From the NCBI RefSeq assembly GCF_018967865.2, contig NZ_JAHLZY020000001.1, positions 2,356,001 to 2,420,000 on the forward strand: a stretch of 64,000 bases of DNA. Reading direction: 5' to 3'. This document shows positions 1 to 64,000 of the stretch, piece by piece (position 1 is the first letter of the stretch; every line of letters starts with the position of its first letter). A program made the position numbers and the translations under genes. This stretch comes from Hymenobacter siberiensis. Its GTDB lineage: Bacteria > Bacteroidota > Bacteroidia > Cytophagales > Hymenobacteraceae. Under the pieces are notes generated by a model. The model ran no database searches, was not told the DNA's origin, and worked only from the letters and a program-made list of their open reading frames with translations.

Positions 1-1774
1 CAGCTTGGTGGGGGGCGCGGCCCACGCCGAAGCCCGCTCGGCGAATGGCCGCGTGAGCTACCTGGCCGGCGTGCGCTACAAGAACGCGCAGTACGTGTTG
101 AGCTCCCTGAAACAGGCGCAGGGCGGCTACAATCCCACTTTTTACGACGCGCAGGCGTTCGTGAACATCGGCCTGGGCAAGAAGGAGGACATGCAGCGCA
201 CCACGCTGGGCCTGCTGGGGGTGGTGGCGCACAACGACTACCGCTTCTCGCCCGAAACCGGCCAGGCCACGTTTTCGACCGGCACCAACCAGTTCACCCG
301 CGTGTTCATCGCCTACGATGGGCGCGAGCGGATGCAGTTCGACACCTACCAAACGGGCCTGAACCTGAAGCATGACTTCTCCTCGAAGCTGCAGATGGAG
401 CTGCTGGGCTCGGCCCTGATTTCGCGTGAGTTTGAGTACCGCGACGTGGAAGCGGCCTACACCTTCGCTGAAATCAACCGCGACCCGACCTCGCCCGATT
501 TCAACCAGACCGTGCGCCAGCGCAACATCGGCTCGCAGTTCAAGCACTCGCGCAATAACCTCACGGCGCAGATTTTCACGGCCGAAACCCGGGGCCGCTG
601 GGCTCCCGCCGCCAACCACACTGTGCGCTGGGGCGCTAAAATCGGCCGCGAAAAAATCACCGATAAGCTCGACGAGTACAGCTTTGCCGACTCGGCCGAT
701 TACGTGCCCGATGCCCGCCGTACCCGTCTGCTGTCGGACCTGAGCCTGCAAAGCACCCGCACCCAGGGTTTTGTGCAGGACACCTGGAACCTCGATTCGC
801 TAACCGCCCTCACCTACGGGGCCCGGGCCCACTACTGGACCACCAACGGCCAGCTGGTTATCAGCCCCCGGGTGCAGTTCTCGCAAATCAGCCGCTCGCA
901 CCCCAACCGCTCGTTTAAGGCGGCCGTGGGCGTGTACTACCAGCCGCCGTTCTACCGCGAGCTGCGCAATCAGGCCGGCGACCGTACCGACCCCAGCCAG
1001 CCTCTGATTCAAACCGCCAACCTAAACGTGGAGCTGCGCGCCCAGAAATCCTACCACTTTATCGTGGGCAAGGAAATCAACTTCCGGCAGTATGGCCGGC
1101 CTTTCAAGTTTTCGGCCGAAGCCTACTACAAGTATCTCACCGACGTGGTGCCTTACGACGTGGATAACGTGCGCCTGCGCTACTTCGCCAAGAACAATGC
1201 CCGTGCCTACGCCGCTGGCTTCGATACCCGCATCAGCGGCGAGTTTGTGAAGGGGGCCGAATCTTGGTTCAGCCTCGGTGTGCTCACCACCCGCGAAAAC
1301 GTGGATGGCGACTCGCTGAACGTGGTGGATGCCAGCGGCAAAGTGACTGGCCGCGAGCCCAAAGGCTATATTCGCCGCCCGCAGGACCAGCGTCTGAACG
1401 TGGGCATTTTCTTCCAGGACCACCTGCCGGATAACCCTTCGGTGCGTGGCTACGTCAACTTCGTGTTCGGCACGGGCCTGCCATTCAGCCCGCCCAACCT
1501 GCCCGACCTGCGCGGCACCGCTGACCTCACCCGCAGCTACAACCGTGTCGATTTGGGTTTTTCTAAAGTGGTGGGCCTGAAAAACAACAACGCCCCCAAA
1601 GACCATTTCTACAGCTTCGAGAGCCTCTGGTTGGGCCTGGAAATCCTCAACGTGTTTGCCGCCAATAACGTAGCCGGCTACAGCTATCTGCAGGATGTGA
1701 ACGGCGTGACGTATTCGGTGCCCAGCTACCTTTCGCAGCGCATCGTGAACCTGCGGCTGATTGCGCGGTTTTAG
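1..1774 (+). CDS. TonB-dependent receptor, C-terminal part (cut by window start)
   Basis: The frame is open from the window edge, so the N terminus (signal peptide, plug) lies outside. About 590 residues are visible. They show the alternating pattern and aromatic girdles of a large outer-membrane beta-barrel, a stretch rich in Arg/Asp/Tyr loops, and a final strand ending in LRLIARF with a terminal Phe, the usual BAM recognition end. The family imports siderophores, vitamins or glycans across the outer membrane with energy from TonB. The substrate cannot be told from this part. The convergent gene that follows ends only 12 bases away, with no clear terminator between them. Confidence 0.85.
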   Translation, partial: SLVGGAAHAEARSANGRVSYLAGVRYKNAQYVLSSLKQAQGGYNPTFYDAQAFVNIGLGKKEDMQRTTLGLLGVVAHNDYRFSPETGQATFSTGTNQFTRVFIAYDGRERMQFDTYQTGLNLKHDFSSKLQMELLGSALISREFEYRDVEAAYTFAEINRDPTSPDFNQTVRQRNIGSQFKHSRNNLTAQIFTAETRGRWAPAANHTVRWGAKIGREKITDKLDEYSFADSADYVPDARRTRLLSDLSLQSTRTQGFVQDTWNLDSLTALTYGARAHYWTTNGQLVISPRVQFSQISRSHPNRSFKAAVGVYYQPPFYRELRNQAGDRTDPSQPLIQTANLNVELRAQKSYHFIVGKEINFRQYGRPFKFSAEAYYKYLTDVVPYDVDNVRLRYFAKNNARAYAAGFDTRISGEFVKGAESWFSLGVLTTRENVDGDSLNVVDASGKVTGREPKGYIRRPQDQRLNVGIFFQDHLPDNPSVRGYVNFVFGTGLPFSPPNLPDLRGTADLTRSYNRVDLGFSKVVGLKNNNAPKDHFYSFESLWLGLEILNVFAANNVAGYSYLQDVNGVTYSVPSYLSQRIVNLRLIARF

Positions 1775-1786
1775 CGCATTATTCCC

Positions 1787-2536
1787 CTACTTATGCACGT
1801 CCTTAAAACGTAGCATATCAAGTAGACGCTCCTCCTTTGGTGGGTCGAAGCCGCAGGAAGTGGTGAACTTTTCGGGGTTATGGTAGGTGCCGAACAGCAT
1901 GTCCCACCATACGATGTCGCCGTAATTATTGGTGTGCTTTTCGTACTCGTGGTGAATGCGGTGCATCTCGGGCCGCTGAAAAATGTAGCCTATCCAGCGC
2001 GGCGTACGCACGTTGGTATGGTAGAAAAATTCGCCCAGCGCCGTACAAAGCGTATAAATCGCGCCTGCTTCGGCATTCAGCCCTAACAGGGTATAAATGA
2101 GCAACCCGCCGATGATGGAGTTGACCGTCATCTCCACTGGGTGCTTGTAGAAGGATGTGATAACTTCAATGCGCTGGGGGCTGTGGTGTATCTGGTGGAA
2201 GTGCAGCCATAGGAAGTCGACGGTGTGGCGCAAGCGGTGCCACCAGTAAAACACGAACGTAGCCACGAAGTAGGCCAGCAGTCCGCCCGCCCAGGACGGT
2301 ACGTGCCGCGACAGATGAAAGAGCGAATACGCCGAAAGCCATTTTTCCCAGCTCAGGCCCGCCAGAATAACCACGAGTAGTTGCACGAAATTGACGGCCA
2401 GCACCCGGATGGTCCAGGTGGGCACGGCAGGCAGCTTCCAACCCGGAATGAGGCGTTCGAGTAGAAAGCAGCCGGCGAACACGGCAAAAATGATGACGAG
2501 CATGACGAGGATTTTTGAGGTGAATGAATACCTCAA
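1787..2536 (-). CDS. sterol desaturase / fatty acid hydroxylase superfamily protein
   Basis: The 249-residue membrane protein has hydrophobic segments at about 8-28, 45-62, 83-98 and 141-165 and the eight-histidine di-iron signature of the family: HRLRH at 100-104, HQIHH at 114-118, an isolated His at 173 and HRIHH at 192-196. Members insert oxygen into or desaturate lipids (sterols, carotenoids, fatty acids) at the cytoplasmic membrane. All clusters are present, so it is probably active; the substrate is unknown. The Crp/Fnr-like gene lies upstream on the same strand, 60 bases away. Confidence 0.85.
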   Translation of the reverse strand: MRYSFTSKILVMLVIIFAVFAGCFLLERLIPGWKLPAVPTWTIRVLAVNFVQLLVVILAGLSWEKWLSAYSLFHLSRHVPSWAGGLLAYFVATFVFYWWHRLRHTVDFLWLHFHQIHHSPQRIEVITSFYKHPVEMTVNSIIGGLLIYTLLGLNAEAGAIYTLCTALGEFFYHTNVRTPRWIGYIFQRPEMHRIHHEYEKHTNNYGDIVWWDMLFGTYHNPEKFTTSCGFDPPKEERLLDMLRFKDVHK

Positions 2537-2596
2537 AAGTCCCGGCCAGGACCGGCTGCTTTCATGACAATTGTCATTTTCGCCCTGCGGTGCGCA

Positions 2597-3163
2597 TCAG
2601 GTGGCTTTGTTGCGCAGGCGGCTCAGTGTTTCCGGGGCCATGCCCAGGTGCGAGGCGATGTGCTGCAGTGCCACCCGTTGAAATACCGTGGGGAAGTCGC
2701 GCAGCAGTAGTTCGTAGCGTTCGGCCGCCGTGTGCGAGCGCAGGTTCTGGGCCCGTTGCTCGCTGAGCACGTAATACTTTTCCAGCAGCCGTCGTCCCAC
2801 GTAGTTAAACTCGGGGAAATCGTGGTACAGCTGCTGCAGCTCGTTGTAGCTAACGGAGTGCACCACGGCGGGCTCCAGCAGTTCAAGGTATTCGGCTGAA
2901 GGCTGCTGCGCGAAGAAGCTCAGGATTGAAATCACGAAGTCGCCGGCCTGCATAAACCACGACGAAACCTCTCGGCCGTGCAGCAGCGTGTAGCCCCGCA
3001 CCAGTCCGGTTTCTAAAAAGTACACGCGCCGGGCCACATCGCCGGGCCGCAGCAACAGGTGACGGGCCGGCAGTATTTCCCGCCTTACTACAGCCGTCAG
3101 GGCCTGCGCCAATGCAGGACTAACCGGCTGAATAGCATCAATAAAAGCAAGGAATGGGACCAT
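2597..3163 (-). CDS. Crp/Fnr family transcriptional regulator
   Basis: The start chosen gives 188 residues beginning MVPFLAFI, the normal start for this family; the open frame extends further upstream but without family features. Residues 25-110 form a cyclic-nucleotide-binding-like beta-roll (LLLRPGDVARRVYFLETGL). The C terminus (about 155-185) has a helix-turn-helix with LQHIASHLGMAPETLSRLR. The strict cAMP phosphate-cassette Arg is not obvious, as in most Bacteroidota homologues, so the effector is unknown. It is divergent from the his operon and in tandem with the hydroxylase gene, so it may control that gene (inference). Confidence 0.85.
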   Translation of the reverse strand: MVPFLAFIDAIQPVSPALAQALTAVVRREILPARHLLLRPGDVARRVYFLETGLVRGYTLLHGREVSSWFMQAGDFVISILSFFAQQPSAEYLELLEPAVVHSVSYNELQQLYHDFPEFNYVGRRLLEKYYVLSEQRAQNLRSHTAAERYELLLRDFPTVFQRVALQHIASHLGMAPETLSRLRNKAT

Positions 3164-3275
3164 TTGCTGCGGATTTTGCGGTAAGTGCGCTGGTAGGCTG
3201 AAAAATATCTTTTGACCCGTACCAAACCTTTCGCCTCGCTTCGGGGTAGTGGCAGCAGAAACAAAATAAGGCCGG

Positions 3276-3311
3276 TTTGTGCCAACCGATACTATTTCCG
3301 TTTTACCTTTG
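3276..3311 (+). promoter_or_regulatory. his operon promoter, Bacteroidota type
   Basis: TACCTTTG at 3304-3311 fits the Bacteroidota -7 consensus TAnnTTTG. A TTTG at 3276-3279 could be the -33 element, although the 24-base spacing is slightly long. Start of transcription would fall near 3316-3319, almost on the ATG of the leader peptide at 3318. Confidence 0.5.
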
Positions 3312-3317
3312 TGCCCG

Positions 3318-3440
3318 ATGACCATCTTCACCGCCCTTCTTTGCGCTGTTGCCGCTGCCCCGCTCACGGGCCGTCGGGCAGTTGCGGGCGTGCATCATCA
3401 TCACCATCTGTGGGAGGCCGGGCTGTGTGCCGGTTGCTAG
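3318..3440 (+). CDS. hisL: his operon leader peptide (40 aa, five consecutive His)
   Basis: An ATG at 3318 opens a 40-codon frame that contains five His codons in a row at 3393-3407 (CAT CAT CAT CAC CAT) and ends at TAG 3438-3440, 165 bases before hisG. A His run in a short ORF just before hisG is the hallmark of translation-coupled attenuation: ribosome stalling at His codons under His-tRNA shortage changes the downstream fold. A promoter motif ends six bases before the ATG, so the message may be leaderless. A shorter frame starting at the GTG just before the His run is possible. The peptide itself has no expected function. Confidence 0.7.
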   Translation: MTIFTALLCAVAAAPLTGRRAVAGVHHHHHLWEAGLCAGC

Positions 3441-3454
3441 CTTAGCACCGGTTG

Positions 3455-3511
3455 CCCGAGTCTCCACCGCCGCGTTCGGGGTGTGTACCCCGGGCTTCAC
3501 TGTTTCATTTT
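3455..3511 (+). promoter_or_regulatory. candidate his attenuator with competing hairpins
   Basis: Two mutually exclusive stems follow the leader stop codon: CCCGA (3455-3459) with TCGGG (3476-3480), and a perfect 6-bp stem CGGGGT/ACCCCG with a GTGT loop at 3477-3492. The latter is followed by a T-rich stretch at 3501-3511, eight bases later, which is looser than a classical terminator. The pairing scheme fits attenuation but was worked out by eye. Confidence 0.4.
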
Positions 3512-3605
3512 GCGGGAAGTTCAGCCTTGCGCCACCTTGGTTGCGTTGGGGCGATATCCAACGTCTGTGCCCTAGTTGGGCAGCGCCCGCCAGTTACCCC
3601 ATTTC

Positions 3606-4457
3606 ATGCTCCGTTTAGCTATTCAAAAGTCCGGCCGTCTGAGCGAGGACTCCCTTGCCCTCATCCGCGAGTGCGGCATCAATTTCCTGAGCACCTCCTA
3701 CAAGCTCAAGACCGAAGCCACCAATTTTCCGCTCGAAATCCTGTTTCTTCGCGATGATGACATTCCCGGCTACGTAAAAGATGGCGTGGCCGACCTCGGC
3801 ATCGTAGGCCAGAACGTGCTGGTGGAAGCCGGCTACCCCAATCTGGAAGTCGAAACCCTTGGTTTCAGCAAGTGCCGCCTGAGCTTGGCCGTGCCCCGCG
3901 CCGATGCTTACCCGTCCATTGAGGTGCTGCAGGGCAAGAACATCGCCACCTCATACCCCAATATCCTTGGCCGCTACCTGGCCGAGCATGGCGTGCAGGC
4001 CAACCTGCACACCATCAGCGGCTCGGTCGAAATTGCGCCCAGTATCGGGCTGGCCGAGGCTATTTGTGATATCGTGAGCAGCGGCTCAACCTTGCTCGGC
4101 AACGGTCTGCGCGAAGTCGAAACCGTTTTCCGCTCTGAGGCCGTGCTCATCGCCCAGCCCAATCTCACGGCCGAGCAGCAGGACCTGCTGGAGCAGCTCC
4201 TGTTCCGGATGCAGGCCGTGCGCCGCGCCAAGCGCAGCAAATACATTGTGCTGAACGCCCCCGTGTCGGCCCTGGAGGAAGTGCGCCGGTTGCTGCCGGG
4301 CATCAAGTCGCCCACCATCACGCCGCTGGCCGAGGCCGGCTGGGTGTCGGTGCAGTCGGTGGTGCAGGAGGATGAGTTCTGGCACATCACCAGCCAACTC
4401 AAAGCCGTGGGTGCCGAGGGCATCCTCGTGTTACCCATTGAGAAGATGATTGCCTAA
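3606..4457 (+). CDS. hisG: ATP phosphoribosyltransferase, long form
   Basis: First enzyme of histidine synthesis: joins ATP and PRPP. The 283-residue protein starts MLRLAIQKSGRLSEDS, the typical HisG N terminus, and has the catalytic region with DLGIVGQNVL (about 71-80) and the PRPP loop around SGSTLLGNGLREVE (about 165-178). Its length and the C-terminal part ending in GAEGILVLPIEKM mark the long, HisZ-independent form with an ACT-like histidine-binding regulatory domain, so feedback inhibition by histidine is expected. It is the first structural gene of the operon; hisD-hisC follows after 11 bases. An in-frame extension upstream of 3606 lacks family similarity. Confidence 0.95.
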   Translation: MLRLAIQKSGRLSEDSLALIRECGINFLSTSYKLKTEATNFPLEILFLRDDDIPGYVKDGVADLGIVGQNVLVEAGYPNLEVETLGFSKCRLSLAVPRADAYPSIEVLQGKNIATSYPNILGRYLAEHGVQANLHTISGSVEIAPSIGLAEAICDIVSSGSTLLGNGLREVETVFRSEAVLIAQPNLTAEQQDLLEQLLFRMQAVRRAKRSKYIVLNAPVSALEEVRRLLPGIKSPTITPLAEAGWVSVQSVVQEDEFWHITSQLKAVGAEGILVLPIEKMIA

Positions 4458-4468
4458 CCCGGTTCGCC

Positions 4469-6868
4469 ATGCAGCTATATTCCTATCCCGACCCCAGCCT
4501 GTGGGCCACGCTCCAGCAGCGCCCCGCCGCCGCCGAAGCCCCCCAGGTTGCCGCCCGCGTCCGGGCCATTTTTGAGCAGGTACGCGCTGGCGGCGATGCC
4601 GCGCTGCTGACCTTAGCCGCTGAGCTCGACAAAGCCACGCTGACCAGCCTGCTGGTTTCCGAAGCTGAATTCGCTGCCGCCGCCGCGCAGGTTCCGGCCG
4701 AATTACAAGCCGCCATCCGCCAGGCCAAAACCAATATTGAAGCATTCCACACGGCCCAGCGCGAACCCGAATTGCGGGTTGAAACCATGCCGGGCGTGAT
4801 GTGCTCGCGCCGGGCCGTGCCGGTGCAGCGCGTGGGTCTGTACGTTCCCGGCGGTTCGGCTCCGCTCTTCAGTACGCTGCTGATGCTGGGCGTGCCGGCC
4901 CGCCTGGTTGGTTGCCCCGAGGTAGTGGTGTGCACTCCGCCGCAGGCCGATGGCTCGGTGAGCCCGGTTATTCTATTCGTGGCGCAGCTGCTGGGCATCG
5001 ATAAAGTGGTGAAAGCCGGTGGGGCGCAAGCCGTAGCGGCTCTGGCGCTGGGTACGGCCAGCGTGCCGGCTGTCGATAAGATTTTTGGTCCCGGCAACCG
5101 CTACGTGACCGCCGCCAAGCAGCTGGCCGCTGCCGAGTTCGGCGTAGCCATCGACATGCCCGCCGGCCCCTCGGAGGTGTTGGTTATCGCTGATGCCAGC
5201 GCTAACCCAGCCTTCGTGGCCGCCGACTTGCTGTCGCAGGCCGAGCACGGTCCCGATTCGCAGGTGGTGGTGCTGAGTGATTCCAGCGCGGTATTGGAGC
5301 AGGTGCAGGCCGAAGTGGCCCGCCAGCTGGTCCTGCTGCCCCGGCGCGACGTAGCCGCCCAGGCTTTGGAAAGTAGCCGTGCCATTTTGCTGGCCGATGC
5401 CAACCGCATGCTGGAGTTTTCCAACCAGTACGCCCCCGAGCACCTTATTCTGGCCACCGACAACGCCGACGCGCTGGCCGCCCAGGTCACCAACGCGGGC
5501 TCCGTTTTCCTGGGGCACCTTACGCCCGAAGCCGTGGGCGACTACGCCTCCGGCACCAATCACACGCTGCCCACCAGCGGCTACGCCCGCCAGTACAGCG
5601 GCGTGTCGCTCGATTCATTCGTAAAGAAAATTACCTTCCAGCGCCTCTCCGCCGAAGGCCTGCAAGCCATCGGCCCGGTAGTGGAGACCATGGCCGAAGC
5701 CGAAGGCTTGGCCGCGCACGCCCGCGCCGTAACCCTGCGACTGGCATCGCTGGATGCCAACAATCCAACCACTGCTCCCGCCAATCCCTACGCCGGCCTC
5801 ATTCGCCCCAGCGTAGTGCGGATGCAGCCGTATTCCTCGGCCCGCGATGAGTTTGAGGGCATGGCCCCGGTCATGCTCGATGCTAATGAGAACAGCCTGG
5901 GCTCCGTGGGTCCCGACGATTTCAGCCGCTACCCCGACCCGCACCAGCGCGCCATCAAGGCCGATTTGGCTCGGCTGAAAGGGGTGATGCCGAACCAGAT
6001 TTTCCTCGGCAACGGCTCCGACGAAGCCATCGACCTGCTCGTGCGCCTCACCTGTATGCCGGGCCAGGATGCCATCGTCATCTGCCCGCCCACCTACGGC
6101 ATGTACGAGGTGGCTGCCAACCTCAACGACGTGCGCGTGGAGCGCCTGCCGCTGACCGTCGATTTTCAGCTGCCCGCCGATGCCGCCGAAAAACTCGCGG
6201 CTTCCAATGCCAAGCTGGTTTTCCTGTGCTCGCCGAATAACCCCACCGGCAATTTGCTCGCGCAGGAAGCCGTTGAAACCATTCTGCGCAGCTTCCGGGG
6301 TCTGGTGATTGTTGATGAAGCCTACGCCGACTTTGCCGATGCGCCCAGCTGGATTACCCGCCTGGCCGAGTTTCCGCGCCTGGTCGTGATGCAGACCTTC
6401 TCCAAAGCCTGGGGCCTGGCCGGTTTGCGGCTGGGTGTGGCGTACGCCTCGGCCGAGCTCATTGCCTATCTTGATAAAATCAAGCCGCCCTATAACATCT
6501 CGGCCGCTACCCAGCAGCACGCGCTGGCGGCCCTGGCCGCCGCGCCGCGCCTGCCCGAAATGCGGACGGAGCTACTGGAAGGCCGGCGCTGGCTGTTTGC
6601 GCAGTTGGCCGAAGTAGCCATCGTGGAGCATATTTTTTCTTCCGATGCCAACTTCCTGCTGGTGCGCTTCACGGTCGATGCCACTGCCGTGTACGACCAG
6701 CTCCGCAGCCGCGGCATCGTGGTGCGCAACCGTACCACGCAGCCCGGCTGTGCCGGCTGCCTCCGCCTCACGGTGGGCACCACGGCCGAAAATAGCCAGC
6801 TCGTACAGGCGCTCGCAGAAATCGGGGCCGAAACCCAGGTTTCGATTGCCGCGTCCAATATCCAATAA
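4469..6868 (+). CDS. hisD-hisC: fused histidinol dehydrogenase - histidinol-phosphate aminotransferase
   Basis: A single 799-codon frame encodes two enzymes. Residues 1-428 are HisD, with the zinc ligands Gln257, His260, Asp358 and His417, the conserved Glu324-His325 pair and FGPGNRYVTAAK (206-217). Residues about 445-799 are HisC, a fold-type I PLP enzyme: NPTG (591-594), Asp616 and Tyr619 in VDEAYADF, Schiff-base Lys646 in TFSKAWGL and Arg654. A short linker rich in Asn, Thr, Ala and Pro (429-441) joins them. HisC acts at step seven and HisD at the last two steps. They are normally neighbours but separate, so the fusion is notable. No stop or internal start signal is needed to explain the frame. 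Confidence 0.93.
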   Translation: MQLYSYPDPSLWATLQQRPAAAEAPQVAARVRAIFEQVRAGGDAALLTLAAELDKATLTSLLVSEAEFAAAAAQVPAELQAAIRQAKTNIEAFHTAQREPELRVETMPGVMCSRRAVPVQRVGLYVPGGSAPLFSTLLMLGVPARLVGCPEVVVCTPPQADGSVSPVILFVAQLLGIDKVVKAGGAQAVAALALGTASVPAVDKIFGPGNRYVTAAKQLAAAEFGVAIDMPAGPSEVLVIADASANPAFVAADLLSQAEHGPDSQVVVLSDSSAVLEQVQAEVARQLVLLPRRDVAAQALESSRAILLADANRMLEFSNQYAPEHLILATDNADALAAQVTNAGSVFLGHLTPEAVGDYASGTNHTLPTSGYARQYSGVSLDSFVKKITFQRLSAEGLQAIGPVVETMAEAEGLAAHARAVTLRLASLDANNPTTAPANPYAGLIRPSVVRMQPYSSARDEFEGMAPVMLDANENSLGSVGPDDFSRYPDPHQRAIKADLARLKGVMPNQIFLGNGSDEAIDLLVRLTCMPGQDAIVICPPTYGMYEVAANLNDVRVERLPLTVDFQLPADAAEKLAASNAKLVFLCSPNNPTGNLLAQEAVETILRSFRGLVIVDEAYADFADAPSWITRLAEFPRLVVMQTFSKAWGLAGLRLGVAYASAELIAYLDKIKPPYNISAATQQHALAALAAAPRLPEMRTELLEGRRWLFAQLAEVAIVEHIFSSDANFLLVRFTVDATAVYDQLRSRGIVVRNRTTQPGCAGCLRLTVGTTAENSQLVQALAEIGAETQVSIAASNIQ

Positions 6869-6916
6869 GTACCGGGCTGACCCCCGTTTTTCTTGTACCT
6901 CGTTAATCCCATTGAG

Positions 6917-8023
6917 TTGAAAAAGGCGCTTTTTATCGACCGCGACGGCACTATCCTCGTCGAGCCCCAGCCCAGTCAGCAAATCGACGGCCTCACGCCC
7001 GATAAGTTTCAGTTCCTGCCCGGGGCTATCAGTGCGCTGGCGCGCATTGCCCGCGATTTACCCGAGTACGAGTTGGTGCTGGTAACCAACCAGGATGGGC
7101 TGGGCACCGCCAGCTTCCCGGAAGACACCTTCTGGCCGGCCCATCAGCTCATGCGCGATATTCTGGCCACCGAAGGCGTTCATTTCGCCGCCGAGCACGT
7201 CGACCGCAGCTTTCCGCACGAAGGCCTGCCCACCCGCAAGCCCGGCACGGGCCTGCTCGGTGAGTACCTCGACCCCGCCAACGGCTACGACCTGCCCAAT
7301 TCCTATGTTATCGGCGACCGGCTGACCGATGTCCAGCTTGCCGAGAACCTCGGCAGCCAGGCCATTCTGATAGGAGAGGAGCCCGACCCCCGCGCCGCCC
7401 TCACCACCACCAGCTGGGATGCCATTTACCATTTCCTGCGCTACCCGGCCCGCATCGCCGTTATCGAGCGCAACACCAACGAAACCCAGATTGCCATCCG
7501 CCTAAACCTGGACGGTACCGGCCAGACGGATATCCACACCGGCCTCGGTTTCTTCGACCACATGCTGGAGCAGCTAGGCCGGCACAGCGGAGTCGACTTA
7601 CACATAAGTGTAAAAGGCGATTTACACATTGATGAACATCACACCGTTGAGGATACGGCTCTGGCTCTTGGCACCGCCTTCTCTCAGGCCCTGGGCGACA
7701 AGCGCGGTCTGGCCCGCTATGGTTTCCTGCTGCCCATGGACGAAGCCCTGGCCCAGGCGGCCATCGACTTTGCCGGACGGCCCTGGCTGGTGTGGGACGC
7801 TGAATTTAAGCGCGAGCGGGTAGGGGACTTGCCTACCGAGCTGTTCTTCCACTTTTTCAAGTCCTTTACCGACAACTCCCGGGCTACACTCAACATTTCC
7901 TGCCAGGGCGATAATGAGCATCATAAGATTGAAGCTATTTTCAAAGCTGTAGCCAAGGCCATTAAAATGGCGTTGGTGCGTGATGCCTCTACGGCTATTC
8001 CCAGCACTAAGGGAATATTGTAG
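6917..8023 (+). CDS. hisB: bifunctional histidinol-phosphatase / imidazoleglycerol-phosphate dehydratase
   Basis: The TTG at 6917 was chosen because it gives MKKALFIDRDGT, the usual start; another TTG at 6893 would add eight residues. Residues 1-160 form the HAD phosphatase: nucleophile Asp8 and Asp10 in DRDGT, VTNQDG (about 57-62) and GDRLTDVQLA (133-142). The dehydratase follows from about 180: FDHMLEQL (213-220), metal-binding HHTVEDTALALG (241-252) and a second metal half-site with NEHHKIEAIFKA near the C terminus. All key residues are present. It carries out steps six and eight of the pathway. No ATG or strong ribosome binding site precedes it, 48 bases after the hisD-hisC stop. Confidence 0.93.
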   Translation: MKKALFIDRDGTILVEPQPSQQIDGLTPDKFQFLPGAISALARIARDLPEYELVLVTNQDGLGTASFPEDTFWPAHQLMRDILATEGVHFAAEHVDRSFPHEGLPTRKPGTGLLGEYLDPANGYDLPNSYVIGDRLTDVQLAENLGSQAILIGEEPDPRAALTTTSWDAIYHFLRYPARIAVIERNTNETQIAIRLNLDGTGQTDIHTGLGFFDHMLEQLGRHSGVDLHISVKGDLHIDEHHTVEDTALALGTAFSQALGDKRGLARYGFLLPMDEALAQAAIDFAGRPWLVWDAEFKRERVGDLPTELFFHFFKSFTDNSRATLNISCQGDNEHHKIEAIFKAVAKAIKMALVRDASTAIPSTKGIL

Positions 8024-8053
8024 CAGCGCATAGCTAGGCAATTTATTGTATAT

Positions 8054-8086
8054 CCAAATGAGTAAAAAAAATTATTATTCATTTGG
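8054..8086 (+). promoter_or_regulatory. AT-rich hairpin between hisB and hisH
   Basis: CCAAATGA (8054-8061) pairs perfectly with TCATTTGG (8079-8086) around an A/T loop of 17 bases. It is AT-rich in a GC-rich operon and ends 19 bases before hisH. It lacks a T-run, so is more likely an mRNA processing, stability or translation element than a terminator (inference). Confidence 0.35.
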
Positions 8087-8104
8087 GTTAATCAGGAATC
8101 GATT

Positions 8105-8692
8105 ATGGAAATCGCAGTAGTAGATTACAAAGGGGGCAACGTGCAATCAGTACTCTTTGCTTTGGAGCGGTTGGGTGCGCAATCTATTCTTACCGCCGAC
8201 CCCGAAGTATTGCGGCGCGCCGATAAGGTGCTTTTTCCGGGCGAAGGGGAAGCCTCATCGGCTATGCAGGCCTTGCAGGAGTCGGGCCTCGACTTGGTGC
8301 TGCCCACCCTCACCCAGCCGTTCCTGGGCATCTGTCTGGGTATGCAGCTGCTGGGCACGCACAGCGATGAGAACGATACGCCCATGCTCGGGCTGCTGCC
8401 TTTTCAGGTGCAGCGGTTCGTCGCCGACGCGGACCACAAAGTCCCCCATATGGGTTGGAACAACCTGCAGGATTTACGCGGGCCATTGCTGGCTGGGCTT
8501 ACCGAGGCCGACCACGTGTACTTTGTGCACAGCTATTATGCCCCCGTGGGGCCATATACCATTGCGCAGGCCGAGCATCCCGCCCCATTTAGCGCGGCGG
8601 TACAACACCGCAACTTCTACGGCGTGCAGTTTCACACCGAGAAAAGCGGGGGCGTGGGCACGCGCATTCTGGCCAATTTTCTGGCGCTGTAG
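8105..8692 (+). CDS. hisH: imidazole glycerol phosphate synthase, glutaminase subunit
   Basis: A 195-residue class I glutamine amidotransferase. The triad is visible: Cys77 in GICLGMQLLG, and His177 and Glu179 in VQFHTEKSG. It hydrolyses glutamine and passes ammonia to HisF, the partner encoded two genes downstream. The N terminus MEIAVVDYKGGNVQSV is typical. Translation starts at an ATG 81 bases after hisB. Confidence 0.95.
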   Translation: MEIAVVDYKGGNVQSVLFALERLGAQSILTADPEVLRRADKVLFPGEGEASSAMQALQESGLDLVLPTLTQPFLGICLGMQLLGTHSDENDTPMLGLLPFQVQRFVADADHKVPHMGWNNLQDLRGPLLAGLTEADHVYFVHSYYAPVGPYTIAQAEHPAPFSAAVQHRNFYGVQFHTEKSGGVGTRILANFLAL

Positions 8693-8724
8693 CATTCGTT
8701 CATCCTCAAACAAGAACCTACCCA

Positions 8725-9441
8725 GTGGAGATTATCCCTGCTATCGACCTCATCAACGGCCAGTGCGTCCGGCTGAGTGCCGGTGATTTTGCCCGGCAAA
8801 CCACCTATGATGCCGACCCCGTAGCCGTTGCCCGGCGTTTTGCCGATGCGGGGCTGCGCCGCCTGCACTTAGTCGACCTCGACGGTGCCCGCGCCGGCCA
8901 GCCGGTCAACCTGGCCGTACTGGAAGCCATTGCCAGTCAAACCAGTCTCGATATTGACGCCGGCGGGGGAATTCAAACGGCGGCGGCTTTGGTGCAGGTG
9001 CTGGGTGCCGGGGCTGCCCACGCTACCGCTGGCAGCCTGGCCGTTCGCGAGCCTGCCACCGTGCAGGCCTGGCTGGCGCAGTACGGGTCCGATACTATTT
9101 TTCTCGGAGCCGACTACAAAGGTGCCCACATCGTTATCAATGCCTGGGTTGACCAGAGCGACCTGACACTGACCGGCTTCGTGGCCGATTACCTGGCGGC
9201 CGGCGGCACCACCTTTATCTGCACCGACGTGAGCAAAGACGGCCTGCTGCAAGGCCCATCGCTGCCCACCTACCGTTTGCTGGTGGAGCAGTTTCCTACG
9301 GCGCGCTTTATTGCCAGCGGCGGCGTGACCACCATTGGCGACCTGGAACTCCTTGTGGAGGCCGGTATGCACGGAGCCATCATCGGCAAGGCGCTCTACG
9401 AGGGCACCATTGCGTTGGCCGATTTGCAGCGGTTCCTGTAG
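8725..9441 (+). CDS. hisA: ProFAR isomerase
   Basis: A 238-residue (beta/alpha)8 barrel isomerase that acts on ProFAR. It begins at GTG with MEIIPAIDLINGQCVRL, carrying the first catalytic Asp (Asp8) at the end of strand 1; the second lies in TDVSKDGLLQGP (about 169-180). The phosphate loops GGGIQ and SGGVT are present. The GTG is 32 bases after the hisH stop. It is a paralogue of HisF, encoded next. Confidence 0.95.
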   Translation: MEIIPAIDLINGQCVRLSAGDFARQTTYDADPVAVARRFADAGLRRLHLVDLDGARAGQPVNLAVLEAIASQTSLDIDAGGGIQTAAALVQVLGAGAAHATAGSLAVREPATVQAWLAQYGSDTIFLGADYKGAHIVINAWVDQSDLTLTGFVADYLAAGGTTFICTDVSKDGLLQGPSLPTYRLLVEQFPTARFIASGGVTTIGDLELLVEAGMHGAIIGKALYEGTIALADLQRFL

Positions 9442-9480
9442 TAGATTTTGATGCCTAGCATTTAGTAAATATCCCTCTCT

Positions 9481-10236
9481 GTGGTTAAGAAAAGACTTAT
9501 TCCCTGCCTTGATGTCCGCGACGGTCGTACCGTAAAGGGCATTCAATTTGAAGGCCTGCGTGATGCCGGAGACCCTGTGGCGCTGGCGGCCCGCTACGCT
9601 CTCGAAGGAGCCGATGAGCTGGTATTTCTCGACATCACGGCCACCAATCAGCGTCGGCAGCCGCTGACGGAGCTGGTGCGTGACATCGCCCGCGTGCTGG
9701 ATATTCCTTTCACCGTGGGCGGCGGCATCAGTACCGTGGCCGACGTGGAAGCCCTGCTGCTGAGCGGTGCCGATAAGGTTTCCATCAACTCCGCCGCCTT
9801 GGCTCGTCCCGCTTTCATATCGGATTTAGCCCGGCGTTTCGGTTCCCAGTGCGTAGTAGTGGCAGTCGATGCCCGGTTGGTGGACCAAGAGTGGCAGGTA
9901 ATGACCCGCGCCGGAACTACGCCCACAGGCCGCCAGGCCGTAGACTGGTGCCGCATGGCCGCCGATTTGGGGGCCGGTGAGCTGCTGCTCACGTCAATGA
10001 GCCACGACGGCACCAAGGCCGGTTTCGCGCTGGAACTGACCCGGGCGGTCAGCGACGCCGTATCCGTTCCTGTCATTGCCTCCGGTGGTGCTGGCCAGCC
10101 TTCTGATTTTACCGCTGTTTTCGAAGCTGGCGGGGCGGATGCGGCATTGGCGGCCAGCATTTTCCACTTTAACGAAACCGCTTTGCCGGCGCTGAAGCAA
10201 TATCTGCACACGGCAGGAATTGCCGTGCGCCTGTAA
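9481..10236 (+). CDS. hisF: imidazole glycerol phosphate synthase, cyclase subunit
   Basis: A 251-residue barrel that begins at GTG with MVKKRLIPCLDVRDGRTVKG. Catalytic Asp11 is in CLDVRDG, and the second Asp is in VVAVDAR (about residue 129). Phosphate-binding GGGIS and SGGAG loops are present. It cyclises PRFAR with ammonia from HisH, giving IGP and AICAR. It lies 39 bases after hisA. Confidence 0.95.
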   Translation: MVKKRLIPCLDVRDGRTVKGIQFEGLRDAGDPVALAARYALEGADELVFLDITATNQRRQPLTELVRDIARVLDIPFTVGGGISTVADVEALLLSGADKVSINSAALARPAFISDLARRFGSQCVVVAVDARLVDQEWQVMTRAGTTPTGRQAVDWCRMAADLGAGELLLTSMSHDGTKAGFALELTRAVSDAVSVPVIASGGAGQPSDFTAVFEAGGADAALAASIFHFNETALPALKQYLHTAGIAVRL

Positions 10237-10271
10237 CATTTGTGTATATAATATTTTCTAACTTCTTGTTT

Positions 10272-10940
10272 ATGTCTGCTGCTTCCACCTCGCCCACTAG
10301 TCTTCAGTTTGATGCATCTACCGGTTTGGCCCCGGCCATTATTCAGGATGCTGATACCGGGCAGGTGCTGATGCTTGGGTACTTCAACGCCGAAGCCTGG
10401 GCCAAAACGCAGCAGGAGGGACGTGTCACGTTCTTTTCAAGGTCGAAAAACCGCCTTTGGACCAAAGGCGAATCCAGCGGTAATTATCTCACGGTAGTTA
10501 GCACGCATATCGACTGCGATGCGGATACTGTGCTGGTTCGGGCCCTGCCGGCTGGTCCGACGTGCCATCGTGGTACGGTGAGTTGCTTTGTGCAGCCGGA
10601 ACAACTGCAGGCACCAGCCGCGCCAATCGGCTTTCTGGGCGCGTTGGAACGGTTGATTGTGGAGCGGCAGCAGTTTCCGGAGCGTGCCCCCACGTCCTAT
10701 ACTGTTTCACTCTTCAACAAAGGCCTGCCCAAAATTGCCCAAAAAGTAGGAGAGGAGGCCGTTGAAACGGTTATTGATGCCGTAGCCGGCCATCGCGAAA
10801 CCCTGCCGGGCGAAGTAGCTGATTTGCTTTACCATCTGCTCGTGCTGCTCGTGGCCTCGGGCGTTTCCATGGCTGAAGTTATCGAGGTGCTGCAGGAGCG
10901 CCACCGCCTGCCCAACACCCGGCATTTGACGGAAGGATAA
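10272..10940 (+). CDS. hisIE: bifunctional phosphoribosyl-AMP cyclohydrolase / phosphoribosyl-ATP pyrophosphatase
   Basis: The ATG at 10272 gives 222 residues; a GTG 30 bases earlier is less likely. The HisI part (about 10-115) has SRSKNRLWTKGESSGN and the metal site DCDADTVLVR followed by the zinc Cys in PTCHRGTVSCF. The HisE part (about 130-222) has the all-alpha MazG-like pattern VGEEAVETVIDA and EVADLLYHLLVLL with Glu/Asp metal ligands. The enzyme does steps two and three. It is the last gene of the operon; no obvious terminator follows before the degraded region. Confidence 0.93.
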   Translation: MSAASTSPTSLQFDASTGLAPAIIQDADTGQVLMLGYFNAEAWAKTQQEGRVTFFSRSKNRLWTKGESSGNYLTVVSTHIDCDADTVLVRALPAGPTCHRGTVSCFVQPEQLQAPAAPIGFLGALERLIVERQQFPERAPTSYTVSLFNKGLPKIAQKVGEEAVETVIDAVAGHRETLPGEVADLLYHLLVLLVASGVSMAEVIEVLQERHRLPNTRHLTEG

Positions 10941-10951
10941 ACGCAGAAGGT

Positions 10952-11545
10952 TTATAAAACGGCTACCCGTGTTACCTGTCGCTTGCCGGTTCCCAACAGT
11001 TGCAGGTAATAGGCCCCTGGTGCCAAGGCATTGCGCGACCACGTGAGCCGATGCTACCTGGCGGGGGCGGGACCATCATAGTTGAGGTAAACAGGCGGGT
11101 TACTTTTTGGCCCATGGCGTTAAGCATCTGCAATTGAACGGTGGCCGCGCTGGGTAGCGAGAACAATACTTTCGTGCTTTCCTCGAAGGGATTGGGATTC
11201 ACGGGAAACAGGGTGGTCACAGTGCTCAGGGTTGGGTACAGCACTTAGGTGCCCACCAGCACCTGGTGGCGGGTATAGAACTGCAGGGAGAGGCTGTCGG
11301 CTTGGCATTGATGAGCATGGCCCCCCAAAGTCCGCGTTGAACGTGGTTTTGCTCTGGGGTAGGCGCTGCATGGTTACGCGGTAAATGTTGCGGGCACCCA
11401 GGCCATTCACTACGTAGGGCGTTTTGTCCACCAAAATCTGTTCGTAGTGATGGTCGTGTCCTGCCAGCATCACGGAGCCTCCCCATTGGCTTAAGGGCCA
11501 TTTTAGACCAAACCTTTGCGCAATCCTGGTCACAGCTGTAACCAC
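10952..11545 (-). pseudogene. remnant of a secreted metallophosphoesterase with T9SS type A tail
   Basis: Translated pieces on the minus strand add up to the C-terminal half of a calcineurin-like phosphoesterase (metal motif AGHDHHYEQ, then TPYVVNGLGARNIY) followed by a type A T9SS sorting domain (PVNPNPFEESTKVLFSLP, LNAMGQKVTRLF and a final APGAYYLQLLGTGKRQ). They are spread over several frames, with a TAA between the catalytic part and the tail, so the gene is dead. The first half is missing: homology stops near 11545. Functional relatives are exported through the T9SS. The gene converges on hisIE. Confidence 0.75.
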
Positions 11546-11738
11546 TGCAGCGAATGGAACTCGTTTCTATCTAAATTCCGCCAGTGACTATCTGATAATT
11601 GATTCAGCAGGAGCGGGATGCACCGTTAGCATCAGAAACTCACAAGGCAAGGATGTGCTGATTACCGTGTCAATAACGAGCCAGAATAAGGTAGCTATTT
11701 GCCAATTGAGTAAAGGACTTTACATAGAAGCCGTCTAG
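11544..11738 (+). pseudogene. fragment of a second T9SS type A sorting domain, cut by MITE copy 1
   Basis: Plus-strand codons give a sorting-tail pattern: SDYLIIDSAGAG, VSIRNSQGKDVL, then VAICQLSKGLYI. The upstream part of the gene is absent. The reading frame ends at TAG 11736-11738, which lies inside the end of the palindromic element that starts at 11727. After the element (and one copy of the 3-bp duplication) the same frame continues as IAIETINSS and stops at TAA near 11927, so the element split the last codons of the tail. The codons are poorer in GC than the his genes. Confidence 0.6.
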
Positions 11739-11872
11739 AAAGTCACAAAAGGTACTCAACCGGTTATGCAGCGCGCAGCGCAGCATCTTGCTCGCATCCT
11801 CACGTTCAACGATGCGAGCAAGATGCTGCGCTGCGCGCTGCATGACTGTTCGGGGACTTTCTAAATAGCTTT
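11727..11872. mobile_element. MITE copy 1 (palindromic, IS5-type ends)
   Basis: A 146-bp nearly palindromic element. Ends resemble the 18-bp termini of the IS at 14354 (GAAGCCGTCTAGAAAGTC on the left; a diverged GACTTTCTAAATAGCTTT on the right). The interior is a long hairpin whose arms carry GCAGCGCGCAGCGCAGCATC and its complement. The flanking 3-mers are ATA and ATT, an imperfect duplication, so this is probably the oldest copy. It is inverted relative to copies 2 and 3. Confidence 0.75.
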
Positions 11873-11940
11873 ATTATAGCGATTGAAACAATTAATTCTA
11901 GTAGTACATCCAATACTGCTGATTAATTAATCTGCTTTCT

Positions 11941-13002
11941 TCACAATTTCTTAAGCTGGGATGGATCGAATTGCATCTTCTGCGATTCGGACCATCCCAG
12001 CTTCTGGTTTTTTAGCTGTCGTCTTATTTTCTCCAGCAGCGCCATGGCTATGGCGACGTCTTCTTCCTCTGTAATTGAGAGTATTGTGTTTATCCCAGGG
12101 CCGCTAACTTGTAATTGGTATTCTTTATGGTCGGTAATCGGCAAAGCGGCTATTGGAGGTGTTACGTGGACTTCTGGTGATTGGTGCCGCACATTTTTGC
12201 GCATATCATCAGGTTCTTCCAGCTTTTTTATTTTGAGGGTCGTCTCCTGTTTTGGCGTTGGCTCAAAGAATCCAAATAGGCTAGCAACTGCATCTGCGCC
12301 TTCATGGTTGTTTGTTTTATTATTGGTGCTTTCGTTTGGTATGATGTCGGATTTTCTAACGTTCTGCAATGCGTCTGTATCAATCGTTGTTGCAGCGTTC
12401 AAATCTGAGTCTCCGTTAGTTTGTTCTTGGAGCATTAGGTTGTCGATTCCCGATAACCCTTGGAATACGTTGGTTTGGGGTTGCGGGCTAGCTAACTCAC
12501 GTCTGGAATTCTGTGCTGCTTTAAAAGCATCTATATCGGCGATGATGTTTTGTTCATCGAGAATACCTACCATGTGGCAGCCGTCCACAAATGCTTTGGC
12601 TACTCCTGGTGCATTTATTTCTTCCACACCAAATTCCCGGATTAGCATCACATCCAACATTTGTACCGGCAGCTCTCTTGAGCGGAATTTGCGGCAGATT
12701 TGCGTGAATAGGGGCGGGGTAAGAAATGCTTCGCGGTGGAAGGTTAATTCCTCCTCTTTGTCATAGGCATGCTTGATTCTCTTGAACAGTGTGGTTGTGG
12801 TTAGTAGTTCGCGTTTGCTAGTTATTAGTCCAAACTTTACTGCGGAGCCTATTATGGCTTTGAATGACCCACTGACCTTCCTGTTCAGTTTTCTCGCCGC
12901 GTTTTCTATTGTGCACTTTCCGCCCGTGTCATCGGTAATCTCTGCTAGTTCCCACGCACCGGTGTAGTTAGTCCTTGGGTAGTCTATTAGTTTTGGCATA
13001 TT
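11941..13002 (-). CDS. hypothetical protein, low-GC accessory gene
   Basis: Not recognised. The internal ATG at 13002 (MPKLIDYPRTNYTG) was taken as the start, giving 353 residues; an ATG at 13044 would overlap the palindrome upstream. Residues 1-140 look folded: a helical, winged-helix-like segment (TIENAARKLNRKVSGSFKAIIGSAVKFGL) and FLTPPLFTQICRKF. The middle (about 145-270) is polar, Asn/Thr/Gln-rich and likely disordered; the end is a charged helix with VAIAMALLEKIRRQLKN. GC content is far below that of its neighbours, which points to transfer. It lies alone between two inverted MITEs. A DNA-binding or regulatory accessory role is only a guess. Confidence 0.7.
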   Translation of the reverse strand, partial: NMPKLIDYPRTNYTGAWELAEITDDTGGKCTIENAARKLNRKVSGSFKAIIGSAVKFGLITSKRELLTTTTLFKRIKHAYDKEEELTFHREAFLTPPLFTQICRKFRSRELPVQMLDVMLIREFGVEEINAPGVAKAFVDGCHMVGILDEQNIIADIDAFKAAQNSRRELASPQPQTNVFQGLSGIDNLMLQEQTNGDSDLNAATTIDTDALQNVRKSDIIPNESTNNKTNNHEGADAVASLFGFFEPTPKQETTLKIKKLEEPDDMRKNVRHQSPEVHVTPPIAALPITDHKEYQLQVSGPGINTILSITEEEDVAIAMALLEKIRRQLKNQKLGWSESQKMQFDPSQLKKL

Positions 13003-13045
13003 GGGGCGAAGAGGGTTTGTTATATGATCTACAAAACTAGTCAAA

Positions 13046-13080
13046 AAAAGTATATAAAATCCCTTATTTTATATACTTTT
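13046..13080. promoter_or_regulatory. perfect 15-bp inverted repeat upstream of the low-GC gene
   Basis: AAAAGTATATAAAAT (13046-13060), a 5-base spacer, and ATTTTATATACTTTT (13066-13080). The 12-mer AGTATATAAAAT recurs at 13494-13505. The position, 44 bases before the chosen start codon, fits an operator overlapping the promoter, perhaps for autoregulation (inference). Confidence 0.5.
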
Positions 13081-13255
13081 ATAAGCTTTTGATGGTGATT
13101 TTTTATTTTTGAACTTTTATCCAATGCGTATGGTACATGGGTTTAATTACCATATTCTAGCACATACGTAGTGTAGAACTCTCTGTTTCATTAGTTTCTT
13201 TAGGAGCTCAGATTCTTTAGAAACTTTCTTGAGTATAATGTTCTGTGTATCTATA

Positions 13256-13405
13256 GAAGTTGTTTAGAAAGTTCCCGAACGGTCATGCAGCGCGCAGCGC
13301 AGCATCTTGCTCGCATCGTTGAACGGGCCTGACGATGCGAGCAAGATGCTGCGCTGCGCGCTGCATGACCGTTTGAGTACCTTTTGTGACTTTCTAAACA
13401 ACTCC
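13256..13405. mobile_element. MITE copy 2 (palindromic, IS5-type ends)
   Basis: A 150-bp element with ends GAAGTTGTTTAGAAAGT and ACTTTCTAAACAACTCC and a long internal hairpin (arms with GCATCTTGCTCGCATCGT and the complement). It is flanked by a perfect ATA duplication (13253-13255 and 13406-13408). No coding capacity. Its left and right sequences are the same as in copy 3 and inverted relative to copy 1. Confidence 0.85.
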
Positions 13406-13562
13406 ATAATATATTAGATGAATCTGTTGTATAATAAAGTTTGCACAGTTTAAATAATAATAGGAGAGGGAGATAATATTATTAGTAATTATAAGTATAT
13501 AAAATACAGTATTTTCTACTTTTTTATACTTTATATTATCAATTATTTATCAAGCATGTTCA

Positions 13563-14219
13563 CATTGGAGAGGTTCCAACTCAGCACATAACGCGAATCC
13601 CAGTCCAAAATCGAGACCAAATAGATGACCACGTGGGTGATGTCCGTGCTACCAGAACTCATTCGGAGCGGTGACCGAGCCGTCTCGCAACAGATAGGAA
13701 CCGGTGCACGCACTTGGCATTGACAGCGTACCCGTCAGGCGCAGGTGGTCACGCAGGCCCAGCACGCCCTTGAAGTTATGGGCGGTGAACTCCTCTTCGA
13801 GCAAACGCATGAGATGGAGCTTCCCCCACAGGAATGGTAATAGAAGCTACTACGCGGAAGGCCCAGAACCTAACAGCAGGCCTGTACCAAATGCCACCCG
13901 TCGCCCTGCACGGCCAGAACGCGTTGCTGGAATACTGACATGACCCCAGCGTTTTTTTAACAGCGCGTTCTCCATCTGCAGCCGGCCGATAGCGGCGTAA
14001 AGGGACTCCACATCCGGCACCGCTGCAACGGAAACGGGCGCTTCGGCAAAGACCTAAGCGGCTTGATGGCGCAGTTGCAGCTTCCAGCGTGTGATTTGGG
14101 TAGTAGCCAGTTTGGTAATGGGCGGCCAGCTCGGCCAGCGGCCAACGCTCGATGAGGGCGGCAAGTGCCACCTCGGCTTTGAACTCAGCCGTGTAGCGAC
14201 GGGTGCGTGTTGGGGTCAT
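13563..14219 (-). pseudogene. IS3-family transposase relic (OrfA and OrfB fragments)
   Basis: The minus strand starts MTPTRTRRYTAEFKAEVALA, the helix-turn-helix start of an IS3 OrfA, continues across frameshifts with a LYAAIGRLQMENALLKK leucine-zipper stretch, then pieces of OrfB: EEFTAHNFKGVLGLRDHLRL and, at the far end, TDITHVV with LVSILDWDSRYVLSWNLS of the catalytic core. Frames change several times, a segment of OrfB is deleted, and the C-terminal end is missing. It cannot encode an active transposase. Confidence 0.8.
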
Positions 14220-14353
14220 AATCGAGCAAAGCAAACCCGCTTAACCTATCCAGCTTTTGGGGAGTACTACAAGCTAACTGTGCATTTGGTGCAATGACCC
14301 TAAATCTGCTGTACAATTAAAAGTAGAATATGCTCAGGGTGCACTCTATTAAT

Positions 14354-15268
14354 GAAGCTGTTTAGAAAGTCAAAGGACTCCCAAAAAAGCGCGAAATTTG
14401 AGGTGTAACACTCCTTTTTTCGCATTTTAATGGAAGTCCTGTCCAAAGATATGATTCGCCAATGGATTCTGCCCGCGCTCACCTTCTCCGCCCATGGCCG
14501 CCCCTCGGTCGTGGAGCCGGCCGAGTTGGTGGAAGCCATTCTCTACAAACTCAAAAGCGGCTGTCAATGGCGATTATTGCCTGTTAAACAGTTTTTTACG
14601 GGCGCATCGCTGACCTGGCAGGGCGTGTACGCCCGCTTTAATGCGTGGCGCAAGGACGGGTCCTGGCAAGGGGTATGGCTCCGCTTGTTGCGCGAAAACG
14701 GGGCCCATCTGGACTGTTCCAGCGTCCAACTCGACGGCAGCCACACGCCCGCCAAGAACGGCGGGGAGGCCGTCGGCTATCAGGGCCGCAAGAAAGCCCG
14801 TACCACCACAGCCCTCTTCTTGGCCGATAACCGGGGACAACCGCTGGCCTGCGCCAGCCCGCAGGCGGGCAACCACCACGACACCCACCAGCTCAACGCC
14901 TTGTTCGGGGAAATCTGCGCCTCGCTCGAAGCGGCCAATATTCCCGTCGCCGGGCTGTTTCTGAACGCCGACAAAGCCTTTGACACCCAAGGCTTTCGTC
15001 AGGAATGCGCCCGGCGCGACATCGAGGCCAACATTCCCCGCAACCGCCGCGCCGCCGACTGGCAGACCGACGACGACACCTTTTTCGACCCCGAACTCTA
15101 CCGCCGCCGCGTCGTGGTCGAACACGCCAACGCCTGGCTCGACGGCTTTAAAACCTTGCTCGTGCGCTACGAAACCAGCGTCGGCAATTGGCTGGCCTGG
15201 CACTGGCTCGCCTTCGTCGTCATCTTTTTGCGAAAAATTAATCAAAAGCCGACTTTCTAAACAGCTTC
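14354..15268 (+). mobile_element. intact IS5-family insertion sequence, 915 bp
   Basis: Terminal inverted repeats GAAGCTGTTTAGAAAGTC (14354-14371) and its exact complement (15251-15268), flanked by a 3-bp AAT duplication (14351-14353, 15269-15271). A single transposase gene fills the element. Both the ends and the duplication are perfect, so the insertion is recent. The same ends occur on the three MITE-like elements of this window. Confidence 0.9.
14430..15260 (+). CDS. IS5-family transposase
   Basis: 276 residues with an N-terminal domain of the DUF4096 type (LVEAILYKLKSGCQWRLLP) and a DDE core: first Asp in QLDGSH (about residue 98), second Asp in LNADKAFD (about 181), and Glu in VVEHANAWLDGFK (about 231). 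The stop codon lies in the right terminal repeat. No frameshift is seen, so it is likely active and could also mobilise the MITE copies. Confidence 0.92.
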   Translation: MEVLSKDMIRQWILPALTFSAHGRPSVVEPAELVEAILYKLKSGCQWRLLPVKQFFTGASLTWQGVYARFNAWRKDGSWQGVWLRLLRENGAHLDCSSVQLDGSHTPAKNGGEAVGYQGRKKARTTTALFLADNRGQPLACASPQAGNHHDTHQLNALFGEICASLEAANIPVAGLFLNADKAFDTQGFRQECARRDIEANIPRNRRAADWQTDDDTFFDPELYRRRVVVEHANAWLDGFKTLLVRYETSVGNWLAWHWLAFVVIFLRKINQKPTF

Positions 15269-15426
15269 AATAGCACCAACGCAAGGCGTACTTCATAAAA
15301 GCCAGTCAACACAAAACAAAAATCACTTAAGCCAAAAGAGTATTAGATAACCTTCCAGAGCGAACCTAACTACACAATACAATTTGTCTTATAATTTATA
15401 TTATGTTAAGTAGAGGATCGGAAACG

Positions 15427-15454
15427 AAAAGGCCCACTTTCAAGCGGGCCTTTT
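15427..15454 (-). terminator. Rho-independent terminator after the TPR gene
   Basis: AAAAGGCCC and GGGCCTTTT pair around a 10-base loop; on the minus strand the stem is followed by a short T stretch. It lies 28 bases beyond the stop codon of the gene ending at 15482. Confidence 0.8.
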
Positions 15455-15481
15455 CAATCATCATAACAGCAAGCCTGATCC

Positions 15482-16639
15482 CTACTTCGTCAGAGTCTTA
15501 AGCTTTGCATTAAGCTTCTCCGAATCAGCATTACGACCCAAACGGAAGTAAACTTTTTGCAAAGAAACCAGCGTATTACGGTCATCGGGCTGCAACTGAA
15601 GCGCCTTTTCAAAATAAGGAACCGAGGCTTCAAAATACTTTTTGCCCTCAGTCTCAAATTTCTTACCTGAAACCTGGTAAGTTTTCAAATCCATCTTGCT
15701 AGCCTTGGTGTAGGCATCAGCGGCTTTATTGTAATTGTAGACGCCAAGGTTAAACTGCGCGTCGAAATTGTTGGGCTCCAACTCAACTGCTTTCTTATAG
15801 TCAGCAACAGCCAGCTCGTTTTTCTTTTGCTGGTCATACATCGAACCACGCACTGCATAAAGGTTCGAATTGCCGGGGTCAGCAATGATGGCCTTGTTGA
15901 TTTTGGCAAGAGCATCTTCCCCTTTACCGCTGGCGAGCGACATGTTCAAATCCTCCAGCATGAAGGATTTATTGTTGGGATAAGCAGCCAGTGCCTGCTG
16001 CACGACTTTAGCGGCTTCAGCGTTATCGTTCTGCTGCTTGGCCATTTGAAGCAAGCGCGAATACAAAGTCACCGACTTGTAGTTCATACCCAGCAACTGA
16101 TTGTAGCTGGCTTTTGCGCCCGCAAAATCCTGCTTAGCTTCGGAAGCATAGGCCGAATAAAGCACTGCCGTAGTATCCTGTGGCTTGATTCTCGAAGCCA
16201 GTTTATAGCTCTCAATTGCCTTATCGTATTCTTTGGCATTGTAGCTATTCACGGCGTCGTTGAAAGCACGACCATATAGGCCATCCATTCTGGCAACGGC
16301 CTGCTTGCCGAATTCACCATCTTTGGTATCCAGTTCAACGGTCTTATTATAAGACTCATACGATTTCTGGAGGCCCTCGCCCGGCTGCAGCTGCTTGCCG
16401 TAGATGGGGCTTTCCAGCATGCCTTCGTAAACCTGACCACGGGTAAACCAGGTTTTGGCTTTGCCGCTGGTTTTTTCGTTTACAATGGCTTTGTCAATGT
16501 CCGTGCGAGCTTTATCCAACAAGCCGGAACGCTGGTTCAGAATGGCGTTGGTGACGGCTGAAGTTTGGGCGAAAGCCAGCGAGGGCAACCCACCGGCCAA
16601 AGCAACGGCGACGGCAATCGTCAGAAAGGTCTTCTTCAT
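15482..16639 (-). CDS. TPR-repeat protein with signal peptide
   Basis: A 385-residue exported protein. The signal peptide is residues 1-25 (MKKTFLTIAVAVALAGG, cleavage after AFAQ). It then has about six to eight tetratricopeptide repeats with the W/Y-G-A-F-A-P spacing, for example YNAKEYDKAIESYKLASRI and GNSNLYAVRGSMYDQQKKN. TPR arrays bind other proteins; the partner is unknown. It ends with the unit RNTLVSLQKVYFRLGRNADS. The gene stands alone behind a good terminator and 184 bases from the gyrA stop. Confidence 0.85.
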   Translation of the reverse strand: MKKTFLTIAVAVALAGGLPSLAFAQTSAVTNAILNQRSGLLDKARTDIDKAIVNEKTSGKAKTWFTRGQVYEGMLESPIYGKQLQPGEGLQKSYESYNKTVELDTKDGEFGKQAVARMDGLYGRAFNDAVNSYNAKEYDKAIESYKLASRIKPQDTTAVLYSAYASEAKQDFAGAKASYNQLLGMNYKSVTLYSRLLQMAKQQNDNAEAAKVVQQALAAYPNNKSFMLEDLNMSLASGKGEDALAKINKAIIADPGNSNLYAVRGSMYDQQKKNELAVADYKKAVELEPNNFDAQFNLGVYNYNKAADAYTKASKMDLKTYQVSGKKFETEGKKYFEASVPYFEKALQLQPDDRNTLVSLQKVYFRLGRNADSEKLNAKLKTLTK

Positions 16640-16773
16640 GAGTTCGGGAATTGGCCGGGATTCAAGTCTGAGTAAAAATCACCCGACTTGATAACGGCGG
16701 GAAAAATGAAAAAAGTGAATTTTTGGGGTAAGGACCGAAACCGGAAACGATGGGTTATGGCCTTGGGTTCGTC

Positions 16774-16808
16774 AAAAATAAACGGGACGGCCCAAATGGA
16801 CCGCCCCG
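16774..16808 (-). terminator. terminator after gyrA
   Basis: On the minus strand an 11-bp stem (CGGGGCGGTCC with GGGCCGTCCCG, two G-T pairs) and ATTT loop are followed by a T-rich run (TTTATTTTT). It begins 16 bases past the gyrA stop. Confidence 0.75.
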
Positions 16809-16823
16809 CTACTACTTCAGCAA

Positions 16824-19469
16824 TTATGCCAAGTCGTCGGATTCGGATTCATCTTCCGAATCTGCTTCATCTTCGCTGTCGTCCTCCAACTCATTGTCGG
16901 TTTCGACAGCCTCGCCGGCGTCATCGGCAAGCGATTCGTTTTCAGCACCATGAAGAGCAACTACCACCTGCGCCCCACCTTCTTCGGTGGTCGTGACGAG
17001 TACGGCTTCGGTTTCCTCCTCCTTTTCTTCGGCGGCCACTTTAGCTACCGAAGATATTTCATCGTTGGCGCTGATTTTAATCAACCGCACGCCTTGAGTA
17101 GCGCGGCCAATCGTGCGCAAATCGCTCATGCGAAGACGGATGGTAATACCGGACTTGTTGATAATCATCAAGTCGTCAGTATCATTAACATCCTTGATGG
17201 CTACCAGATTACCCGTTTTTTCGGTAATCTTCATGGCCCGAACGCCCTTGCCGCCCCGGTTGGTCACGCGGTACTCATCGAGCGAGCTGCGCTTGCCATA
17301 GCCATTCTCGGTCACCACCAGTAATTCCTGGGTGGGGTCGGCGAGGCAGACCATGCCCACAACCCGGTCGCCGGGCGTGTCGGACAGGCTGATGCCGCGC
17401 ACACCAGCGGCGGCCCGACCCATCGAGCGAACCTTGCCTTCGTTGAAGCGAACGGCGCGGCCCGAACGGAGCGCGAGCACCACTTCCGAGTTCGGCGCGA
17501 GCAGCTGAACATCGAGAATGCGGTCGCCTTCGTTGATGGTGATGGCGTTGATGCCAGCCGTACGGGGGCGCGAGTATGCTTCGAGGGGGGTTTTCTTGAC
17601 GGTGCCCTGCTCAGTGCAGAACATCAGGAAGGTGTTTTCCAGATAATCCGGGTCTTTGAGGCCCCGCACATTGAGTACGGAACGCACTTTGTCTTCACGC
17701 GGAATCTCGATAAGGTTTTGCAGGGGCAGGCCCTTGGTGGCCTTCCCTCCTTCCGGCACTTCGTACACCTTGAGCCAGAACACGCGGCCAAGCTCGGTGA
17801 AGAACAGCAGGTACTCGTGGGTGGTGGCCACGAAGAGATGCTCCGTGAAATCGTCCTTCTTGGAGATGGCCCCACGCGAACCAGCCCCGCCCCGGCCCTG
17901 AGCCCGGTATTCGTCTAGGTTAGTACGCTTGATGTAGCCTTCGCGCGAGATGGTGATAACCATGGCCTCGTCGGCAATCATGTCTTCGGTCGAGAAATCA
18001 CCACCGATATAGTTAATTTCCGTGCGGCGGGCATCGCCGTAGCGCTCCCGGATATCAAGCAGCTCGGTTTTGATGATGCCGCGCTGCAGTACATCCGATT
18101 CGAGCACCGACTTCAGGTAGTCGACGAGCTTCATCAGCTCGTTGTATTCGGCCACGATTTTGTCGCGCTCCAGGCCGGTGAGGCGCTGCAGACGCATGTC
18201 CAGGATGGCGCGGGCCTGCACTTCGCTCAGCGCGAAACGCGAGATGAGCTGGCCACGGGCCACCTCAGGGTCGCGCGAGCTGCGAATGAGGGCAATCACC
18301 TCGTCGAGGTGGTCGAGGGCAATGAGCAGGCCTTCAAGAATGTGGGCCCGCTTCTGGGCTTCGGCCAGCTCGTAGCGCGTGCGGCGCACGATGACTTCGG
18401 CGCGGTGCTCGACAAAGTACTGGATGAGCTGCTGGAGGTTCAGCGTCATCGGGCGACCTTTGACCAGGCACACGTTGTTGACGCCGAAGGAGCTTTGCAG
18501 CTGGGTGTACTTGTAGAGGTTGTTGAGCACCACGCTGGGCATGGCATCACGCTTGAGGTCGTAAACGATGCGCATGCCGTCGCGGTCCGACTCGTCGCGC
18601 ATGTCGGAAATGCCCTCAATCTTCTTATCGTTGATGAGCGCGGCCGTCTTCTCAATCATCGACGCCTTGTTCACCATGTAGGGAATCTCGGTGACGACGA
18701 TTTGCTCTTTGCCGGTTTTGGAGGTTTCGAACGAGGCTTTGGCGCGCATGACCACGCGGCCCCGGCCGGTTTCAAACGCCTGCTTCACGCCCTCGTAGCC
18801 GTAGATGATGCCACCGGTGGGGAAGTCGGGCGCCGTAACGTACTGCATGAGCTCGGCCACCGTGATGTCGGGGTTTTCGAGGTAAGCAATGATGCCGCTC
18901 ACGACTTCCGTCATGTTGTGCGGGGCCATGTTGGTGGCCATGCCCACGGCGATGCCCGTCGTACCGTTCACCAACAGGTTGGGGAACTTGGCGGGCATCA
19001 CGCTGGGCTCTTCAAGCGAGTCGTCGAAGTTGGGCTGAAAATCGACGGTGTCCTTGTCCAGGTCGCCGAGCATTTCATCCGAAAGGCGCTTGAGGCGGGC
19101 TTCGGTGTAACGCATAGCCGCCGGCGAGTCGCCATCGACAGAGCCGAAGTTGCCCTGGCCGTCTACCAGGGGATAGCGCAGGCTCCAGTCCTGGGCCATG
19201 CGCACCATGGTGTCATACACCGAAGAGTCGCCGTGCGGGTGGTATTTACCCAGCACCTCGCCCACGATACGGGCCGATTTTTTGTAGGATTTATTGTAGC
19301 CCACGCCCAGCTCGCTCATGCCGTAGAGCACGCGCCGGTGCACGGGCTTCAAGCCGTCGCGGACATCGGGCAGGGCCCGGGAGATGATAACCGACATCGA
19401 GTAATCGATGTAGGCGCCCCGCATCTCGTCTTCGATGTTAATCGGAATGATTTTTTCGCCTTCCGCCAT
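16824..19469 (-). CDS. gyrA: DNA gyrase subunit A
   Basis: 881 residues, start [20 protein letters not shown]. The winged-helix domain has the active-site Tyr121 in [10 protein letters not shown]. The quinolone-resistance region [17 protein letters not shown] has Ser82 and Asp86, the sensitive-type residues. It is followed by the coiled-coil with QAQAILD-like segment ([19 protein letters not shown]) and a C-terminal beta-pinwheel with the GyrA box variant QGRGGAG. The last 25 residues are an acidic Glu/Asp/Ser tail. GyrA and GyrB introduce negative supercoils; gyrB is not in this window. ATG start at 19469. Confidence 0.97.
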
Positions 19470-19561
19470 TGAGGGGGTTGATAGGCGACTTGAAAAAACC
19501 CAAATAAGGTGGTTTTAAGCCGCAGGGTGAATGGTTCTTTATATGCGTGCGAAGATACAAT

Positions 19562-19596
19562 AAAAAGGCCGCAACGACAAGCGCTGCGGCCTTTTA
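19562..19596 (-). terminator. terminator after the small lipoprotein gene
   Basis: AAAAGGCCGCA (19563-19573) and TGCGGCCTTTT (19585-19595) pair perfectly over 11 bp, with A and T runs on both sides, so it may work in both directions. It lies between the lipoprotein gene and gyrA. Confidence 0.8.
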
Positions 19597-19693
19597 TAGA
19601 CTTATTGAAGAAACTATCGAAAGGTGGCCGGCGGCCGGTACCAACCCTCAAAACCACCAAACCAGGGCCTTCCCTCCCACCGCCGCCGCCGGC

Positions 19694-19924
19694 TTAGCGA
19701 ATGGACTTGCTGCGGTCGTTGTCATGCTGCGCGGGTTTGGAATTCGTGGTCTTGATTTTCTCGCCGATGGCGGGGTTCTGCTTCTTCCAGAGCGGCTGGC
19801 CCCGGTACTTCACCCCGCTGTGCAGGTGCACCTTGCGCACGTGGCACGATTCGATGGGACAGGTACGGCAGCTGGCTAAGGCCACGAGCAGCGTACAGAA
19901 TATCGAGCGAAAAAGCAGCTTCAT
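19694..19924 (-). CDS. small lipoprotein, unknown function
   Basis: 76 residues from the ATG at 19924. A lipoprotein signal ends in the lipobox LVALASC, followed at once by a Cys-containing motif (CRTCPIESCHVRKVHLH), then a basic, hydrophilic tail. The Cys/His pattern could bind metal (inference). A promoter motif ends four bases upstream of the start. Found by me as a conserved-looking small ORF; no function is known to me. Confidence 0.65.
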   Translation of the reverse strand: MKLLFRSIFCTLLVALASCRTCPIESCHVRKVHLHSGVKYRGQPLWKKQNPAIGEKIKTTNSKPAQHDNDRSKSIR

Positions 19925-19928
19925 GGCA

Positions 19929-19936
19929 CAAAGGTA
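19929..19936 (-). promoter_or_regulatory. -7 promoter motif, leaderless arrangement
   Basis: On the minus strand TACCTTTG is followed by TGCC and then the ATG at 19924. It is the same word as the his promoter. Transcription would begin at or very near the start codon. Confidence 0.5.
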
Positions 19937-19991
19937 ACGCATAGGAAAGGCGGCAACAGCCCGCATTGGGCCACACGGCGGCTAGCCGATT

Positions 19992-20651
19992 TTAGTCCTC
20001 GCCGTCCCACTCGGCCAGAAAGCGGGCCACGTAGGCTTCCATAAACGCATGGCGCCCGCGGGCCACGGCGCGGGCACCATCCGTATTTAGCCGGTCCTGA
20101 AGGTGGAAGAGCTTTTCGTAGAAGTGGTTGAGCGTAGGGGCCGTATTCTTCTGGTAGCTGGCAAAACTGTCGTGCACCATCGGCGCAATGGCCGGGTCGT
20201 GCAGCGGCCGGCCGGCGTGCCCACCGTAGGCAAACGCCCGCGCAATGCCAATGGCCCCGATGGCATCTAGCCGGTCGGCGTCCTGCACCAGGGCAGCTTC
20301 GATGCTCGAAACCGGCGTGGCTACGCCCGAGCCTTTGAAGGAAACCTCCCGAATAACGGTTTCGACGCGCACAACAACTTCTTCGGCTACCTGCTGGCTG
20401 TGCAGCCAGGCGCGGGCGGCGCGGGGACCGGCTTCGTAGTCGCCGCCGTGGAATTTCCAGTCGGCGATGTCGTGGAGCAGGGCAGCCAGCTCGGTCACCA
20501 GCGCATCGGCCTCGGGATGAGCGGCGGCGAGGCGACGGGCCATCAGCCAGACGCGGCGGATGTGTGCCCAGTCGTGCCCACTGCCTTCGTTGGCAAACTT
20601 GTCTTCGATAAAGCGGGCGGTGGTGGCGATTACGTCCAAGAGAACTGTCAA
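19992..20651 (-). CDS. HD-domain phosphohydrolase
   Basis: 219 residues. The HD signature is clear: His30 in GHDWAHIRRV, His60-Asp61 in ALLHDIADWKFHGG, and a further Asp in QDADRLDAIGAIGIAR (about 130-145). Such YedJ-like proteins are metal-dependent phosphohydrolases on nucleotides or similar compounds. The substrate is not evident. Same strand as and 67 bases upstream of the lipoprotein gene, which has its own promoter motif. Confidence 0.88.
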   Translation of the reverse strand: MTVLLDVIATTARFIEDKFANEGSGHDWAHIRRVWLMARRLAAAHPEADALVTELAALLHDIADWKFHGGDYEAGPRAARAWLHSQQVAEEVVVRVETVIREVSFKGSGVATPVSSIEAALVQDADRLDAIGAIGIARAFAYGGHAGRPLHDPAIAPMVHDSFASYQKNTAPTLNHFYEKLFHLQDRLNTDGARAVARGRHAFMEAYVARFLAEWDGED

Positions 20652-20720
20652 AATGAGGTATTAAAAAAGCGGCCGCAACCCATGAGGAGCGGCCGCCGGG
20701 AAGCGGGCAAAAGTACGGGC

Positions 20721-21524
20721 TTATTTCTGTTCATTGAGGTCCCAGTCATACTTCAGGTAGGTCAGGGGCACATCGGGCTTGATTTTTTGCGTGGCGTAGC
20801 GGTTCACAAAATCCTGGATGGAAGTGCTGCCGTTTTTGGTGAAGTCCTTGGGGTAGAAGCTGAAGATGGAGGAGAGCTGCGGCTTATCGGCGGGCGTCAG
20901 CTTGTTTTTGGCGGGGTTGTTCACAAAGTCGCGGCCCTGCTCGTCGAGCTGCGCATTCAGGCGCGGGCCGACGTAGGCCTCGTTGCGCAGGCGGGGGCAC
21001 GACATGGCCGCGCACACCAGCGCCACATGGATGCGGTTGTCCTCAAAGTTCTTGCGGATGATGCGGTGCTCGATATCATTGAGGGAATAATCTTTGCCGT
21101 CGAGCTTGATAAAATGCTGGTCCCAAGGCGTATCAACGAAGATTTTAGTACCGCCCAGGTCCTTAATGCTCTTAACCGGATAGGCGCGCAGAATGCGCTG
21201 CACGGTGAAGGCATTGTAGGCGTTTATCCAGTAGGCCAGCTCATTGTTGGAAGTCCAGCTCTTGCTGGGCAGGTGCGCAGACAGGTCTTGCAAATAAGCA
21301 TTGAGCGCGAGGCTGTCGCCCTGCCACGCTTTGTAATCGACCAGTCCCTGGTTGTTGACGTATTTTTTCAGCTGGCTATCCCAAGCGGCGTGGGTGGGCG
21401 GCGTGGTTGCCGTTTTGGCCGTAGGATTGAGGGGAATAAGGTAGCGGATATAGCCGCAGCCAGAGGTGAAAGCCGTAACCAGCGCAAACAGGCACAGGAA
21501 CGTAAAACGGGGAATTAAGCGCAT
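20721..21524 (-). CDS. DUF547 lipoprotein
   Basis: 267 residues from the ATG at 21524. Residues 1-23 form a lipoprotein signal (MRLIPRFTFLCLFALVTAF, lipobox TSGC). The DUF547 domain is the rest: NNELAYWINAYNAFTVQRIL, DIEHRIIRKNFEDNRIHVAL and CAAMSCPRLRNEAYVG are its typical blocks. The domain has a papain-like character with conserved Cys, but activity is not established. Export to the periplasmic face is expected. Confidence 0.88.
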   Translation of the reverse strand: MRLIPRFTFLCLFALVTAFTSGCGYIRYLIPLNPTAKTATTPPTHAAWDSQLKKYVNNQGLVDYKAWQGDSLALNAYLQDLSAHLPSKSWTSNNELAYWINAYNAFTVQRILRAYPVKSIKDLGGTKIFVDTPWDQHFIKLDGKDYSLNDIEHRIIRKNFEDNRIHVALVCAAMSCPRLRNEAYVGPRLNAQLDEQGRDFVNNPAKNKLTPADKPQLSSIFSFYPKDFTKNGSTSIQDFVNRYATQKIKPDVPLTYLKYDWDLNEQK

Positions 21525-21886
21525 GAAGCAGGTTCGTAAAAGAGTGGTGATGTCGGGCTTGATGCCCTGACAAAAAGCACTTACGCAGCCAGACACGATT
21601 TAAACAGTTTCATACGCTGTTTAGCGACACACCCGGTACGTCATCCTGCGCGTGATGTCAAATGACTACACTTCGGATTACTCAACAGCCCCACGGGGCG
21701 TACCGGGGCGTACCGGGGCGTACCGGAAGAAATCAGAATAAGTTGGTTCATTTACCATTTCTGCTACGCGAGCGGAGTATCGGCATACCACCCGGGCAGC
21801 GGGCCCGCTCCCGATGGGTTCAACCCAAGAAATTCACTGCGATTACAGTTAGCTGCCGTTTCTTCGCCTTATAAAGCTCCATTTCT
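21525..21886. other. intergenic region, no gene
   Basis: Between two divergent genes. The only structure seen is a perfect three-fold tandem repeat of GGGGCGTACC at 21695-21724. A short plus-strand frame over it shows no protein-like features. Promoters for both neighbours must lie here, but no clear TAnnTTTG was found. Confidence 0.5.
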
Positions 21887-22711
21887 ATGATTTCCCGTTA
21901 TCTCCTTTCGGCGGCCCTGCTCCTGCCACTGGCGTCGGCACCGCAGCTGGCGGCCGCGCAGGTGCCCCTGGCCACCCCCGCGCCAGCAGATACCACGCAC
22001 AAGTACCAGAACCCCGCCGGGGTGTCCTCACTGATTAAAAAGTCTTTTTTCAAAAGCAAAGGGTTTCGGGCCAGCATTGTGCCGGCGGTACTGATTAGCT
22101 ACGGCATCAGCACCATCAACGGCAATGGCTTTTACAGCTCCTACGATGCCAAGAGTGACATTCACCACACGTTTGGCGACTACAGCAACCACATTGATGA
22201 CTTCCTACAATGGGCGCCCTACCTAGAGATTCCCGTGGTGCTGCTGGCCGGCGTGGAGTCGCGCAGCGACCGGATAAACCTCGGGCTCGTCATCGTGAAA
22301 AGTGAGCTGATTATGCTTTCCTCAGTGTATGTGGTGAAAACCCTTACCCGCATCGAGCGACCCGATGGCTCCAATAGTCTATCGTTTCCATCGGGGCACA
22401 CGGCGCAGGCCTTTCTGGCCGCCAGCATTGTGCACACCGAGTTCCGCGACAAAAGCCAGTGGTACGGCATCGGGGCTTATACGCTGGCTACGAGCGTGGC
22501 TGCCTTCCGCATGATAAATAACAAGCACTGGGAGTCGGACGTGGTGGCCGGGGCGGGCTTCGGCATTCTCTCGGCCCACGTGGCCTACCTGACCCACCGC
22601 AACCGCTGGGGCCACAAGCCCACGGGCCGCGGCATCGGCGACACCAGCTTCATGCCCATGTGGACCCCGGCGGGCGCCACGGGCCTGTGCTTCACCTGGC
22701 GGCCGAAATAG
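21887..22711 (+). CDS. PAP2-family phosphatase
   Basis: 274 residues with a signal peptide (cleavage near AAAQ, 25) and several hydrophobic helices. All three phosphatase motifs are present: KTLTRIERP (151-159), PSGH (168-171) and RMINNKHWESD with Arg208, His214 and Asp218. These enzymes remove phosphate from lipid phosphates such as phosphatidate or undecaprenyl pyrophosphate, on the outer face of the inner membrane or in the periplasm. The exact substrate is unknown. Confidence 0.9.
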   Translation: MISRYLLSAALLLPLASAPQLAAAQVPLATPAPADTTHKYQNPAGVSSLIKKSFFKSKGFRASIVPAVLISYGISTINGNGFYSSYDAKSDIHHTFGDYSNHIDDFLQWAPYLEIPVVLLAGVESRSDRINLGLVIVKSELIMLSSVYVVKTLTRIERPDGSNSLSFPSGHTAQAFLAASIVHTEFRDKSQWYGIGAYTLATSVAAFRMINNKHWESDVVAGAGFGILSAHVAYLTHRNRWGHKPTGRGIGDTSFMPMWTPAGATGLCFTWRPK

Positions 22712-22731
22712 CAGCCGAAGAGCCTCTGGAT

Positions 22732-22784
22732 AAACGTCATTCGGCCCGTCGAAACAATATGTTCCGGCGAGCCGAATGACGTTT
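22732..22784. repeat. palindromic intergenic repeat / possible terminator
   Basis: AAACGTCATTCGGC (22732-22745) pairs with GCCGAATGACGTTT (22771-22784), with partial pairing inside. It lies between the convergent PAP2 gene and a small minus-strand gene. It shares the theme AACGTCAT with other long palindromes here. Confidence 0.6.
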
Positions 22785-22800
22785 GAGCGGGCTTTATGCG

Positions 22801-23010
22801 TTAGACTATCGGAAGTTCGGCACGCTCCGCATTATCGGTGCCAGTATCTGCCTGCTCATCCAATGCTTCCAGCTCGACTTCGCGCTGCCAGATTTGGGCT
22901 GGGTTGAAAAGACCGGTGGCGGCAACCAGGTCTTCGAGCAGGTGGTCGAGCAGGTGGTCGTCGGGAGCGGATTGCTCTTCCGGATTGGGAGGCGTTTGAT
23001 TCGGGTCCAT
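22801..23010 (-). CDS. small acidic hypothetical protein
   Basis: A 69-residue frame with ATG start MDPNQTPPNPEEQ. The composition is acidic and Leu-rich (DDHLLDHLLEDLVAATGLF), mostly helical with a Pro-rich start, as in small adaptor-like proteins. I do not recognise it. It is preferred over the plus-strand frame in the same place because it has a clean start and end and lies between two palindrome/divergent-promoter regions. Confidence 0.5.
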   Translation of the reverse strand: MDPNQTPPNPEEQSAPDDHLLDHLLEDLVAATGLFNPAQIWQREVELEALDEQADTGTDNAERAELPIV

Positions 23011-23139
23011 GAATCGCCTACGCTAACTGGTGACCTGACGGCTATTATTTTGGGTAACCGCCGGCAATACTCCGGTGAAATGCATTATACTACCCGCCCC
23101 CGATGGTCAGTGTGGCGGTACCGCCCCTACTTCAACAGC

Positions 23140-23508
23140 ATGATTTTAGAATTTCAAACCGATTTCATTCCGCTAATCACTACGGGCGTGAAAGTCCATA
23201 CCATCCGCTTCGGCAACCGCTGGAGCGCCGGCCAGTCTATTAAATTTTATGTGAACGTGGGGCAGGACGGCATGCGTAAGTTCTGGCCCGACGGAGTGGC
23301 GCAGAATGTTCAGAACATTCGAGTGGAAGTAAGTCACGGAACCCCGGTAATCGAAATAAACGGCCGCCAACTGTCGGCCCCGGAACTCACCGAGTTTACC
23401 CACCGCGACGGGTTCGAATCGCCCGGGCTGCTGCTGCAATTCCTGGACGGCTACCACGGGCTGCCTTTCGTGGGCCAGCTCATTCACTGGAGCAGTCTTC
23501 GCTACTAA
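23140..23508 (+). CDS. hypothetical protein, possibly ASCH/PUA-like fold
   Basis: 122 residues from the ATG at 23140 (MILEFQTDFIPLITTGVKVHTIR). The start, a hydrophobic strand followed by GVKVHTIRFGNRWSAGQSIKFY, resembles ASCH domains, which have a conserved basic-Thr-x-Arg turn and bind RNA or nucleosides. This is only pattern similarity. The end is GLPFVGQLIHWSSLRY. The frame runs open much further upstream but there overlaps the minus-strand gene. Divergent from the small acidic protein gene. Confidence 0.6.
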   Translation: MILEFQTDFIPLITTGVKVHTIRFGNRWSAGQSIKFYVNVGQDGMRKFWPDGVAQNVQNIRVEVSHGTPVIEINGRQLSAPELTEFTHRDGFESPGLLLQFLDGYHGLPFVGQLIHWSSLRY

Positions 23509-23569
23509 AGGCCGGCCACAAAAAAACCCAATGCAAACACTTGATTTGCATGGGGTCTAATACACGATT

Positions 23570-23585
23570 AGCCGCCTGTCGGACT
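23570..23585 (-). repeat. att-like duplicate of the tRNA-Thr 3' end
   Basis: Identical over 16 bases to the tRNA-Thr 3' end at 28046-28061, same orientation, then diverges (TGCC against CGAA). It would be the distal attachment site of the island. A relic of a second tRNA gene would look the same, but no acceptor-stem 5' half is found nearby. Confidence 0.5.
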
Positions 23586-23673
23586 TGCCAGTACCACTAC
23601 TTAGTATGTGGGGATGCGCAGAAGCCCCCTGCGGGGCCTTTTACGCCCACCGATGAGCTAGGGGGGTTTACAG

Positions 23674-24225
23674 TTAGAGCCACGTTAGCGCGGCAGTCAA
23701 GCAACAGGTGGCAAAATAATTGGGGGCCCGCTTATCAAAGCGGGTTGCCACGGCCCGAAAACGTTTTAAGCCATTGATGGCTCGTTCAATCTGGTTTCGT
23801 TCTATACATTTCAGCATCGTGTTCGAGGGATAATGTCCAGTTTTTCTTGCTGGGAATCCCGGCTCCGGCTTGTCCTATCTGGACGCGCACGTAGTCCGCG
23901 TCGTAGGCGCTGTCGGCCAAGACGACCTGCCCCGCCCGCAGGTGGCTCCGCAACAGCCCCGGGACTTGCGGGCAATCGCCGGCTTGGCCACCGCGGTCAG
24001 GGCCAGGGCGCAAATCCGGCCGTGGGCGTCGCAACTCAGGTGGTGCTTGGTTGTGAAACCACCCCGGCTAAGGCCGAGCGCCTGGCCGACGGGACTATCT
24101 TTTTTTGCCCCGGCCGCCACCTGGTGCGCGCGTACGGCCGTCGAGGCGTACAGGGCCGGTAGCCGTAGCGCCGGTCCTGGCGGATGGTATTTCCGTAGTA
24201 GCGAAGGAAGGCTTGCCGCCCACCC
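23674..24225 (-). pseudogene. IS5-family transposase relic
   Basis: Minus-strand pieces in several frames match the DDE core of an IS5-type transposase: STAVRAHQVAAGAKKDSP, ALGLSRGGFTTKHHLSCDAHG, LADSAYDADYVRVQI and, in another frame, IERAINGLKRFRAVATRFDK with the end TAALTWL and a stop. The N-terminal third, with the first part of the catalytic Asp region, is missing and there are at least two frameshifts. Confidence 0.8.
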
Positions 24226-24265
24226 GGCCCAGCCGTGTGCTTGCTTTCGCACTATTTATTTACCC

Positions 24266-24721
24266 ATGACCCTAATCCTTCGCCCCGTTACCCTGGCCGC
24301 GCGGCTGCCCCTTGGCCGACTTCTACCAGCACTTCGGCTACGCCCACGACGCGGCCGCGCAGCAGGCGCTGGCCGCATCGTGGGCGTAGCCCATCCCGAG
24401 TGGGGGGCGCTGTATCTGCTCGATGATGCCGGCCAGGCCGTGGGCTACGCTGGCATCACCTACTTCACCTTCGAGCGGGGCGGGCGCTACGCCCTCGTCG
24501 ATGAACTGTACATGGCCGGCGCGGCCCGCAGCCGGGGCGTGGGCCGCGCCGCGCTGCTCCTGTTGCAGCAGCAGGCCCGGGCCGCAGGCCTAGTGGCCTT
24601 GTACCTGCAAACCGAGCCCTACAATGCCCGCGCCCAGCGCCTCTACGAGTCCGTGGGCTTCGTGGACGATGAGCGGCGCAACCTGGCCTGGCTGAGCGGG
24701 GCGGTTCCGGGCAAGGAATGA
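24266..24721 (+). CDS. GNAT-family N-acetyltransferase, probably with a damaged N-terminal part
   Basis: 151 residues from the ATG at 24266. The acetyl-CoA motif is RSRGVGRAALLLLQQQARA (about 91-109), followed by LYLQTEPYNARAQRLYESVGF, the usual end of the fold. In the N-terminal part (about residues 12-35) the open frame is Arg/Leu-rich and unlike a protein, while another frame reads ADFYQHFGYAHDAAAQQALA, which does look like one. Two compensating indels probably replaced that stretch, so function is doubtful. The gene is part of the tRNA-Thr island. Confidence 0.65.
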   Translation: MTLILRPVTLAARLPLGRLLPALRLRPRRGRAAGAGRIVGVAHPEWGALYLLDDAGQAVGYAGITYFTFERGGRYALVDELYMAGAARSRGVGRAALLLLQQQARAAGLVALYLQTEPYNARAQRLYESVGFVDDERRNLAWLSGAVPGKE

Positions 24722-24739
24722 GTACGCCTGGAAAAAGGT

Positions 24740-25021
24740 CGGAGTGGGTAGCCGCCTTTCGTGGCGCTGGACCTGGGCATCGATACGTCCACGGACGGCC
24801 GGCAGCTCGTCGGGAGTAGCCGTGTCGGTCTGGATAACCAAGGCCGTGCCGCCCGCCTTTTCAATTGCCGCCACCACCGCGTTGCCTTCCGACCGGATGC
24901 GGCTCAGGGTGGCCACTTTGCCGCCCTTCGCAGCCAGCCACAACGAGGTCGTCTTGCCGATGTCCAAGCTACCGCCCGTAACCAGACAGTTTTTTTGAAT
25001 CGGGTTATGGCGCGCTGTCAA
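24740..25021 (-). pseudogene. short-chain dehydrogenase N-terminal fragment
   Basis: From a TTG at 25021 the minus strand encodes a Rossmann start: NCLVTGGSLDIGKTTSLWLA (an altered TGxxxGIG), GGKVATLSRI and ALVIQTDTATPDELPAV, then loses similarity near residue 85. The NNAG and YxxxK catalytic motifs are absent. It is a truncated relic. Confidence 0.65.
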
Positions 25022-25025
25022 TGAA

Positions 25026-25066
25026 AAGCAAAAAAGCCAATGGCTGCCTTGGGGCAGCCATTGGCT
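25026..25066 (-). terminator. strong terminator after the isochorismatase-like gene
   Basis: AGCCAATGGCTGCC (25035-25048) and GGCAGCCATTGGCT (25053-25066) pair perfectly over 14 bp with a 4-base loop; on the minus strand a T-run follows. It lies 41 bases past the stop codon at 25107. Confidence 0.9.
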
Positions 25067-25106
25067 AGTATATCTATCGGATGCAAACCGGGAGAATAAA
25101 GCGGGC

Positions 25107-26108
25107 CTAGGACCTACCGGTGGGCGCGTAGGAGCCGTAGAGCTTATCGACCTGCGCGGCGGGTGGGCCCTGCTTAGCCTCGTTGGCGGCAGCCGTGGGC
25201 GGCTCGGTCCAGGGCATCTTGCCCACAATCAGCTTGGGCAGGTTGATGAACACGTCGGTACCGCTACGCCGCACCACGGCGTCGAAGGGAATGTAGACGT
25301 CGCTCTTGAGCAGCCCCTGCTTGACTACCATATACCCCGGTCCGTCCCCGTCGTTCACCACTTTATCGACCGTGCCAATCTTGCCGTCGCCAGAGCCATG
25401 CACCGTGTCGCCGACTGCCACCGCGGGCACGGGCGGGTGCTCGATGCTCGCCAGAAAGTCGTCGACGGTGATGACGCCGTTAGCAATCAGGGGAAAGTTG
25501 ATGTGGATGGCTGCCTCGTATTCGGGCAGGCCGGCCGCGCCGATGGCGTCGGAAATGAAGGTAACGTCGTAGCCGGCTTCGGTGCCGTGGCGGCCGGTGC
25601 TCTCGCAGCAGAGGTTGGCCGTCATTCCGGCGATGACCAGGTGGGTGATGCCGCGGCTTTCCAGGTGCTCGGCCAAGTCGGTCTGGAACACGTCGCAGCT
25701 TTTGTGGGGTAGCAGCACGATGTCGCTGGCCTGAGGCTGCAGCTCGGGGTGGAAGTCGGCGCCCCAGCTACCGGCCAGAAACATCTTGTTCTCAAACATG
25801 AGGCGGTTGATGCCGCTGCGCTTCTGCAGGCTGTGCTGGGCGTAATCCTCCTCAGTGTAGGCCATGGGCCCGAACAGCACCTGGATGCCCTGGGCGCGGG
25901 CGCCATCGATGGCCCGCTTCAGGTTGGGGATGACGTTGTTCTTTTCCACCGTGCCCTTGGTCATCTCCCACGCCGCGCCGCCTTCGGAGAGAAAGTCGTT
26001 CACGGGGTCAATCACCAGCAGCACGGTGCGGTCGGCGGGCAAACTGCGACCGGTTTCGCCCTTGGGCAAATAGGTTGCGGCGGATTGGGGGCGGGGAGTA
26101 TTTTCCAT
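25107..26108 (-). CDS. isochorismatase-family hydrolase with C-terminal DUF2171-like domain
   Basis: 333 residues from the ATG at 26108. Residues about 25-215 are a cysteine hydrolase of the isochorismatase superfamily: VLLVIDPVNDFL with the catalytic Asp, a Lys in the central HKSCDVF region, and VIAGMTANLCCESTGRHGTEAGYDV with the nucleophile Cys. Residues about 220-295 (VAVGDTVHGSGDGKIGTVDKV, YIPFDAV) look like a DUF2171/PRC-barrel-type beta domain, an uncommon partner. The end is Pro/Ala-rich. It is the only intact-looking gene of the tRNA-Thr island with its own terminator. The substrate is unknown. Confidence 0.8.
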   Translation of the reverse strand: MENTPRPQSAATYLPKGETGRSLPADRTVLLVIDPVNDFLSEGGAAWEMTKGTVEKNNVIPNLKRAIDGARAQGIQVLFGPMAYTEEDYAQHSLQKRSGINRLMFENKMFLAGSWGADFHPELQPQASDIVLLPHKSCDVFQTDLAEHLESRGITHLVIAGMTANLCCESTGRHGTEAGYDVTFISDAIGAAGLPEYEAAIHINFPLIANGVITVDDFLASIEHPPVPAVAVGDTVHGSGDGKIGTVDKVVNDGDGPGYMVVKQGLLKSDVYIPFDAVVRRSGTDVFINLPKLIVGKMPWTEPPTAAANEAKQGPPAAQVDKLYGSYAPTGRS

Positions 26109-26777
26109 AGCGGGCGTTGGGTTAAGAGAAACAGAACGGGTCGAGTCGGCGGGCCGGCCTCCGCTTGGCGTTGGCATGTCCAGCCCCAGTACAGGACTTG
26201 TACTTACTACGCTCCCCTACTACCAATCGTTGTATAATAAAAGGCAGGGCATACCCCCTGTTCAAGGCGTTATCAGGGGCGTTATGAGGTTCCAGCAGCG
26301 CCTTAATCCTGTCTTTATGGGTTATAAGCCATTGTACTGGCAGTGCAGGAGTGTCCGGGAAGCAGGAGCTAACACGCTTTAATACCGGCGGGGAAAAACA
26401 GCGTTTTGTCTTGGTCCACTTGGTGAGGGGCGCCGGGGTGCTTTCCCCTGAACCATGCCGAACTACCTCATCCACCGGGGAATCGAGCAACGGCCCAGCC
26501 CTGTGACTTTGAGAGTGCTCATCAAGTCTAAGGCCGGGAATGGCGCTATTCACCGATAACGTACACCGGCACGGCCTGCGCATCGACGCCCCGACCAGTC
26601 GCCTTCCTGACTTTTCTGCCATTCAGCAAGCAGCATGGAGCAGGCAATTTCCGAGGCTGCCGTGCCCCCATCGATGCTGACCAGGATAGTCAGGTTGTCG
26701 CCCTGCTTCATGGTGCGCTCGAATCATGCTTGTTGATGAGCATGAAAGTGTAGGTCAGCTCGTAGTAATGGCCCTGG
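26109..26777. other. gene-poor stretch of the island with a short coding relic
   Basis: No complete gene is seen. On the minus strand near 26600-26770 two adjoining frames read HYYELTYTFMLINKHD and MKQGDNLTILVSIDGGTAA, which look protein-like but run into frame changes. A longer frame covering 26122-26622 is Arg/Pro-rich and unconvincing. I take the stretch as decayed coding DNA. Confidence 0.4.
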
Positions 26778-27905
26778 TTAAAAGTTATTGATTTTTAGCG
26801 CTAAAGGCGATGAGTCAGTTCTCGTTTTCGAAGAGGGGCCAGGGGGTAAGGCGAACGGGGAGGGCGGCAAGCACTGCGTAACATAACTCACCAGGTCGGC
26901 CGCCCCCAGCAGACCGGCCAGCTTGCACACCCGTTTCAGATACTTATTCATCACCTGATTCGGATGCACCGGCAGCAGCTTTAGCCGTTCCGCATCGGCG
27001 TACTTGTCAATGATAGCCGCCGCCGGAGCAGTCAGGTAGATGCTCACCCCCGCCCGCGTCTTGCTCATCATCAGCCGCAGTACCCGCCCCCCGTTCCATT
27101 CGTGCAGGTTGCCCCGGTGCAGCCCCGATACGTCTGAGTAGCGCAGCCCCGTGTAGCAGTAGAACAGAAAAATATCCCGCGTCGGCACCAGGTTGGCCGG
27201 CAGCATCGCCGTTTCCATCCTGCCCAGGTCCTCCGCCGACAAGTAAAGCTTCGGCACATCAAACCCCTTAATCGTGATTTTACGGATTTCCAGCCCCAGC
27301 GTCACTCCTCGCTCATCGCGCAGCCACCGCAAAAACGCCTTCAAATCCTTCAGCGCCGTAGCTACCGAGTTTGGCCCGAGCTTGCGCTCCTCCCGCAAAT
27401 ACACCATCAGCCGGTCATGCAGCTCCAGACTATAGGTCGTTGGGTCCAGTAGCACCCCGGCCCACTTCTCAAAGCCCACCATCCAGTTCCGCGTCACCAA
27501 GTGGTGCCGCAACGTTTCCTTGGCATAGCCCCGCGCCAGCATCGACTTGCGGTAGTCGTCATACCACACCGTCACCGATTCCTGCTCGACCACCACCGCC
27601 TCGGGCACCGGGGCCGGCCGCAGCGCCACCCGCAGGCCGGCCACCGTCGGGGCCTCCCCTTCAGCCCGCAGCTTCCGCCACCACGCCAGCGCATCATTCG
27701 TTAGCCGGGCCAGCAGGGCGTTGGCATCATCCGGCAGCGGATACGACTTCCGGAATTCCTGCCGGGTTGCGTTCCAGTCCGCGGGCTTACATTTTTCGCC
27801 GGTGGCACATTTGAGGCGAACCCCATCAAAATAAACGACCAGGTGCACGGGGCACCGGCCCACGCTATCTTTCTTGTCGGTGCGAAGAACGAATTGGGTA
27901 ACCAT
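26778..27905 (-). pseudogene. tyrosine recombinase (integrase), catalytic C terminus lost
   Basis: From the ATG at 27905 (MVTQFVLRTDKKDS), 375 residues: an Arm-type N-terminal domain of the Bacteroidota integrase type (VYFDGVRLKCATGEKCKPADW), a SAM-like core-binding domain (about 110-205) and the first half of the catalytic domain with Arg255 in CYTGLRYSDVSGL and Lys282 in MSKTRAG. After about residue 338 (GLLGAADL) the sequence turns into Pro/Ser-rich non-homologous codons. The HxxR box and Tyr nucleophile are absent, so it cannot catalyse strand exchange. It reads away from tRNA-Thr. Confidence 0.85.
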
Positions 27906-27975
27906 ACAAAAGGGGGGCGTCTGTCCCACCGTAAAGTGAAAGATTCGCACCCAGGAGTACCGATTCCCCTAGACG

Positions 27976-28025
27976 CAAAAAACCCGGAAAACGGCCTCCA
28001 CGACGTGTGAAGCAGTTTTCCGGGT
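27976..28025 (-). terminator. terminator after tRNA-Thr
   Basis: ACCCGGAAAAC (27982-27992) and GTTTTCCGGGT (28015-28025) pair over 11 bp around a 22-base loop. On the minus strand the stem is followed by TTTTTT. It starts 21 bases beyond the tRNA 3' end. Confidence 0.75.
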
Positions 28026-28045
28026 GTTCCGGTAAAGGATAAATG

Positions 28046-28118
28046 AGCCGCCTGTCGGACTCGAACCAACGACCCTCTGATTACAAGTCAGAAGCTCTAC
28101 CAACTGAGCTAAGGCGGC
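28046..28118 (-). tRNA. tRNA-Thr (anticodon TGT)
   Basis: A 73-base cloverleaf on the minus strand: acceptor stem GCCGCCT/AGGCGGC with discriminator T, D-arm AGCTCAGTTGGTAGAGCT, anticodon stem CTGAC...GTCAG-type with loop CTTGTAA, and T-arm GGTTCGAGTCC. The anticodon TGT reads ACA-type Thr codons. CCA is not encoded. Its 3' end is the likely attachment site of the adjacent island. Confidence 0.93.
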
Positions 28119-28180
28119 GGGTTGGTGATGCAAAAGTAAACAGCCAACACCGTATTCCCAGCAATTGGGCCACATTTAGC

Positions 28181-28218
28181 AAAAAAAGCGGGCCGGCATC
28201 ATCGAAGCCGGCCCGCTT
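28181..28218 (-). terminator. terminator after the DUF349 gene
   Basis: AAGCGGGCCGGC and GCCGGCCCGCTT pair perfectly over 12 bp; a run of seven T follows on the minus strand. It starts 22 bases past the stop at 28240. Confidence 0.92.
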
Positions 28219-28239
28219 AGCCTTGGTTAGAAGAGCTAA

Positions 28240-30699
28240 TTAGCTGCGAATCATCCGCAACTGCTTCTTCAGGGCTTCGATGCGCTTCTGGCCTTCGGCG
28301 ATGCGGCCCTGGTACTCCTCGCGGAGCTGGGAAGCATTTTTGGAGCGGGCGAAGAAATCGAGGTTGGTTTGCAGGGTCGAGTGGTCGTTTTCCAGCTCGT
28401 TAATTTCCTTGCGCAAGGCCATTTCCTTGCGCGTGAGCTGCTGCTGAGCCTGCGGGCGGGCTTTGAGGCGCGCTACTTCGGTCTGGAACAATAAATCGGT
28501 ACGGTCGGCGTAGCCCAGGCCGGGAACGTGGTCGAGGTACTTGCCGAGCAGCGACAACAGCTGCTCTTCGCTGCGGTCGGCGGTGCCGCGGCCGGGCTGC
28601 TCGTCGTTGGCATCAAACTCGGTGGCCCAGCCGGCCAGGATGGCCCGGAAGCCTTCGAGCGAGCCCGGTGCATCAACGCTGAGAGCATTAACCTGCTCGG
28701 CGATAGTATCGAGGTGCGCGGTCTGCTCAGCCGACGACTGCTGCACCTTCTCCTCGCGGAAGCGGGATTCCTGCTTGGGACGCTCAAACACGGCATCGCA
28801 AGCGGCGCGGAACCGGTGCCAGAGCTTATCGGCCAGCTTATCGGGCACGCGGCCTACGTCCTTCCACTCCTTCTGCACCCGAATGATTACCTGACGGGCA
28901 GCGTCGCCGTCGGCATTGTTGGCGGCTTCTTCGGCCTGGTCGATAAGGGCCTGCTTGGCTTTCACGTTCGCCGACTTCTCGTTATCGAGCGACTTAAAGA
29001 AGTCGTTCTTCCGGTTGAAGAAAGCCTTGTAGGCCGCCCAGTATTGCTTGTTCAGGGCATCGGCCTGGGCGCGGGGCACAAGGCCGGCAGCTTCCCACTC
29101 GGTCTTGATTTCCTGAAGCTCATCGGTCTTCGAGCGCCACAGGTTTACGCGGTCAGTTTCGAAGGTAGCGAAGGGTAGCACGCGCTCCAACAGGGCCTGC
29201 TTCACCACAAGGTTGGCTTTCTCCACGGTCGAGCGCTGGTCCACGAACTCCTTGCGGCGCTGGTGCAGCACATCCGAAGCAGCAATGAAGCGCTGCCACA
29301 GCGGCTCGCGCTGGTCGTTGGGCACGGGGCCGATGTTCTTCCAGTCCTCGTGCAGCTTGGTGAGCTCATCGAGGGCTTTATTGATGCCGGAAGCCGAGCC
29401 GAGGGCTTCGGCGCGCTTGATGAGGGCCTCTTTGGCCTCCAGGTTGCGGCGGCGGTCCAGGTCCTTCATCTGCAGGAACTGGCCCTGCTTGCTGTAATAG
29501 ATGTCGAGCAGGCCGTGGTATGTATCCCAGATACCCTGGCTGTCGCCCTGGGGCACCGCACCGGTGGCTTTCCACTCGGCCTGCAGGGCCTTCAGCTTGC
29601 CGGAGCTGTCTTTGGTTTCGGCGGCGTCAACCAGCGTACGGAGCTGGTCGAGCAGGGCTTTTTTCCGGCTGAGGTTGTCGCCACGGCTGGCGTCCTCGGC
29701 TTTGGCATCTTTGGCGCGGCTCTCGCGGAACTCCTGCAGGGCTTTGTTCAGCTCCTGCTGGCCTTCGGGCTGCTGGAAAGCAAAGGCTTCGACACCTTCG
29801 CCACCGGCGGCGAATTTCTCGCGAGCAGCGGTGCGGACCAGACCCACGTTGGTTTCGTACTGGCGGGTGAGGTCTGAAATCTGCTTGCGATTTTTGCCAG
29901 CGTTGGGGCTGCGCAACAAGCCCACCAGGTAGCTGGCCTGGGCCGGCAGGTCGAGGGCAGTGAAATCAGGAGCAGCGGTTTCAGTAGCTGCTTCACCTTC
30001 CACGCCGGTTGCTTCTTCGCCAGCATCAATAGCCGCAACATCGGCCGGGGCCGCATTCAGCGGGGTTTCCGACGAGGTGGGCAGCGTGGCCAACGGCTCC
30101 TGCGCGGCTTCCAGCTCCGGGGCATCGTGCAGGTCCACAGTGGGCAGCGCGGGAGCCTGGTCTTCGACGGTGGCAGCCGTGTCTGGGGCGCTCAGCGTTT
30201 CGGGGTCGGCAATGGGCGCGGGCGTGGCACTGTTGATGTGCTCGGCAGCGGGCAGGGCTTCGGGATTGGGTGTAGTGGCCATTACTTCGCCGTAGTGCTC
30301 AATGGCGCGGGCCTGCGGAGCCGAAACATCGCTGCCATCCACGCTTACGGGATGGGAAACGTGCTGGGCAGTTTCGGCGGCGGCGGCGGCTTCGGGCGTG
30401 CCGGGCGTGGGCACGACTGGGCCGAGGTCGGCGGCGATAACAGCGGCCCCGGGTGTTTCGGCTGTGCCAGCACCCTCGGGCTGGCCGGCGGCCAAATCGG
30501 GGGTGCCCTGGGCGGGCAGCTCTACCTGCGTTTCGCCGGCCGCGTTGGGCGTGGCTGTAGTGGAAGGCGCAGCATCATCGGCCGGGGACGATTTGCCCTG
30601 AATTTCGGCCAGACGGCGTTGCAAAATGGTCATCCGGTCTTCGCCGGCCGGGTCGTTGCCGCCCGCGAGCGGAGCAGTGGGGTTTTCTTCAGCAGCCAT
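28240..30699 (-). CDS. DUF349-repeat protein
   Basis: 819 residues from the ATG at 30699 (MAAEENPTAPLAGGND); a frame extension to 30789 is unlikely. The first ~210 residues are an Ala/Pro/Glu-rich, low-complexity acidic region. From about 255 to 650 there are repeated helical DUF349 units with the core W/G pattern, for example KALQAEWKATGAVPQGD, DWKNIGPVPNDQREPLWQRF, EWEAAGLVPRAQADALNKQ and EWKDVGRVPDKLADKLWHRF. The end (about 720-819) is a coiled coil with IEALKKQLRM. The family is common in Bacteroidota and of unknown role. Confidence 0.9.
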   Translation of the reverse strand: MAAEENPTAPLAGGNDPAGEDRMTILQRRLAEIQGKSSPADDAAPSTTATPNAAGETQVELPAQGTPDLAAGQPEGAGTAETPGAAVIAADLGPVVPTPGTPEAAAAAETAQHVSHPVSVDGSDVSAPQARAIEHYGEVMATTPNPEALPAAEHINSATPAPIADPETLSAPDTAATVEDQAPALPTVDLHDAPELEAAQEPLATLPTSSETPLNAAPADVAAIDAGEEATGVEGEAATETAAPDFTALDLPAQASYLVGLLRSPNAGKNRKQISDLTRQYETNVGLVRTAAREKFAAGGEGVEAFAFQQPEGQQELNKALQEFRESRAKDAKAEDASRGDNLSRKKALLDQLRTLVDAAETKDSSGKLKALQAEWKATGAVPQGDSQGIWDTYHGLLDIYYSKQGQFLQMKDLDRRRNLEAKEALIKRAEALGSASGINKALDELTKLHEDWKNIGPVPNDQREPLWQRFIAASDVLHQRRKEFVDQRSTVEKANLVVKQALLERVLPFATFETDRVNLWRSKTDELQEIKTEWEAAGLVPRAQADALNKQYWAAYKAFFNRKNDFFKSLDNEKSANVKAKQALIDQAEEAANNADGDAARQVIIRVQKEWKDVGRVPDKLADKLWHRFRAACDAVFERPKQESRFREEKVQQSSAEQTAHLDTIAEQVNALSVDAPGSLEGFRAILAGWATEFDANDEQPGRGTADRSEEQLLSLLGKYLDHVPGLGYADRTDLLFQTEVARLKARPQAQQQLTRKEMALRKEINELENDHSTLQTNLDFFARSKNASQLREEYQGRIAEGQKRIEALKKQLRMIRS

Positions 30700-30788
30700 A
30701 AATCTTCGTAAAAGCCAGCCCGGAGCAGGGGGCCAGAGGGGAGAGCAAAAAAAGTGGGAATAAAACAAAGGTCCGGACAAAAACCTCA

Positions 30789-31343
30789 TTAGTTGAGCCG
30801 GGGGTCGACGGGATAGTTGGCCAGGACTTTAAACTTGCCGCCCTTCTCCCGCAGAATTTCCCGCCAGAACGCATCAGATGCCAAAGTAAACACTTTCCCA
30901 GCGCTTGCGGGGTGCCGTATCCAACTCTGCCCCTGCATTTCGCCGGCCAGCTGGCCCGCCGACCACCCCGAATATCCAGCAAATAGCCGCACATCACCGG
31001 CTTCGAGGGCCCCACTGCCGAGTAAGCCGAGCAGGGTTTCAAAATCGCCACCCCAATACACGCCCTGGCCCAAATCGGTAGCCCCGGGCAGGTCAGCCCG
31101 GCGGTGCAGGTAGTGCAGCGTGTTGGGCTCGACGGGCCCACCCACGTAGATGGGCACCATGGCGGCGGCCGTGGCCTCGGGCGGCAGGTCGAGCACGTCG
31201 TCGAGCACGAGGCTGGTGAGACGGTTCAGCACGAGGCCGAAGGAGCCATCGGCAGGTTCGTCGCGGCAGAGCAGCACCACGCTGCGCTCGAAATTGGGGT
31301 CGCCGAGGAAGGGCTTGGAAATGAGCAGAGTACCGGGCCGCAT
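30789..31343 (-). CDS. YqgE/AlgH family protein (UPF0301)
   Basis: 184 residues beginning MRPGTLLISKPFLGDPNFERSV, the typical UPF0301 start, with VLLCRDEPADGSFGLVLNR and the PIYVGGPVEPNTLHYLHR block. Length matches the family. The molecular function is unknown. It lies 89 bases upstream of the DUF349 gene on the same strand. Confidence 0.93.
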   Translation of the reverse strand: MRPGTLLISKPFLGDPNFERSVVLLCRDEPADGSFGLVLNRLTSLVLDDVLDLPPEATAAAMVPIYVGGPVEPNTLHYLHRRADLPGATDLGQGVYWGGDFETLLGLLGSGALEAGDVRLFAGYSGWSAGQLAGEMQGQSWIRHPASAGKVFTLASDAFWREILREKGGKFKVLANYPVDPRLN

Positions 31344-31571
31344 GAGAAGAGAAATTATAAATTATTTTTTGAATTATAAATGGCATTGCGAACCGCTGTG
31401 AGAAAGTCAGCAAGACGGACTTTACAGATGGTAGTACCTTGCACCGCCAAGGCCATTTAGCTTCCAAAGTATGGTGCAATAAGACTGCATCAGCCGCAAA
31501 ATTGTTCCCCAGTACCATGTTCCGGCCCTGGCAGCAATGACGCCTATTTATAATTCTCTCAAATTCCCCTA

Positions 31572-32225
31572 ATGACTGACCTGCACCTTGCCGACCTGCG
31601 CAAAACGTACGCCCAGCGCACCCTTTCCGAAGCCGATGTGCTGCCAGAGGCCGTGCCCCAGTTTCGGGCGTGGCTGGAAGAAGCCATAGCTGCCCGGCTC
31701 GACGAGCCCACGGCCATGACCGTGAGTACTGTAGCGGCCGCCACGGGGCAGCCATCGTCGCGGGTGGTGCTGTTGAAAGGCCTGCCCGATGACGCCGGCT
31801 TTCTGTTTTATACAAATTACGACTCGCGTAAGGGCCAGGAGCTGACCGCGCAGCCACTGGCGGCGCTCAACTTCTTCTGGCCCGGCCTGGAGCGGCAGGT
31901 GCGCGTGGAAGGCCGCGTAGAAAAGGCTCCGAACACGATGTCGACCGAATATTTCCAAAGCCGGCCGCGCAGCAGCCAGCTCGGGGCCTGGGCTTCGCCC
32001 CAAAGCCAGGTCATCGGCAGCCGCGAAGAGCTTGAAGCCCGCGAAGAAGCCGTAGCCGAGGAGTTTGGGGAGCAAAACCCGCTGCCGCGCCCCGACAACT
32101 GGGGCGGCTACATTCTGCGGCCCACGCGGCTGGAGCTGTGGCAGGGCCGCCCCAGCCGCCTGCACGACCGCATTGTGTACGAGTGGGATGGCGCCGCCTG
32201 GAAGCGCAGCCGCCTGGCCCCGTGA
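31572..32225 (+). CDS. pdxH: pyridoxamine 5'-phosphate oxidase
   Basis: 217 residues. It has the FMN/PLP-binding blocks of the family: AMTVSTVAAATGQPSSRVVL, YTNYDSRKGQEL, LNFFWPGLERQVRVEGRVEK, PRSSQLGAWASPQSQVI and the C-terminal IVYEWDGAAWKRSRLAP. It oxidises PNP or PMP to PLP, using oxygen and FMN, in the cytoplasm. The product is the cofactor of HisC and of other PLP enzymes. Confidence 0.95.
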   Translation: MTDLHLADLRKTYAQRTLSEADVLPEAVPQFRAWLEEAIAARLDEPTAMTVSTVAAATGQPSSRVVLLKGLPDDAGFLFYTNYDSRKGQELTAQPLAALNFFWPGLERQVRVEGRVEKAPNTMSTEYFQSRPRSSQLGAWASPQSQVIGSREELEAREEAVAEEFGEQNPLPRPDNWGGYILRPTRLELWQGRPSRLHDRIVYEWDGAAWKRSRLAP

Positions 32226-32227
32226 GA

Positions 32228-32341
32228 TTTCATTTAACATTTATCATTTATCATTTAACAATCGAAACTGCGTGAAACATGCATCGAGCGAAAATGTAAA
32301 TAATGATTGTTAGCATGTTAAATGATAATTGTTAAATGAAA
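32228..32341. repeat. AT-rich imperfect palindrome, family A, copy 1
   Basis: The left arm (from 32228) has TTTCATTTAACATTTATC followed by two ATTTA-type units; the right arm (to 32341) has GTTAAATGATAATTGTTAAA and ends in TGAAA. Very AT-rich against the GC-rich background. A relative lies at 40540-40625. It fills the gap between pdxH and the DUF1015 gene and may also serve as a promoter region. Confidence 0.6.
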
Positions 32342-32345
32342 AGTT

Positions 32346-33674
32346 TTGGCTGAAATTCAACCCCTGCGCGGCTGGCGCTACAATGCGGCGCTGAGCGCCA
32401 ACATCGATGCCTATGTTTCACCGCTGTTCGATGTCGTATCGGCGAAGCAGCGGGAGGCGCTTTACCGTAATCCACTCAACTCCATCCATTTGTCGGTGCC
32501 CCGGGGCGATGACCCAACCGAGGCGGCGCTGTTGCAGTTGCGCGAATGGCAGGCCAGCGGCGTACTGCGGCAGGACGAACTGCCGGGCATTTATGCCTAC
32601 TACCAGTATTTCCAGCTGCCCGGAAGCCCCCGCAAATATTGCCGCAAGGGGTTCATATGCCACATTCGGGCCTATGACTGGGAGGAAAACGTGGTACTAC
32701 GCCACGAGAACACGCTGCCCGCCTCGGTGAACGACCGGGCCGAGCTACTGGCCCGCACCCAGTTTCAGACCAGCGCCACGCACGGGCTGTACCGCGACGA
32801 GGATTTTGAGCTGGAAACCTACCTGGACGAGGCCATGCGCGCGCCACTGCTCGAAACCGAGGAAGACTACCAGGGTGCGCGCGACGTACTGGCCGTGATT
32901 CAGGATGCGGCCATCATTCGACGGTTTCAGGAGGTGCTGGCCAAGCGGGAGGTAATTCTGGCCGATGGCCACCACCGCTACGAAGGCTCCCTGGCCTACC
33001 GCCAGGCCCGCGAGCTGGCCGCCGACGGCCGCGCCACCGGCCGCGAGCCCTGGAACTACCACCTCATGTACCTCACCAACGCGGCGGCCGACGACCTGCG
33101 CATTCTGCCCACCCACCGCCTGCTGCTGGACCTACCCGCCGAACTAAACACCGGCGAGCTGCTGGACCGGCTGGCCCCCTACTTCACCGTTTTGCCCACT
33201 GATGATGCCAGCGACCTGCCCGAAATCATCACCGGAAAGCAGTGGGCATTCGGCCTGTACGTGGATGGGCAGTCGTTCAAAATCCGGCTCCGGCCCGAAG
33301 TGCATGGACAGCTGGACTGGGACACGACCGAGGAAGTAAAAACGCTGGACCTTACGGTGCTGCACTTTTTTGTATTGGAAAAGGTGCTGGGCATTGTGGG
33401 GCCGGACGCGCAACGGGCGTGGCCGGGCGTGGCCTACGTGCGCAATTTCACCGAATGTCTCCAGCGCGTGGACCGGGGCGAGGCCCGGGGGGCCTTCATC
33501 GTAAACGAGGTGACCATGGCCGAAGTGGAAGCCGTGTGCCATTCCGGGGCCGTGATGCCGCCCAAATCAACTTTTTTCTATCCCAAAACCATCGGCGGTT
33601 TTCTCTTCAGCAGCATTGCCGATGAAGAAGCCGGCAACGCTTTCGCCGAGCTTTTCCAGGCCAACCCCAAGTGA
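32346..33674 (+). CDS. DUF1015 family protein
   Basis: 442 residues, apparent TTG start with MAEIQPLRGWRYN. The family core is present: SPLFDVVSAKQREALYRNP near the start, HSIHLSVPRGDDP-like block, ILADGHHRYEGSLAYR (about 200-215) and the ending with the CHSGAVMPPKSTFFYPK motif. It is sometimes described as SerC-linked or as a kinase-like protein, but the activity is not settled. Its stop overlaps the start of maf by four bases (GTGA), so they are co-translated. Confidence 0.9.
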   Translation: MAEIQPLRGWRYNAALSANIDAYVSPLFDVVSAKQREALYRNPLNSIHLSVPRGDDPTEAALLQLREWQASGVLRQDELPGIYAYYQYFQLPGSPRKYCRKGFICHIRAYDWEENVVLRHENTLPASVNDRAELLARTQFQTSATHGLYRDEDFELETYLDEAMRAPLLETEEDYQGARDVLAVIQDAAIIRRFQEVLAKREVILADGHHRYEGSLAYRQARELAADGRATGREPWNYHLMYLTNAAADDLRILPTHRLLLDLPAELNTGELLDRLAPYFTVLPTDDASDLPEIITGKQWAFGLYVDGQSFKIRLRPEVHGQLDWDTTEEVKTLDLTVLHFFVLEKVLGIVGPDAQRAWPGVAYVRNFTECLQRVDRGEARGAFIVNEVTMAEVEAVCHSGAVMPPKSTFFYPKTIGGFLFSSIADEEAGNAFAELFQANPK

Positions 33675-34261
33675 AACTCATTTTAGCTTCCAACTCGCCC
33701 CGCCGCCGCCAGCTGCTGACGGATATGGGCCTGCCCTACGAAATCCGGCTGCGCGAAGTAGACGAGGACTTCCCCGCCCACCTGCGCCGGGGCGAAGTGG
33801 CCGAATACCTCGCCGCCCACAAAGCCGCCGCCTACGCCCCCGACCTGGCCCCCGATGAGCTGGTGATAACCGCCGACACCATCGTGTGCCTCGAAAACGA
33901 CGTGCTGAACAAGCCCGCCGACCGCGCCGAAGCCACCGCCATGCTCACCCGCCTGCAGGGCCGCGCCCACGACGTTTTCACGGGCGTGTGCCTGCGCGCC
34001 GGCGACGGCCGCCAGGTCGTGTTCTCGGACCAGACCACCGTGCATTTCCGTTCGCTGAACCCGGCCGAAATCGGCTACTACATCGACACCTGCCAGCCCT
34101 ACGACAAGGCCGGCTCCTATGGGGCGCAGGACTGGCTGGGCATGGCTGCCATCACCCGGCTCGAAGGCTCCTACTTCAACGTGATGGGCCTGCCCACGCA
34201 CCGTGTGTGGGCCGAGCTGGAAGCCCTCGGGGCATTGCCCGGCAGCACTCAGCCGCGATGA
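33671..34261 (+). CDS. maf: Maf family nucleoside triphosphate pyrophosphatase
   Basis: 196 residues from a GTG overlapping the previous stop. Substrate-binding SNSPRRRQLL (6-15), the catalytic Asp in ITADTIVCLEND (about 66-77), and AGSYGAQDWLGMAAI with the conserved Gln are all present. Maf proteins hydrolyse non-canonical or dTTP/UTP-type nucleotides and limit their incorporation. The gene overlaps the next one by four bases (ATGA). Confidence 0.93.
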   Translation: MKLILASNSPRRRQLLTDMGLPYEIRLREVDEDFPAHLRRGEVAEYLAAHKAAAYAPDLAPDELVITADTIVCLENDVLNKPADRAEATAMLTRLQGRAHDVFTGVCLRAGDGRQVVFSDQTTVHFRSLNPAEIGYYIDTCQPYDKAGSYGAQDWLGMAAITRLEGSYFNVMGLPTHRVWAELEALGALPGSTQPR

Positions 34262-36084
34262 GCCCGGTGGTAAAGCTACCGGGAGTGCGCTTTTTCGGCA
34301 TTCTATCGGTTGGGCTATTGGCCCTTTGCGCAGGCTACGCGGCGCTCATGCTGCACAGCGCCACCTGGGCCGAAGCGCGGCAGCTGGATGCTATTTTCCC
34401 CTTTTATAAATGGCGCATCCGGCTATTTTCCGCCGCTGAGTTTGCCCAGGCCGGGCAGCTGCTAACGGGCTTAGCCGTAGTTCTAGCCCTGCCGGCCGTT
34501 ATCCTGATTGCCGCACCCGCCGGTCGCGCCGAGTGCCACCAGTGGGGCAGCGAATTGCGCGCCGTGCTGCGGGGCCTTAGCAGTGCATTTAGAGCCTTGC
34601 CCACAGCGCAGCAACGCGGCGCGGTTCTGCTCCTGCTCGCCCTCACCGCCTTCCGGCTGGTAGCCAGTATTCCGGCCGTGACGCCGGGGTATGATGACGT
34701 GCCGTCGTACGAAATGTTTGCCAGCAAGAGCCTGCTGGCAGTTTCGGCTTACTATCCGGTGCCTAATAACCATGTGCTGTCCAATACCATCGACTGGGTA
34801 TTCTATCAGGTGAACCCGGGGTTCTGGTTCACCATGCGGCTGCCCGTGGTGCTGGCCGCCACGATGGCCACGGGGCTGCTGTTTCTGGGCCTTCTGTGGG
34901 CACGGGCCAGCTTTCGGGTGGCATGGCTGAGCACGTTGCTGTTCAGCCTGGCGCAGCTGAGCCTGTACCATGTGGCCGTGGGCCGTGGCTACTGGCTGCT
35001 GACGCTGATGGGGGTAATGGCCTTCTTTGGGTCATTGGCCCTGGCAGATGGCACCCGGCAGCCCCGCGCCGCCTGGACGGGGCTGGTGGTAGGTGGCGTG
35101 CTGGGCCTTTACACCGTACCCACTTTTGCGCTGGTGTTGGGGTCCGCTTTTTCGTGGCTAGGGCTGGGCTACTTGCGACGGCACGACTGGCGGGCCATTG
35201 CGTGGCTGGCGGTGCTGGGGGCGGTGATAGCCGCGGGCAGCCTAGTGCTCTATACGCCGCTGATATTCGTATCGGGGCCGGCCATTTTCTTCAGCAATGG
35301 TTTCGTCGCCCCGCAACCATTAGGAGTGTTCTGGCGGGGCCTGCCGGCCTATCTGTGGGAAACGGAAGGCTTTCTGGCGGGTCAGGGCAAAGTAGGCGGA
35401 TTGCTGGTACTCGCGGTATTGGCGGCGGTCCTGCTGCTGTGGCGGCGCGGGACGCAGTGGCCGACGACGCAGCGGTTGCCCTTGCAGCGGCTGGTTCCGG
35501 CGGCGCTCTGGTTCATGGCTTTTCCCTACGCCATGATGGCCGCGCAGCGGGTATTTGCTCCCAGCCGTGCGGTACTGTATAAAGCATTTTTCTTCTTTCT
35601 ACTGCTGGCTTTGGTGGTCGACTGGCTCCTGCAGGCGGCCCCCAAACGCTGGCAGCGCGGCCTGCACGCGGCGCTGAGCCTGATGGGAATAATCTGGCTG
35701 GGCTACGAAGTGAACAGCCTGTGGCGCGACAACCAGCGCCCGCGCCATCGCAACGCGGCCCTGTACCAAGCCTTTCAATGGCTCGACCAGCACCCCAAGG
35801 CCCGCACGCTTATGCCCGAATCAACCCACAGCCTGTTTGTGCGAATGTACCTGCACTCGGAGCACCCCGGCCAGCGCTGGCCCATCGACCATATTCCCCA
35901 GCCGGGTATCAGCTACACGTACGTGCTGGCTTTTCCCGATTTGCACGGTTGGTTTCAACCGGGGTTCACCTTCCCACCCGTTTTTCATAACGAGCTGGTT
36001 GAAATCTACCAACTAAATCCTGCCGTGGCCGATTCGGCCAGCGCGGCAGGGGCGCTTCCCTCCTATTGGCACTTGATGGAATAA
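34258..36084 (+). CDS. multi-pass membrane protein, GT-C glycosyltransferase-like
   Basis: 608 residues from an ATG overlapping the maf stop. Around 11-13 hydrophobic helices are visible (first at 12-30, last near 465-500) and an Asp pair with a nearby Ser/Tyr in the first large loop (TPGYDDVPSYEMF), as in GT-C/PMT-type transferases where an acidic residue in loop 1 is catalytic. The C-terminal ~100 residues are soluble and probably periplasmic. It may transfer a sugar from a polyprenyl-linked donor. The family link is by topology only. Confidence 0.7.
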   Translation: MSPVVKLPGVRFFGILSVGLLALCAGYAALMLHSATWAEARQLDAIFPFYKWRIRLFSAAEFAQAGQLLTGLAVVLALPAVILIAAPAGRAECHQWGSELRAVLRGLSSAFRALPTAQQRGAVLLLLALTAFRLVASIPAVTPGYDDVPSYEMFASKSLLAVSAYYPVPNNHVLSNTIDWVFYQVNPGFWFTMRLPVVLAATMATGLLFLGLLWARASFRVAWLSTLLFSLAQLSLYHVAVGRGYWLLTLMGVMAFFGSLALADGTRQPRAAWTGLVVGGVLGLYTVPTFALVLGSAFSWLGLGYLRRHDWRAIAWLAVLGAVIAAGSLVLYTPLIFVSGPAIFFSNGFVAPQPLGVFWRGLPAYLWETEGFLAGQGKVGGLLVLAVLAAVLLLWRRGTQWPTTQRLPLQRLVPAALWFMAFPYAMMAAQRVFAPSRAVLYKAFFFFLLLALVVDWLLQAAPKRWQRGLHAALSLMGIIWLGYEVNSLWRDNQRPRHRNAALYQAFQWLDQHPKARTLMPESTHSLFVRMYLHSEHPGQRWPIDHIPQPGISYTYVLAFPDLHGWFQPGFTFPPVFHNELVEIYQLNPAVADSASAAGALPSYWHLME

Positions 36085-36149
36085 TGTCATTCCGACGCAG
36101 GAGGAATCTGAGCACGATTTATCTCAGATTACTCCTGCGTCGGGATGAC
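36085..36149. repeat. imperfect palindrome between convergent genes
   Basis: Arms of 27 bases (from GTCATTCCGACGCAGGAG and from CTCAGATTACTCCTGCGT) with two mismatches around an 11-base loop. It occupies the whole gap between the membrane transferase gene and the DMT gene and may act as a bidirectional terminator. The word CATTCCGACGCAGGAG is a type often seen in intergenic repeats of related genomes (recollection). Confidence 0.65.
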
Positions 36150-36151
36150 CG

Positions 36152-36583
36152 TTAATGCCCCCGCGCCAGCAGAGCAATACCGGCCACAATCAGCAGCAAG
36201 CCCCCGGCCTGAGGCAGCGTCAGGGCCTCGCGCAGCACTACCAGACCTAATATGGCCGTGAGCAGCACCGAGCCGCCCACAATCACAGGCGTACCCACGG
36301 AGGAATTCACGCCCCGCTGAAACACCACGAAAGTGAGGATTTCAGCCAGGCCCACGCCCAGCCCGGCGAGCACCGCCCAGGCCAGGCCCTTGCCAGAAAC
36401 GACCAGCGGCTGGCCCTGCAGCTTCAGTTTCAGCAGCCACGCGGCCCCAAGGGCGGCAGCGACCAGCTGTAGCACCACCGCGCCCACGGCCGGCGACACA
36501 TGGTCGGCGGCGAGCTTGATGAAAAAGTTGTAGAGCGCCAGGCACAGGGCCGTGAGAAGCGCCAGCGGCAGCCAGTTCATCAT
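36152..36583 (-). CDS. EamA/DMT-type small membrane transporter
   Basis: 143 residues from the double ATG at 36583/36580 (MMNWLPLALL). Five hydrophobic helices with the pattern NFFIKLAADHVSPAVGA and VVFQRGVNSSVGTPVIVGGSV typical of one EamA unit. As a half-size unit it would dimerise, like the EamA-fold small transporters. Substrate unknown. It follows the GT2 gene with a four-base gap. Confidence 0.85.
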   Translation of the reverse strand: MMNWLPLALLTALCLALYNFFIKLAADHVSPAVGAVVLQLVAAALGAAWLLKLKLQGQPLVVSGKGLAWAVLAGLGVGLAEILTFVVFQRGVNSSVGTPVIVGGSVLLTAILGLVVLREALTLPQAGGLLLIVAGIALLARGH

Positions 36584-36587
36584 CGCC

Positions 36588-37460
36588 TTATACGAGCTTG
36601 TAGTTGCGGTACTCGCCAATTCGGTAGCCCGTCAGCAGCTCCAAGGCACGCTTGAAACGGTCTTTCAGCCGGTGCTGGTTGCGGCTCATGTCGTGCTCGT
36701 AGCGCCAGTTTTGCTGCCGGATGCGGGCCAGCATTACCTGCGGGTGCGTGCCGGTAAAGCGCTGCAGAGAGTCAACCTGGCTGTAATCAAAATCCTCGGC
36801 CGGGGCCACGTTCTGGGCCACCCACTCGTCGGAATACCACAGCTTATTGAAGGTTTCCTGCTTGCGCTGCATGGCGGCGGGCGTTTTCACCCAGCCGTAG
36901 TGGTGCACGGTGGCATCGAGCAGCTTTACGCGCAGCTTGCTGTTATCGGCCAGCCGAAAGCCCTGCGCGTCGCGGTAAGAAGCCACGCCAATATCGGGCC
37001 GCACAATGCGGATTTCGCGCCGGTACCAGCGGTAGGAATCGCCCACGTAGTCGTAAGAGCCGTAGAAATGCCGGTAGTTCAGCAGCAGGCCTTGCACGGA
37101 TTTATCATCTTTCCAGCGCTCCATTCCGACCCGGATGGCCGCGTAATCGGCCTCGTGCAGCACCTCATCGGCTTGCAAATAGATGGCCCAGTCGGCATCG
37201 GCCGGCACGGCGGCCAGGGCCTTATCGGTTTCCACGGCCAGCACCCGGCCGCCCTCGCGCAAGGAATCGTCCCACACGGTTTCGATGACACGGATTTTTG
37301 GGGAGTTGATTCGTTGAATCAGCCCCAGCGTATCATCGTCTGAATTACCTACGGCTACTACTAATTCATCGCAAAGTGGCAGTAGGGAATTGATGCTTTC
37401 GAGCACGGGGTAATCGTACTTGATGGCATTGCGGACGAAGGTGAAACCGACTACTTTCAT
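36588..37460 (-). CDS. glycosyltransferase family 2
   Basis: 290 residues from the ATG at 37460 (MKVVGFTFVRNAIKYDYPVL). A GT-A fold start with ELVVAVGNSDDDTLGLIQ, then the acidic QADEVLHEADY in place of DxD (about 110). It is like the GT2 proteins annotated for surface polysaccharides or lipid A core. The start overlaps the stop of the DUF4259 gene by four bases, so they are coupled. Confidence 0.88.
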   Translation of the reverse strand: MKVVGFTFVRNAIKYDYPVLESINSLLPLCDELVVAVGNSDDDTLGLIQRINSPKIRVIETVWDDSLREGGRVLAVETDKALAAVPADADWAIYLQADEVLHEADYAAIRVGMERWKDDKSVQGLLLNYRHFYGSYDYVGDSYRWYRREIRIVRPDIGVASYRDAQGFRLADNSKLRVKLLDATVHHYGWVKTPAAMQRKQETFNKLWYSDEWVAQNVAPAEDFDYSQVDSLQRFTGTHPQVMLARIRQQNWRYEHDMSRNQHRLKDRFKRALELLTGYRIGEYRNYKLV

Positions 37461-37867
37461 ACCTGGCCCAGTCGTTTCAACAGTCCTTCCTGCACCTGTT
37501 GCCATTCGTTAGGCTCACCGCCTTCCTGCCATAGTTCTTGAAGTTCCGATTCCCGCAGTACTTGCTTGACAGCTTTTCGAGCTTTTTTTAACATTTTATC
37601 GTCAACTGTCAACCCTATTTTTTGGATTGAAGCTGGCAACTCTTCCGGCACATCAGTAGCAGCCTGGCCCAAAGCAGCAGCGACAATCTCTGCTGCTGCT
37701 AACGCTGCTGAAGCCTCATCTACTTCAATGTATTCTTCCTCCGCACCCGCCTCGATAACGACCGAAAGCGCCTCATTGATAACGTCAAGATTCGGCGATT
37801 CTATGAATTCACCGACAAAATCCATTGCCGAATCATTTTCAAAATTCTGATGTCCCCAAGCTCCCAT
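37457..37867 (-). CDS. DUF4259 family protein
   Basis: 136 residues beginning MGAWGHQNFENDSAMDFV, the diagnostic block of DUF4259, then an Ala/Glu-rich helical stretch and a C-terminal Gln/Glu-rich helix. Function unknown. It heads the three-gene set DUF4259-GT2-DMT, with the ATGA overlap at its end. Confidence 0.88.
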   Translation of the reverse strand: MGAWGHQNFENDSAMDFVGEFIESPNLDVINEALSVVIEAGAEEEYIEVDEASAALAAAEIVAAALGQAATDVPEELPASIQKIGLTVDDKMLKKARKAVKQVLRESELQELWQEGGEPNEWQQVQEGLLKRLGQV

Positions 37868-37902
37868 AAACGCTGTATCTTAATTAGTTAAATGCAGATT
37901 AT

Positions 37903-38892
37903 TTACCGCAACTTCTCCTTCAAAATCTCTAACTCCACGGCCGGCGAAATCCGCTCATACAAAATATTGAACGCCGCATCCGTTATCGGCATGTTCACTT
38001 TGAGCTTCTTGTTTAACTCGTGGATAGATTTCACGGCGTAGTAGCCTTCGGCCACCATATTCATCTCCAGCTGGGCCGATTTCACCGAATAGCCGCGCCC
38101 CACCATGCTGCCGAAGGTGCGGTTGCGCGAGAACTGCGAGTAAGCTGTCACCAGCAAATCGCCGAGGTAGGCCGAGGCCGAAAGGTCGCGCGGCTGCGGG
38201 TTGATAGCCTGCAAAAAGCGACGGATTTCCTGCACGGCGTTGCTCACCAGCACGGCCAGGAAGTTGTCGCCGTAGCCCAGGCCGTGGGCGATGCCGCCGG
38301 TGAGGGCGATGATGTTTTTCATCACCGCGCAGTACTCGATGCCGTCGAGGTCGGTAGCGGGGTGGGCGCTCACGAAACGGTTGCGCAGCAGCTCACAAAA
38401 AGCCAGCGCCAGCGCCGCATCGGGCGAGCCGATGGTGAGGTAGCTCTGCTTTTCGAGGGCCACTTCCTCGGCGTGGCACGGCCCGGCAATCACGCCAAGC
38501 TGCGTGCGCGGCAGCCGGAACCGCTCAGCCACGTAGTCGGTCACGAGCTGGTTTTTGCCCGGAATCATCCCCTTGATGGCCGAAATCACCTTTTTATGTT
38601 TCAGCACATCGCGGTCCAGCTTGTCAAGCACGGGCTGCACGAAGGCAGCCGGCACGGCCAGCACCAGCCAGTCGGCTTCCTCAATGGCTTCTTCCAGGTC
38701 GGTGGTGGGGTACACGCGGTTCAGGTCGAGCTGCACGGCCGAGAGGTAGCGCGGGTTGTGGCGGGTGCGCAACAGGTGTTGCACATCGTCTTTCGAGCGC
38801 AGCCACCAATCCACGCGGGAGCCGTTTTCGCTGAGGATTTTGGTGAGTGCGGTGGCCCAGGAGCCGCCGCCGAGCATGGCAATTTTTTCCAA
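37903..38892 (-). CDS. gpsA: glycerol-3-phosphate dehydrogenase (NAD(P)+)
   Basis: 329 residues from the TTG at 38892 (MEKIAMLGGGSWATAL); upstream frame extension is not homologous. The NAD-binding GGGSWATA is at 8-15, the region VLAVPAAFVQPVLDKL is normal, and the conserved Lys lies in SAIKGMIPG. The C-terminal domain has KNIIALTGGIAHGLGYGDN with the catalytic Lys. It makes sn-glycerol-3-phosphate for phospholipid synthesis. Standing alone; a long palindrome separates it from the efflux genes. Confidence 0.95.
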   Translation of the reverse strand: MEKIAMLGGGSWATALTKILSENGSRVDWWLRSKDDVQHLLRTRHNPRYLSAVQLDLNRVYPTTDLEEAIEEADWLVLAVPAAFVQPVLDKLDRDVLKHKKVISAIKGMIPGKNQLVTDYVAERFRLPRTQLGVIAGPCHAEEVALEKQSYLTIGSPDAALALAFCELLRNRFVSAHPATDLDGIEYCAVMKNIIALTGGIAHGLGYGDNFLAVLVSNAVQEIRRFLQAINPQPRDLSASAYLGDLLVTAYSQFSRNRTFGSMVGRGYSVKSAQLEMNMVAEGYYAVKSIHELNKKLKVNMPITDAAFNILYERISPAVELEILKEKLR

Positions 38893-38945
38893 AGTGGGTG
38901 ACTGAATAGTGTTGCGGTGGGAAGTTGAAGCGTCAAAGAACGGAA

Positions 38946-39120
38946 ACTCCCCTCCTTTTTTAAGGAGGGGACATTTTGCAGAAAAAAAATTGGGGTGGTG
39001 AACCCGTTGAACGATGCGGGAACGACTCGCGCAAGGCATCGTTCGGGTATCGTTCAACGAGGCCAGCCACCCCAATTTCAGCTTTAATGAAAACAACCTT
39101 CCTTAAAAAAGGAGGGGGAT
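38946..39120. repeat. 175-bp imperfect palindrome, family B
   Basis: Arms: CTCCCCTCCTTTTTTAAGGA (38946-) pairs with TCCTTAAAAAAGGAGGGGG at the far end; AAATTGGGGTGG pairs with CCACCCCAATTT; and CCGTTGAACGAT pairs with ATCGTTCAACGA. The three paired blocks are in order, so the whole region folds into one long hairpin with internal loops. No coding capacity. It may be a MITE-like element or a double terminator. Confidence 0.65.
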
Positions 39121-39128
39121 TTTCGTGC

Positions 39129-40535
39129 TTACTTACCCGCTTCAGGGTCGTCCTTCAGCGCTTCTTTATTGAGCGATTTGGCATCCTTGATTTCCACGAC
39201 GGAGCCGTCTTTCAGGGTTTTGGCCACGGCCCGGAACGGCCCGGTCACCACCTGCGCCCCGGCCGGCACGCCGCTCAGAATCTCAATGTTCTGGAAGTCG
39301 CTGATGCCGGTTTTCACTGGCGTCATCACCGCCTTGCCGTCCTTAATCACGAAAACCACTTCCTGGATATCGACCTTTTTCGCGTTTGCACTCGGGTCCA
39401 CGGCGGTGGCAGTGCCGCTGACCCGGCCGCCCATGCGGGGGCCGTTTTTGGTATCATCGGTTTTGGCCGAGTCCGAGCGGGTGGTTACGGCGGCCAGCGG
39501 CACGCTCAATACACCGCCCTTGCGTTCGGTGATGATGTCGACGGAGGCCGTCATGCCCGGACGAAACGGCACCACGATGTGGCCGCGCACGTTACGCAGC
39601 AGGTGCTGGTAGCTCTCGGGCAGCAGCCGGATACGCACTTCAAACTCGGTCACGGCTTCGGCCGTGAGGGCATCCTTGGCCGTATTGGCAATGTTGGTCA
39701 CGAGGCCCCGGAACTTCTCGTCCTTGTTGCTGTACGCGTCTACTTCAACTTCCACCGAATCGCCGATGCTCACGTTGTTCACGTCGTTCTCGTTCACGTT
39801 CACGCGCACCTCCATGTTGTTGAGGTTGGCAATGCGCATGATTTCGGTGCCGGCCATCTGGGTGGTGCCCACCACGCGCTCGCCCTTCTTCACGTTGAGC
39901 TTGCTCACGGTGCCGCTCACGGGCGCGTAAATCGTGGTTTTGTTGAGGTTTTTGCGGGCTTCCTCCAGCGAGGCCGAGGCCGCGCTCACGGTGCTTTGCG
40001 AAGCCCGGATGGTTTGGCGGGCGCTGTTAATTTCCTCCTGCGAGGCATTGTAGGCGGCCTGGCTGGCTTCGTAGTCGGCCTGCGAAATCACCTTCTGCTT
40101 ATACAGCGAGGAATTGCGACGGAACGTGAGCTCCGTTTGCTTGGCCGAGGCCAGGAGCTGCTGGAGGCGGGCCTGGGCCTGGCCCACGTTGGCGCGCTGG
40201 GTGCCCACCTGGGCACTTTGCACCGCTACCTGGGCCTGGTAGTTATCGGGCCGAATGCGGAGCAGCAGCTGGCCCTTGCGCACAGAATCGCCTTCCTGCA
40301 CATAAAGCTCAATGATTTCGCCGGACACGTCGGGCGATATTTTCACTTCGGTTTCGGGCTGCACCTTGCCCGAGGCGCTCACTTTCTCTACAATATTAGT
40401 GGGGCCGGCCTTGGCCATCAGCACTTCCACGCCGGGGGTTTTGCCCACCCAGCCTTTTTTCTTTGCCACAATGTAGCCCCCGATGAGCACGAGCACCAAA
40501 CCCAGCAGAATATACAGTAAACGGTTGTTTTTCAT
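39129..40535 (-). CDS. efflux pump periplasmic adaptor (HlyD/MacA type)
   Basis: 468 residues with one N-terminal transmembrane helix (about 5-24, LLYILLGLVLVLIGGYIV). A biotinyl/lipoyl-like domain starts at about 55 (SGKVQPETEVKISPDVSGEI), then a coiled-coil hairpin (about 105-215, Gln/Ala-rich) and the barrel with VSGTVSKLNVKKGERVV (about 220-235). Such adaptors link an inner-membrane ABC or RND pump to TolC. The TolC gene lies just upstream, but the inner-membrane pump gene is not in this window. Confidence 0.9.
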   Translation of the reverse strand: MKNNRLLYILLGLVLVLIGGYIVAKKKGWVGKTPGVEVLMAKAGPTNIVEKVSASGKVQPETEVKISPDVSGEIIELYVQEGDSVRKGQLLLRIRPDNYQAQVAVQSAQVGTQRANVGQAQARLQQLLASAKQTELTFRRNSSLYKQKVISQADYEASQAAYNASQEEINSARQTIRASQSTVSAASASLEEARKNLNKTTIYAPVSGTVSKLNVKKGERVVGTTQMAGTEIMRIANLNNMEVRVNVNENDVNNVSIGDSVEVEVDAYSNKDEKFRGLVTNIANTAKDALTAEAVTEFEVRIRLLPESYQHLLRNVRGHIVVPFRPGMTASVDIITERKGGVLSVPLAAVTTRSDSAKTDDTKNGPRMGGRVSGTATAVDPSANAKKVDIQEVVFVIKDGKAVMTPVKTGISDFQNIEILSGVPAGAQVVTGPFRAVAKTLKDGSVVEIKDAKSLNKEALKDDPEAGK

Positions 40536-40539
40536 AAGG

Positions 40540-40625
40540 TTTCATTTAACATTTATCAATTAACACTTAACAATTCACGTGTAATCGCGCAGCTGTTAAA
40601 TGACAAATGTTACTTGTTAGATGAT
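40540..40625. repeat. AT-rich imperfect palindrome, family A, copy 2
   Basis: TTTCATTTAACATTTATCAA at the left matches copy 1 at 32228; the right end has GCTGTTAAATGACAAATGTT. It fills the gap between the tolC-type and the adaptor genes. The conserved repeat in two unrelated places argues for a mobile or structural element rather than an operator. Confidence 0.6.
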
Positions 40626-42172
40626 TAGAGAGTCAGCGGCTTGCCCTGATAGAAATCGAGCACTTTACGGCGGAAGAAAAATTCGTACTTGGCCTGAATC
40701 ATATCCGACTCGGCGGCCGTGAGATTGTTGCGGGCGATGTTGAAATCGGTTCCGTTCAGCAAGCCGTTGTTGAAGCGGATTTCGGCATTGCGAAAGGCCA
40801 GGGCCAACGCATCTACCTGCCGCGAGCTGGCCGCGAACCGGCGCTGGGCCGCCAACGCATCGGCGTAGCTCTGCTCGATGGACTGGCGCAACTGCAGCCG
40901 GACCTGCTCGGCCCGCACCTCGCTTTGCTGAATATTGATTTGGGCCCGCTGCACACCCACCCGCGTTTGCAGGCCGTTGAGGAGGGGGACGGTGAGGTTA
41001 AACTGCAGAAACTCGCCCCGGTTGTCGCGTAGCTGGTCCAGAAATTTGTAGGGCAGTACATCAAAGGCGGGTTGCACCGTCACAAAGTTCGAGGGCACAA
41101 TTCCGGTCGGGGACGAAGGCGAAAGCTCAAAAACCGGCACCTTCGTAAACTGGTCGGTGCGCAGCGTCTGCTGGTTCCGTACCGACGAGAAGCCCGTCGA
41201 AACGCCTCCGGCCATGGTCAGGCGCGGATAGTAAGCGCCCCGGGCAATTTCGAGGTTGCGCTGGGAGCTAAGCACGCGCAGCTCGGCCGCCTTTATTTCG
41301 GGCAGCTTCTGGCGGGCCATTTCGTAGGTCGCGTTAGGGTCCAGCTCGGCATCGGAAATGGCCAGCTGGGCGGGGTCGGGCAGGGTGGGCACCACCACTT
41401 CAAAGCGGCGGGCGTTGGCCGGGTCGAGGTTCATTTGCTGCACCAGGGCCAGCTGGGCCAGGGCCAGCTGGTTTTGGGCCGTCACAAGGGTGCGTTCCTC
41501 GCCGGCCTGCTGGGCGCGGCTGTCAAGCAGGTTGCCTTCGGCCACGGCCCCGGCTTTCAGCAGCTTTTCGCTGCGGCTCACCTGCTGGCGCACGGTGCCC
41601 ATGCGCGCCTCAGAGGCCCGGATGAGCTCCTGTGCCAGCAGCAGCTGCAGAAACGACGAGGCCACGTTCAGCGACAAGTCGTTGCGCGCCTTCTCCACGT
41701 CGGCCCGCGTAGCCTGCGCGTCGAGCTGCCCCTGCTTGATGGTATTGCGCAGCTGAAAGCCCGAAAACAGCGTGACCTGCCCCTGGGCCGAGAAGTTGTT
41801 GGCCCGCACATTCACGGCCTGAAACTGGTTGGTGAAGGGGTCTTTGTTGGTGCCGAAGCTAAAGCTCTGGCTACCGTTGAGAGCAGCCGTGGGCAGCAGC
41901 GCGGCGCGGTTCAGGCGCGTTACGGCCACCTGCTGCTGGGCGGTCAGCTCGCTTTGGCGCACGGTCAGGTTGTGCGTCACGGCGTATTCGACGGCCGCTT
42001 GCAGCGTCCAGGGGCCACTGGGGGCCGCCGCGGGCTGGCCCAGGGCCGGCGGTGGCGCGGGCGCGGGCGTGGTCTGGGCCTGGGCACTGGCCGTGGCCAG
42101 CACCACGCCGACCATCAGCGCCAGCGGCCGGGGCCGCACCCGATGAAAAAATGGCGTATTCCTTCGTTTCAT
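40625..42172 (-). CDS. TolC-family outer membrane channel
   Basis: 515 residues from the ATG at 42172 (MKRRNTPFFHRV). Signal peptide ends near residue 33 (ASAQAQ). The rest is a repeated pair of long helices with the TolC/OEP pattern LTLAQARAEAL-type, including QSELTAQQQVAVTRLNRAAL and SSFLQLLLAQELIRASEAR, and C-terminal QSYADALAAQRRFAASSRQ. It forms the outer-membrane exit duct for the pump whose adaptor is encoded next. A distance of 89 bases separates them. Confidence 0.9.
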   Translation of the reverse strand: MKRRNTPFFHRVRPRPLALMVGVVLATASAQAQTTPAPAPPPALGQPAAAPSGPWTLQAAVEYAVTHNLTVRQSELTAQQQVAVTRLNRAALLPTAALNGSQSFSFGTNKDPFTNQFQAVNVRANNFSAQGQVTLFSGFQLRNTIKQGQLDAQATRADVEKARNDLSLNVASSFLQLLLAQELIRASEARMGTVRQQVSRSEKLLKAGAVAEGNLLDSRAQQAGEERTLVTAQNQLALAQLALVQQMNLDPANARRFEVVVPTLPDPAQLAISDAELDPNATYEMARQKLPEIKAAELRVLSSQRNLEIARGAYYPRLTMAGGVSTGFSSVRNQQTLRTDQFTKVPVFELSPSSPTGIVPSNFVTVQPAFDVLPYKFLDQLRDNRGEFLQFNLTVPLLNGLQTRVGVQRAQINIQQSEVRAEQVRLQLRQSIEQSYADALAAQRRFAASSRQVDALALAFRNAEIRFNNGLLNGTDFNIARNNLTAAESDMIQAKYEFFFRRKVLDFYQGKPLTL

Positions 42173-42245
42173 TGCGCAGAAAAATTGGTGCTTCTGTGGA
42201 GGTGGTATAATCGGTGGGCCGGGCATTTTATTACATGCCCCAGCC

Positions 42246-42926
42246 TTATTCCAGCGTTGGAATGTAGGTGATGCCCTGCACCCAGCTTAATTGACGCAGA
42301 TAGGCCAGGGTTATTTCTTTAATCGGGCTGTCCATTTCGATGAACTGCCGGGCGGCATCGTTGCGGCCCTTGCGGCTCACCATCATGGTGGCAATGTTGC
42401 ACTGGTCGTGGGCGATAACCGAGGCGATGAAGGCAATGGAACCGGGCACGTCGTTGGCATCGATAATGAGCGTGTGCAGCGCTCCCGAAAAATCGGCCGG
42501 AAAGCCGTCCACCTCCACAATGCGAATCACGCCCCCGCCCCGGCTCTGGCCCACCACTTCCACGCGGTGTCCGGTGGCACCATCCAGCAAATTCAGCTTA
42601 ATGGTATTGGGATGCATGGTAGAGGCATTGCCCACGCTCTGAAAGGTATAGTGCAAGCCAGCCGCCTCGGCATGGTCGAACGCGGTGCGGATGCGGGTAT
42701 CGTCGGGCGCGTAGCCCAGCAGGCCGGCCACAATGGCGCGGTCCGAGCCGTGGCCCTCGTAGGTACGGGCAAACGAGTTGTAGAACGTGACCACCGCCTC
42801 GGTAGGCACGGCCCCCAGAATGCGAATGGCGGCCCGAGCAATACGCACCACGCCGGCCGTATGCGATGAGCTGGGCCCAATCATCACGGGGCCAATCATA
42901 TCAAAAATGCTGGATTTTTCAGCCAT
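42246..42926 (-). CDS. sdaAB: L-serine dehydratase, beta subunit
   Basis: 226 residues. N-terminal domain with MIGPVMIGPSSSHTAGVVRIA and FARTYEGHGSDRAIVAGLLG, then a C-terminal ACT-like domain (from about 150: TLIIDANDVPGSIAFIASVI). The beta subunit pairs with the [4Fe-4S]-bearing alpha subunit to deaminate serine to pyruvate. No sdaAA gene is near it here, so the partner lies elsewhere. The divergent tryptophan-dioxygenase gene starts 272 bases away. Confidence 0.9.
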   Translation of the reverse strand: MAEKSSIFDMIGPVMIGPSSSHTAGVVRIARAAIRILGAVPTEAVVTFYNSFARTYEGHGSDRAIVAGLLGYAPDDTRIRTAFDHAEAAGLHYTFQSVGNASTMHPNTIKLNLLDGATGHRVEVVGQSRGGGVIRIVEVDGFPADFSGALHTLIIDANDVPGSIAFIASVIAHDQCNIATMMVSRKGRNDAARQFIEMDSPIKEITLAYLRQLSWVQGITYIPTLE

Positions 42927-43197
42927 GGGTAGATGCCTTCGGTGCGGTTTGGAAAGCTAAAAGTAGCGGTTGCGCAGTGGACCACGCCGTTATTCAGCCT
43001 GGTGCTTGGCGCGCAGAAATTTTCCGGCGCAAATTCTTTTCTTCCGAAACTCAGCGACAAAGATGCGCTTCAACCGTTTTGGTTGCGAATGGTTCGGCCC
43101 GCCACCTGAAATCGCGCTTTACAAACTCAGTATTTTAACGATATTTGTTGCGGGCCCACCCAGCCTTTTCCCACCCTCCTATCTCACTCCCCTCTTC

Positions 43198-44190
43198 ATG
43201 TCCCCCTCTCCCACCCAGGAGGATTTTTCTCCCGCCGTGCTGGCGCAGCTGCACCGACTTCAGGAGAAATACGCCCCCGACGGCCAAGACCTGGCCGCCT
43301 ACCTCGAAGGTCTCTACCACGCTAAATACATTAACTACTGGGATTACATCAAACTAGACACCCTACTCTCTCTCCAGCGCCCCCTCACCAACATCCCCGA
43401 CGAGCGGATTTTCATCATGTATCACCAGATTTCAGAGCTGTATTTCAAGCTCTGCCTCTGTGAATACGAACAGATTGGCAACCTCCCGCAACCGACTTTG
43501 AGTGAAGTTGTGCTGCGCCTGGGCCGCATCAACCGCTATTTCGACAACCTCATTGACTCGTTCGATGTCATGGTGGATGGCATGGACAAGCAGCAGTTTC
43601 TCGATTTCCGCATGGCCCTGATGCCCGCCTCAGGCTTCCAGAGCGTGCAGTACCGCATGATTGAGATTGCCAGCACCAGCCTCGAAAACCTCACCGACGA
43701 GGCCAAGCGCCAGGCCCTGGGCAAGGCCTCGGACTACGACTACGACGAGCTGCTGGGCTGCATTTATTGGAAGGCCGGGGCCACCGTCGAAGCCAGCGGA
43801 GCCAAGGCCCTCACCCTCATCGAATTCGAGCGTAAATACACCGCCGACCTCGTGCGCCACGCCGAGGCCTACCACCACCGCAACGTGTGGGCCGTGGTGC
43901 AGCGCCTGCCCGCAGAAGAACGCCAACACCCGCGCCTGCTGCGCGCCCTGCGCCAGCTCGACATCAGCGTAAATGTGAACTGGCCGCTGATGCACTTCAA
44001 ATCGGCGGTGCGCTACCTGCAGCGCAACCCCACCGACGTGGCCGCCACCGGTGGCACCAACTGGCGCAGCTACCTGCCCCCCAAGTTCCAGCGCCGCATC
44101 TTCTACCCCCAGCTCTGGAGCGCCCAGGAGCTGGAAGAATGGGGCAAAGGCTGGGTGGATAGTGTGCTGGAGGAAACGGTCGGCGCGTAA
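43198..44190 (+). CDS. kynA: tryptophan 2,3-dioxygenase
   Basis: 330 residues from the ATG at 43198; a frame extension upstream is not homologous. All-helical heme protein of the TDO family: YWDYIKLDTLLSLQRPL (about 45-61), FIMYHQISELYFKL (73-86) with the distal His, SGFQSVQYRMIEIAS (about 144-158), and GGTNWRSYLPPKFQRRI at the end. It opens the indole ring of tryptophan to N-formylkynurenine, the first step of the kynurenine pathway. No other kyn genes are in the window. Confidence 0.93.
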   Translation: MSPSPTQEDFSPAVLAQLHRLQEKYAPDGQDLAAYLEGLYHAKYINYWDYIKLDTLLSLQRPLTNIPDERIFIMYHQISELYFKLCLCEYEQIGNLPQPTLSEVVLRLGRINRYFDNLIDSFDVMVDGMDKQQFLDFRMALMPASGFQSVQYRMIEIASTSLENLTDEAKRQALGKASDYDYDELLGCIYWKAGATVEASGAKALTLIEFERKYTADLVRHAEAYHHRNVWAVVQRLPAEERQHPRLLRALRQLDISVNVNWPLMHFKSAVRYLQRNPTDVAATGGTNWRSYLPPKFQRRIFYPQLWSAQELEEWGKGWVDSVLEETVGA

Positions 44191-44216
44191 ACCAATGGCT
44201 GCCGTAACTACTGATT

Positions 44217-44903
44217 ATGAAACAGTTTATTAAACTTGCGCTGCCAGTCGTGCTGGTTTTTAAACTCGGAAGCGCAGCAGCCCAGGTTGCGAGCAACGGT
44301 AATATTAACCAGCTCCCCCTGTATGGCGGATTGGAGAAAAGCCGGTCCCTGAAAAAAGCTGATGCAACGTTTCTGGCCTTTTGTGACCAAAACTTTCCCA
44401 CTCGCAAGGAGGCTTCAGTCTATCATTCAAAAAAAGGCTGGGATTTCTTTTATGCCAAAGACTCCGAAACGGCCATCAAACGGTTCAACCAAGCGTGGCT
44501 ATTGGACAGCACCAATGCGTCTGCTTATTGGGGCTTCGGAGTAGTTGAAGGCCAACGCCAACACCCTGCCGATGCTCTGCGCTATTTCCAAATCAGCCGG
44601 CGCCACAATCCCGCTAATCGGCGCTTATTAATTGATATGGCTCAGGCGCTACTCAGTCGATATGATGTAACTCATCACTCGCCGGATTTGGATACGGCCG
44701 TAGCCAGGCTTCAGGAGTATCTGGCAGATACAAGTGATACCAAGGGCACCACCGATGCGTATATGAAAATGGCAGTAGCTTATTTTTTTAAGCGTGATTA
44801 CAGAAATGCCTGGGAATACGTGGACTCAGCCAGTACCCTGGATGCAACGGCCACGCACAATTGGGAATTTATACCCGAGCTTCAGAAAGCCTCCCCACGA
44901 TAA
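44217..44903 (+). CDS. TPR-like protein with signal peptide
   Basis: 228 residues. A signal peptide of about 22 residues (MKQFIKLALPVVLVF, cut near AAAQ) is followed by a linker and three to four tetratricopeptide-like repeats (YAKDSETAIKRFNQAWLLD, SAYWGFGVVEGQRQHPADAL, AVAYFFKRDYRNAWEYVDSA). It is probably periplasmic. The function is unknown; the gene starts 27 bases after kynA, in the same direction. Codon use is poorer in GC than its neighbours. Confidence 0.8.
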   Translation: MKQFIKLALPVVLVFKLGSAAAQVASNGNINQLPLYGGLEKSRSLKKADATFLAFCDQNFPTRKEASVYHSKKGWDFFYAKDSETAIKRFNQAWLLDSTNASAYWGFGVVEGQRQHPADALRYFQISRRHNPANRRLLIDMAQALLSRYDVTHHSPDLDTAVARLQEYLADTSDTKGTTDAYMKMAVAYFFKRDYRNAWEYVDSASTLDATATHNWEFIPELQKASPR

Positions 44904-44920
44904 GCAATAGCGCCTAACAA

Positions 44921-44966
44921 AAAACCGGAACCTTTCCAGCTGTAGCTAGCGGCAGGTTCCGGTTTT
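44921..44966. terminator. bidirectional terminator
   Basis: AAAACCGGAACCT (44921-44933) and AGGTTCCGGTTTT (44954-44966) pair over 13 bp, with A and T runs on both sides. It serves the TPR gene on the left and the convergent transporter gene on the right. Confidence 0.88.
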
Positions 44967-44982
44967 CATTTTTGAACGGTTA

Positions 44983-46302
44983 TTACTCCGCCATCCGGCC
45001 CTTCTCGGCCCGCGTTTCGCCCATGCGCCAGTACACCAGCAGCGAAAGCAGCGCGCAGCCCGTTACGTACCAGTAAAACCACTCCTCTACGCCGTGCTGC
45101 TTGGCGAAGAGGGCCACGTATTCGGCCGTGCCGCCAAAAATGGCCACCGTGAGGGCAAACGGCAGACCCACGCCCAGCGCCCGGATTTCGGTGGGGAACA
45201 GCTCCGCCTTCACCACCGCGCTGATGGACGTGTAGCCGCTCACCACAAACAGCGCCGCGATGAGCAGGCCCGCCGCCACCCACTCATCTTGCGTGTGGGC
45301 CAGCTGCCGCAGCAGCGGCACCGTGCCCAGCGTGGCCCCAATGCCAAACATGAGCAGCACCGGCCGGCGCCCAACCTTATCGGAAAGAGCACCCAGCAAG
45401 GGCTGAAACAACAGGGCCACCGCCATCACCCCGAACGAAATCAACGTAGCCTGCTCCTTGGAAAAACCGGAGGTATTAACCAGGAATTTCTGGGCGTAGG
45501 TGGTGAAGGTGTAGAAGGCCAGCGTGCCGCCCAGCGTGAGGCCCACCACGGTGAGCACAGCCCGCGGGTGCTGCATCAGCATGCGAAACTGGCTGGGCGA
45601 GGGTGCCCTGCCCTCGCCTTCGGGGTCGGCTAAAAGGGCGTTTTGCTGCTGCTCGAAAGCGGCGGTTTCGCCCATGTGCGTGCGCAGGTAAAGGGCACCC
45701 AGCGCCGCCAGCGCCCCAATCACAAACGGTACGCGCCAGCCTCAGGCTCCGAGCTGCGCTGGGCTGAGCACCTGCTGCAAACCCAGCTGCACCACCAGCG
45801 CCAGCAACTGCCCACCCATCAGGGTGAGGTATTGAAAACTGGACCAAAAGCCCCGGTACTTCGCGCCGGCCATCTCACTCAGGTAGGTGGCCGACGTGCC
45901 GTACTCGCCCCCCACGCTGATGCCCTGCACCAGCCGGGCCAGCAGCAGCAGCACCGGCGCAAGCACTCCAATAGTAGCGTAGCCCGGGGCGACCGCAATC
46001 AGCAGCGAGCCTCCCGCCATGAGCCGCACCGAGAGCAACAGCGCCGCCCGCCGGCCGTGGCGGTCGGCATACGCGCCCAGTACCCAGGCGCCCAGCGGCC
46101 GCATCAGAAACCCCACCGCGAAAATCGCGGCCGTATTCAGGAGCTGCGCCGTGGCACTGCCCTGCGGGAAGAACACGGGAGCGAAGTAGAGGGCAAAAGC
46201 TGAGTAAGCATACCAGTCGTACCACTCGACAAGGTTGCCAATGGAGCCGCTGACAATGGAGCGCAACCGCGACACCGGCGCAGAGAGGGTAGTTGTAGTC
46301 AT
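44983..46302 (-). pseudogene. MFS transporter, MHS family, interrupted by one in-frame TGA
   Basis: From the ATG at 46302, 439 codons in one frame with 12 hydrophobic segments. N-terminal signature SIGNLVEWYDWYAYSAFALYF and LMRPLGAWVLGAYADRHGRR of the metabolite:H+ symporters (alpha-ketoglutarate or proline/betaine type). A single TGA at 45742-45744 breaks it in QLGA-stop-GWRVPFVIGAL, at a site normally Trp-Gly-Trp-Arg-x-Pro, so TGG to TGA. Both halves on either side are otherwise intact. Readthrough or a sequencing error are alternatives. No other frame disruption is seen. Confidence 0.85.
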
Positions 46303-46383
46303 GGGGCAAATAAACGATTCGCGGCCCGCGATGGCTGAGGCCGCCTGATTTTTTGTGTGCCGGCGACGCTGCTCCAGCGGCCG

Positions 46384-46391
46384 TAACTTTG
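46384..46391 (+). promoter_or_regulatory. -7 promoter motif before the FAD oxidoreductase
   Basis: TAACTTTG followed by CAGCC and an ATG at 46397. The spacing to that ATG resembles the leaderless layout at the his leader and the small lipoprotein. Confidence 0.45.
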
Positions 46392-46453
46392 CAGCCATGC
46401 CGGGCAATAACAAGCCTATACCCAAAAGGATAGCCACCTTTCATATTACACAA

Positions 46454-48025
46454 ATGTTAAAACAAGAACTAGAAGTACTGCTTGCCCCCGAAGTTGCGTT
46501 TGATGAGCTGGCCCGCTACGAAGCCATTTTACAACAGGCCGGCCTGGCCCCGGGCGAAGCCGATTTTGTGCATTTACGCCGGCGTTCTATTGATGCCCGG
46601 GGCCGGCAACCCCTGGTACGACTACGCGCCGACATCTACAGGAGCGCCCCACCGAGTGAGCTATTTGGACCATGGTTTGTTTATCCAAATGTGAAAGTAA
46701 ATAGCCCCCGGGTTCTCATCATCGGGGCGGGCCCAGCGGGGTTATTTGCGGCGTTGCGTTGCCTGGAGTTGGGTCTGAAACCGATTGTGCTGGAGCGCGG
46801 GCGAGACGTGCGCGCCCGCCGCCGCGACCTCGCTGCCATCAACAAAGACCAGCTGGTAAACTCCGATTCCAATTACTGTTTTGGCGAAGGCGGGGCCGGC
46901 ACGTATTCCGATGGCAAGCTGTATACCCGCGCCACCAAGCGCGGCGATGTGGGCAGCGTGCTCCGCCGCCTGGTGCAGCACGGCGCGACACCCGACATTC
47001 TAGTGGACGCTCACCCCCACATCGGCACCAACAAATTGCCGGCTGTGGTGCAGGCCCTGCGCGAGGCCATCATCGAAGCCGGCGGCGAGGTGCATTTCGA
47101 AACCCGCGTGACCGACCTGCTGCTCGATAATAACCAGCTGCGCGGCGTGGTCACGGCTACCGGCGTGACCATCGAGGCGGAGGCCACCATTCTGGCCACC
47201 GGCCATTCGGCCCGCGACATTTACGAGCTGCTGCACCGGCGCGGCGTGCTCATCGAGGCCAAGCCCTTTGCGCTGGGCGTGCGCGTCGAGCATCCGCAGG
47301 AGCTGATTGACCAGGCCCAGTACCGCCGGATTGACCGCGGCCTGCTACCGGCCGCCTCCTACTCGCTCGTGCACCAAACGGAGGTGCGCGGCGAGCAGCG
47401 CGGCGTGTTCTCCTTTTGCATGTGCCCGGGCGGCTTCATAGTGCCGGCAGCCACGGCCCCGGGCGAGGTAGTGGTGAACGGCATGAGCCCGAGCCGCCGC
47501 GACTCGCGCTTTGCCAACTCCGGCATTGTGGCCGCCGTGGAGCTGGCCGACATGGACGTGAAGCAGCACGGCCCGCTGGCCGGCCTGCACTTTCAGCAGC
47601 AGATTGAGCAGCTGGCCTGCCGGGCGGCGGGCGGCACGCAGCGGGCCCCGGCCCAGCTGCTCGGCGACTTTCTCAAAAACAAACAGTCCGGCAGCCTGCT
47701 CGAAACGTCGTACCAGCCCGGCCTGGTGTCGGTGCAGATGGACGACGTGCTGGGGCCGGTGCTGGCCGAGCGCCTGCGCCAGGGCTTCCGCGACTTTGGC
47801 CGGAAGATTCCCGGCTACGCCACCAACGCCGCCCAGATTGTGGGCGTGGAAAGCCGGACCTCGGCCCCCATCCGCATCCCGCGCGACAAGGATACGCTGC
47901 GGCACCCGGTGGTGGCGGGGCTGTACCCGTGCGGCGAGGGCGCGGGCTACGCGGGTGGCATCGTGTCGGCGGCCATGGACGGCGAGCGCTGCGCCGAGGC
48001 CGTGCGGGCGGCGGTGCGCCGCTAG
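46454..48025 (+). CDS. FAD-dependent oxidoreductase
   Basis: About 523 residues from the ATG at 46454 (MLKQELEVLLAPEV); an earlier in-frame ATG at 46397 lies just after a promoter motif and would add 19 residues. The dinucleotide fold is at about 80 (PRVLIIGAGPAGLFAAL), followed by SDSNYCFGEGGAGTYSDGKL, typical of a large uncharacterised family of flavoproteins distantly related to BaiN/HI0933. A second FAD contact is GLYPCGEGAGYAGGIVSAAMDG at the end. The reaction is unknown. Confidence 0.88.
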   Translation: MLKQELEVLLAPEVAFDELARYEAILQQAGLAPGEADFVHLRRRSIDARGRQPLVRLRADIYRSAPPSELFGPWFVYPNVKVNSPRVLIIGAGPAGLFAALRCLELGLKPIVLERGRDVRARRRDLAAINKDQLVNSDSNYCFGEGGAGTYSDGKLYTRATKRGDVGSVLRRLVQHGATPDILVDAHPHIGTNKLPAVVQALREAIIEAGGEVHFETRVTDLLLDNNQLRGVVTATGVTIEAEATILATGHSARDIYELLHRRGVLIEAKPFALGVRVEHPQELIDQAQYRRIDRGLLPAASYSLVHQTEVRGEQRGVFSFCMCPGGFIVPAATAPGEVVVNGMSPSRRDSRFANSGIVAAVELADMDVKQHGPLAGLHFQQQIEQLACRAAGGTQRAPAQLLGDFLKNKQSGSLLETSYQPGLVSVQMDDVLGPVLAERLRQGFRDFGRKIPGYATNAAQIVGVESRTSAPIRIPRDKDTLRHPVVAGLYPCGEGAGYAGGIVSAAMDGERCAEAVRAAVRR

Positions 48026-48160
48026 CCTTTATTGCTCAGCCAAACGGGCACCCTTCGGCGGGCCCGCGCGTTAGGCTGGCCGATGCGGTGGCCTTTTCGT
48101 ACTACTGAACTTACCTCAACAATCCGCACCCGCCCGCCGGGTGCCCGTTACTATCCAATT

Positions 48161-48520
48161 ATGAAAAAGACTCTTGTTCTCGGCGCCTCCGATAATCCGG
48201 CCCGCTACTCGTACCGGGCGGCGCACATGCTCAAAAACCACGGCCACGAGGTAGTGCCCGTCGGCATTCGCAAAGGCCAGGTGGCCGGGCTCGACATTCA
48301 CACCGACCGGCCCCAAGAAACGGATATCGATACCGTGACGCTCTACGTGGGCCCGCAAAACCAGCCCACCTGGTACGACTACATTCTGGACCTGAAGCCC
48401 AAGCGCATCCTCTTCAACCCCGGCACCGAAAACCCCGAGCTGGAACGCCTGGCCCAGCAGCGCGGCATCCAGACGGAGGAAGCCTGCACGTTGGTACTGC
48501 TCTCGATTGGGCAGTATTAA
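48161..48520 (+). CDS. CoA-binding domain protein
   Basis: 119 residues starting MKKTLVLGASDNPARYSYRA. A single Rossmann-type domain of the CoA-binding family (YccU-like), with VVPVGIRKGQVAGLDIHTD and VTLYVGPQNQPTWYDYIL. Its length fits the stand-alone form. No catalytic domain. Function unknown. Confidence 0.9.
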   Translation: MKKTLVLGASDNPARYSYRAAHMLKNHGHEVVPVGIRKGQVAGLDIHTDRPQETDIDTVTLYVGPQNQPTWYDYILDLKPKRILFNPGTENPELERLAQQRGIQTEEACTLVLLSIGQY

Positions 48521-48541
48521 TAGAAGCAAAATTTCGAATCG

Positions 48542-48574
48542 CGTACCCCCCGAAACCCAGTTTCGGGGGGTACG
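48542..48574. terminator. perfect 15-bp hairpin, probable terminator
   Basis: CGTACCCCCCGAAAC (48542-48556) and GTTTCGGGGGGTACG (48560-48574) pair perfectly with a 3-base loop. The following sequence has only a short T-run (TTTTA). It lies 22 bases past the CoA-binding gene. Confidence 0.6.
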
Positions 48575-48841
48575 ACTGCTTTTATGGGTTTGCCAAAGGC
48601 ACTTGGCAAGGGTCTAATGCTGCATCTTTTTGGCCTGATTACGTATCGTAGCCGGGGCTATTGCGCCCGAATTTTGTACCGTCAAACTGAGGCTATCCGA
48701 AATGCCGGCAGCCCGCGCAAATACCTATTCCTCATAGTTAAGTAGTACATCGTACTCCAGGGTGGTTGGCCTGCCAAGCAGTATAGCTCCCAAACAGCGT
48801 AAGTGCCTACGATTAGTCAACCCTGCCAACTCACTCTATTT
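48575..48841. other. intergenic region with a possible decayed minus-strand gene
   Basis: On the minus strand a frame reads RPTTLEYDVLLNYEE, a TAG, then VFARAAGISDSLSLTVQNSG and APATIRNQAKKMQH before a stop. It looks protein-like but I cannot assign it and it has no start. Probably the end of a lost gene. Nothing else recognised. Confidence 0.3.
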
Positions 48842-50413
48842 ATGAAACCGCTTCTTCTCACTTCTTTGGGCCTGTTGCTGGGCACTTCGGCCTTTGCTCA
48901 GCACACCAACATGCCGGGCATGGATATGTCGACGCCGATGCCCGCACCCAAGGCAAAGGCCAAGTCGGCCGCGCCGGCCATGCCGGAAATGAATATGCCC
49001 GGCATGAACATACCCGCCCCGACCGCCACGCCGACTACTCCACCCGCGCCGGCCATGTCTGCAATGCCAAGCATGAACATGGGCACGGCCGCCGACAGCA
49101 GCGGCGACACGATGATGGACATGCGCAACTCGTTCTCTAAAAACCTGCCGATGACGCGCCAGGGCTCGGGCACGAGCTGGCACCCCGATTCCTCGCCCAT
49201 GTACATGCAGATGTACCAATCGAAGGGTTGGGACGTGATGCTGATGTACTCCGCATTCCTACGCTACACCAGTCAGAATTTCAACCATAGCCAGCTACGT
49301 GGCGATGCTAATTTCCGCGCTAACACCTACGTAATGGGCATGGCCAACCACCTGGTGGGCCAGCGCGGGCTGTTCAGCATCCAGGCCATGGTGTCGGCCG
49401 ATGCGCTGACGGTGGGCGGCGCGGGCTACCCGCTGCTGTTCCAGACCGGCGAGTCGTGGAAGGGGGAGAAGCTGCACGACCACCAGCACCCGCACGACCT
49501 CGTGAGCGCCCTGGCCGTGGGCTACACCTACGCCGCCAGCACCGACGTGGACCTGACCGCCTACCTGGGCTACCCCGGCGAGCCGGCCATTGGGCCGCCC
49601 GTGTTCATGCACCGGCCCTCGGCGGCCAACCTGCCGGCGGCCCCGCTGGGCCACCACTGGCAGGATGCCACCCACATTCAGTTCGGCGTGGCCACGCTGG
49701 GCGTGCGCTACCGCAACGCCAAGCTCGAAGGCTCGCTCTTCACCGGCCGCGAGCCCAACGAAAACCGCTATAGCTTCGATAAGCCGCGCTTCGACTCCTA
49801 CAGCGGGCGCCTCTCGGTGAACCCTTCGGATAATCTGGCGCTGCAGGTTTCGGCCGCCCACCTCCAGAGCCCCGAGGAGCTGGAACCCAACGACAACGTG
49901 GACCGCACCACGGCCTCGGTGCTGCACAATGCGAATGTGGGCAAGGGGAGCATCCTGTCCTCCACCTTCGTGTGGGGCATGAACCGGCACGACGGCAGTG
50001 GCGAGGAAACGACGTATTCCAATTCCTTCCTACTGGAAAGCAACCTGCAGGCCCGCCAGTTCAATCTGTTCACCCGCCTCGAAACCCTCCAGCTGAATTA
50101 TGGCGAGCTGCTGCTGCCGGCCGCCACCGACGAAGCCGGGCACGCGAACCGGCAGGTATCGGCCTTCACCCTCGGCGCGTCCAAATACATCGCCAAAACT
50201 AAAGCCGGCTGGCTCGACCTCGGCCTCACCGGCACCCTCAATACCTATAATACCGACAACACCGCGCTGCTAAATGCCTATGGCAAAAACCCGCTCTCCT
50301 TTGAAGTATACCTGCGCTTCATCGCTCCGCGCATGAGCATGAACATGGGCCACGGCGGCATGAAGCACGGCGGCATGAAGGGCATGAAGGGCATGAAGGG
50401 CATGAAAATGTAG
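48842..50413 (+). CDS. Met/His-rich outer-membrane beta-barrel protein
   Basis: 523 residues from the ATG at 48842. A signal peptide (cut after AFAQ, about 19) leads into ~85 residues of repeated Met motifs (MPGMDMS, MPEMNMPGMNI, MPSMNM) and Pro/Ala. The central part is a barrel-like sequence of 14-16 strands (HDHQHPHDL, HHWQDATHIQFGV). The end is again Met/Gly-rich (SMNMGHGGMKHGGMKG, then GMKG repeats ending in MKM). Such Met/His runs typically bind Cu(I)/Ag(I), so a role in copper handling is likely by analogy, but no CopA or sensor gene is adjacent. Terminator directly after the gene. Confidence 0.7.
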   Translation: MKPLLLTSLGLLLGTSAFAQHTNMPGMDMSTPMPAPKAKAKSAAPAMPEMNMPGMNIPAPTATPTTPPAPAMSAMPSMNMGTAADSSGDTMMDMRNSFSKNLPMTRQGSGTSWHPDSSPMYMQMYQSKGWDVMLMYSAFLRYTSQNFNHSQLRGDANFRANTYVMGMANHLVGQRGLFSIQAMVSADALTVGGAGYPLLFQTGESWKGEKLHDHQHPHDLVSALAVGYTYAASTDVDLTAYLGYPGEPAIGPPVFMHRPSAANLPAAPLGHHWQDATHIQFGVATLGVRYRNAKLEGSLFTGREPNENRYSFDKPRFDSYSGRLSVNPSDNLALQVSAAHLQSPEELEPNDNVDRTTASVLHNANVGKGSILSSTFVWGMNRHDGSGEETTYSNSFLLESNLQARQFNLFTRLETLQLNYGELLLPAATDEAGHANRQVSAFTLGASKYIAKTKAGWLDLGLTGTLNTYNTDNTALLNAYGKNPLSFEVYLRFIAPRMSMNMGHGGMKHGGMKGMKGMKGMKM

Positions 50414-50435
50414 CGCTGATAACCGGTCAGAATCT

Positions 50436-50469
50436 AAAAGCAGCGCCCGAGTCCTGGCGCTGCTTTTTT
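50436..50469 (+). terminator. Rho-independent terminator
   Basis: AAAAGCAGCGCC and GGCGCTGCTTTT pair with an 8-base loop, followed by T6. It lies 23 bases past the Met-rich protein gene and closes off that unit from the next promoter. Confidence 0.9.
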
Positions 50470-50508
50470 GTTTACTCCGAGGCCAATGCAATGCCGACAA
50501 ACGCCGTT

Positions 50509-50516
50509 TATATTTG
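50509..50516 (+). promoter_or_regulatory. -7 promoter motif of the fluoride-riboswitch unit
   Basis: TATATTTG, a full match to TAnnTTTG. Transcription would begin near 50522-50524, a few bases before the riboswitch. Confidence 0.55.
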
Positions 50517-50526
50517 CCCCCAGAAT

Positions 50527-50590
50527 ACGGTGATGGATTGCCACCGCGAACCGCCGGAGCCCCGCGCCCCGCGCTGATGATTCCTACGAA
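50527..50590 (+). promoter_or_regulatory. fluoride riboswitch (crcB motif)
   Basis: It shows the conserved order of the crcB aptamer: ACGGTGATGG, then CCACC closing the first stem, GCGAACCGCC, a GC-rich hairpin loop and GCTGATGATTCCTACG. The conserved GCUGAUGA...CCUAC end and the AACCGCC element match the family closely. The start codon of the CLC gene is 52 bases later, so control could be by translation or termination. Fluoride binding is expected to turn expression on. Confidence 0.85.
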
Positions 50591-50641
50591 ACGGGCGGCC
50601 ACCGGGGCCGCGCCGCATAGCTCATCATACCGTTCGCCCCC

Positions 50642-51925
50642 GTGACCCCACGCTTTGCCCTCGCCCGCCTGCGCACCCTCGGCACCACCGCCACCCTCCT
50701 TTTCCTACTGCGATGGCTGCTGATTTGCGGCCTGATTGGCGCAATGGCCGGCACCGCCTCGGCGGGGTTTCTGGTGGCCCTCGACTGGGCCACGCGCTGG
50801 CGCGAAGCGCATCTCTGGGTTTTGGCGCTGCTGCCGGTAGCGGGTCTACTCATCGGCGGGGCCTACCACTATTTCGGCAATAGCGTGGTGCGCGGCAACA
50901 ACCTTATTCTGGATGAAATCCACCGCCCCAGCCAGCGGCTGCCGCTGCGCATGGTGCCGCTGGTGCTGGGCGGCACGCTGGCTACGCATCTGTTTGGCGG
51001 GTCGGCGGGCCGCGAGGGCACGGCCGTGCAGATGGGCGCGGCCCTGGCCGACCAGCTCACCCGTTGGCTGGGACTGCGCCCCCGCGACCGCCGCCTGCTG
51101 CTCATCGCGGGCATGAGCGCGGGGTTTGCTTCCGTGTTTGGCACGCCGCTGGCCGGGGCCGTATTCGGGCTTGAAGTTTTTCTGCTAGGCTCCATTCGCT
51201 ACGAAGCCGTGCTACCCAGCTTCCTGGCGGCTGTCATGGCTGACTTTGTGACGCGGGCCTGGGGCGTGGGCCACACCCACTACCCCACCCTGGGCGAGCT
51301 ACCGCTCACGCCACTCCTATTAGGCTGCACCCTGGTGGCGGGCGCGCTGTTTGGGCTGGCGGCCAGGTCATTTGCCACGCTCACGCACACAATCAGCAAG
51401 GTTTTTAGCCGCATTGCCTACCCGCCGCTGCGGCCGGTGGTGGGCGGCGTGCTGGTGGCCGGGCTGCTGTGGGCCGTGGGACCGGTGCGCTTTGGCGGGC
51501 TGGGCGTGCCGGTTATCGTCGAGGCCTTTCAGCACCCGCTCGCGCCCACCGACTGGGCCCTCAAGCTGGTGCTCACGGCCCTCACGCTCGGCTGCGGCTT
51601 CAAGGGGGGCGAGGTCACGCCGCTGTTTTTTATTGGCGCGGCGCTGGGCAGCGCGCTGGCCGTGGTGCTGCCGCTGCCGGTGGCGCTGCTGGCGGCCATG
51701 GGCTTCGTGGGCGTGTTTGCCGGCGCGGCCAACACGCCCCTGGCCTGCACGCTCATGGGGCTGGAGTTATTCGGGGCGCATGCTGGCGTGTACCTGGCGC
51801 TGGCCTGCGTGGTGGCTTATTTATTTTCAGGCCACCACGGTATTTATGGGTCGCAAGTGGTGGGGCAGGCCAAGCATTTGCGCCTGGGACGGCAGCAAGG
51901 CCGCCCGCTAAACGAGCTGCCCTAA
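50642..51925 (+). CDS. CLC-family antiporter, probably the fluoride-specific CLC-F type
   Basis: 427 residues, GTG start (MTPRFALARLRTLG). Ten or more membrane helices. It has the proton-gating glutamate in GGSAGREGTAVQMG (Glu125), and GNNLIL (85-90) where chloride CLCs have GSGIP. The GREGT and GNN variants are, as I recall, those of riboswitch-linked CLC-F exchangers that export fluoride in exchange for protons. A fluoride riboswitch precedes the gene, which supports this strongly. It is monocistronic up to the next convergent pseudogene. Confidence 0.85.
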   Translation: MTPRFALARLRTLGTTATLLFLLRWLLICGLIGAMAGTASAGFLVALDWATRWREAHLWVLALLPVAGLLIGGAYHYFGNSVVRGNNLILDEIHRPSQRLPLRMVPLVLGGTLATHLFGGSAGREGTAVQMGAALADQLTRWLGLRPRDRRLLLIAGMSAGFASVFGTPLAGAVFGLEVFLLGSIRYEAVLPSFLAAVMADFVTRAWGVGHTHYPTLGELPLTPLLLGCTLVAGALFGLAARSFATLTHTISKVFSRIAYPPLRPVVGGVLVAGLLWAVGPVRFGGLGVPVIVEAFQHPLAPTDWALKLVLTALTLGCGFKGGEVTPLFFIGAALGSALAVVLPLPVALLAAMGFVGVFAGAANTPLACTLMGLELFGAHAGVYLALACVVAYLFSGHHGIYGSQVVGQAKHLRLGRQQGRPLNELP

Positions 51926-51931
51926 ACGGGC

Positions 51932-52465
51932 CTACAGCAGAATATCAAACGTAAGGGCGGGCATCACGAGCAGCTTCCGACGCACGACGCGCATATCATC
52001 GGCTTGATAATCAGCTACGAATCCGTTGGTAAACAACACGTTGATACCTGCCCGAAAGTCATTGCTGAAGCGCAGGTTCAGGCCCATGCCGCCGCCCACG
52101 TTGAAGTCCGTCAGGGTGCCTTTGTTGTAGCCAAGGTCCCAATGGTAGAGCGAATAAGCGCTACCGATTGCGACGACTGGTTCCAGGCGCGGGTTTTTCA
52201 GGGGAATATAATAGGTGAGCAAACCGAGGCCTCCGGCACTAAATTCGTTTTGCCGGTGCGAATCAAACACCTGCGTGGCCACCAGCCGCCCGCCAAAATG
52301 CTACCCAAAACGACCTTCCGCCTGCACGCCCAGCACTTTGGGGTTTCCCAAAATGCCCAGGGTAACGGTGTAGTCTCGATAGATAGCGGGCTGAATGGGG
52401 GCCTGCTACGCCGCCAGTCGTGAGACAGCCAGCGAGAACACAAGGAATGGTAGCAGTTTTTGCAC
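51932..52465 (-). pseudogene. outer-membrane beta-barrel protein with two in-frame TAG codons
   Basis: One frame runs from a GTG at 52465 (VQKLLPFLVFSLAVSRLAA, a signal peptide) to the stop at 51932, with TAG at 52406-52408 just after the signal and at 52301-52303. Between them are AIYRDYTVTLGILGNPKVLG, then HFGGRLVATQVFDSHRQNEF and barrel strands such as LEPVVAIGSAYSLYHWDL. It looks like an OmpA/OmpW-like small porin-type protein of ~177 residues. Two nonsense codons and no other damage. It could only work with readthrough. Confidence 0.75.
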
Positions 52466-52601
52466 AATAGTATTGATTAGCGCTTGCGAAACTACTGATT
52501 CGAATCAAACAAACGGGGTGCGGCAAAAAACTTCCTCCTCCAGGCAACCTTTCCCGCACTTTCCGCATCTGCCGCCCTAACTCACCATCCTTTCTGCTCC
52601 C

Positions 52602-53162
52602 GTGCCCACCCTTACCGTGACGACCGAAGCCGACCTCATCGCTGCTTGTGTGCAGGGCGAGCACCGGGCCCAGCGCCAGCTCTACGACCAGCTGGCCGGG
52701 CTGATGCTCACCGTGTGCCGCCGCTACCTCAAGCGCCGCGAAGATGCCGAAGAAGCCCTGATACTGGGTTTTGCCAAAATGTTCCGGGCCCTGCCCAACT
52801 ACCGCTTCGAAGGCAGCTTCGAGGGCTGGGTGCGCCGCATCATGGTGAACGAGGCCCTGATGCAGCTGCGCCAGCGCGAGTTGATGACGGTGTCGTTTGA
52901 GGACTTTGCCCAGCCTGAAAACCTGGCCACCACCGCCGCCACCGCCGATACTCAGCTCCAGGCCGAAGACCTGATGAACCTGCTGGCCACGTTGCCCACC
53001 GGCTACCGCACCGTCTTCAACCTCTACGCCCTGGAAGGCTACGGCCACCAGGAAATTGCCGAGCTGCTGGGCATCAGCGAAGGCACCAGCAAATCGCAGC
53101 TGAGCAAGGCCCGCGCCATGCTCCAGCGGCGCGTTCAGTTTTCTACTATAACGACCAACTAG
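52602..53162 (+). CDS. ECF-type RNA polymerase sigma factor
   Basis: 186 residues, GTG start. Region 2 is LYDQLAGLMLTVCRRYLKRREDAEEALILGF, with RFEGSFEGWVRRIMVNEAL typical of Bacteroidota ECFs; region 4 is LPTGYRTVFNLYALEGYGHQ and EIAELLGISEGTSKSQLSKA, the DNA-reading helix. It directs transcription of a specific regulon. The next gene starts four bases after its stop and is likely its anti-sigma partner. Confidence 0.93.
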   Translation: MPTLTVTTEADLIAACVQGEHRAQRQLYDQLAGLMLTVCRRYLKRREDAEEALILGFAKMFRALPNYRFEGSFEGWVRRIMVNEALMQLRQRELMTVSFEDFAQPENLATTAATADTQLQAEDLMNLLATLPTGYRTVFNLYALEGYGHQEIAELLGISEGTSKSQLSKARAMLQRRVQFSTITTN

Positions 53163-53166
53163 CCTT

Positions 53167-54279
53167 ATGCTACCCGAAAATATTGACGATTTATTCCGCG
53201 ACAAACTGGACGGCCACGAAACGCCGCCCGGCCACGACCTGTGGACCCGCCTGCAAGCCGGCCCCACCGCGCCCGACGCCCAGCCGGAGCCCGAAGCCAA
53301 CCGCCTCGACCAGCTTTTCCAAAACCGGTTACACGCCCACGCCACCCCGCCCGGCCGCGAGCTCTGGGAACGCCTCGAAGACGAGCACCTGCACCCACAC
53401 AAGCGCCGCGCCGCCGCGTGGTGGCCCATGACGCTGGCCGCGGCCGTAGTGCTATTTCTACTGGTGGGCGGCGCGGGCCTGTGGCTGGGCTTTCCGACTG
53501 GCAATATTCAACAAACCACCGTTGCTTCGAACCCGGCACAGCACCCCAACGCTGACGCCGACCGTAAAGCCCGCAGTGGCTCGCCTCAATCTGCTACGCC
53601 TGACGGTACCACCGGCCCAGATAACAATAGCATAGCCGCCGATAAGCAGCAACCGGCAGTTGCTTCAGCTTCTGATAAAGCGGCTCCCGACGCTGCCGCC
53701 CCGCGCATGCCAGGCACTTCGGCAGCGGTAGCTGAAAAAAAACATTTTTTGCAGGCAACCCGCCCCGATGCCCTGGCATCTACCGCACCAAAGGCCAGGA
53801 TGACCGCCGCCGAGCAGTCGCCGCGCCACCTGCTGGGAAGCCATCGGCAGCCGGACGCTGCTGCCGCCTCGCTCCCGCTCGTGGCCCACGCGCCGGCCCG
53901 GCCCACCGCTGCTGACGAGCAGCATCTCACCCCGGCCCCTACTGCCCCCACGGTGGCCACCGCCACTCCTCAACCGGCACCGGATATCATCCGCGCCATT
54001 CAGAATCCTGCCCTGGCCCACGCCACCGAGCTCATAACGGTGGATGTACGCAATGGCGCAGCCCCCACCAGTCGGCCCGCGCGCTTCGTTTCCTCGGCCC
54101 TGGCGGCAGTGGAGGGCCCCGAAGAACAACGCCGCCTGGGTGGCCGCCTGCTGCAGCAGGCCGGCCGCCTGGTGCGGGGCGAGCGGGTGAGCCTGGCCGA
54201 AGTAACCGGCCTACCCGAAAACGTGACGCTCCGGGCCACCTTTGCCGGCCATAGCGTCAGCAAATCCATTCAATTATAA
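53167..54279 (+). CDS. putative anti-sigma factor, single-pass membrane protein with duplicated N-terminal motif
   Basis: 370 residues. The cytoplasmic part has two tandem copies of one motif: IDDLFRDKLDGHETPPGHDL followed by WTRL (5-28), and LDQLFQNRLHAHATPPGREL followed by WERL (47-70). A transmembrane helix follows at about 87-108 (WWPMTLAAAVVLFLLVGG). The periplasmic ~260 residues are Pro/Ala/Thr-rich and probably unstructured. By position and topology it is the anti-sigma factor for the ECF upstream; no ZAS zinc motif is present. The assignment is an inference. Confidence 0.7.
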   Translation: MLPENIDDLFRDKLDGHETPPGHDLWTRLQAGPTAPDAQPEPEANRLDQLFQNRLHAHATPPGRELWERLEDEHLHPHKRRAAAWWPMTLAAAVVLFLLVGGAGLWLGFPTGNIQQTTVASNPAQHPNADADRKARSGSPQSATPDGTTGPDNNSIAADKQQPAVASASDKAAPDAAAPRMPGTSAAVAEKKHFLQATRPDALASTAPKARMTAAEQSPRHLLGSHRQPDAAAASLPLVAHAPARPTAADEQHLTPAPTAPTVATATPQPAPDIIRAIQNPALAHATELITVDVRNGAAPTSRPARFVSSALAAVEGPEEQRRLGGRLLQQAGRLVRGERVSLAEVTGLPENVTLRATFAGHSVSKSIQL

Positions 54280-54303
54280 TTCACCCTTTTCTGTTTAGAA
54301 ATC

Positions 54304-55458
54304 ATGCAACGCGCTTTTCTCCCCTTTTTTCTGCTGATGCTGATGCTAGTGGGCAGGTTGAACGTGGCCCGCGCCACGGGCCTGCGCATCCCTGCCACGG
54401 TGAAAGACACCATAGTGGTACGGCTGCCCAACCGCGCTACCCTCACCCTGACGGTACGCGACGCAGCCCAGTTGCGCCAACTCAAGAACTACCATCTCGA
54501 CTCCCTTACCTCGCAGCTGGCCACCTACATCACGCGGGCCGAAACGGCGGCCAAAACCGCCTCGACCGACCAGGTGACCATGGAATTTTACCCCGACAAA
54601 GACCAGCCCGGCAAAAATCTCCCCGAGCAGGTACGCATCACCACCCATAAGAAAACAGAGAACTCCAGCAAAGTGGACGTTGTGCTGAACAAGGCCTTCG
54701 GCCTGACCGTCACTACCGACGAAAAGGGCGTAAAGTCCTACAATACGGCCAATACCAAAACCCAGGAGCAGCGGCAGGCCAAGCGCGACTCGACCCGCCT
54801 AAAGGAGCTTGAACGGAAGAGCATCAGCACCAGCTTGGTGTTTGATTTGGGCCTGAATTCCCTTGTCAACCAAAAGCAATATTTCACAGCCGAAGGCAAG
54901 CCTGAAACCGTTGACCTACGCCCCGGGGGCTCGCGCTACGTCAGCATTGGACTCATCACCTATGCCCGTCTTTTTGGCAAGCGTAGCCCGATGCTTTTCT
55001 CTATCGGCCCGGAGTTTTCCTTCAACAACTACATGCTGAATGGCAATGACAAGTGGGTGATTACCAATGGCCGTACCGACGTCGTGCGCGAAATCAGCGG
55101 CCGCCAGTTTGAGAAAACCAAGTTGGCTACATCCAGCATCAATGTACCACTCATGATTAACCTCCAGCTGCGCGACGCGCACTACAAACCGACCTTCACC
55201 CTAGGTGCGGGGGGCTTCGTAGGCTATCGGCTCTCGTCTTGGACCAAACTCAAGTATACCACCGAGGGCACGACTTACAAAGACAAAAACCACGACAACT
55301 ACAACCTGGAAAATTTCCAGTATGGCCTGCAAGGCACCATCGGCTATCGGGGGCTAGAGTTCTTTGGGAAGTATAACATGAATGGCCTGTTTAAGGCGGG
55401 CGCTGGACCCGACACTCAGGTGCTCAGCTTCGGTATACGCATCTTCGGCCTCAACTAA
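54304..55458 (+). CDS. outer-membrane beta-barrel protein, ECF-operon member
   Basis: 384 residues. The signal peptide is at 1-24 (FLLMLMLVGRLNVARA). About 120 residues of an Ala/Thr-rich domain (LTVRDAAQLRQLKNYHLDSL, EFYPDKDQPGKNLPEQV) precede a coiled coil and a C-terminal barrel of about eight strands (FFGKYNMNGLFKAG, QVLSFGIRIFGLN at the end). Bacteroidota genomes often have such proteins behind ECF and anti-sigma genes. It is the third gene of the operon, 24 bases after the second. Confidence 0.75.
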   Translation: MQRAFLPFFLLMLMLVGRLNVARATGLRIPATVKDTIVVRLPNRATLTLTVRDAAQLRQLKNYHLDSLTSQLATYITRAETAAKTASTDQVTMEFYPDKDQPGKNLPEQVRITTHKKTENSSKVDVVLNKAFGLTVTTDEKGVKSYNTANTKTQEQRQAKRDSTRLKELERKSISTSLVFDLGLNSLVNQKQYFTAEGKPETVDLRPGGSRYVSIGLITYARLFGKRSPMLFSIGPEFSFNNYMLNGNDKWVITNGRTDVVREISGRQFEKTKLATSSINVPLMINLQLRDAHYKPTFTLGAGGFVGYRLSSWTKLKYTTEGTTYKDKNHDNYNLENFQYGLQGTIGYRGLEFFGKYNMNGLFKAGAGPDTQVLSFGIRIFGLN

Positions 55459-55480
55459 AGCAACGCGCATCACAGCCATA

Positions 55481-55631
55481 GAAGCTGTTTAGAAAGTCTC
55501 CGAACGGTCATGCTGCGCTGCGCGCTGCATGACCGTTCGCATCGTTGAACGGGCCTGACGATGCGAGCAAGATGCTGCGCTGCGCGCTGCATCACCGTTT
55601 GAGTACCTTTTGTGACTTTCTAAACAGCTTC
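55481..55631. mobile_element. MITE copy 3 (palindromic, IS5-type ends)
   Basis: 151 bp with ends GAAGCTGTTTAGAAAGTC and GACTTTCTAAACAGCTTC, identical to the 18-bp ends of the IS at 14354, and a perfect ATA duplication (55478-55480, 55632-55634). Interior is the GCAGCGCAGCATGACC-type hairpin of the family with one arm partly shortened. It lies 22 bases past the stop of the outer-membrane gene. Confidence 0.85.
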
Positions 55632-56318
55632 ATAAGCTATCAGCTAATCATCCTAATAGACTTGTTGCGAAGTGAGTGAAGTGAGTGAAGTGCGGAATTT
55701 TCGACAAACTGTACTTAAATTTAGAACATGAACTTTTCCGTAAAAAACCTCACTACTTCGCGTAAATGGCGTGCTGCCACGGGACTCACGGCGGAGCGTT
55801 TTGCGCAGCTTTTGGCGCATTTTAAGCAGGCGTATTTTCGGTTGAATGGAACAGATATGATTGAACGTAGGGCTTTTGCGCCGTATGAAGTAGCCCTTAA
55901 AACAGAAGAAGAATTACTGCTTTTCACCCTATTCAGCTTCAAAGCAAACTTGACGTATGATTTGTTGGGATTGGTCAGTGGGATGGACGGTTCCAACGCG
56001 AAACGCAACCAGGAATTAGGCATTACGGTGCTCCAAGAAGCGCTGGAGCAAACCGGGCATGCGCCAAAGCGGGAATTTACGACAGTGGCCGAATTTGAAG
56101 CCTATTTTCAGGAACACGAGACGTTATTGGTCGATGGAACGGAGCAACGCAAGCAACGACCAGGAAATAAAGAGATGCAAAAAGACTACTATAGCGGTAA
56201 AAAAAAATGCACGCCGTAAAAGAGATAGTTATTTCAACGACCATTCGCTGGATTGGTTTTATCAGCCGTTGTTACGGGTGCAACCCAAATTGTCGCTAAA
56301 TTCGGATTAACTTGTGTC

Positions 56319-56525
56319 ATGACAACAGCACCTACCACCGCCATGAGCAAGGCTGAATATCTGGCATTGGCCGAGCAAAAATACGACGATTTGCAGGCGC
56401 TTGCGACCCAGCCAACGTTTTACGGTTACGAGAAATCCTTTGAAGCCATCTGGATGGATTTGGGCCGTCAAGTGTTGGAGCGCAACGTCGGCGTTGTGCC
56501 GGCTGACCGCCGTAAAAAAAGATGA
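56319..56525 (+). CDS. inner IS orfA
   Basis: 68 residues from the ATG at 56319 (MTTAPTTAMSKAEYLALAEQ), helical, with YEKSFEAIWMDLGRQVLE as in the N-terminal region of ISKra4-family transposases. Its end CGT AAA AAA AGA TGA overlaps the ATG of orfB by four bases. An A7 run at 56514-56520 precedes the overlap, so the two could be joined by slippage or coupled by the ATGA. Confidence 0.75.
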   Translation: MTTAPTTAMSKAEYLALAEQKYDDLQALATQPTFYGYEKSFEAIWMDLGRQVLERNVGVVPADRRKKR

Positions 56526-57589
56526 CGACCCGCTTTGGTCAGATTCACATAGCGAACAATCAGGCATTTAGCCATCATCCGAACGGGTTTGGTATCAGCC
56601 CCTACCTACAGGAGAAACTGGTTTTTTTGGGGCAATTCGAGGTCTATCAACAGGCCGCCGCGTTGGTCGAAATGTTGCTGGGCCTATCCGTGGGGGCCAG
56701 CCAAATTGACCGCCTGACGCACTTTTACGGCGGGGCCATCGCCGACGATATAGACCTGGCCGCCGCCGATGCCGCCGCCGATGCCGCCGCCGATGCCGCC
56801 GCCGATGCCGCCGCCGATGCCGCCGCCGATGCCGCCGCCGATGCCGCCGCCGTGGGGGTCGTCTACGCGCAGGCGGACGGGGCCATGCTGCTGACTGACG
56901 AAGGCTACAAAGAAGTGAAACTGGGCCGTATTTTTGCGGCTACAGCCCTGCAAACGAGCGCCGTAGAGGAGCGGGGCGGGCACATTGCCTCATCCGTTTT
57001 TGTGGGCCATCTAGGGAATGCGGCGGCGTTTGGGGTCAAATTAGCGACGCAACTCGCCCCCTACAACGGCCGGGGGCGCGACCTGGTTTTTATCAGCGAC
57101 GGGGCGCTGTGGCTGCGTCAGCTGATGGAAAAAACGTGTCCGCAGGCAACGCTGATTTTGGACCTCTACCACGCCATGGAACACATTGGCCAAGCCGGAA
57201 AGGCGGGTCTTGGGACCGGACAAGCGGCTGCGTACTGGTTTGATATACAACGCAAATTACTATCAGACAGTAAGTTATACGAAGTATTGGCAAACCTCCA
57301 GCAGTTGAAAATAGCCCCTGCCTTGCGCCATTCCGTCGGTGCGTACCTGCAATCAAACCGCGACCGGATGGATTATAAATCGTACCGCGAACGCGGGTTG
57401 TTGATTGGCTCGGGGGCCATCGAATCCGCTCACCGCACGGTGATGCAACGGCGCTTAAAGCGGGCGGGGCAACGCTGGAGCAACAACGGCGCACAGCGGG
57501 TCTTGACCCTGCGCGTTTGCGCGATGAGTAATCGGTGGCACTTGGTACGACAACGCATTGAACCCTGCAACTCACTCAGGCAGGCATAG
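56522..57589 (+). CDS. inner IS orfB, ISKra4-like transposase
   Basis: 355 residues. The transposase core has VVYAQADGAMLLTDEGYKEV, Asp in LVFISDGALWLRQLMEK, ATLILDLYHAMEHIGQA and a C-terminal GSGAIESAHRTVMQRRLKRA with the final Glu. In the loop around residue 80-110 there are seven perfect DAAA units encoded by a 12-bp tandem repeat, which is not normal for the family. DDE residues appear intact. Confidence 0.8.
   Translation: MTTRFGQIHIANNQAFSHHPNGFGISPYLQEKLVFLGQFEVYQQAAALVEMLLGLSVGASQIDRLTHFYGGAIADDIDLAAADAAADAAADAAADAAADAAADAAADAAAVGVVYAQADGAMLLTDEGYKEVKLGRIFAATALQTSAVEERGGHIASSVFVGHLGNAAAFGVKLATQLAPYNGRGRDLVFISDGALWLRQLMEKTCPQATLILDLYHAMEHIGQAGKAGLGTGQAAAYWFDIQRKLLSDSKLYEVLANLQQLKIAPALRHSVGAYLQSNRDRMDYKSYRERGLLIGSGAIESAHRTVMQRRLKRAGQRWSNNGAQRVLTLRVCAMSNRWHLVRQRIEPCNSLRQA
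56768..56851 (+). repeat. 12-bp tandem repeat, seven copies, in the transposase gene
   Basis: GATGCCGCCGCC repeated seven times without a mismatch, giving (Asp-Ala-Ala-Ala)7. Because the unit is a multiple of three, copy-number changes keep the frame. Confidence 0.95.
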
Positions 57590-58031
57590 CGACAATTTGG
57601 GTTGCACCCGTTGTTACGGCGGAAGACACCACGACTATAGTGTACTAAAAAGCATTTTGCCAGTTGATAAAGAGTGGTTTAAAAAGTTCAAGGTGCGGTT
57701 GGACCTGGGGTTTTTGGGCTTCGCGAAAGACTACGTTTGCCGGAAAGTTTTTATTCCTATCAAAAAGCCGAAAGGGAAAGAACTCACCGATGAACAACGA
57801 GAAATAAATACAAAACAAGCAAGTGAACGAATTACCGTAGAGCATAGCATTGGCGGATTGAAACGTTATCGAATTTTGGAAGACCGATTACGTTTGCATA
57901 ATTTGAACCTGTACAATGATGTGCTGGGAGTGTGTGCGGGCTTGTGGAATTTCAGCTTAAATCTTTGATTAATAGCTCGCAACAAGTCTAATATAAATAT
58001 TTTTCCAACGAAGCTCTTTAAGAAATCAATA

Positions 58032-58126
58032 GAACGTCAAGCTGAGCTTGTCGGAGCATCTCTAGCGCTTCATACGAACCGTCAATGAAGCGCTAGAGAT
58101 GCTCCGACAAGCTCAGCTTGACGTTC
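58032..58126. repeat. perfect 42-bp inverted repeat, 11-base loop
   Basis: The arms begin GAACGTCAAGCTGAGCTTGT (58032) and end with the complement at 58126, pairing without mismatch. The sequence GTCAAGCTGAGCTTGTCGGA resembles palindromes often seen between genes in Hymenobacter-type genomes (recollection). It lies between the nested IS and the convergent TrmH gene. Confidence 0.85.
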
Positions 58127-58178
58127 CAGCAGGTTTAACTAACTTCCTAAATATATTCAACCTCGCGCAAGAAGGCTG

Positions 58179-58937
58179 CTACTGATTCCGAAAGAAATTA
58201 TCCAGCAGAATAGCCGCTGAAATGGCCACGTTCAGGCTTTCGGCCTGCCCGCCGGCCCCGCGCGGAATATGCAGCCGGCGCGTGAGGGCCGCCCCAACGC
58301 CCGGCGTAAGGCCGTGCGATTCAGAGCCCATCACGAGCACGCCGGCGGGGCGCAGGGTGAGGCGGTGCACGTTGTCGCCCGCCAAATCGGCTCCGAAGAT
58401 GCCCACGGCGGGGGCCAGCGTGGGCAGCCACTCGGTGAGGTCGCGCTCCCAGACGCGCACCCGGGCGAAGGCGCCCATGCTGGCGGCCACGGTTTTGGGG
58501 GCGTAGGCATCGGCGCAGCCGGGGCTGAGCACCACGCCGGGCAGGCCGTACCAGTCGGCCAGCCGCAGCAGGGTGCCGAGATTGCCGGGGTCGCGCACTT
58601 CGTCGAGGGCAAGCAACAAACCGGTTTCGGGCAGCGTTAGGGGCAGCGGGGTTTGGGCGGGCAGGCGCACCACGGCCAGGGCGGTGGTGTTGGTGGCCAG
58701 CGTGCCAAGCTGGGTGAGCTCGGTTTCGGTGGCGGGGCTGAGCAGCAGCCGGGCGGGCAGGTGGGCACGGTTTTGGTCGATAAATTCGGCCGTGGCCAGT
58801 ACGTGTTCGACTTCCAGGTCGGAACTTAGCAGCTCTAACACACTTTTGCCCCCTTCCACCAGGAACGCCCCGTGGCGGTGCCGGTACTTCTTCTGGTGCA
58901 GCGACTGCACGTATTTGCCAAGTGCTTTTGAAACCAT
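58179..58937 (-). CDS. TrmH/SpoU-family RNA methyltransferase
   Basis: 252 residues. N-terminal substrate-binding domain (RHRHGAFLVEGGKSVLELL), then the SPOUT knot: LLLALDEVRDPGNLGTLLR (motif 1), GVLVMGSESHGLTPGV (motif 2) and IPRGAGGQAESLNVAISAAI (motif 3), with the catalytic Arg/Asn and SAM loop. It 2'-O-methylates a ribose in rRNA or tRNA; the target site is unknown. A minus-strand -7 motif TAGTTTTG lies at 58956-58963, 18 bases before the start. Confidence 0.93.
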   Translation of the reverse strand: MVSKALGKYVQSLHQKKYRHRHGAFLVEGGKSVLELLSSDLEVEHVLATAEFIDQNRAHLPARLLLSPATETELTQLGTLATNTTALAVVRLPAQTPLPLTLPETGLLLALDEVRDPGNLGTLLRLADWYGLPGVVLSPGCADAYAPKTVAASMGAFARVRVWERDLTEWLPTLAPAVGIFGADLAGDNVHRLTLRPAGVLVMGSESHGLTPGVGAALTRRLHIPRGAGGQAESLNVAISAAILLDNFFRNQ

Positions 58938-58951
58938 TACTCGTTACTTGT

Positions 58952-61618
58952 TTGCCAAAACTACGGCCTGCGCACCGGCTCGGACCGCTACTCATGCTGC
59001 TGGGGCTGGCGGCGTGCTCACCGTTTGGGCTGTTGCGGCCCAACCAGCGCCTGCTCAGCCGCGTCGAAATCAAGGGCGTAGAGCAGGCCGACAAAGAACG
59101 GCTGACCGCGCTGGCCCAGCAAAAGCCCAACACCCGAATTCCGCCCAAGCTGGACATCTACCACCTAGGCTTTGGCTTTTATGATTCGGCGCGCATCAAA
59201 AGCAAGCTGCGCGCAATTGAAACGACTTACGCGGCCAAGATGCAGGCCGCCGGCACCGACTCGGCCCAGCTGGGCAAGCTGCTGGCCCAGCGCGAGCGCA
59301 AAATCAAGCGCAAGCAGCTGGTGCTCGACAAGGGCAACGCCATCATGCGCCTGGGCGAGCCGCCCGTTATCTACGACTCGGCCCTTACCAGCCGCTCGGT
59401 AGAGCAGATGACCACCTACCTGCGCTCGCAGGGCTTTTTCCGGGCGCGGGTGTCGGCCACCGACACGGCCCGCTTCCAGCGCAGCATCTTGTTTCGGGCG
59501 CTGAATGCGGTGGGGTCGGTTTTTTCCGGCAAGTCCGATTCGCTCGATGCTGCCAAGCAATACCGCCGCGTAACGGTGACCTATAACATCACCGAAAACC
59601 AGCCTTTTCTGTATCGCCTTCAGGCCCCCAGCATTCCCGACTCGGGCGTGGCGGCCATGGTGCGCCAGGGCCAGTCGGCCACGCTGCTGCACGAAAACGA
59701 CCGGTACAACGAGGCCCTCATCGGCCAGGAGCGCACCCGCCTCGAAACCCTGCTGAAAAACGCGGGCTACTTTGATTTCCGCCAGCAGTACATCACCCTC
59801 GAAGCCGATACCAGCTACGAGAAATTCACGGTGCGGCTGCGCACCTTCATCGCCAACCCCGGGCCGGACCAGGGCCACCGGCTGTACACGCTGCGCCAGG
59901 TGCGCTTCATCACCGATGCCGGCGTGGGCCGCACCCTGCGCAGCGCCACCGGCGACACCCTGCGCCGCGCTGGCACGCCCGGCGCGCTGCGCGCCCGCCC
60001 CAGCCTGGGCGTGCGGATGGATACCGTGGTCACGGACTCGATTCGCTTTGCCGCCTATCAGCAGAAATTCAGTACCGACCTGCTGGCCAACAAGGTGAGG
60101 GTGCGCCCCGAGCAGCACTACAGCCTGGCCAACACCCTGCAAACCCAGCGCCTGCTGGCCGACCTGGATATGTTCCGGTTCAATACCGTGAACTACCGCA
60201 AGCTGCCCGACCCACCCACCACCGACAGCACCAGCCGCACCCCCAGCACCGGCGAGCTAGTAGCCGTCATCAACGCCTCGCCCGCGCCCAAATTCTCGCA
60301 GACCGTGGAAGTGGGCGCTACCTACGTGGCCTACCTGCCGGGGCCATTTTTGAATTATCGCCTGAAAATCCGCAATCCCTTCGGGGGGGCCGAGGTGCTG
60401 GAATTTGGCGTGCGGGCCGGCTTCGAGGGCCAGCTCACCCGCGTGGCCAGCATTAGCGACACCACGGGCAACACCACGGACAACGTGTACACGACCCAGC
60501 TGGGGGCCACGGCGGCGCTGGTACTGCCGCAGTTTCTGGTGCCCTTCCGCACCAACTATTTCCTCACCCGCTACAATCCCAAAACCCGTTTCTCGCTCTC
60601 CGAAACCTACGTAAAGCGCCCGGAATACATCCGGTCCAACTTCGAGTTTGCCTGGGACTATATCTGGCAGCGCTCGCCGTTCCATCAATACGTGTTTTCG
60701 CCGGTGGTTATCACCCTGGTTAATACGCCCTATACCAGCCCGGCCTTCGAGGCGCGTCTCAAAGCGCTTCAGCTCACGGAGGGGTCCTCGCTCTACCGGT
60801 CGTTCAGCAAGCAGGTCGAGCCGAGCTTCAGCTTCACGTCGCTCTATAACTCCAACGATTTCAACGAAACCCGCAATGCTTACTACCTGCGGCTGTTTGC
60901 CGAAGTCGGAGGCCTCACGCGTGGGCTCTATCAGAAAGCCCTTTTCGAGAGCACGCGTCTGAACGTGTATGACTTTGCCCGCATTAGTGTCGATTACCGG
61001 CGCTACTACCGCCTCACGCCCCAAACATACTTCGTGTGGCGCCTCAACGGCGGGGCCGTGCACGCCCTGAACCGCACCAACGACCCTACTACCCCCGAAA
61101 ACGACCCGCAGTACATTGTGCCCTACGATAAGTCGTTTTTTGCCGGGGGCTCTACCAGCCTGCGGGCCTGGCAGCCGCGCCGCCTGGGGCCGGGCGGCTA
61201 CACGCCCCTGCGCCCCAGCAACGGCCAGCTGGTGCGCGACTACCTCACCGAGCAGCCCGGCGAGCTGCTGCTGGAAGGCAGCGCCGAATACCGCTTCCCG
61301 ATATACGGCTTCTTCAAAGGGGCGCTGTTCACTGATTTTGGCAACGTGTGGGGCCTGCAGGAAAGAAAAGACCCCAGTACCGGCGACTACCTCCGCCCCG
61401 GCGCACAGTTTCAAATCAACAATTTCTACCGCCAGATTGCCGTGGGTTCGGGCTTTGGCCTGCGCTTCGATTTCACGTTCCTGATTTTGCGCCTCGACAT
61501 CGCCACCAAAATCTACGACCCCACGGCACCTACCACCGCCGATAAATGGGCACTGCGCAACTTCGACACCAGCGCCAACCCCGTTTCCTTCAATCTGGGC
61601 ATCGGTTACCCGTTCTAG
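58952..61618 (+). CDS. BamA/TamA-like outer membrane protein, lipoprotein signal
   Basis: From the TTG at 58952 (MPKLRPAHRLGPLLMLLGLAACS), about 888 residues with a lipobox LAAC at 18-21; a GTG at 58922 is also open but overlaps the start of the divergent TrmH gene. About five POTRA-like domains (residues 40-430; VEIKGVEQADKERL) precede a 16-strand barrel (from about 450) with the fold's conserved block FFAGGSTSLRAWQPRRLGPGGY and the end FNLGIGYPF with terminal Phe. It may assemble other outer membrane proteins or lipids. Confidence 0.88.
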   Translation: MPKLRPAHRLGPLLMLLGLAACSPFGLLRPNQRLLSRVEIKGVEQADKERLTALAQQKPNTRIPPKLDIYHLGFGFYDSARIKSKLRAIETTYAAKMQAAGTDSAQLGKLLAQRERKIKRKQLVLDKGNAIMRLGEPPVIYDSALTSRSVEQMTTYLRSQGFFRARVSATDTARFQRSILFRALNAVGSVFSGKSDSLDAAKQYRRVTVTYNITENQPFLYRLQAPSIPDSGVAAMVRQGQSATLLHENDRYNEALIGQERTRLETLLKNAGYFDFRQQYITLEADTSYEKFTVRLRTFIANPGPDQGHRLYTLRQVRFITDAGVGRTLRSATGDTLRRAGTPGALRARPSLGVRMDTVVTDSIRFAAYQQKFSTDLLANKVRVRPEQHYSLANTLQTQRLLADLDMFRFNTVNYRKLPDPPTTDSTSRTPSTGELVAVINASPAPKFSQTVEVGATYVAYLPGPFLNYRLKIRNPFGGAEVLEFGVRAGFEGQLTRVASISDTTGNTTDNVYTTQLGATAALVLPQFLVPFRTNYFLTRYNPKTRFSLSETYVKRPEYIRSNFEFAWDYIWQRSPFHQYVFSPVVITLVNTPYTSPAFEARLKALQLTEGSSLYRSFSKQVEPSFSFTSLYNSNDFNETRNAYYLRLFAEVGGLTRGLYQKALFESTRLNVYDFARISVDYRRYYRLTPQTYFVWRLNGGAVHALNRTNDPTTPENDPQYIVPYDKSFFAGGSTSLRAWQPRRLGPGGYTPLRPSNGQLVRDYLTEQPGELLLEGSAEYRFPIYGFFKGALFTDFGNVWGLQERKDPSTGDYLRPGAQFQINNFYRQIAVGSGFGLRFDFTFLILRLDIATKIYDPTAPTTADKWALRNFDTSANPVSFNLGIGYPF

Positions 61619-61623
61619 AGGAG

Positions 61624-61750
61624 TGGCGGATTGGTGGAGTAGACAAACTGTTGCTTGTAGATTGAACACTCCACGGCTAGCCGCTGGCCCCGCTGGCCGT
61701 GGGTTGGGCGAATCGCTGGTTACAAATTGACCACTCCACTAATCCACTTA
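61624..61750. repeat. imperfect palindrome between convergent genes
   Basis: TGGCGGATTGGTGGAGTAG near the left pairs with CCACTCCACTAATCCACTTA at the right with mismatches, and CTGGCC-type short stems lie in the middle. It occupies the gap between the BamA-like and E1 genes. Possible terminator or repeat element; nothing coding. Confidence 0.45.
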
Positions 61751-63940
61751 ATACCCCAGCAATTCGCCCAGCGCCACCGCTACTTTGGCCGCGCTCGGCA
61801 GCATTTGCTTCTCCAGCTCCACGTTGAGGGCAATGGCCGGCAGGTTGGCCGCGCCGAGGGTGAACACCGGCGCATCCAGCGCCGTGAAGCAGTGGCGCTG
61901 AATACGCCCGGCCAGGCTTTCGGCAAAGCTGTTCATGAGCGGTTCTTCGGTGAGGACGAGCACCTTGCCATGGCGGCGGGTGGCGGCCGTCACGGCATCA
62001 AAGTCAAGCGGGTTGAGGGTACGCAGGTCGAGGATTTCGATTTGGCCGGGGAAGTCGCGGCTGGCGGCTTTGGCCCAGTGCACGCCCATGCCGTAGGTCA
62101 CGACCAGGGCCGTGTTGCCCCGGGCGAGCTGCTCGGCATCGGCGGCCTGCGCGATGGCGGCCACGCCCAGCGGAATGACGTAGCCAGCGGCCGGCTCCAC
62201 GGTTTTGGCTTCCTCGGTGCCGGGCACCTTGCTCCAGTACAGGCCCTTATGCTCCAGCATGATAACCGGGTTGGGGTCGAGAAAGGCAGCGCGCATGAGG
62301 CCCTTCATGTCGGCCGCATTGCTGGGGTACACCACTTTAATGCCTCGAATGGTAAGCAGCGTGCTTTCGATGGAGCCCGAATGGTACGGCCCACCTCCGC
62401 CATATGCCCCAATGGGCAGGCGGATAAGGGCCGGAATCGGAAACTTGCCCATGGTGAGGTAGCAGGATTTGCTGAGCTCCTCCACCAATTGGTTCAGGGC
62501 GGGCCAGATATAGTCGGCAAACTGAATTTCGACGATGGGCCGGGCACCCACGGCCGCCATGCCCGCCGTGCTGCCCACAATGTAGGCTTCCTGAATGGGC
62601 GTGTTGAAGACCCGGGCTTCGCCGTATTTCTTGGCCAGCAGCGCGGCCTCGCGGAACACGCCGCCCAGCTCGCCACCCACGTCTTGCCCGTAGAACAGCG
62701 CTTCGGGGAATTCCTGCAGGATGTCGTCCACCGCGTGCAGGGCGGCATCCACCATCAGGGCTTTTTCGGCCCCGGCGGGGCTGCGCTCGCCGGCCTCCTC
62801 GGTCACGGCGGGCGGGGCAAACTCGTGGTCGGCGAAAGTGGCGGGGTCGGGGTTGGGCGCGGCCAGGGCTGCGGCCCAGTCGGCGCGCACCGTAGTGCGG
62901 GCTTCAGCCCGCAGTCCGTCCAATTCCTCCTCTGAAACCCCGAGCGCCAGCAGGCGCTGGTGCAGGCGCGGCAGCGGGTCCTGCTCCTGGTGGGTGCTCA
63001 AATCATTGCGGTACCACTCGCGGCGCACGCCGCTGGTGTGGTGGCCCAGCAGCGGGCACTTAGCATGCACCAGCACCGGCCCGCGCCGGGCGCGGACGTG
63101 GGCAAACGCCTCGGCCAGCCCGGTGTGCGACGACTCAAAATCGGCCCCGTCCACCTGCATCCGGCGCAGGCCCGGGAAGCCGGCGGCAAACTCGTAGGCA
63201 TTCATGGCGCGCATCTCCCGGCCGGTGGCCGAGATGCCCCAGTCGTTATCCTGCACCAGGTACACGATGGGCAGCTGGTGCAGAATGGCCATTTGCAGGG
63301 CCTCCGCCACTTCGCCCTCCGTCATGGCCCCGTCGCCGATGGAACACAGCACCAGCGGTTTCTCGGCCAGCCAGCCCGCCGATTTATTCAACGACACAAT
63401 CGCCAACCCCTGCTTCTCGAAGTAGCTGATGGCGTGGGCCATGCCCGTAGCCGGTATGGCCTGCATGCCCGTGGCCGAGCTTTGGTGGGGAATAACCGGG
63501 ATGCCCGCCCGCCGCAGCGAGGGGTGCGAATAATACGTGCGCCCGCCGCTGAACGGGTCATCGGCCTTGGCCAATAGCTGGAGCATAAGCTCATACGGGC
63601 GCAGCCCCAGGCCCAGCAGCAGGGCGTCGTCGCGGTAGTAGGGGGCGGCGTAATCGTTGCCGGTGAGCAGGAAGGCGGCGGCCAGCTGCACGGCCTCGTG
63701 GCCACGGGCGGTGGCATGCACATAACGCGAGGCGGTGGCCTTTTCTTCTTCGAAGAGCGTGGCCATTTCGGCGGCCGTGTGCATCAGGCGGTAGGTACGG
63801 CGCAGTAAGTTGGCATCGTGCGCGGGCACGGCGGTGGCGGGCGCAGTGAAAGCCTCGGCGGCGGCCGCAGCCGCAGCGGCTACGCGGGGGTTGGCAAAGT
63901 CAGTGGTATCGGAAGCGGCGGGAGCAGCAAAATCGGACAT
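61748..63940 (-). CDS. 2-oxo acid dehydrogenase E1, alpha and beta subunits fused
   Basis: 730 residues from the ATG at 63940 (MSDFAAPAASDTTDFANP). Residues 40-375 are E1-alpha, with the ThDP motif GDGAMTEGEVAEALQMA ending in QDNDWGIS (about 210-245) and GGRTYYSHPSL. Residues about 400-730 are E1-beta (ALFYGQDVGGELGGVF, FNTPIQEAYIVGSTAGMA, LTEEPLMNSFAESLAG). An Ala-rich N terminus of ~30 residues precedes. It decarboxylates a branched-chain or related 2-oxo acid, feeding E2/E3; E2 is not in the window. A minus -7 motif TACTTTTG at 63965-63972 lies 24 bases before the start. Confidence 0.9.
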   Translation of the reverse strand: MSDFAAPAASDTTDFANPRVAAAAAAAAEAFTAPATAVPAHDANLLRRTYRLMHTAAEMATLFEEEKATASRYVHATARGHEAVQLAAAFLLTGNDYAAPYYRDDALLLGLGLRPYELMLQLLAKADDPFSGGRTYYSHPSLRRAGIPVIPHQSSATGMQAIPATGMAHAISYFEKQGLAIVSLNKSAGWLAEKPLVLCSIGDGAMTEGEVAEALQMAILHQLPIVYLVQDNDWGISATGREMRAMNAYEFAAGFPGLRRMQVDGADFESSHTGLAEAFAHVRARRGPVLVHAKCPLLGHHTSGVRREWYRNDLSTHQEQDPLPRLHQRLLALGVSEEELDGLRAEARTTVRADWAAALAAPNPDPATFADHEFAPPAVTEEAGERSPAGAEKALMVDAALHAVDDILQEFPEALFYGQDVGGELGGVFREAALLAKKYGEARVFNTPIQEAYIVGSTAGMAAVGARPIVEIQFADYIWPALNQLVEELSKSCYLTMGKFPIPALIRLPIGAYGGGGPYHSGSIESTLLTIRGIKVVYPSNAADMKGLMRAAFLDPNPVIMLEHKGLYWSKVPGTEEAKTVEPAAGYVIPLGVAAIAQAADAEQLARGNTALVVTYGMGVHWAKAASRDFPGQIEILDLRTLNPLDFDAVTAATRRHGKVLVLTEEPLMNSFAESLAGRIQRHCFTALDAPVFTLGAANLPAIALNVELEKQMLPSAAKVAVALGELLGY

Positions 63941-63991
63941 TGGGAGCAGGGCGGAGTGAGACTGCAAAAGTACGCCCCGCGCCCTCGTCCG

Positions 63992-63999
63992 TATCTTTG
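63992..63999 (+). promoter_or_regulatory. -7 promoter motif at the window end
   Basis: TATCTTTG fits TAnnTTTG on the plus strand, pointing out of the window. The gene it would serve is not seen. Confidence 0.4.
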
Positions 64000-64000
64000 G

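Follow-up and report, generated by a model that had tools for sequence, protein, structure and literature searches.

Control of the his operon by attenuation has long been known in Escherichia coli and other enterobacteria, in which the hisL leader places consecutive His codons before hisG, together with alternative RNA folds and a terminator ahead of the first structural gene. An attenuator leader of another kind comes from the alphaproteobacterium Sinorhizobium meliloti. In that species, going by the portions of the articles drawn on here and below, the trpL attenuator RNA has a 5' end that coincides with the ATG of the leader ORF (PMC7298713). Histidine leader peptides in bacilli stand before the hisS paralogues hisZ and hisS*, and were added in 2010 to leader peptide systems that, besides ermC, had been shown only in Proteobacteria and Actinobacteria (PMC2965389).

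For Bacteroidota, the available portion of a 2021 study of Flavobacterium psychrophilum finds "strong clues" of attenuation by leader peptides ahead of amino-acid operons, and describes a structured element that lies upstream of hisG and occurs in other genera of Flavobacteriaceae (PMC9723704). In Bacteroides, leader-peptide-like short ORFs lie within long 5' UTRs (PMC7366714), and short leader genes located 11-14 bp from the gene, a different arrangement, have been counted in many phyla including Bacteroidetes (PMC4833913). The accessible text of a work that treats the his genes of the phylum does so without the word "leader", its one mention of attenuation being that upstream of hisG in Salmonella enterica and E. 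coli (PMC8305728). A literature search, largely without subscription papers, returned no report of the leader presented here in Hymenobacter or of a class-wide hisG leader. The preliminary description of the locus presented below had called attenuation by ribosome stalling little described for Bacteroidota, which calls for the qualification that the hisG element and attenuation had already been flagged in Flavobacterium (PMC9723704, as far as its available portion goes).

Upstream of hisG in Hymenobacter siberiensis, the window (here, the whole stretch of 64,000 nucleotides that was analysed, positions 2,356,001 to 2,420,000 of contig NZ_JAHLZY020000001.1) contains a His-rich leader ORF that probably belongs to a classical ribosome-stalling attenuator of the his operon, responding to charged tRNA-His (Table 1). 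The basis for this reading in the sequence consists of the leader, its promoter element, the conserved frame and His run, the conserved pairing of helix A, the overlapping folds and the strong terminators that follow the leader in most of the class sample. Translation from the ATG at 3318 gives the 40-codon peptide MTIFTALLCAVAAAPLTGRRAVAGVHHHHHLWEAGLCAGC, with a TAG stop at 3438-3440 followed by 165 bases (3441-3605) before the hisG ATG at 3606, and six bases separate TACCTTTG from the leader ATG. When reread, these coordinates agreed with the preliminary description, which had placed the end of a 40-codon ORF with five consecutive His codons 165 bases before hisG and its ATG six bases after the -7 element. 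A program-made ORF list gives a longer frame of 53 codons from a GTG at 3279, upstream of the -7 box, which was set aside as the leader. Two points favour the ATG at 3318: the box separates it from the GTG, and box-to-ATG distances in relatives span a narrow range. A divergent gene on the minus strand (2597-3157), with a cyclic-nucleotide-binding domain, has its upstream region in common with the leader promoter.

Table 1. Features of the his leader region and operon, in window coordinates.
Feature	Position	Strand	Remarks
-7 promoter element TACCTTTG (TAnnTTTG type)	3304..3311	+	Read directly
Leader peptide ORF, 40 codons + TAG	3318..3440	+	Read directly; counterparts in 110/110 family regions
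Five consecutive His codons (CAT CAT CAT CAC CAT), putative sensor codons	3393..3407	+	Run kept, N-terminal flank variable
Helix A, covering leader end and stop codon	3413..3465	+	-31.5 kcal/mol; putative antiterminator (design I) or protector hairpin (design II)
Putative terminator-side hairpin of design I, 3454-3461 with 3487-3495	3454..3495	+	-17.9 kcal/mol
Short local hairpin CGGGGU/ACCCCG, putative terminator of design II	3477..3492	+	-9.2 kcal/mol
U-rich stretch TTCACTGTTTCATTTT	3496..3511	+	Direct reading; weak in the window
hisG, first operon gene	3606..4457	+	Pfam PF01634 and PF08029 above cut-offs
Rest of operon: hisD-hisC (one ORF), hisB, hisH, hisA, hisF, hisIE	4469..10940	+	NCBIfam matches

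The HisG encoded here is 100% identical to that of H. artigasi and 97% identical to that of H. terricola, and within the operon only the HisA model TIGR00007 was matched just below its cut-off (215.7 vs 228.95). The hisD-hisC gene is a single 799-codon ORF on the plus strand (4469-6868; NCBIfam hisD 31-424, hisC 446-785). The same two genes share one frame with no stop between them in 12 of the 20 relatives checked, all Hymenobacter, and are separate in the other eight, five having them in different frames and three having stops between. Three genomes (G173, G174 and G199) gave hisG matches in 2-3 pieces, which suggests frameshifts or assembly errors.

Conservation of the leader was assessed with a rule that called an ATG ORF of 8-60 codons within 400 nt of hisG and with at least four His in seven. 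HisG was found in 147 of 150 genomes of the family sample, and the upstream regions read, 110 of these 147, included 109 with a leader by rule; the remaining one (L007) has HHRH in the same place, identified by eye. Further Hymenobacter loci (L111-L123) have the leader in 12 of 13 cases, the exception being L123 (Hymenobacter G155), which has no His leader upstream of hisG and whose sequence close to the gene is unlike that of its relatives, and all six regions read later (L295-L300, five of which come from genomes not represented before) have it as well. In the order sample, with hisG in 91 of 118 genomes, the rule called a leader in only five of 40 regions from other families, including all three sampled from family f19, and three more resemble weaker versions by eye (L124, L136, L142). 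Nine of these 40 regions lack a leader but show a TAnnTTTG box at most about 55 bases from hisG, a count to be read with the fact that chance boxes occur too. In the class sample, with hisG in 56 of 119 genomes and 40 regions read (39 outside the window's order and L281 inside it), 30 have a leader by rule and 34 have at least three His in seven. The leader is thus spread over the class Bacteroidia and patchy in the window's own order.

Several controls bear on these counts. Shuffled sequences gave mean counts under the leader rule of 0.2 (family), 0.04 (order) and 0.06 (class), and the antisense strand gave no leader by rule in any of the three sets. With the same rule applied to other residues, the next commonest was Ala in the family (41/110) and Ser in the class (5/40). 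A chance His run is ruled out by the conservation, the shuffles and the antisense control. Within the window's clade the frame and the His run are kept and the N-terminal residues vary, the pattern of a conserved run with variable flanks that the preliminary description had named as support, a run not conserved in relatives having been its refuting condition; gaps inside the ORF in a 14-sequence clade alignment measure 3 and 15 bases.

Conservation of the frame, and of C-terminal motifs within clades (LWEAGLCAGC; HHGHHSSF), would also be seen if the ORF encoded a functional small His-rich peptide, for example a metal-binding one, with only an incidental link to hisG. We regard this as highly improbable, since the peptides of the class sample show no apparent relation to the family's beyond the His run, terminators lie 3' of the leader in the class sample, and helix A encodes the conserved C-terminal residues in the window's clade, for which RNA pairing can account.

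The promoter was examined with the Bacteroidota -7 consensus TAnnTTTG, which has six fixed positions. All six were matched in 103 of the 109 family loci with a rule-called leader and five in the other six, by a script that took the best-scoring box and ATG within 30 nt and so favoured good boxes. The leader ATG lies 6-25 nt 3' of such a box in all 109 loci. In 63 of them the gap is 6-11 nt; the other 46 have 16-25 nt and appear to have an ordinary short leader. In the window, the -33 match is weak (TGTG, spacing 22). With the -7 box placed at -12 to -5, as in the available portion of the F. psychrophilum study (PMC9723704), the start site is predicted near 3316, so the window transcript should begin about 2 nt 5' of the leader ATG, and the leader mRNA should be nearly leaderless. 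The earlier suggestion that the ribosome may load at the 5' end agrees with the short gap in the 63 loci, the other 46 having the longer one.

In the mechanism that we propose, RNA polymerase would start about 2 nt 5' of the leader ATG, and a ribosome would load at or near the 5' end and translate the 40 codons close behind the polymerase. When charged tRNA-His is scarce, the ribosome would stall in the five His codons, a fold that blocks the terminator would win, and transcription would continue into hisG. When histidine is plentiful, the ribosome would reach the stop codon, the terminator side would fold, and transcription would presumably end before hisG. Two designs could produce this switch. 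In design I, with two folds, helix A would be the antiterminator and the pairing of 3454-3461 with 3487-3495 the terminator. In design II, the classical arrangement with three helices, the stop state would combine helix A with the 3477-3492 hairpin, and the antiterminator would pair approximately 3454-3460 with 3475-3481.

Helix A consists of the arms 3413-3423/3429-3439 and 3443-3452/3454-3465. It and the 3454-3495 fold are mutually exclusive because 3454-3461 is common to both. The local hairpin pairs 3477-3482 with 3487-3492, and competes with the 3454-3495 hairpin and not with helix A. The preliminary description had spoken of two mutually exclusive hairpins after the leader; this is borne out for helix A and the 3454-3495 fold, and the third hairpin can coexist with helix A. 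The minimum-energy fold of the window does contain helix A together with a local hairpin, a prediction that suits design II and counts against design I. Folding of the whole leader was not better than that of shuffled sequences (z -1.0; 26 of 200 shuffles as good).

Pairing was followed through an alignment (A1) of 27 of 40 anchored sequences; those left out were L015 and 12 variants whose stop codon comes earlier. Helix A is paired in 98.2% of cells (99.3% for its helix 1), compared with 34-50% when slid. Where it varies, the change affects one side only or leaves the bases unpaired; not a single pair has changed on both sides in this clade, and 500 of 500 shuffles scored as high, which gives no covariation support. 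The hairpin of design I is paired in 91.2% of cells over the same 27 relatives, with two pairs changed on both sides; its covariation score was reached by 8 of 500 shuffles and its count of two-side-changed pairs by 250 of 500. One of its column pairs (64/97) is CG in 14 sequences, UG in 7, UA in 4 and other in 2, and another (62/99) is unpaired in 9 of 27, the window included. The best-scoring hairpin with a T-rich tail starts at the 3454 arm in 11 of the 15 clade members L001-L015, a count made without shuffle control. The local hairpin (columns 82-86 with 100-104) is 91.7% paired, with CG, UG, UA and GC types; its covariation score was reached by 0 of 500 shuffles and its two-side-changed pairs by 67 of 500, and its register is shifted in the window itself.

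The U-rich stretch is weak in the window. A simple consensus terminator scan of the plus strand after the leader found none in the window, and a weak U-tract is seen in L001-L003 and L005. The relatives L013 and L014 have TTTTTCTTCATTTT at the same position, a better U-tract than that of the window. A weak tract would be expected of an attenuator that has decayed in the window's lineage, the leader and helix A persisting after termination ceased to be effective; as the 27 aligned relatives retain both the His codons and helix A, we give this the least credence of the explanations considered.

Clearer terminators were found in the class sample. A strong terminator was defined as a hairpin at or below -7 kcal/mol plus five or more T in eight, located between the leader stop and hisG. 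Of the 34 class loci that have a leader, 28 contain such an intrinsic terminator, compared with 3.6 in shuffles, and many have AAGGGCTTACC-like stems. A duplex between the leader-stop region and the 5' arm of the terminator has a z of -2 or lower in 12 of the 28 class loci (mononucleotide shuffles). In 25 of 28 loci this duplex falls at least partly within the footprint of a ribosome positioned on the stop codon, but the test is weak because that footprint takes up much of the segment searched. Judged on these predicted pairings, the layout in the class is as expected of an attenuator, in that a ribosome at the stop codon would free the terminator and an earlier stall would leave the antiterminator free.

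These terminators also weigh on the nature of the output. The leader could sense histidine by stalling and act by exposing the mRNA to Rho or protecting it, or through initiation of hisG translation, rather than through intrinsic termination, and the weak U-tract, the failure to find a consensus terminator in the window and the ambiguous folding of its GC-rich hairpins would fit such an output. Set against this are the strong hairpin and T-run terminators that 28 of 34 class loci with a leader have where they would be expected, and the better U-tract of L013 and L014; for translational control in particular, a hisG start 110 bases past the hairpin would be far for direct action on the start codon. 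We consider a Rho or translational output unlikely.

Between the two designs we lean slightly towards design I. It fits best in two of the seven loci of Adhaeribacter (genus g4; L107 and L108), in which GAGGAAT has two alternative partners, the segment that immediately follows the His codons and the other strand of the stem GAGGAATAAT/ATTATTCCTC, behind which stands ATTTTT or TTTTTT; the two-fold layout is clear in these sequences. Equilibrium folding with a masked ribosome separated neither the states nor the designs, whether in 38 sequences or in the 28 class loci. For the 38 sequences, mean pairing of the bases before the U-tract was 0.58 with an early stall, 0.62 with a late stall and 0.57 at the stop codon, values that include seven rows with U@80 in which the automatic tract start was plainly wrong; for the class loci it was 0.93 stalled and 0.96 at the stop, with a difference above 0.2 in one of 28. 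As a separate observation, the hisG leaders of 16 Rufibacter loci among L074-L101 have a second hairpin with apparent compensatory changes, followed in most by a CTATCTTTGTTTT-like sequence that could be a terminator or a second promoter.

The same genome was inspected for other amino-acid leaders. Upstream of trpE (L285 600-1000) lies a Trp leader, MNSHRTSQAWWWQLRNIGPACLCA, with WWW, and a stem GCCCGGC...GCCGGGC followed by TTTTTTT, a textbook intrinsic terminator. A Phe/Tyr-rich leader ORF, MPGFSMTTLHHVFFTYCYYFFYLKKPALCCQC, lies just before pheA (L292 1310-1488). Going by their sequences, these two candidate leaders hint at a wider leader habit in the genome. Inspection of the 1500 bases preceding the LeuA and IlvD domain matches revealed no Leu or Ile leader, and an LLLLL ORF (L294), separated from the LeuA match by about 3.8 kb and by other ORFs, was dropped. 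Thr-rich ORFs were seen upstream of one homoserine dehydrogenase match (L290).

Attenuation requires a ribosome that tightly trails RNA polymerase, and we know of no proof of transcription-translation coupling in Bacteroidota. If the proposed mechanism is correct, a class-wide attenuator would be evidence that coupling works in this phylum and a ready reporter with which to measure it, and would provide a histidine-controlled, protein-free switch for Bacteroidota genetics; the leader genes are too small for routine annotation. According to the available portion of the F. psychrophilum study, Bacteroidota largely lack Shine-Dalgarno signals (PMC9723704), and because of this a pioneer ribosome would enter at the naked 5' end, tracking the polymerase from the first bases. 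Box-to-ATG gaps of at most 12 nt are present in 63 of 109 family loci and, among the 27 class loci whose box is perfect, in 12; by comparison, the portions of the two studies drawn on give a leaderless share of 5.5% in F. psychrophilum (PMC9723704), and in Bacteroides about 3.7% of 5' UTRs are shorter than 10 nt (PMC7366714). We advance tentatively, as possible and somewhat short of probable, the broader reading that His-codon attenuation of hisG is an old and widespread control of the class Bacteroidia, in which leader mRNAs often start at or a few bases from the ATG and the pioneer ribosome loads on the naked 5' end.

Finally, the leader was compared with known RNA families and systems. At Rfam gathering scores the only matches in the whole window were a tRNA and a fluoride riboswitch (50520-50593, plus strand), both elsewhere, with no His_leader (RF00514) among them, and 20 loci (19 his, one trp) gave no matches. 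At E values up to 10, the leader region 3200-3700 gave four unrelated weak matches and again no His_leader; a T-box riboswitch is absent from these four and from the two gathering-level matches of the window. Identity with a known RNA family was therefore set aside, no Rfam family matching the leader. Like enterobacterial hisL, the window has a leader with a His run before hisG and alternative folds; unlike in hisL, the leader begins some 2 nt away from where transcription is predicted to start, and the folds differ in sequence and may comprise two helices rather than three. The S. meliloti trpL attenuator likewise has its RNA start at the leader ATG, with Trp rather than His as the amino acid (PMC7298713), and the histidine leaders of bacilli likewise carry a His run in a short ORF ahead of a gene under attenuation, in another host and before other genes (PMC2965389). 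Closest in phylum and gene are the 5' elements of hisG and pheA in F. psychrophilum, which had no Rfam hit; leader-peptide attenuation was proposed there for amino-acid operons, and the available portion of that study describes the hisG element without a leader sequence, a fold or a spread beyond Flavobacteriaceae (PMC9723704). The control is thus of a known kind, and the leader is a widespread, little-described member of it.
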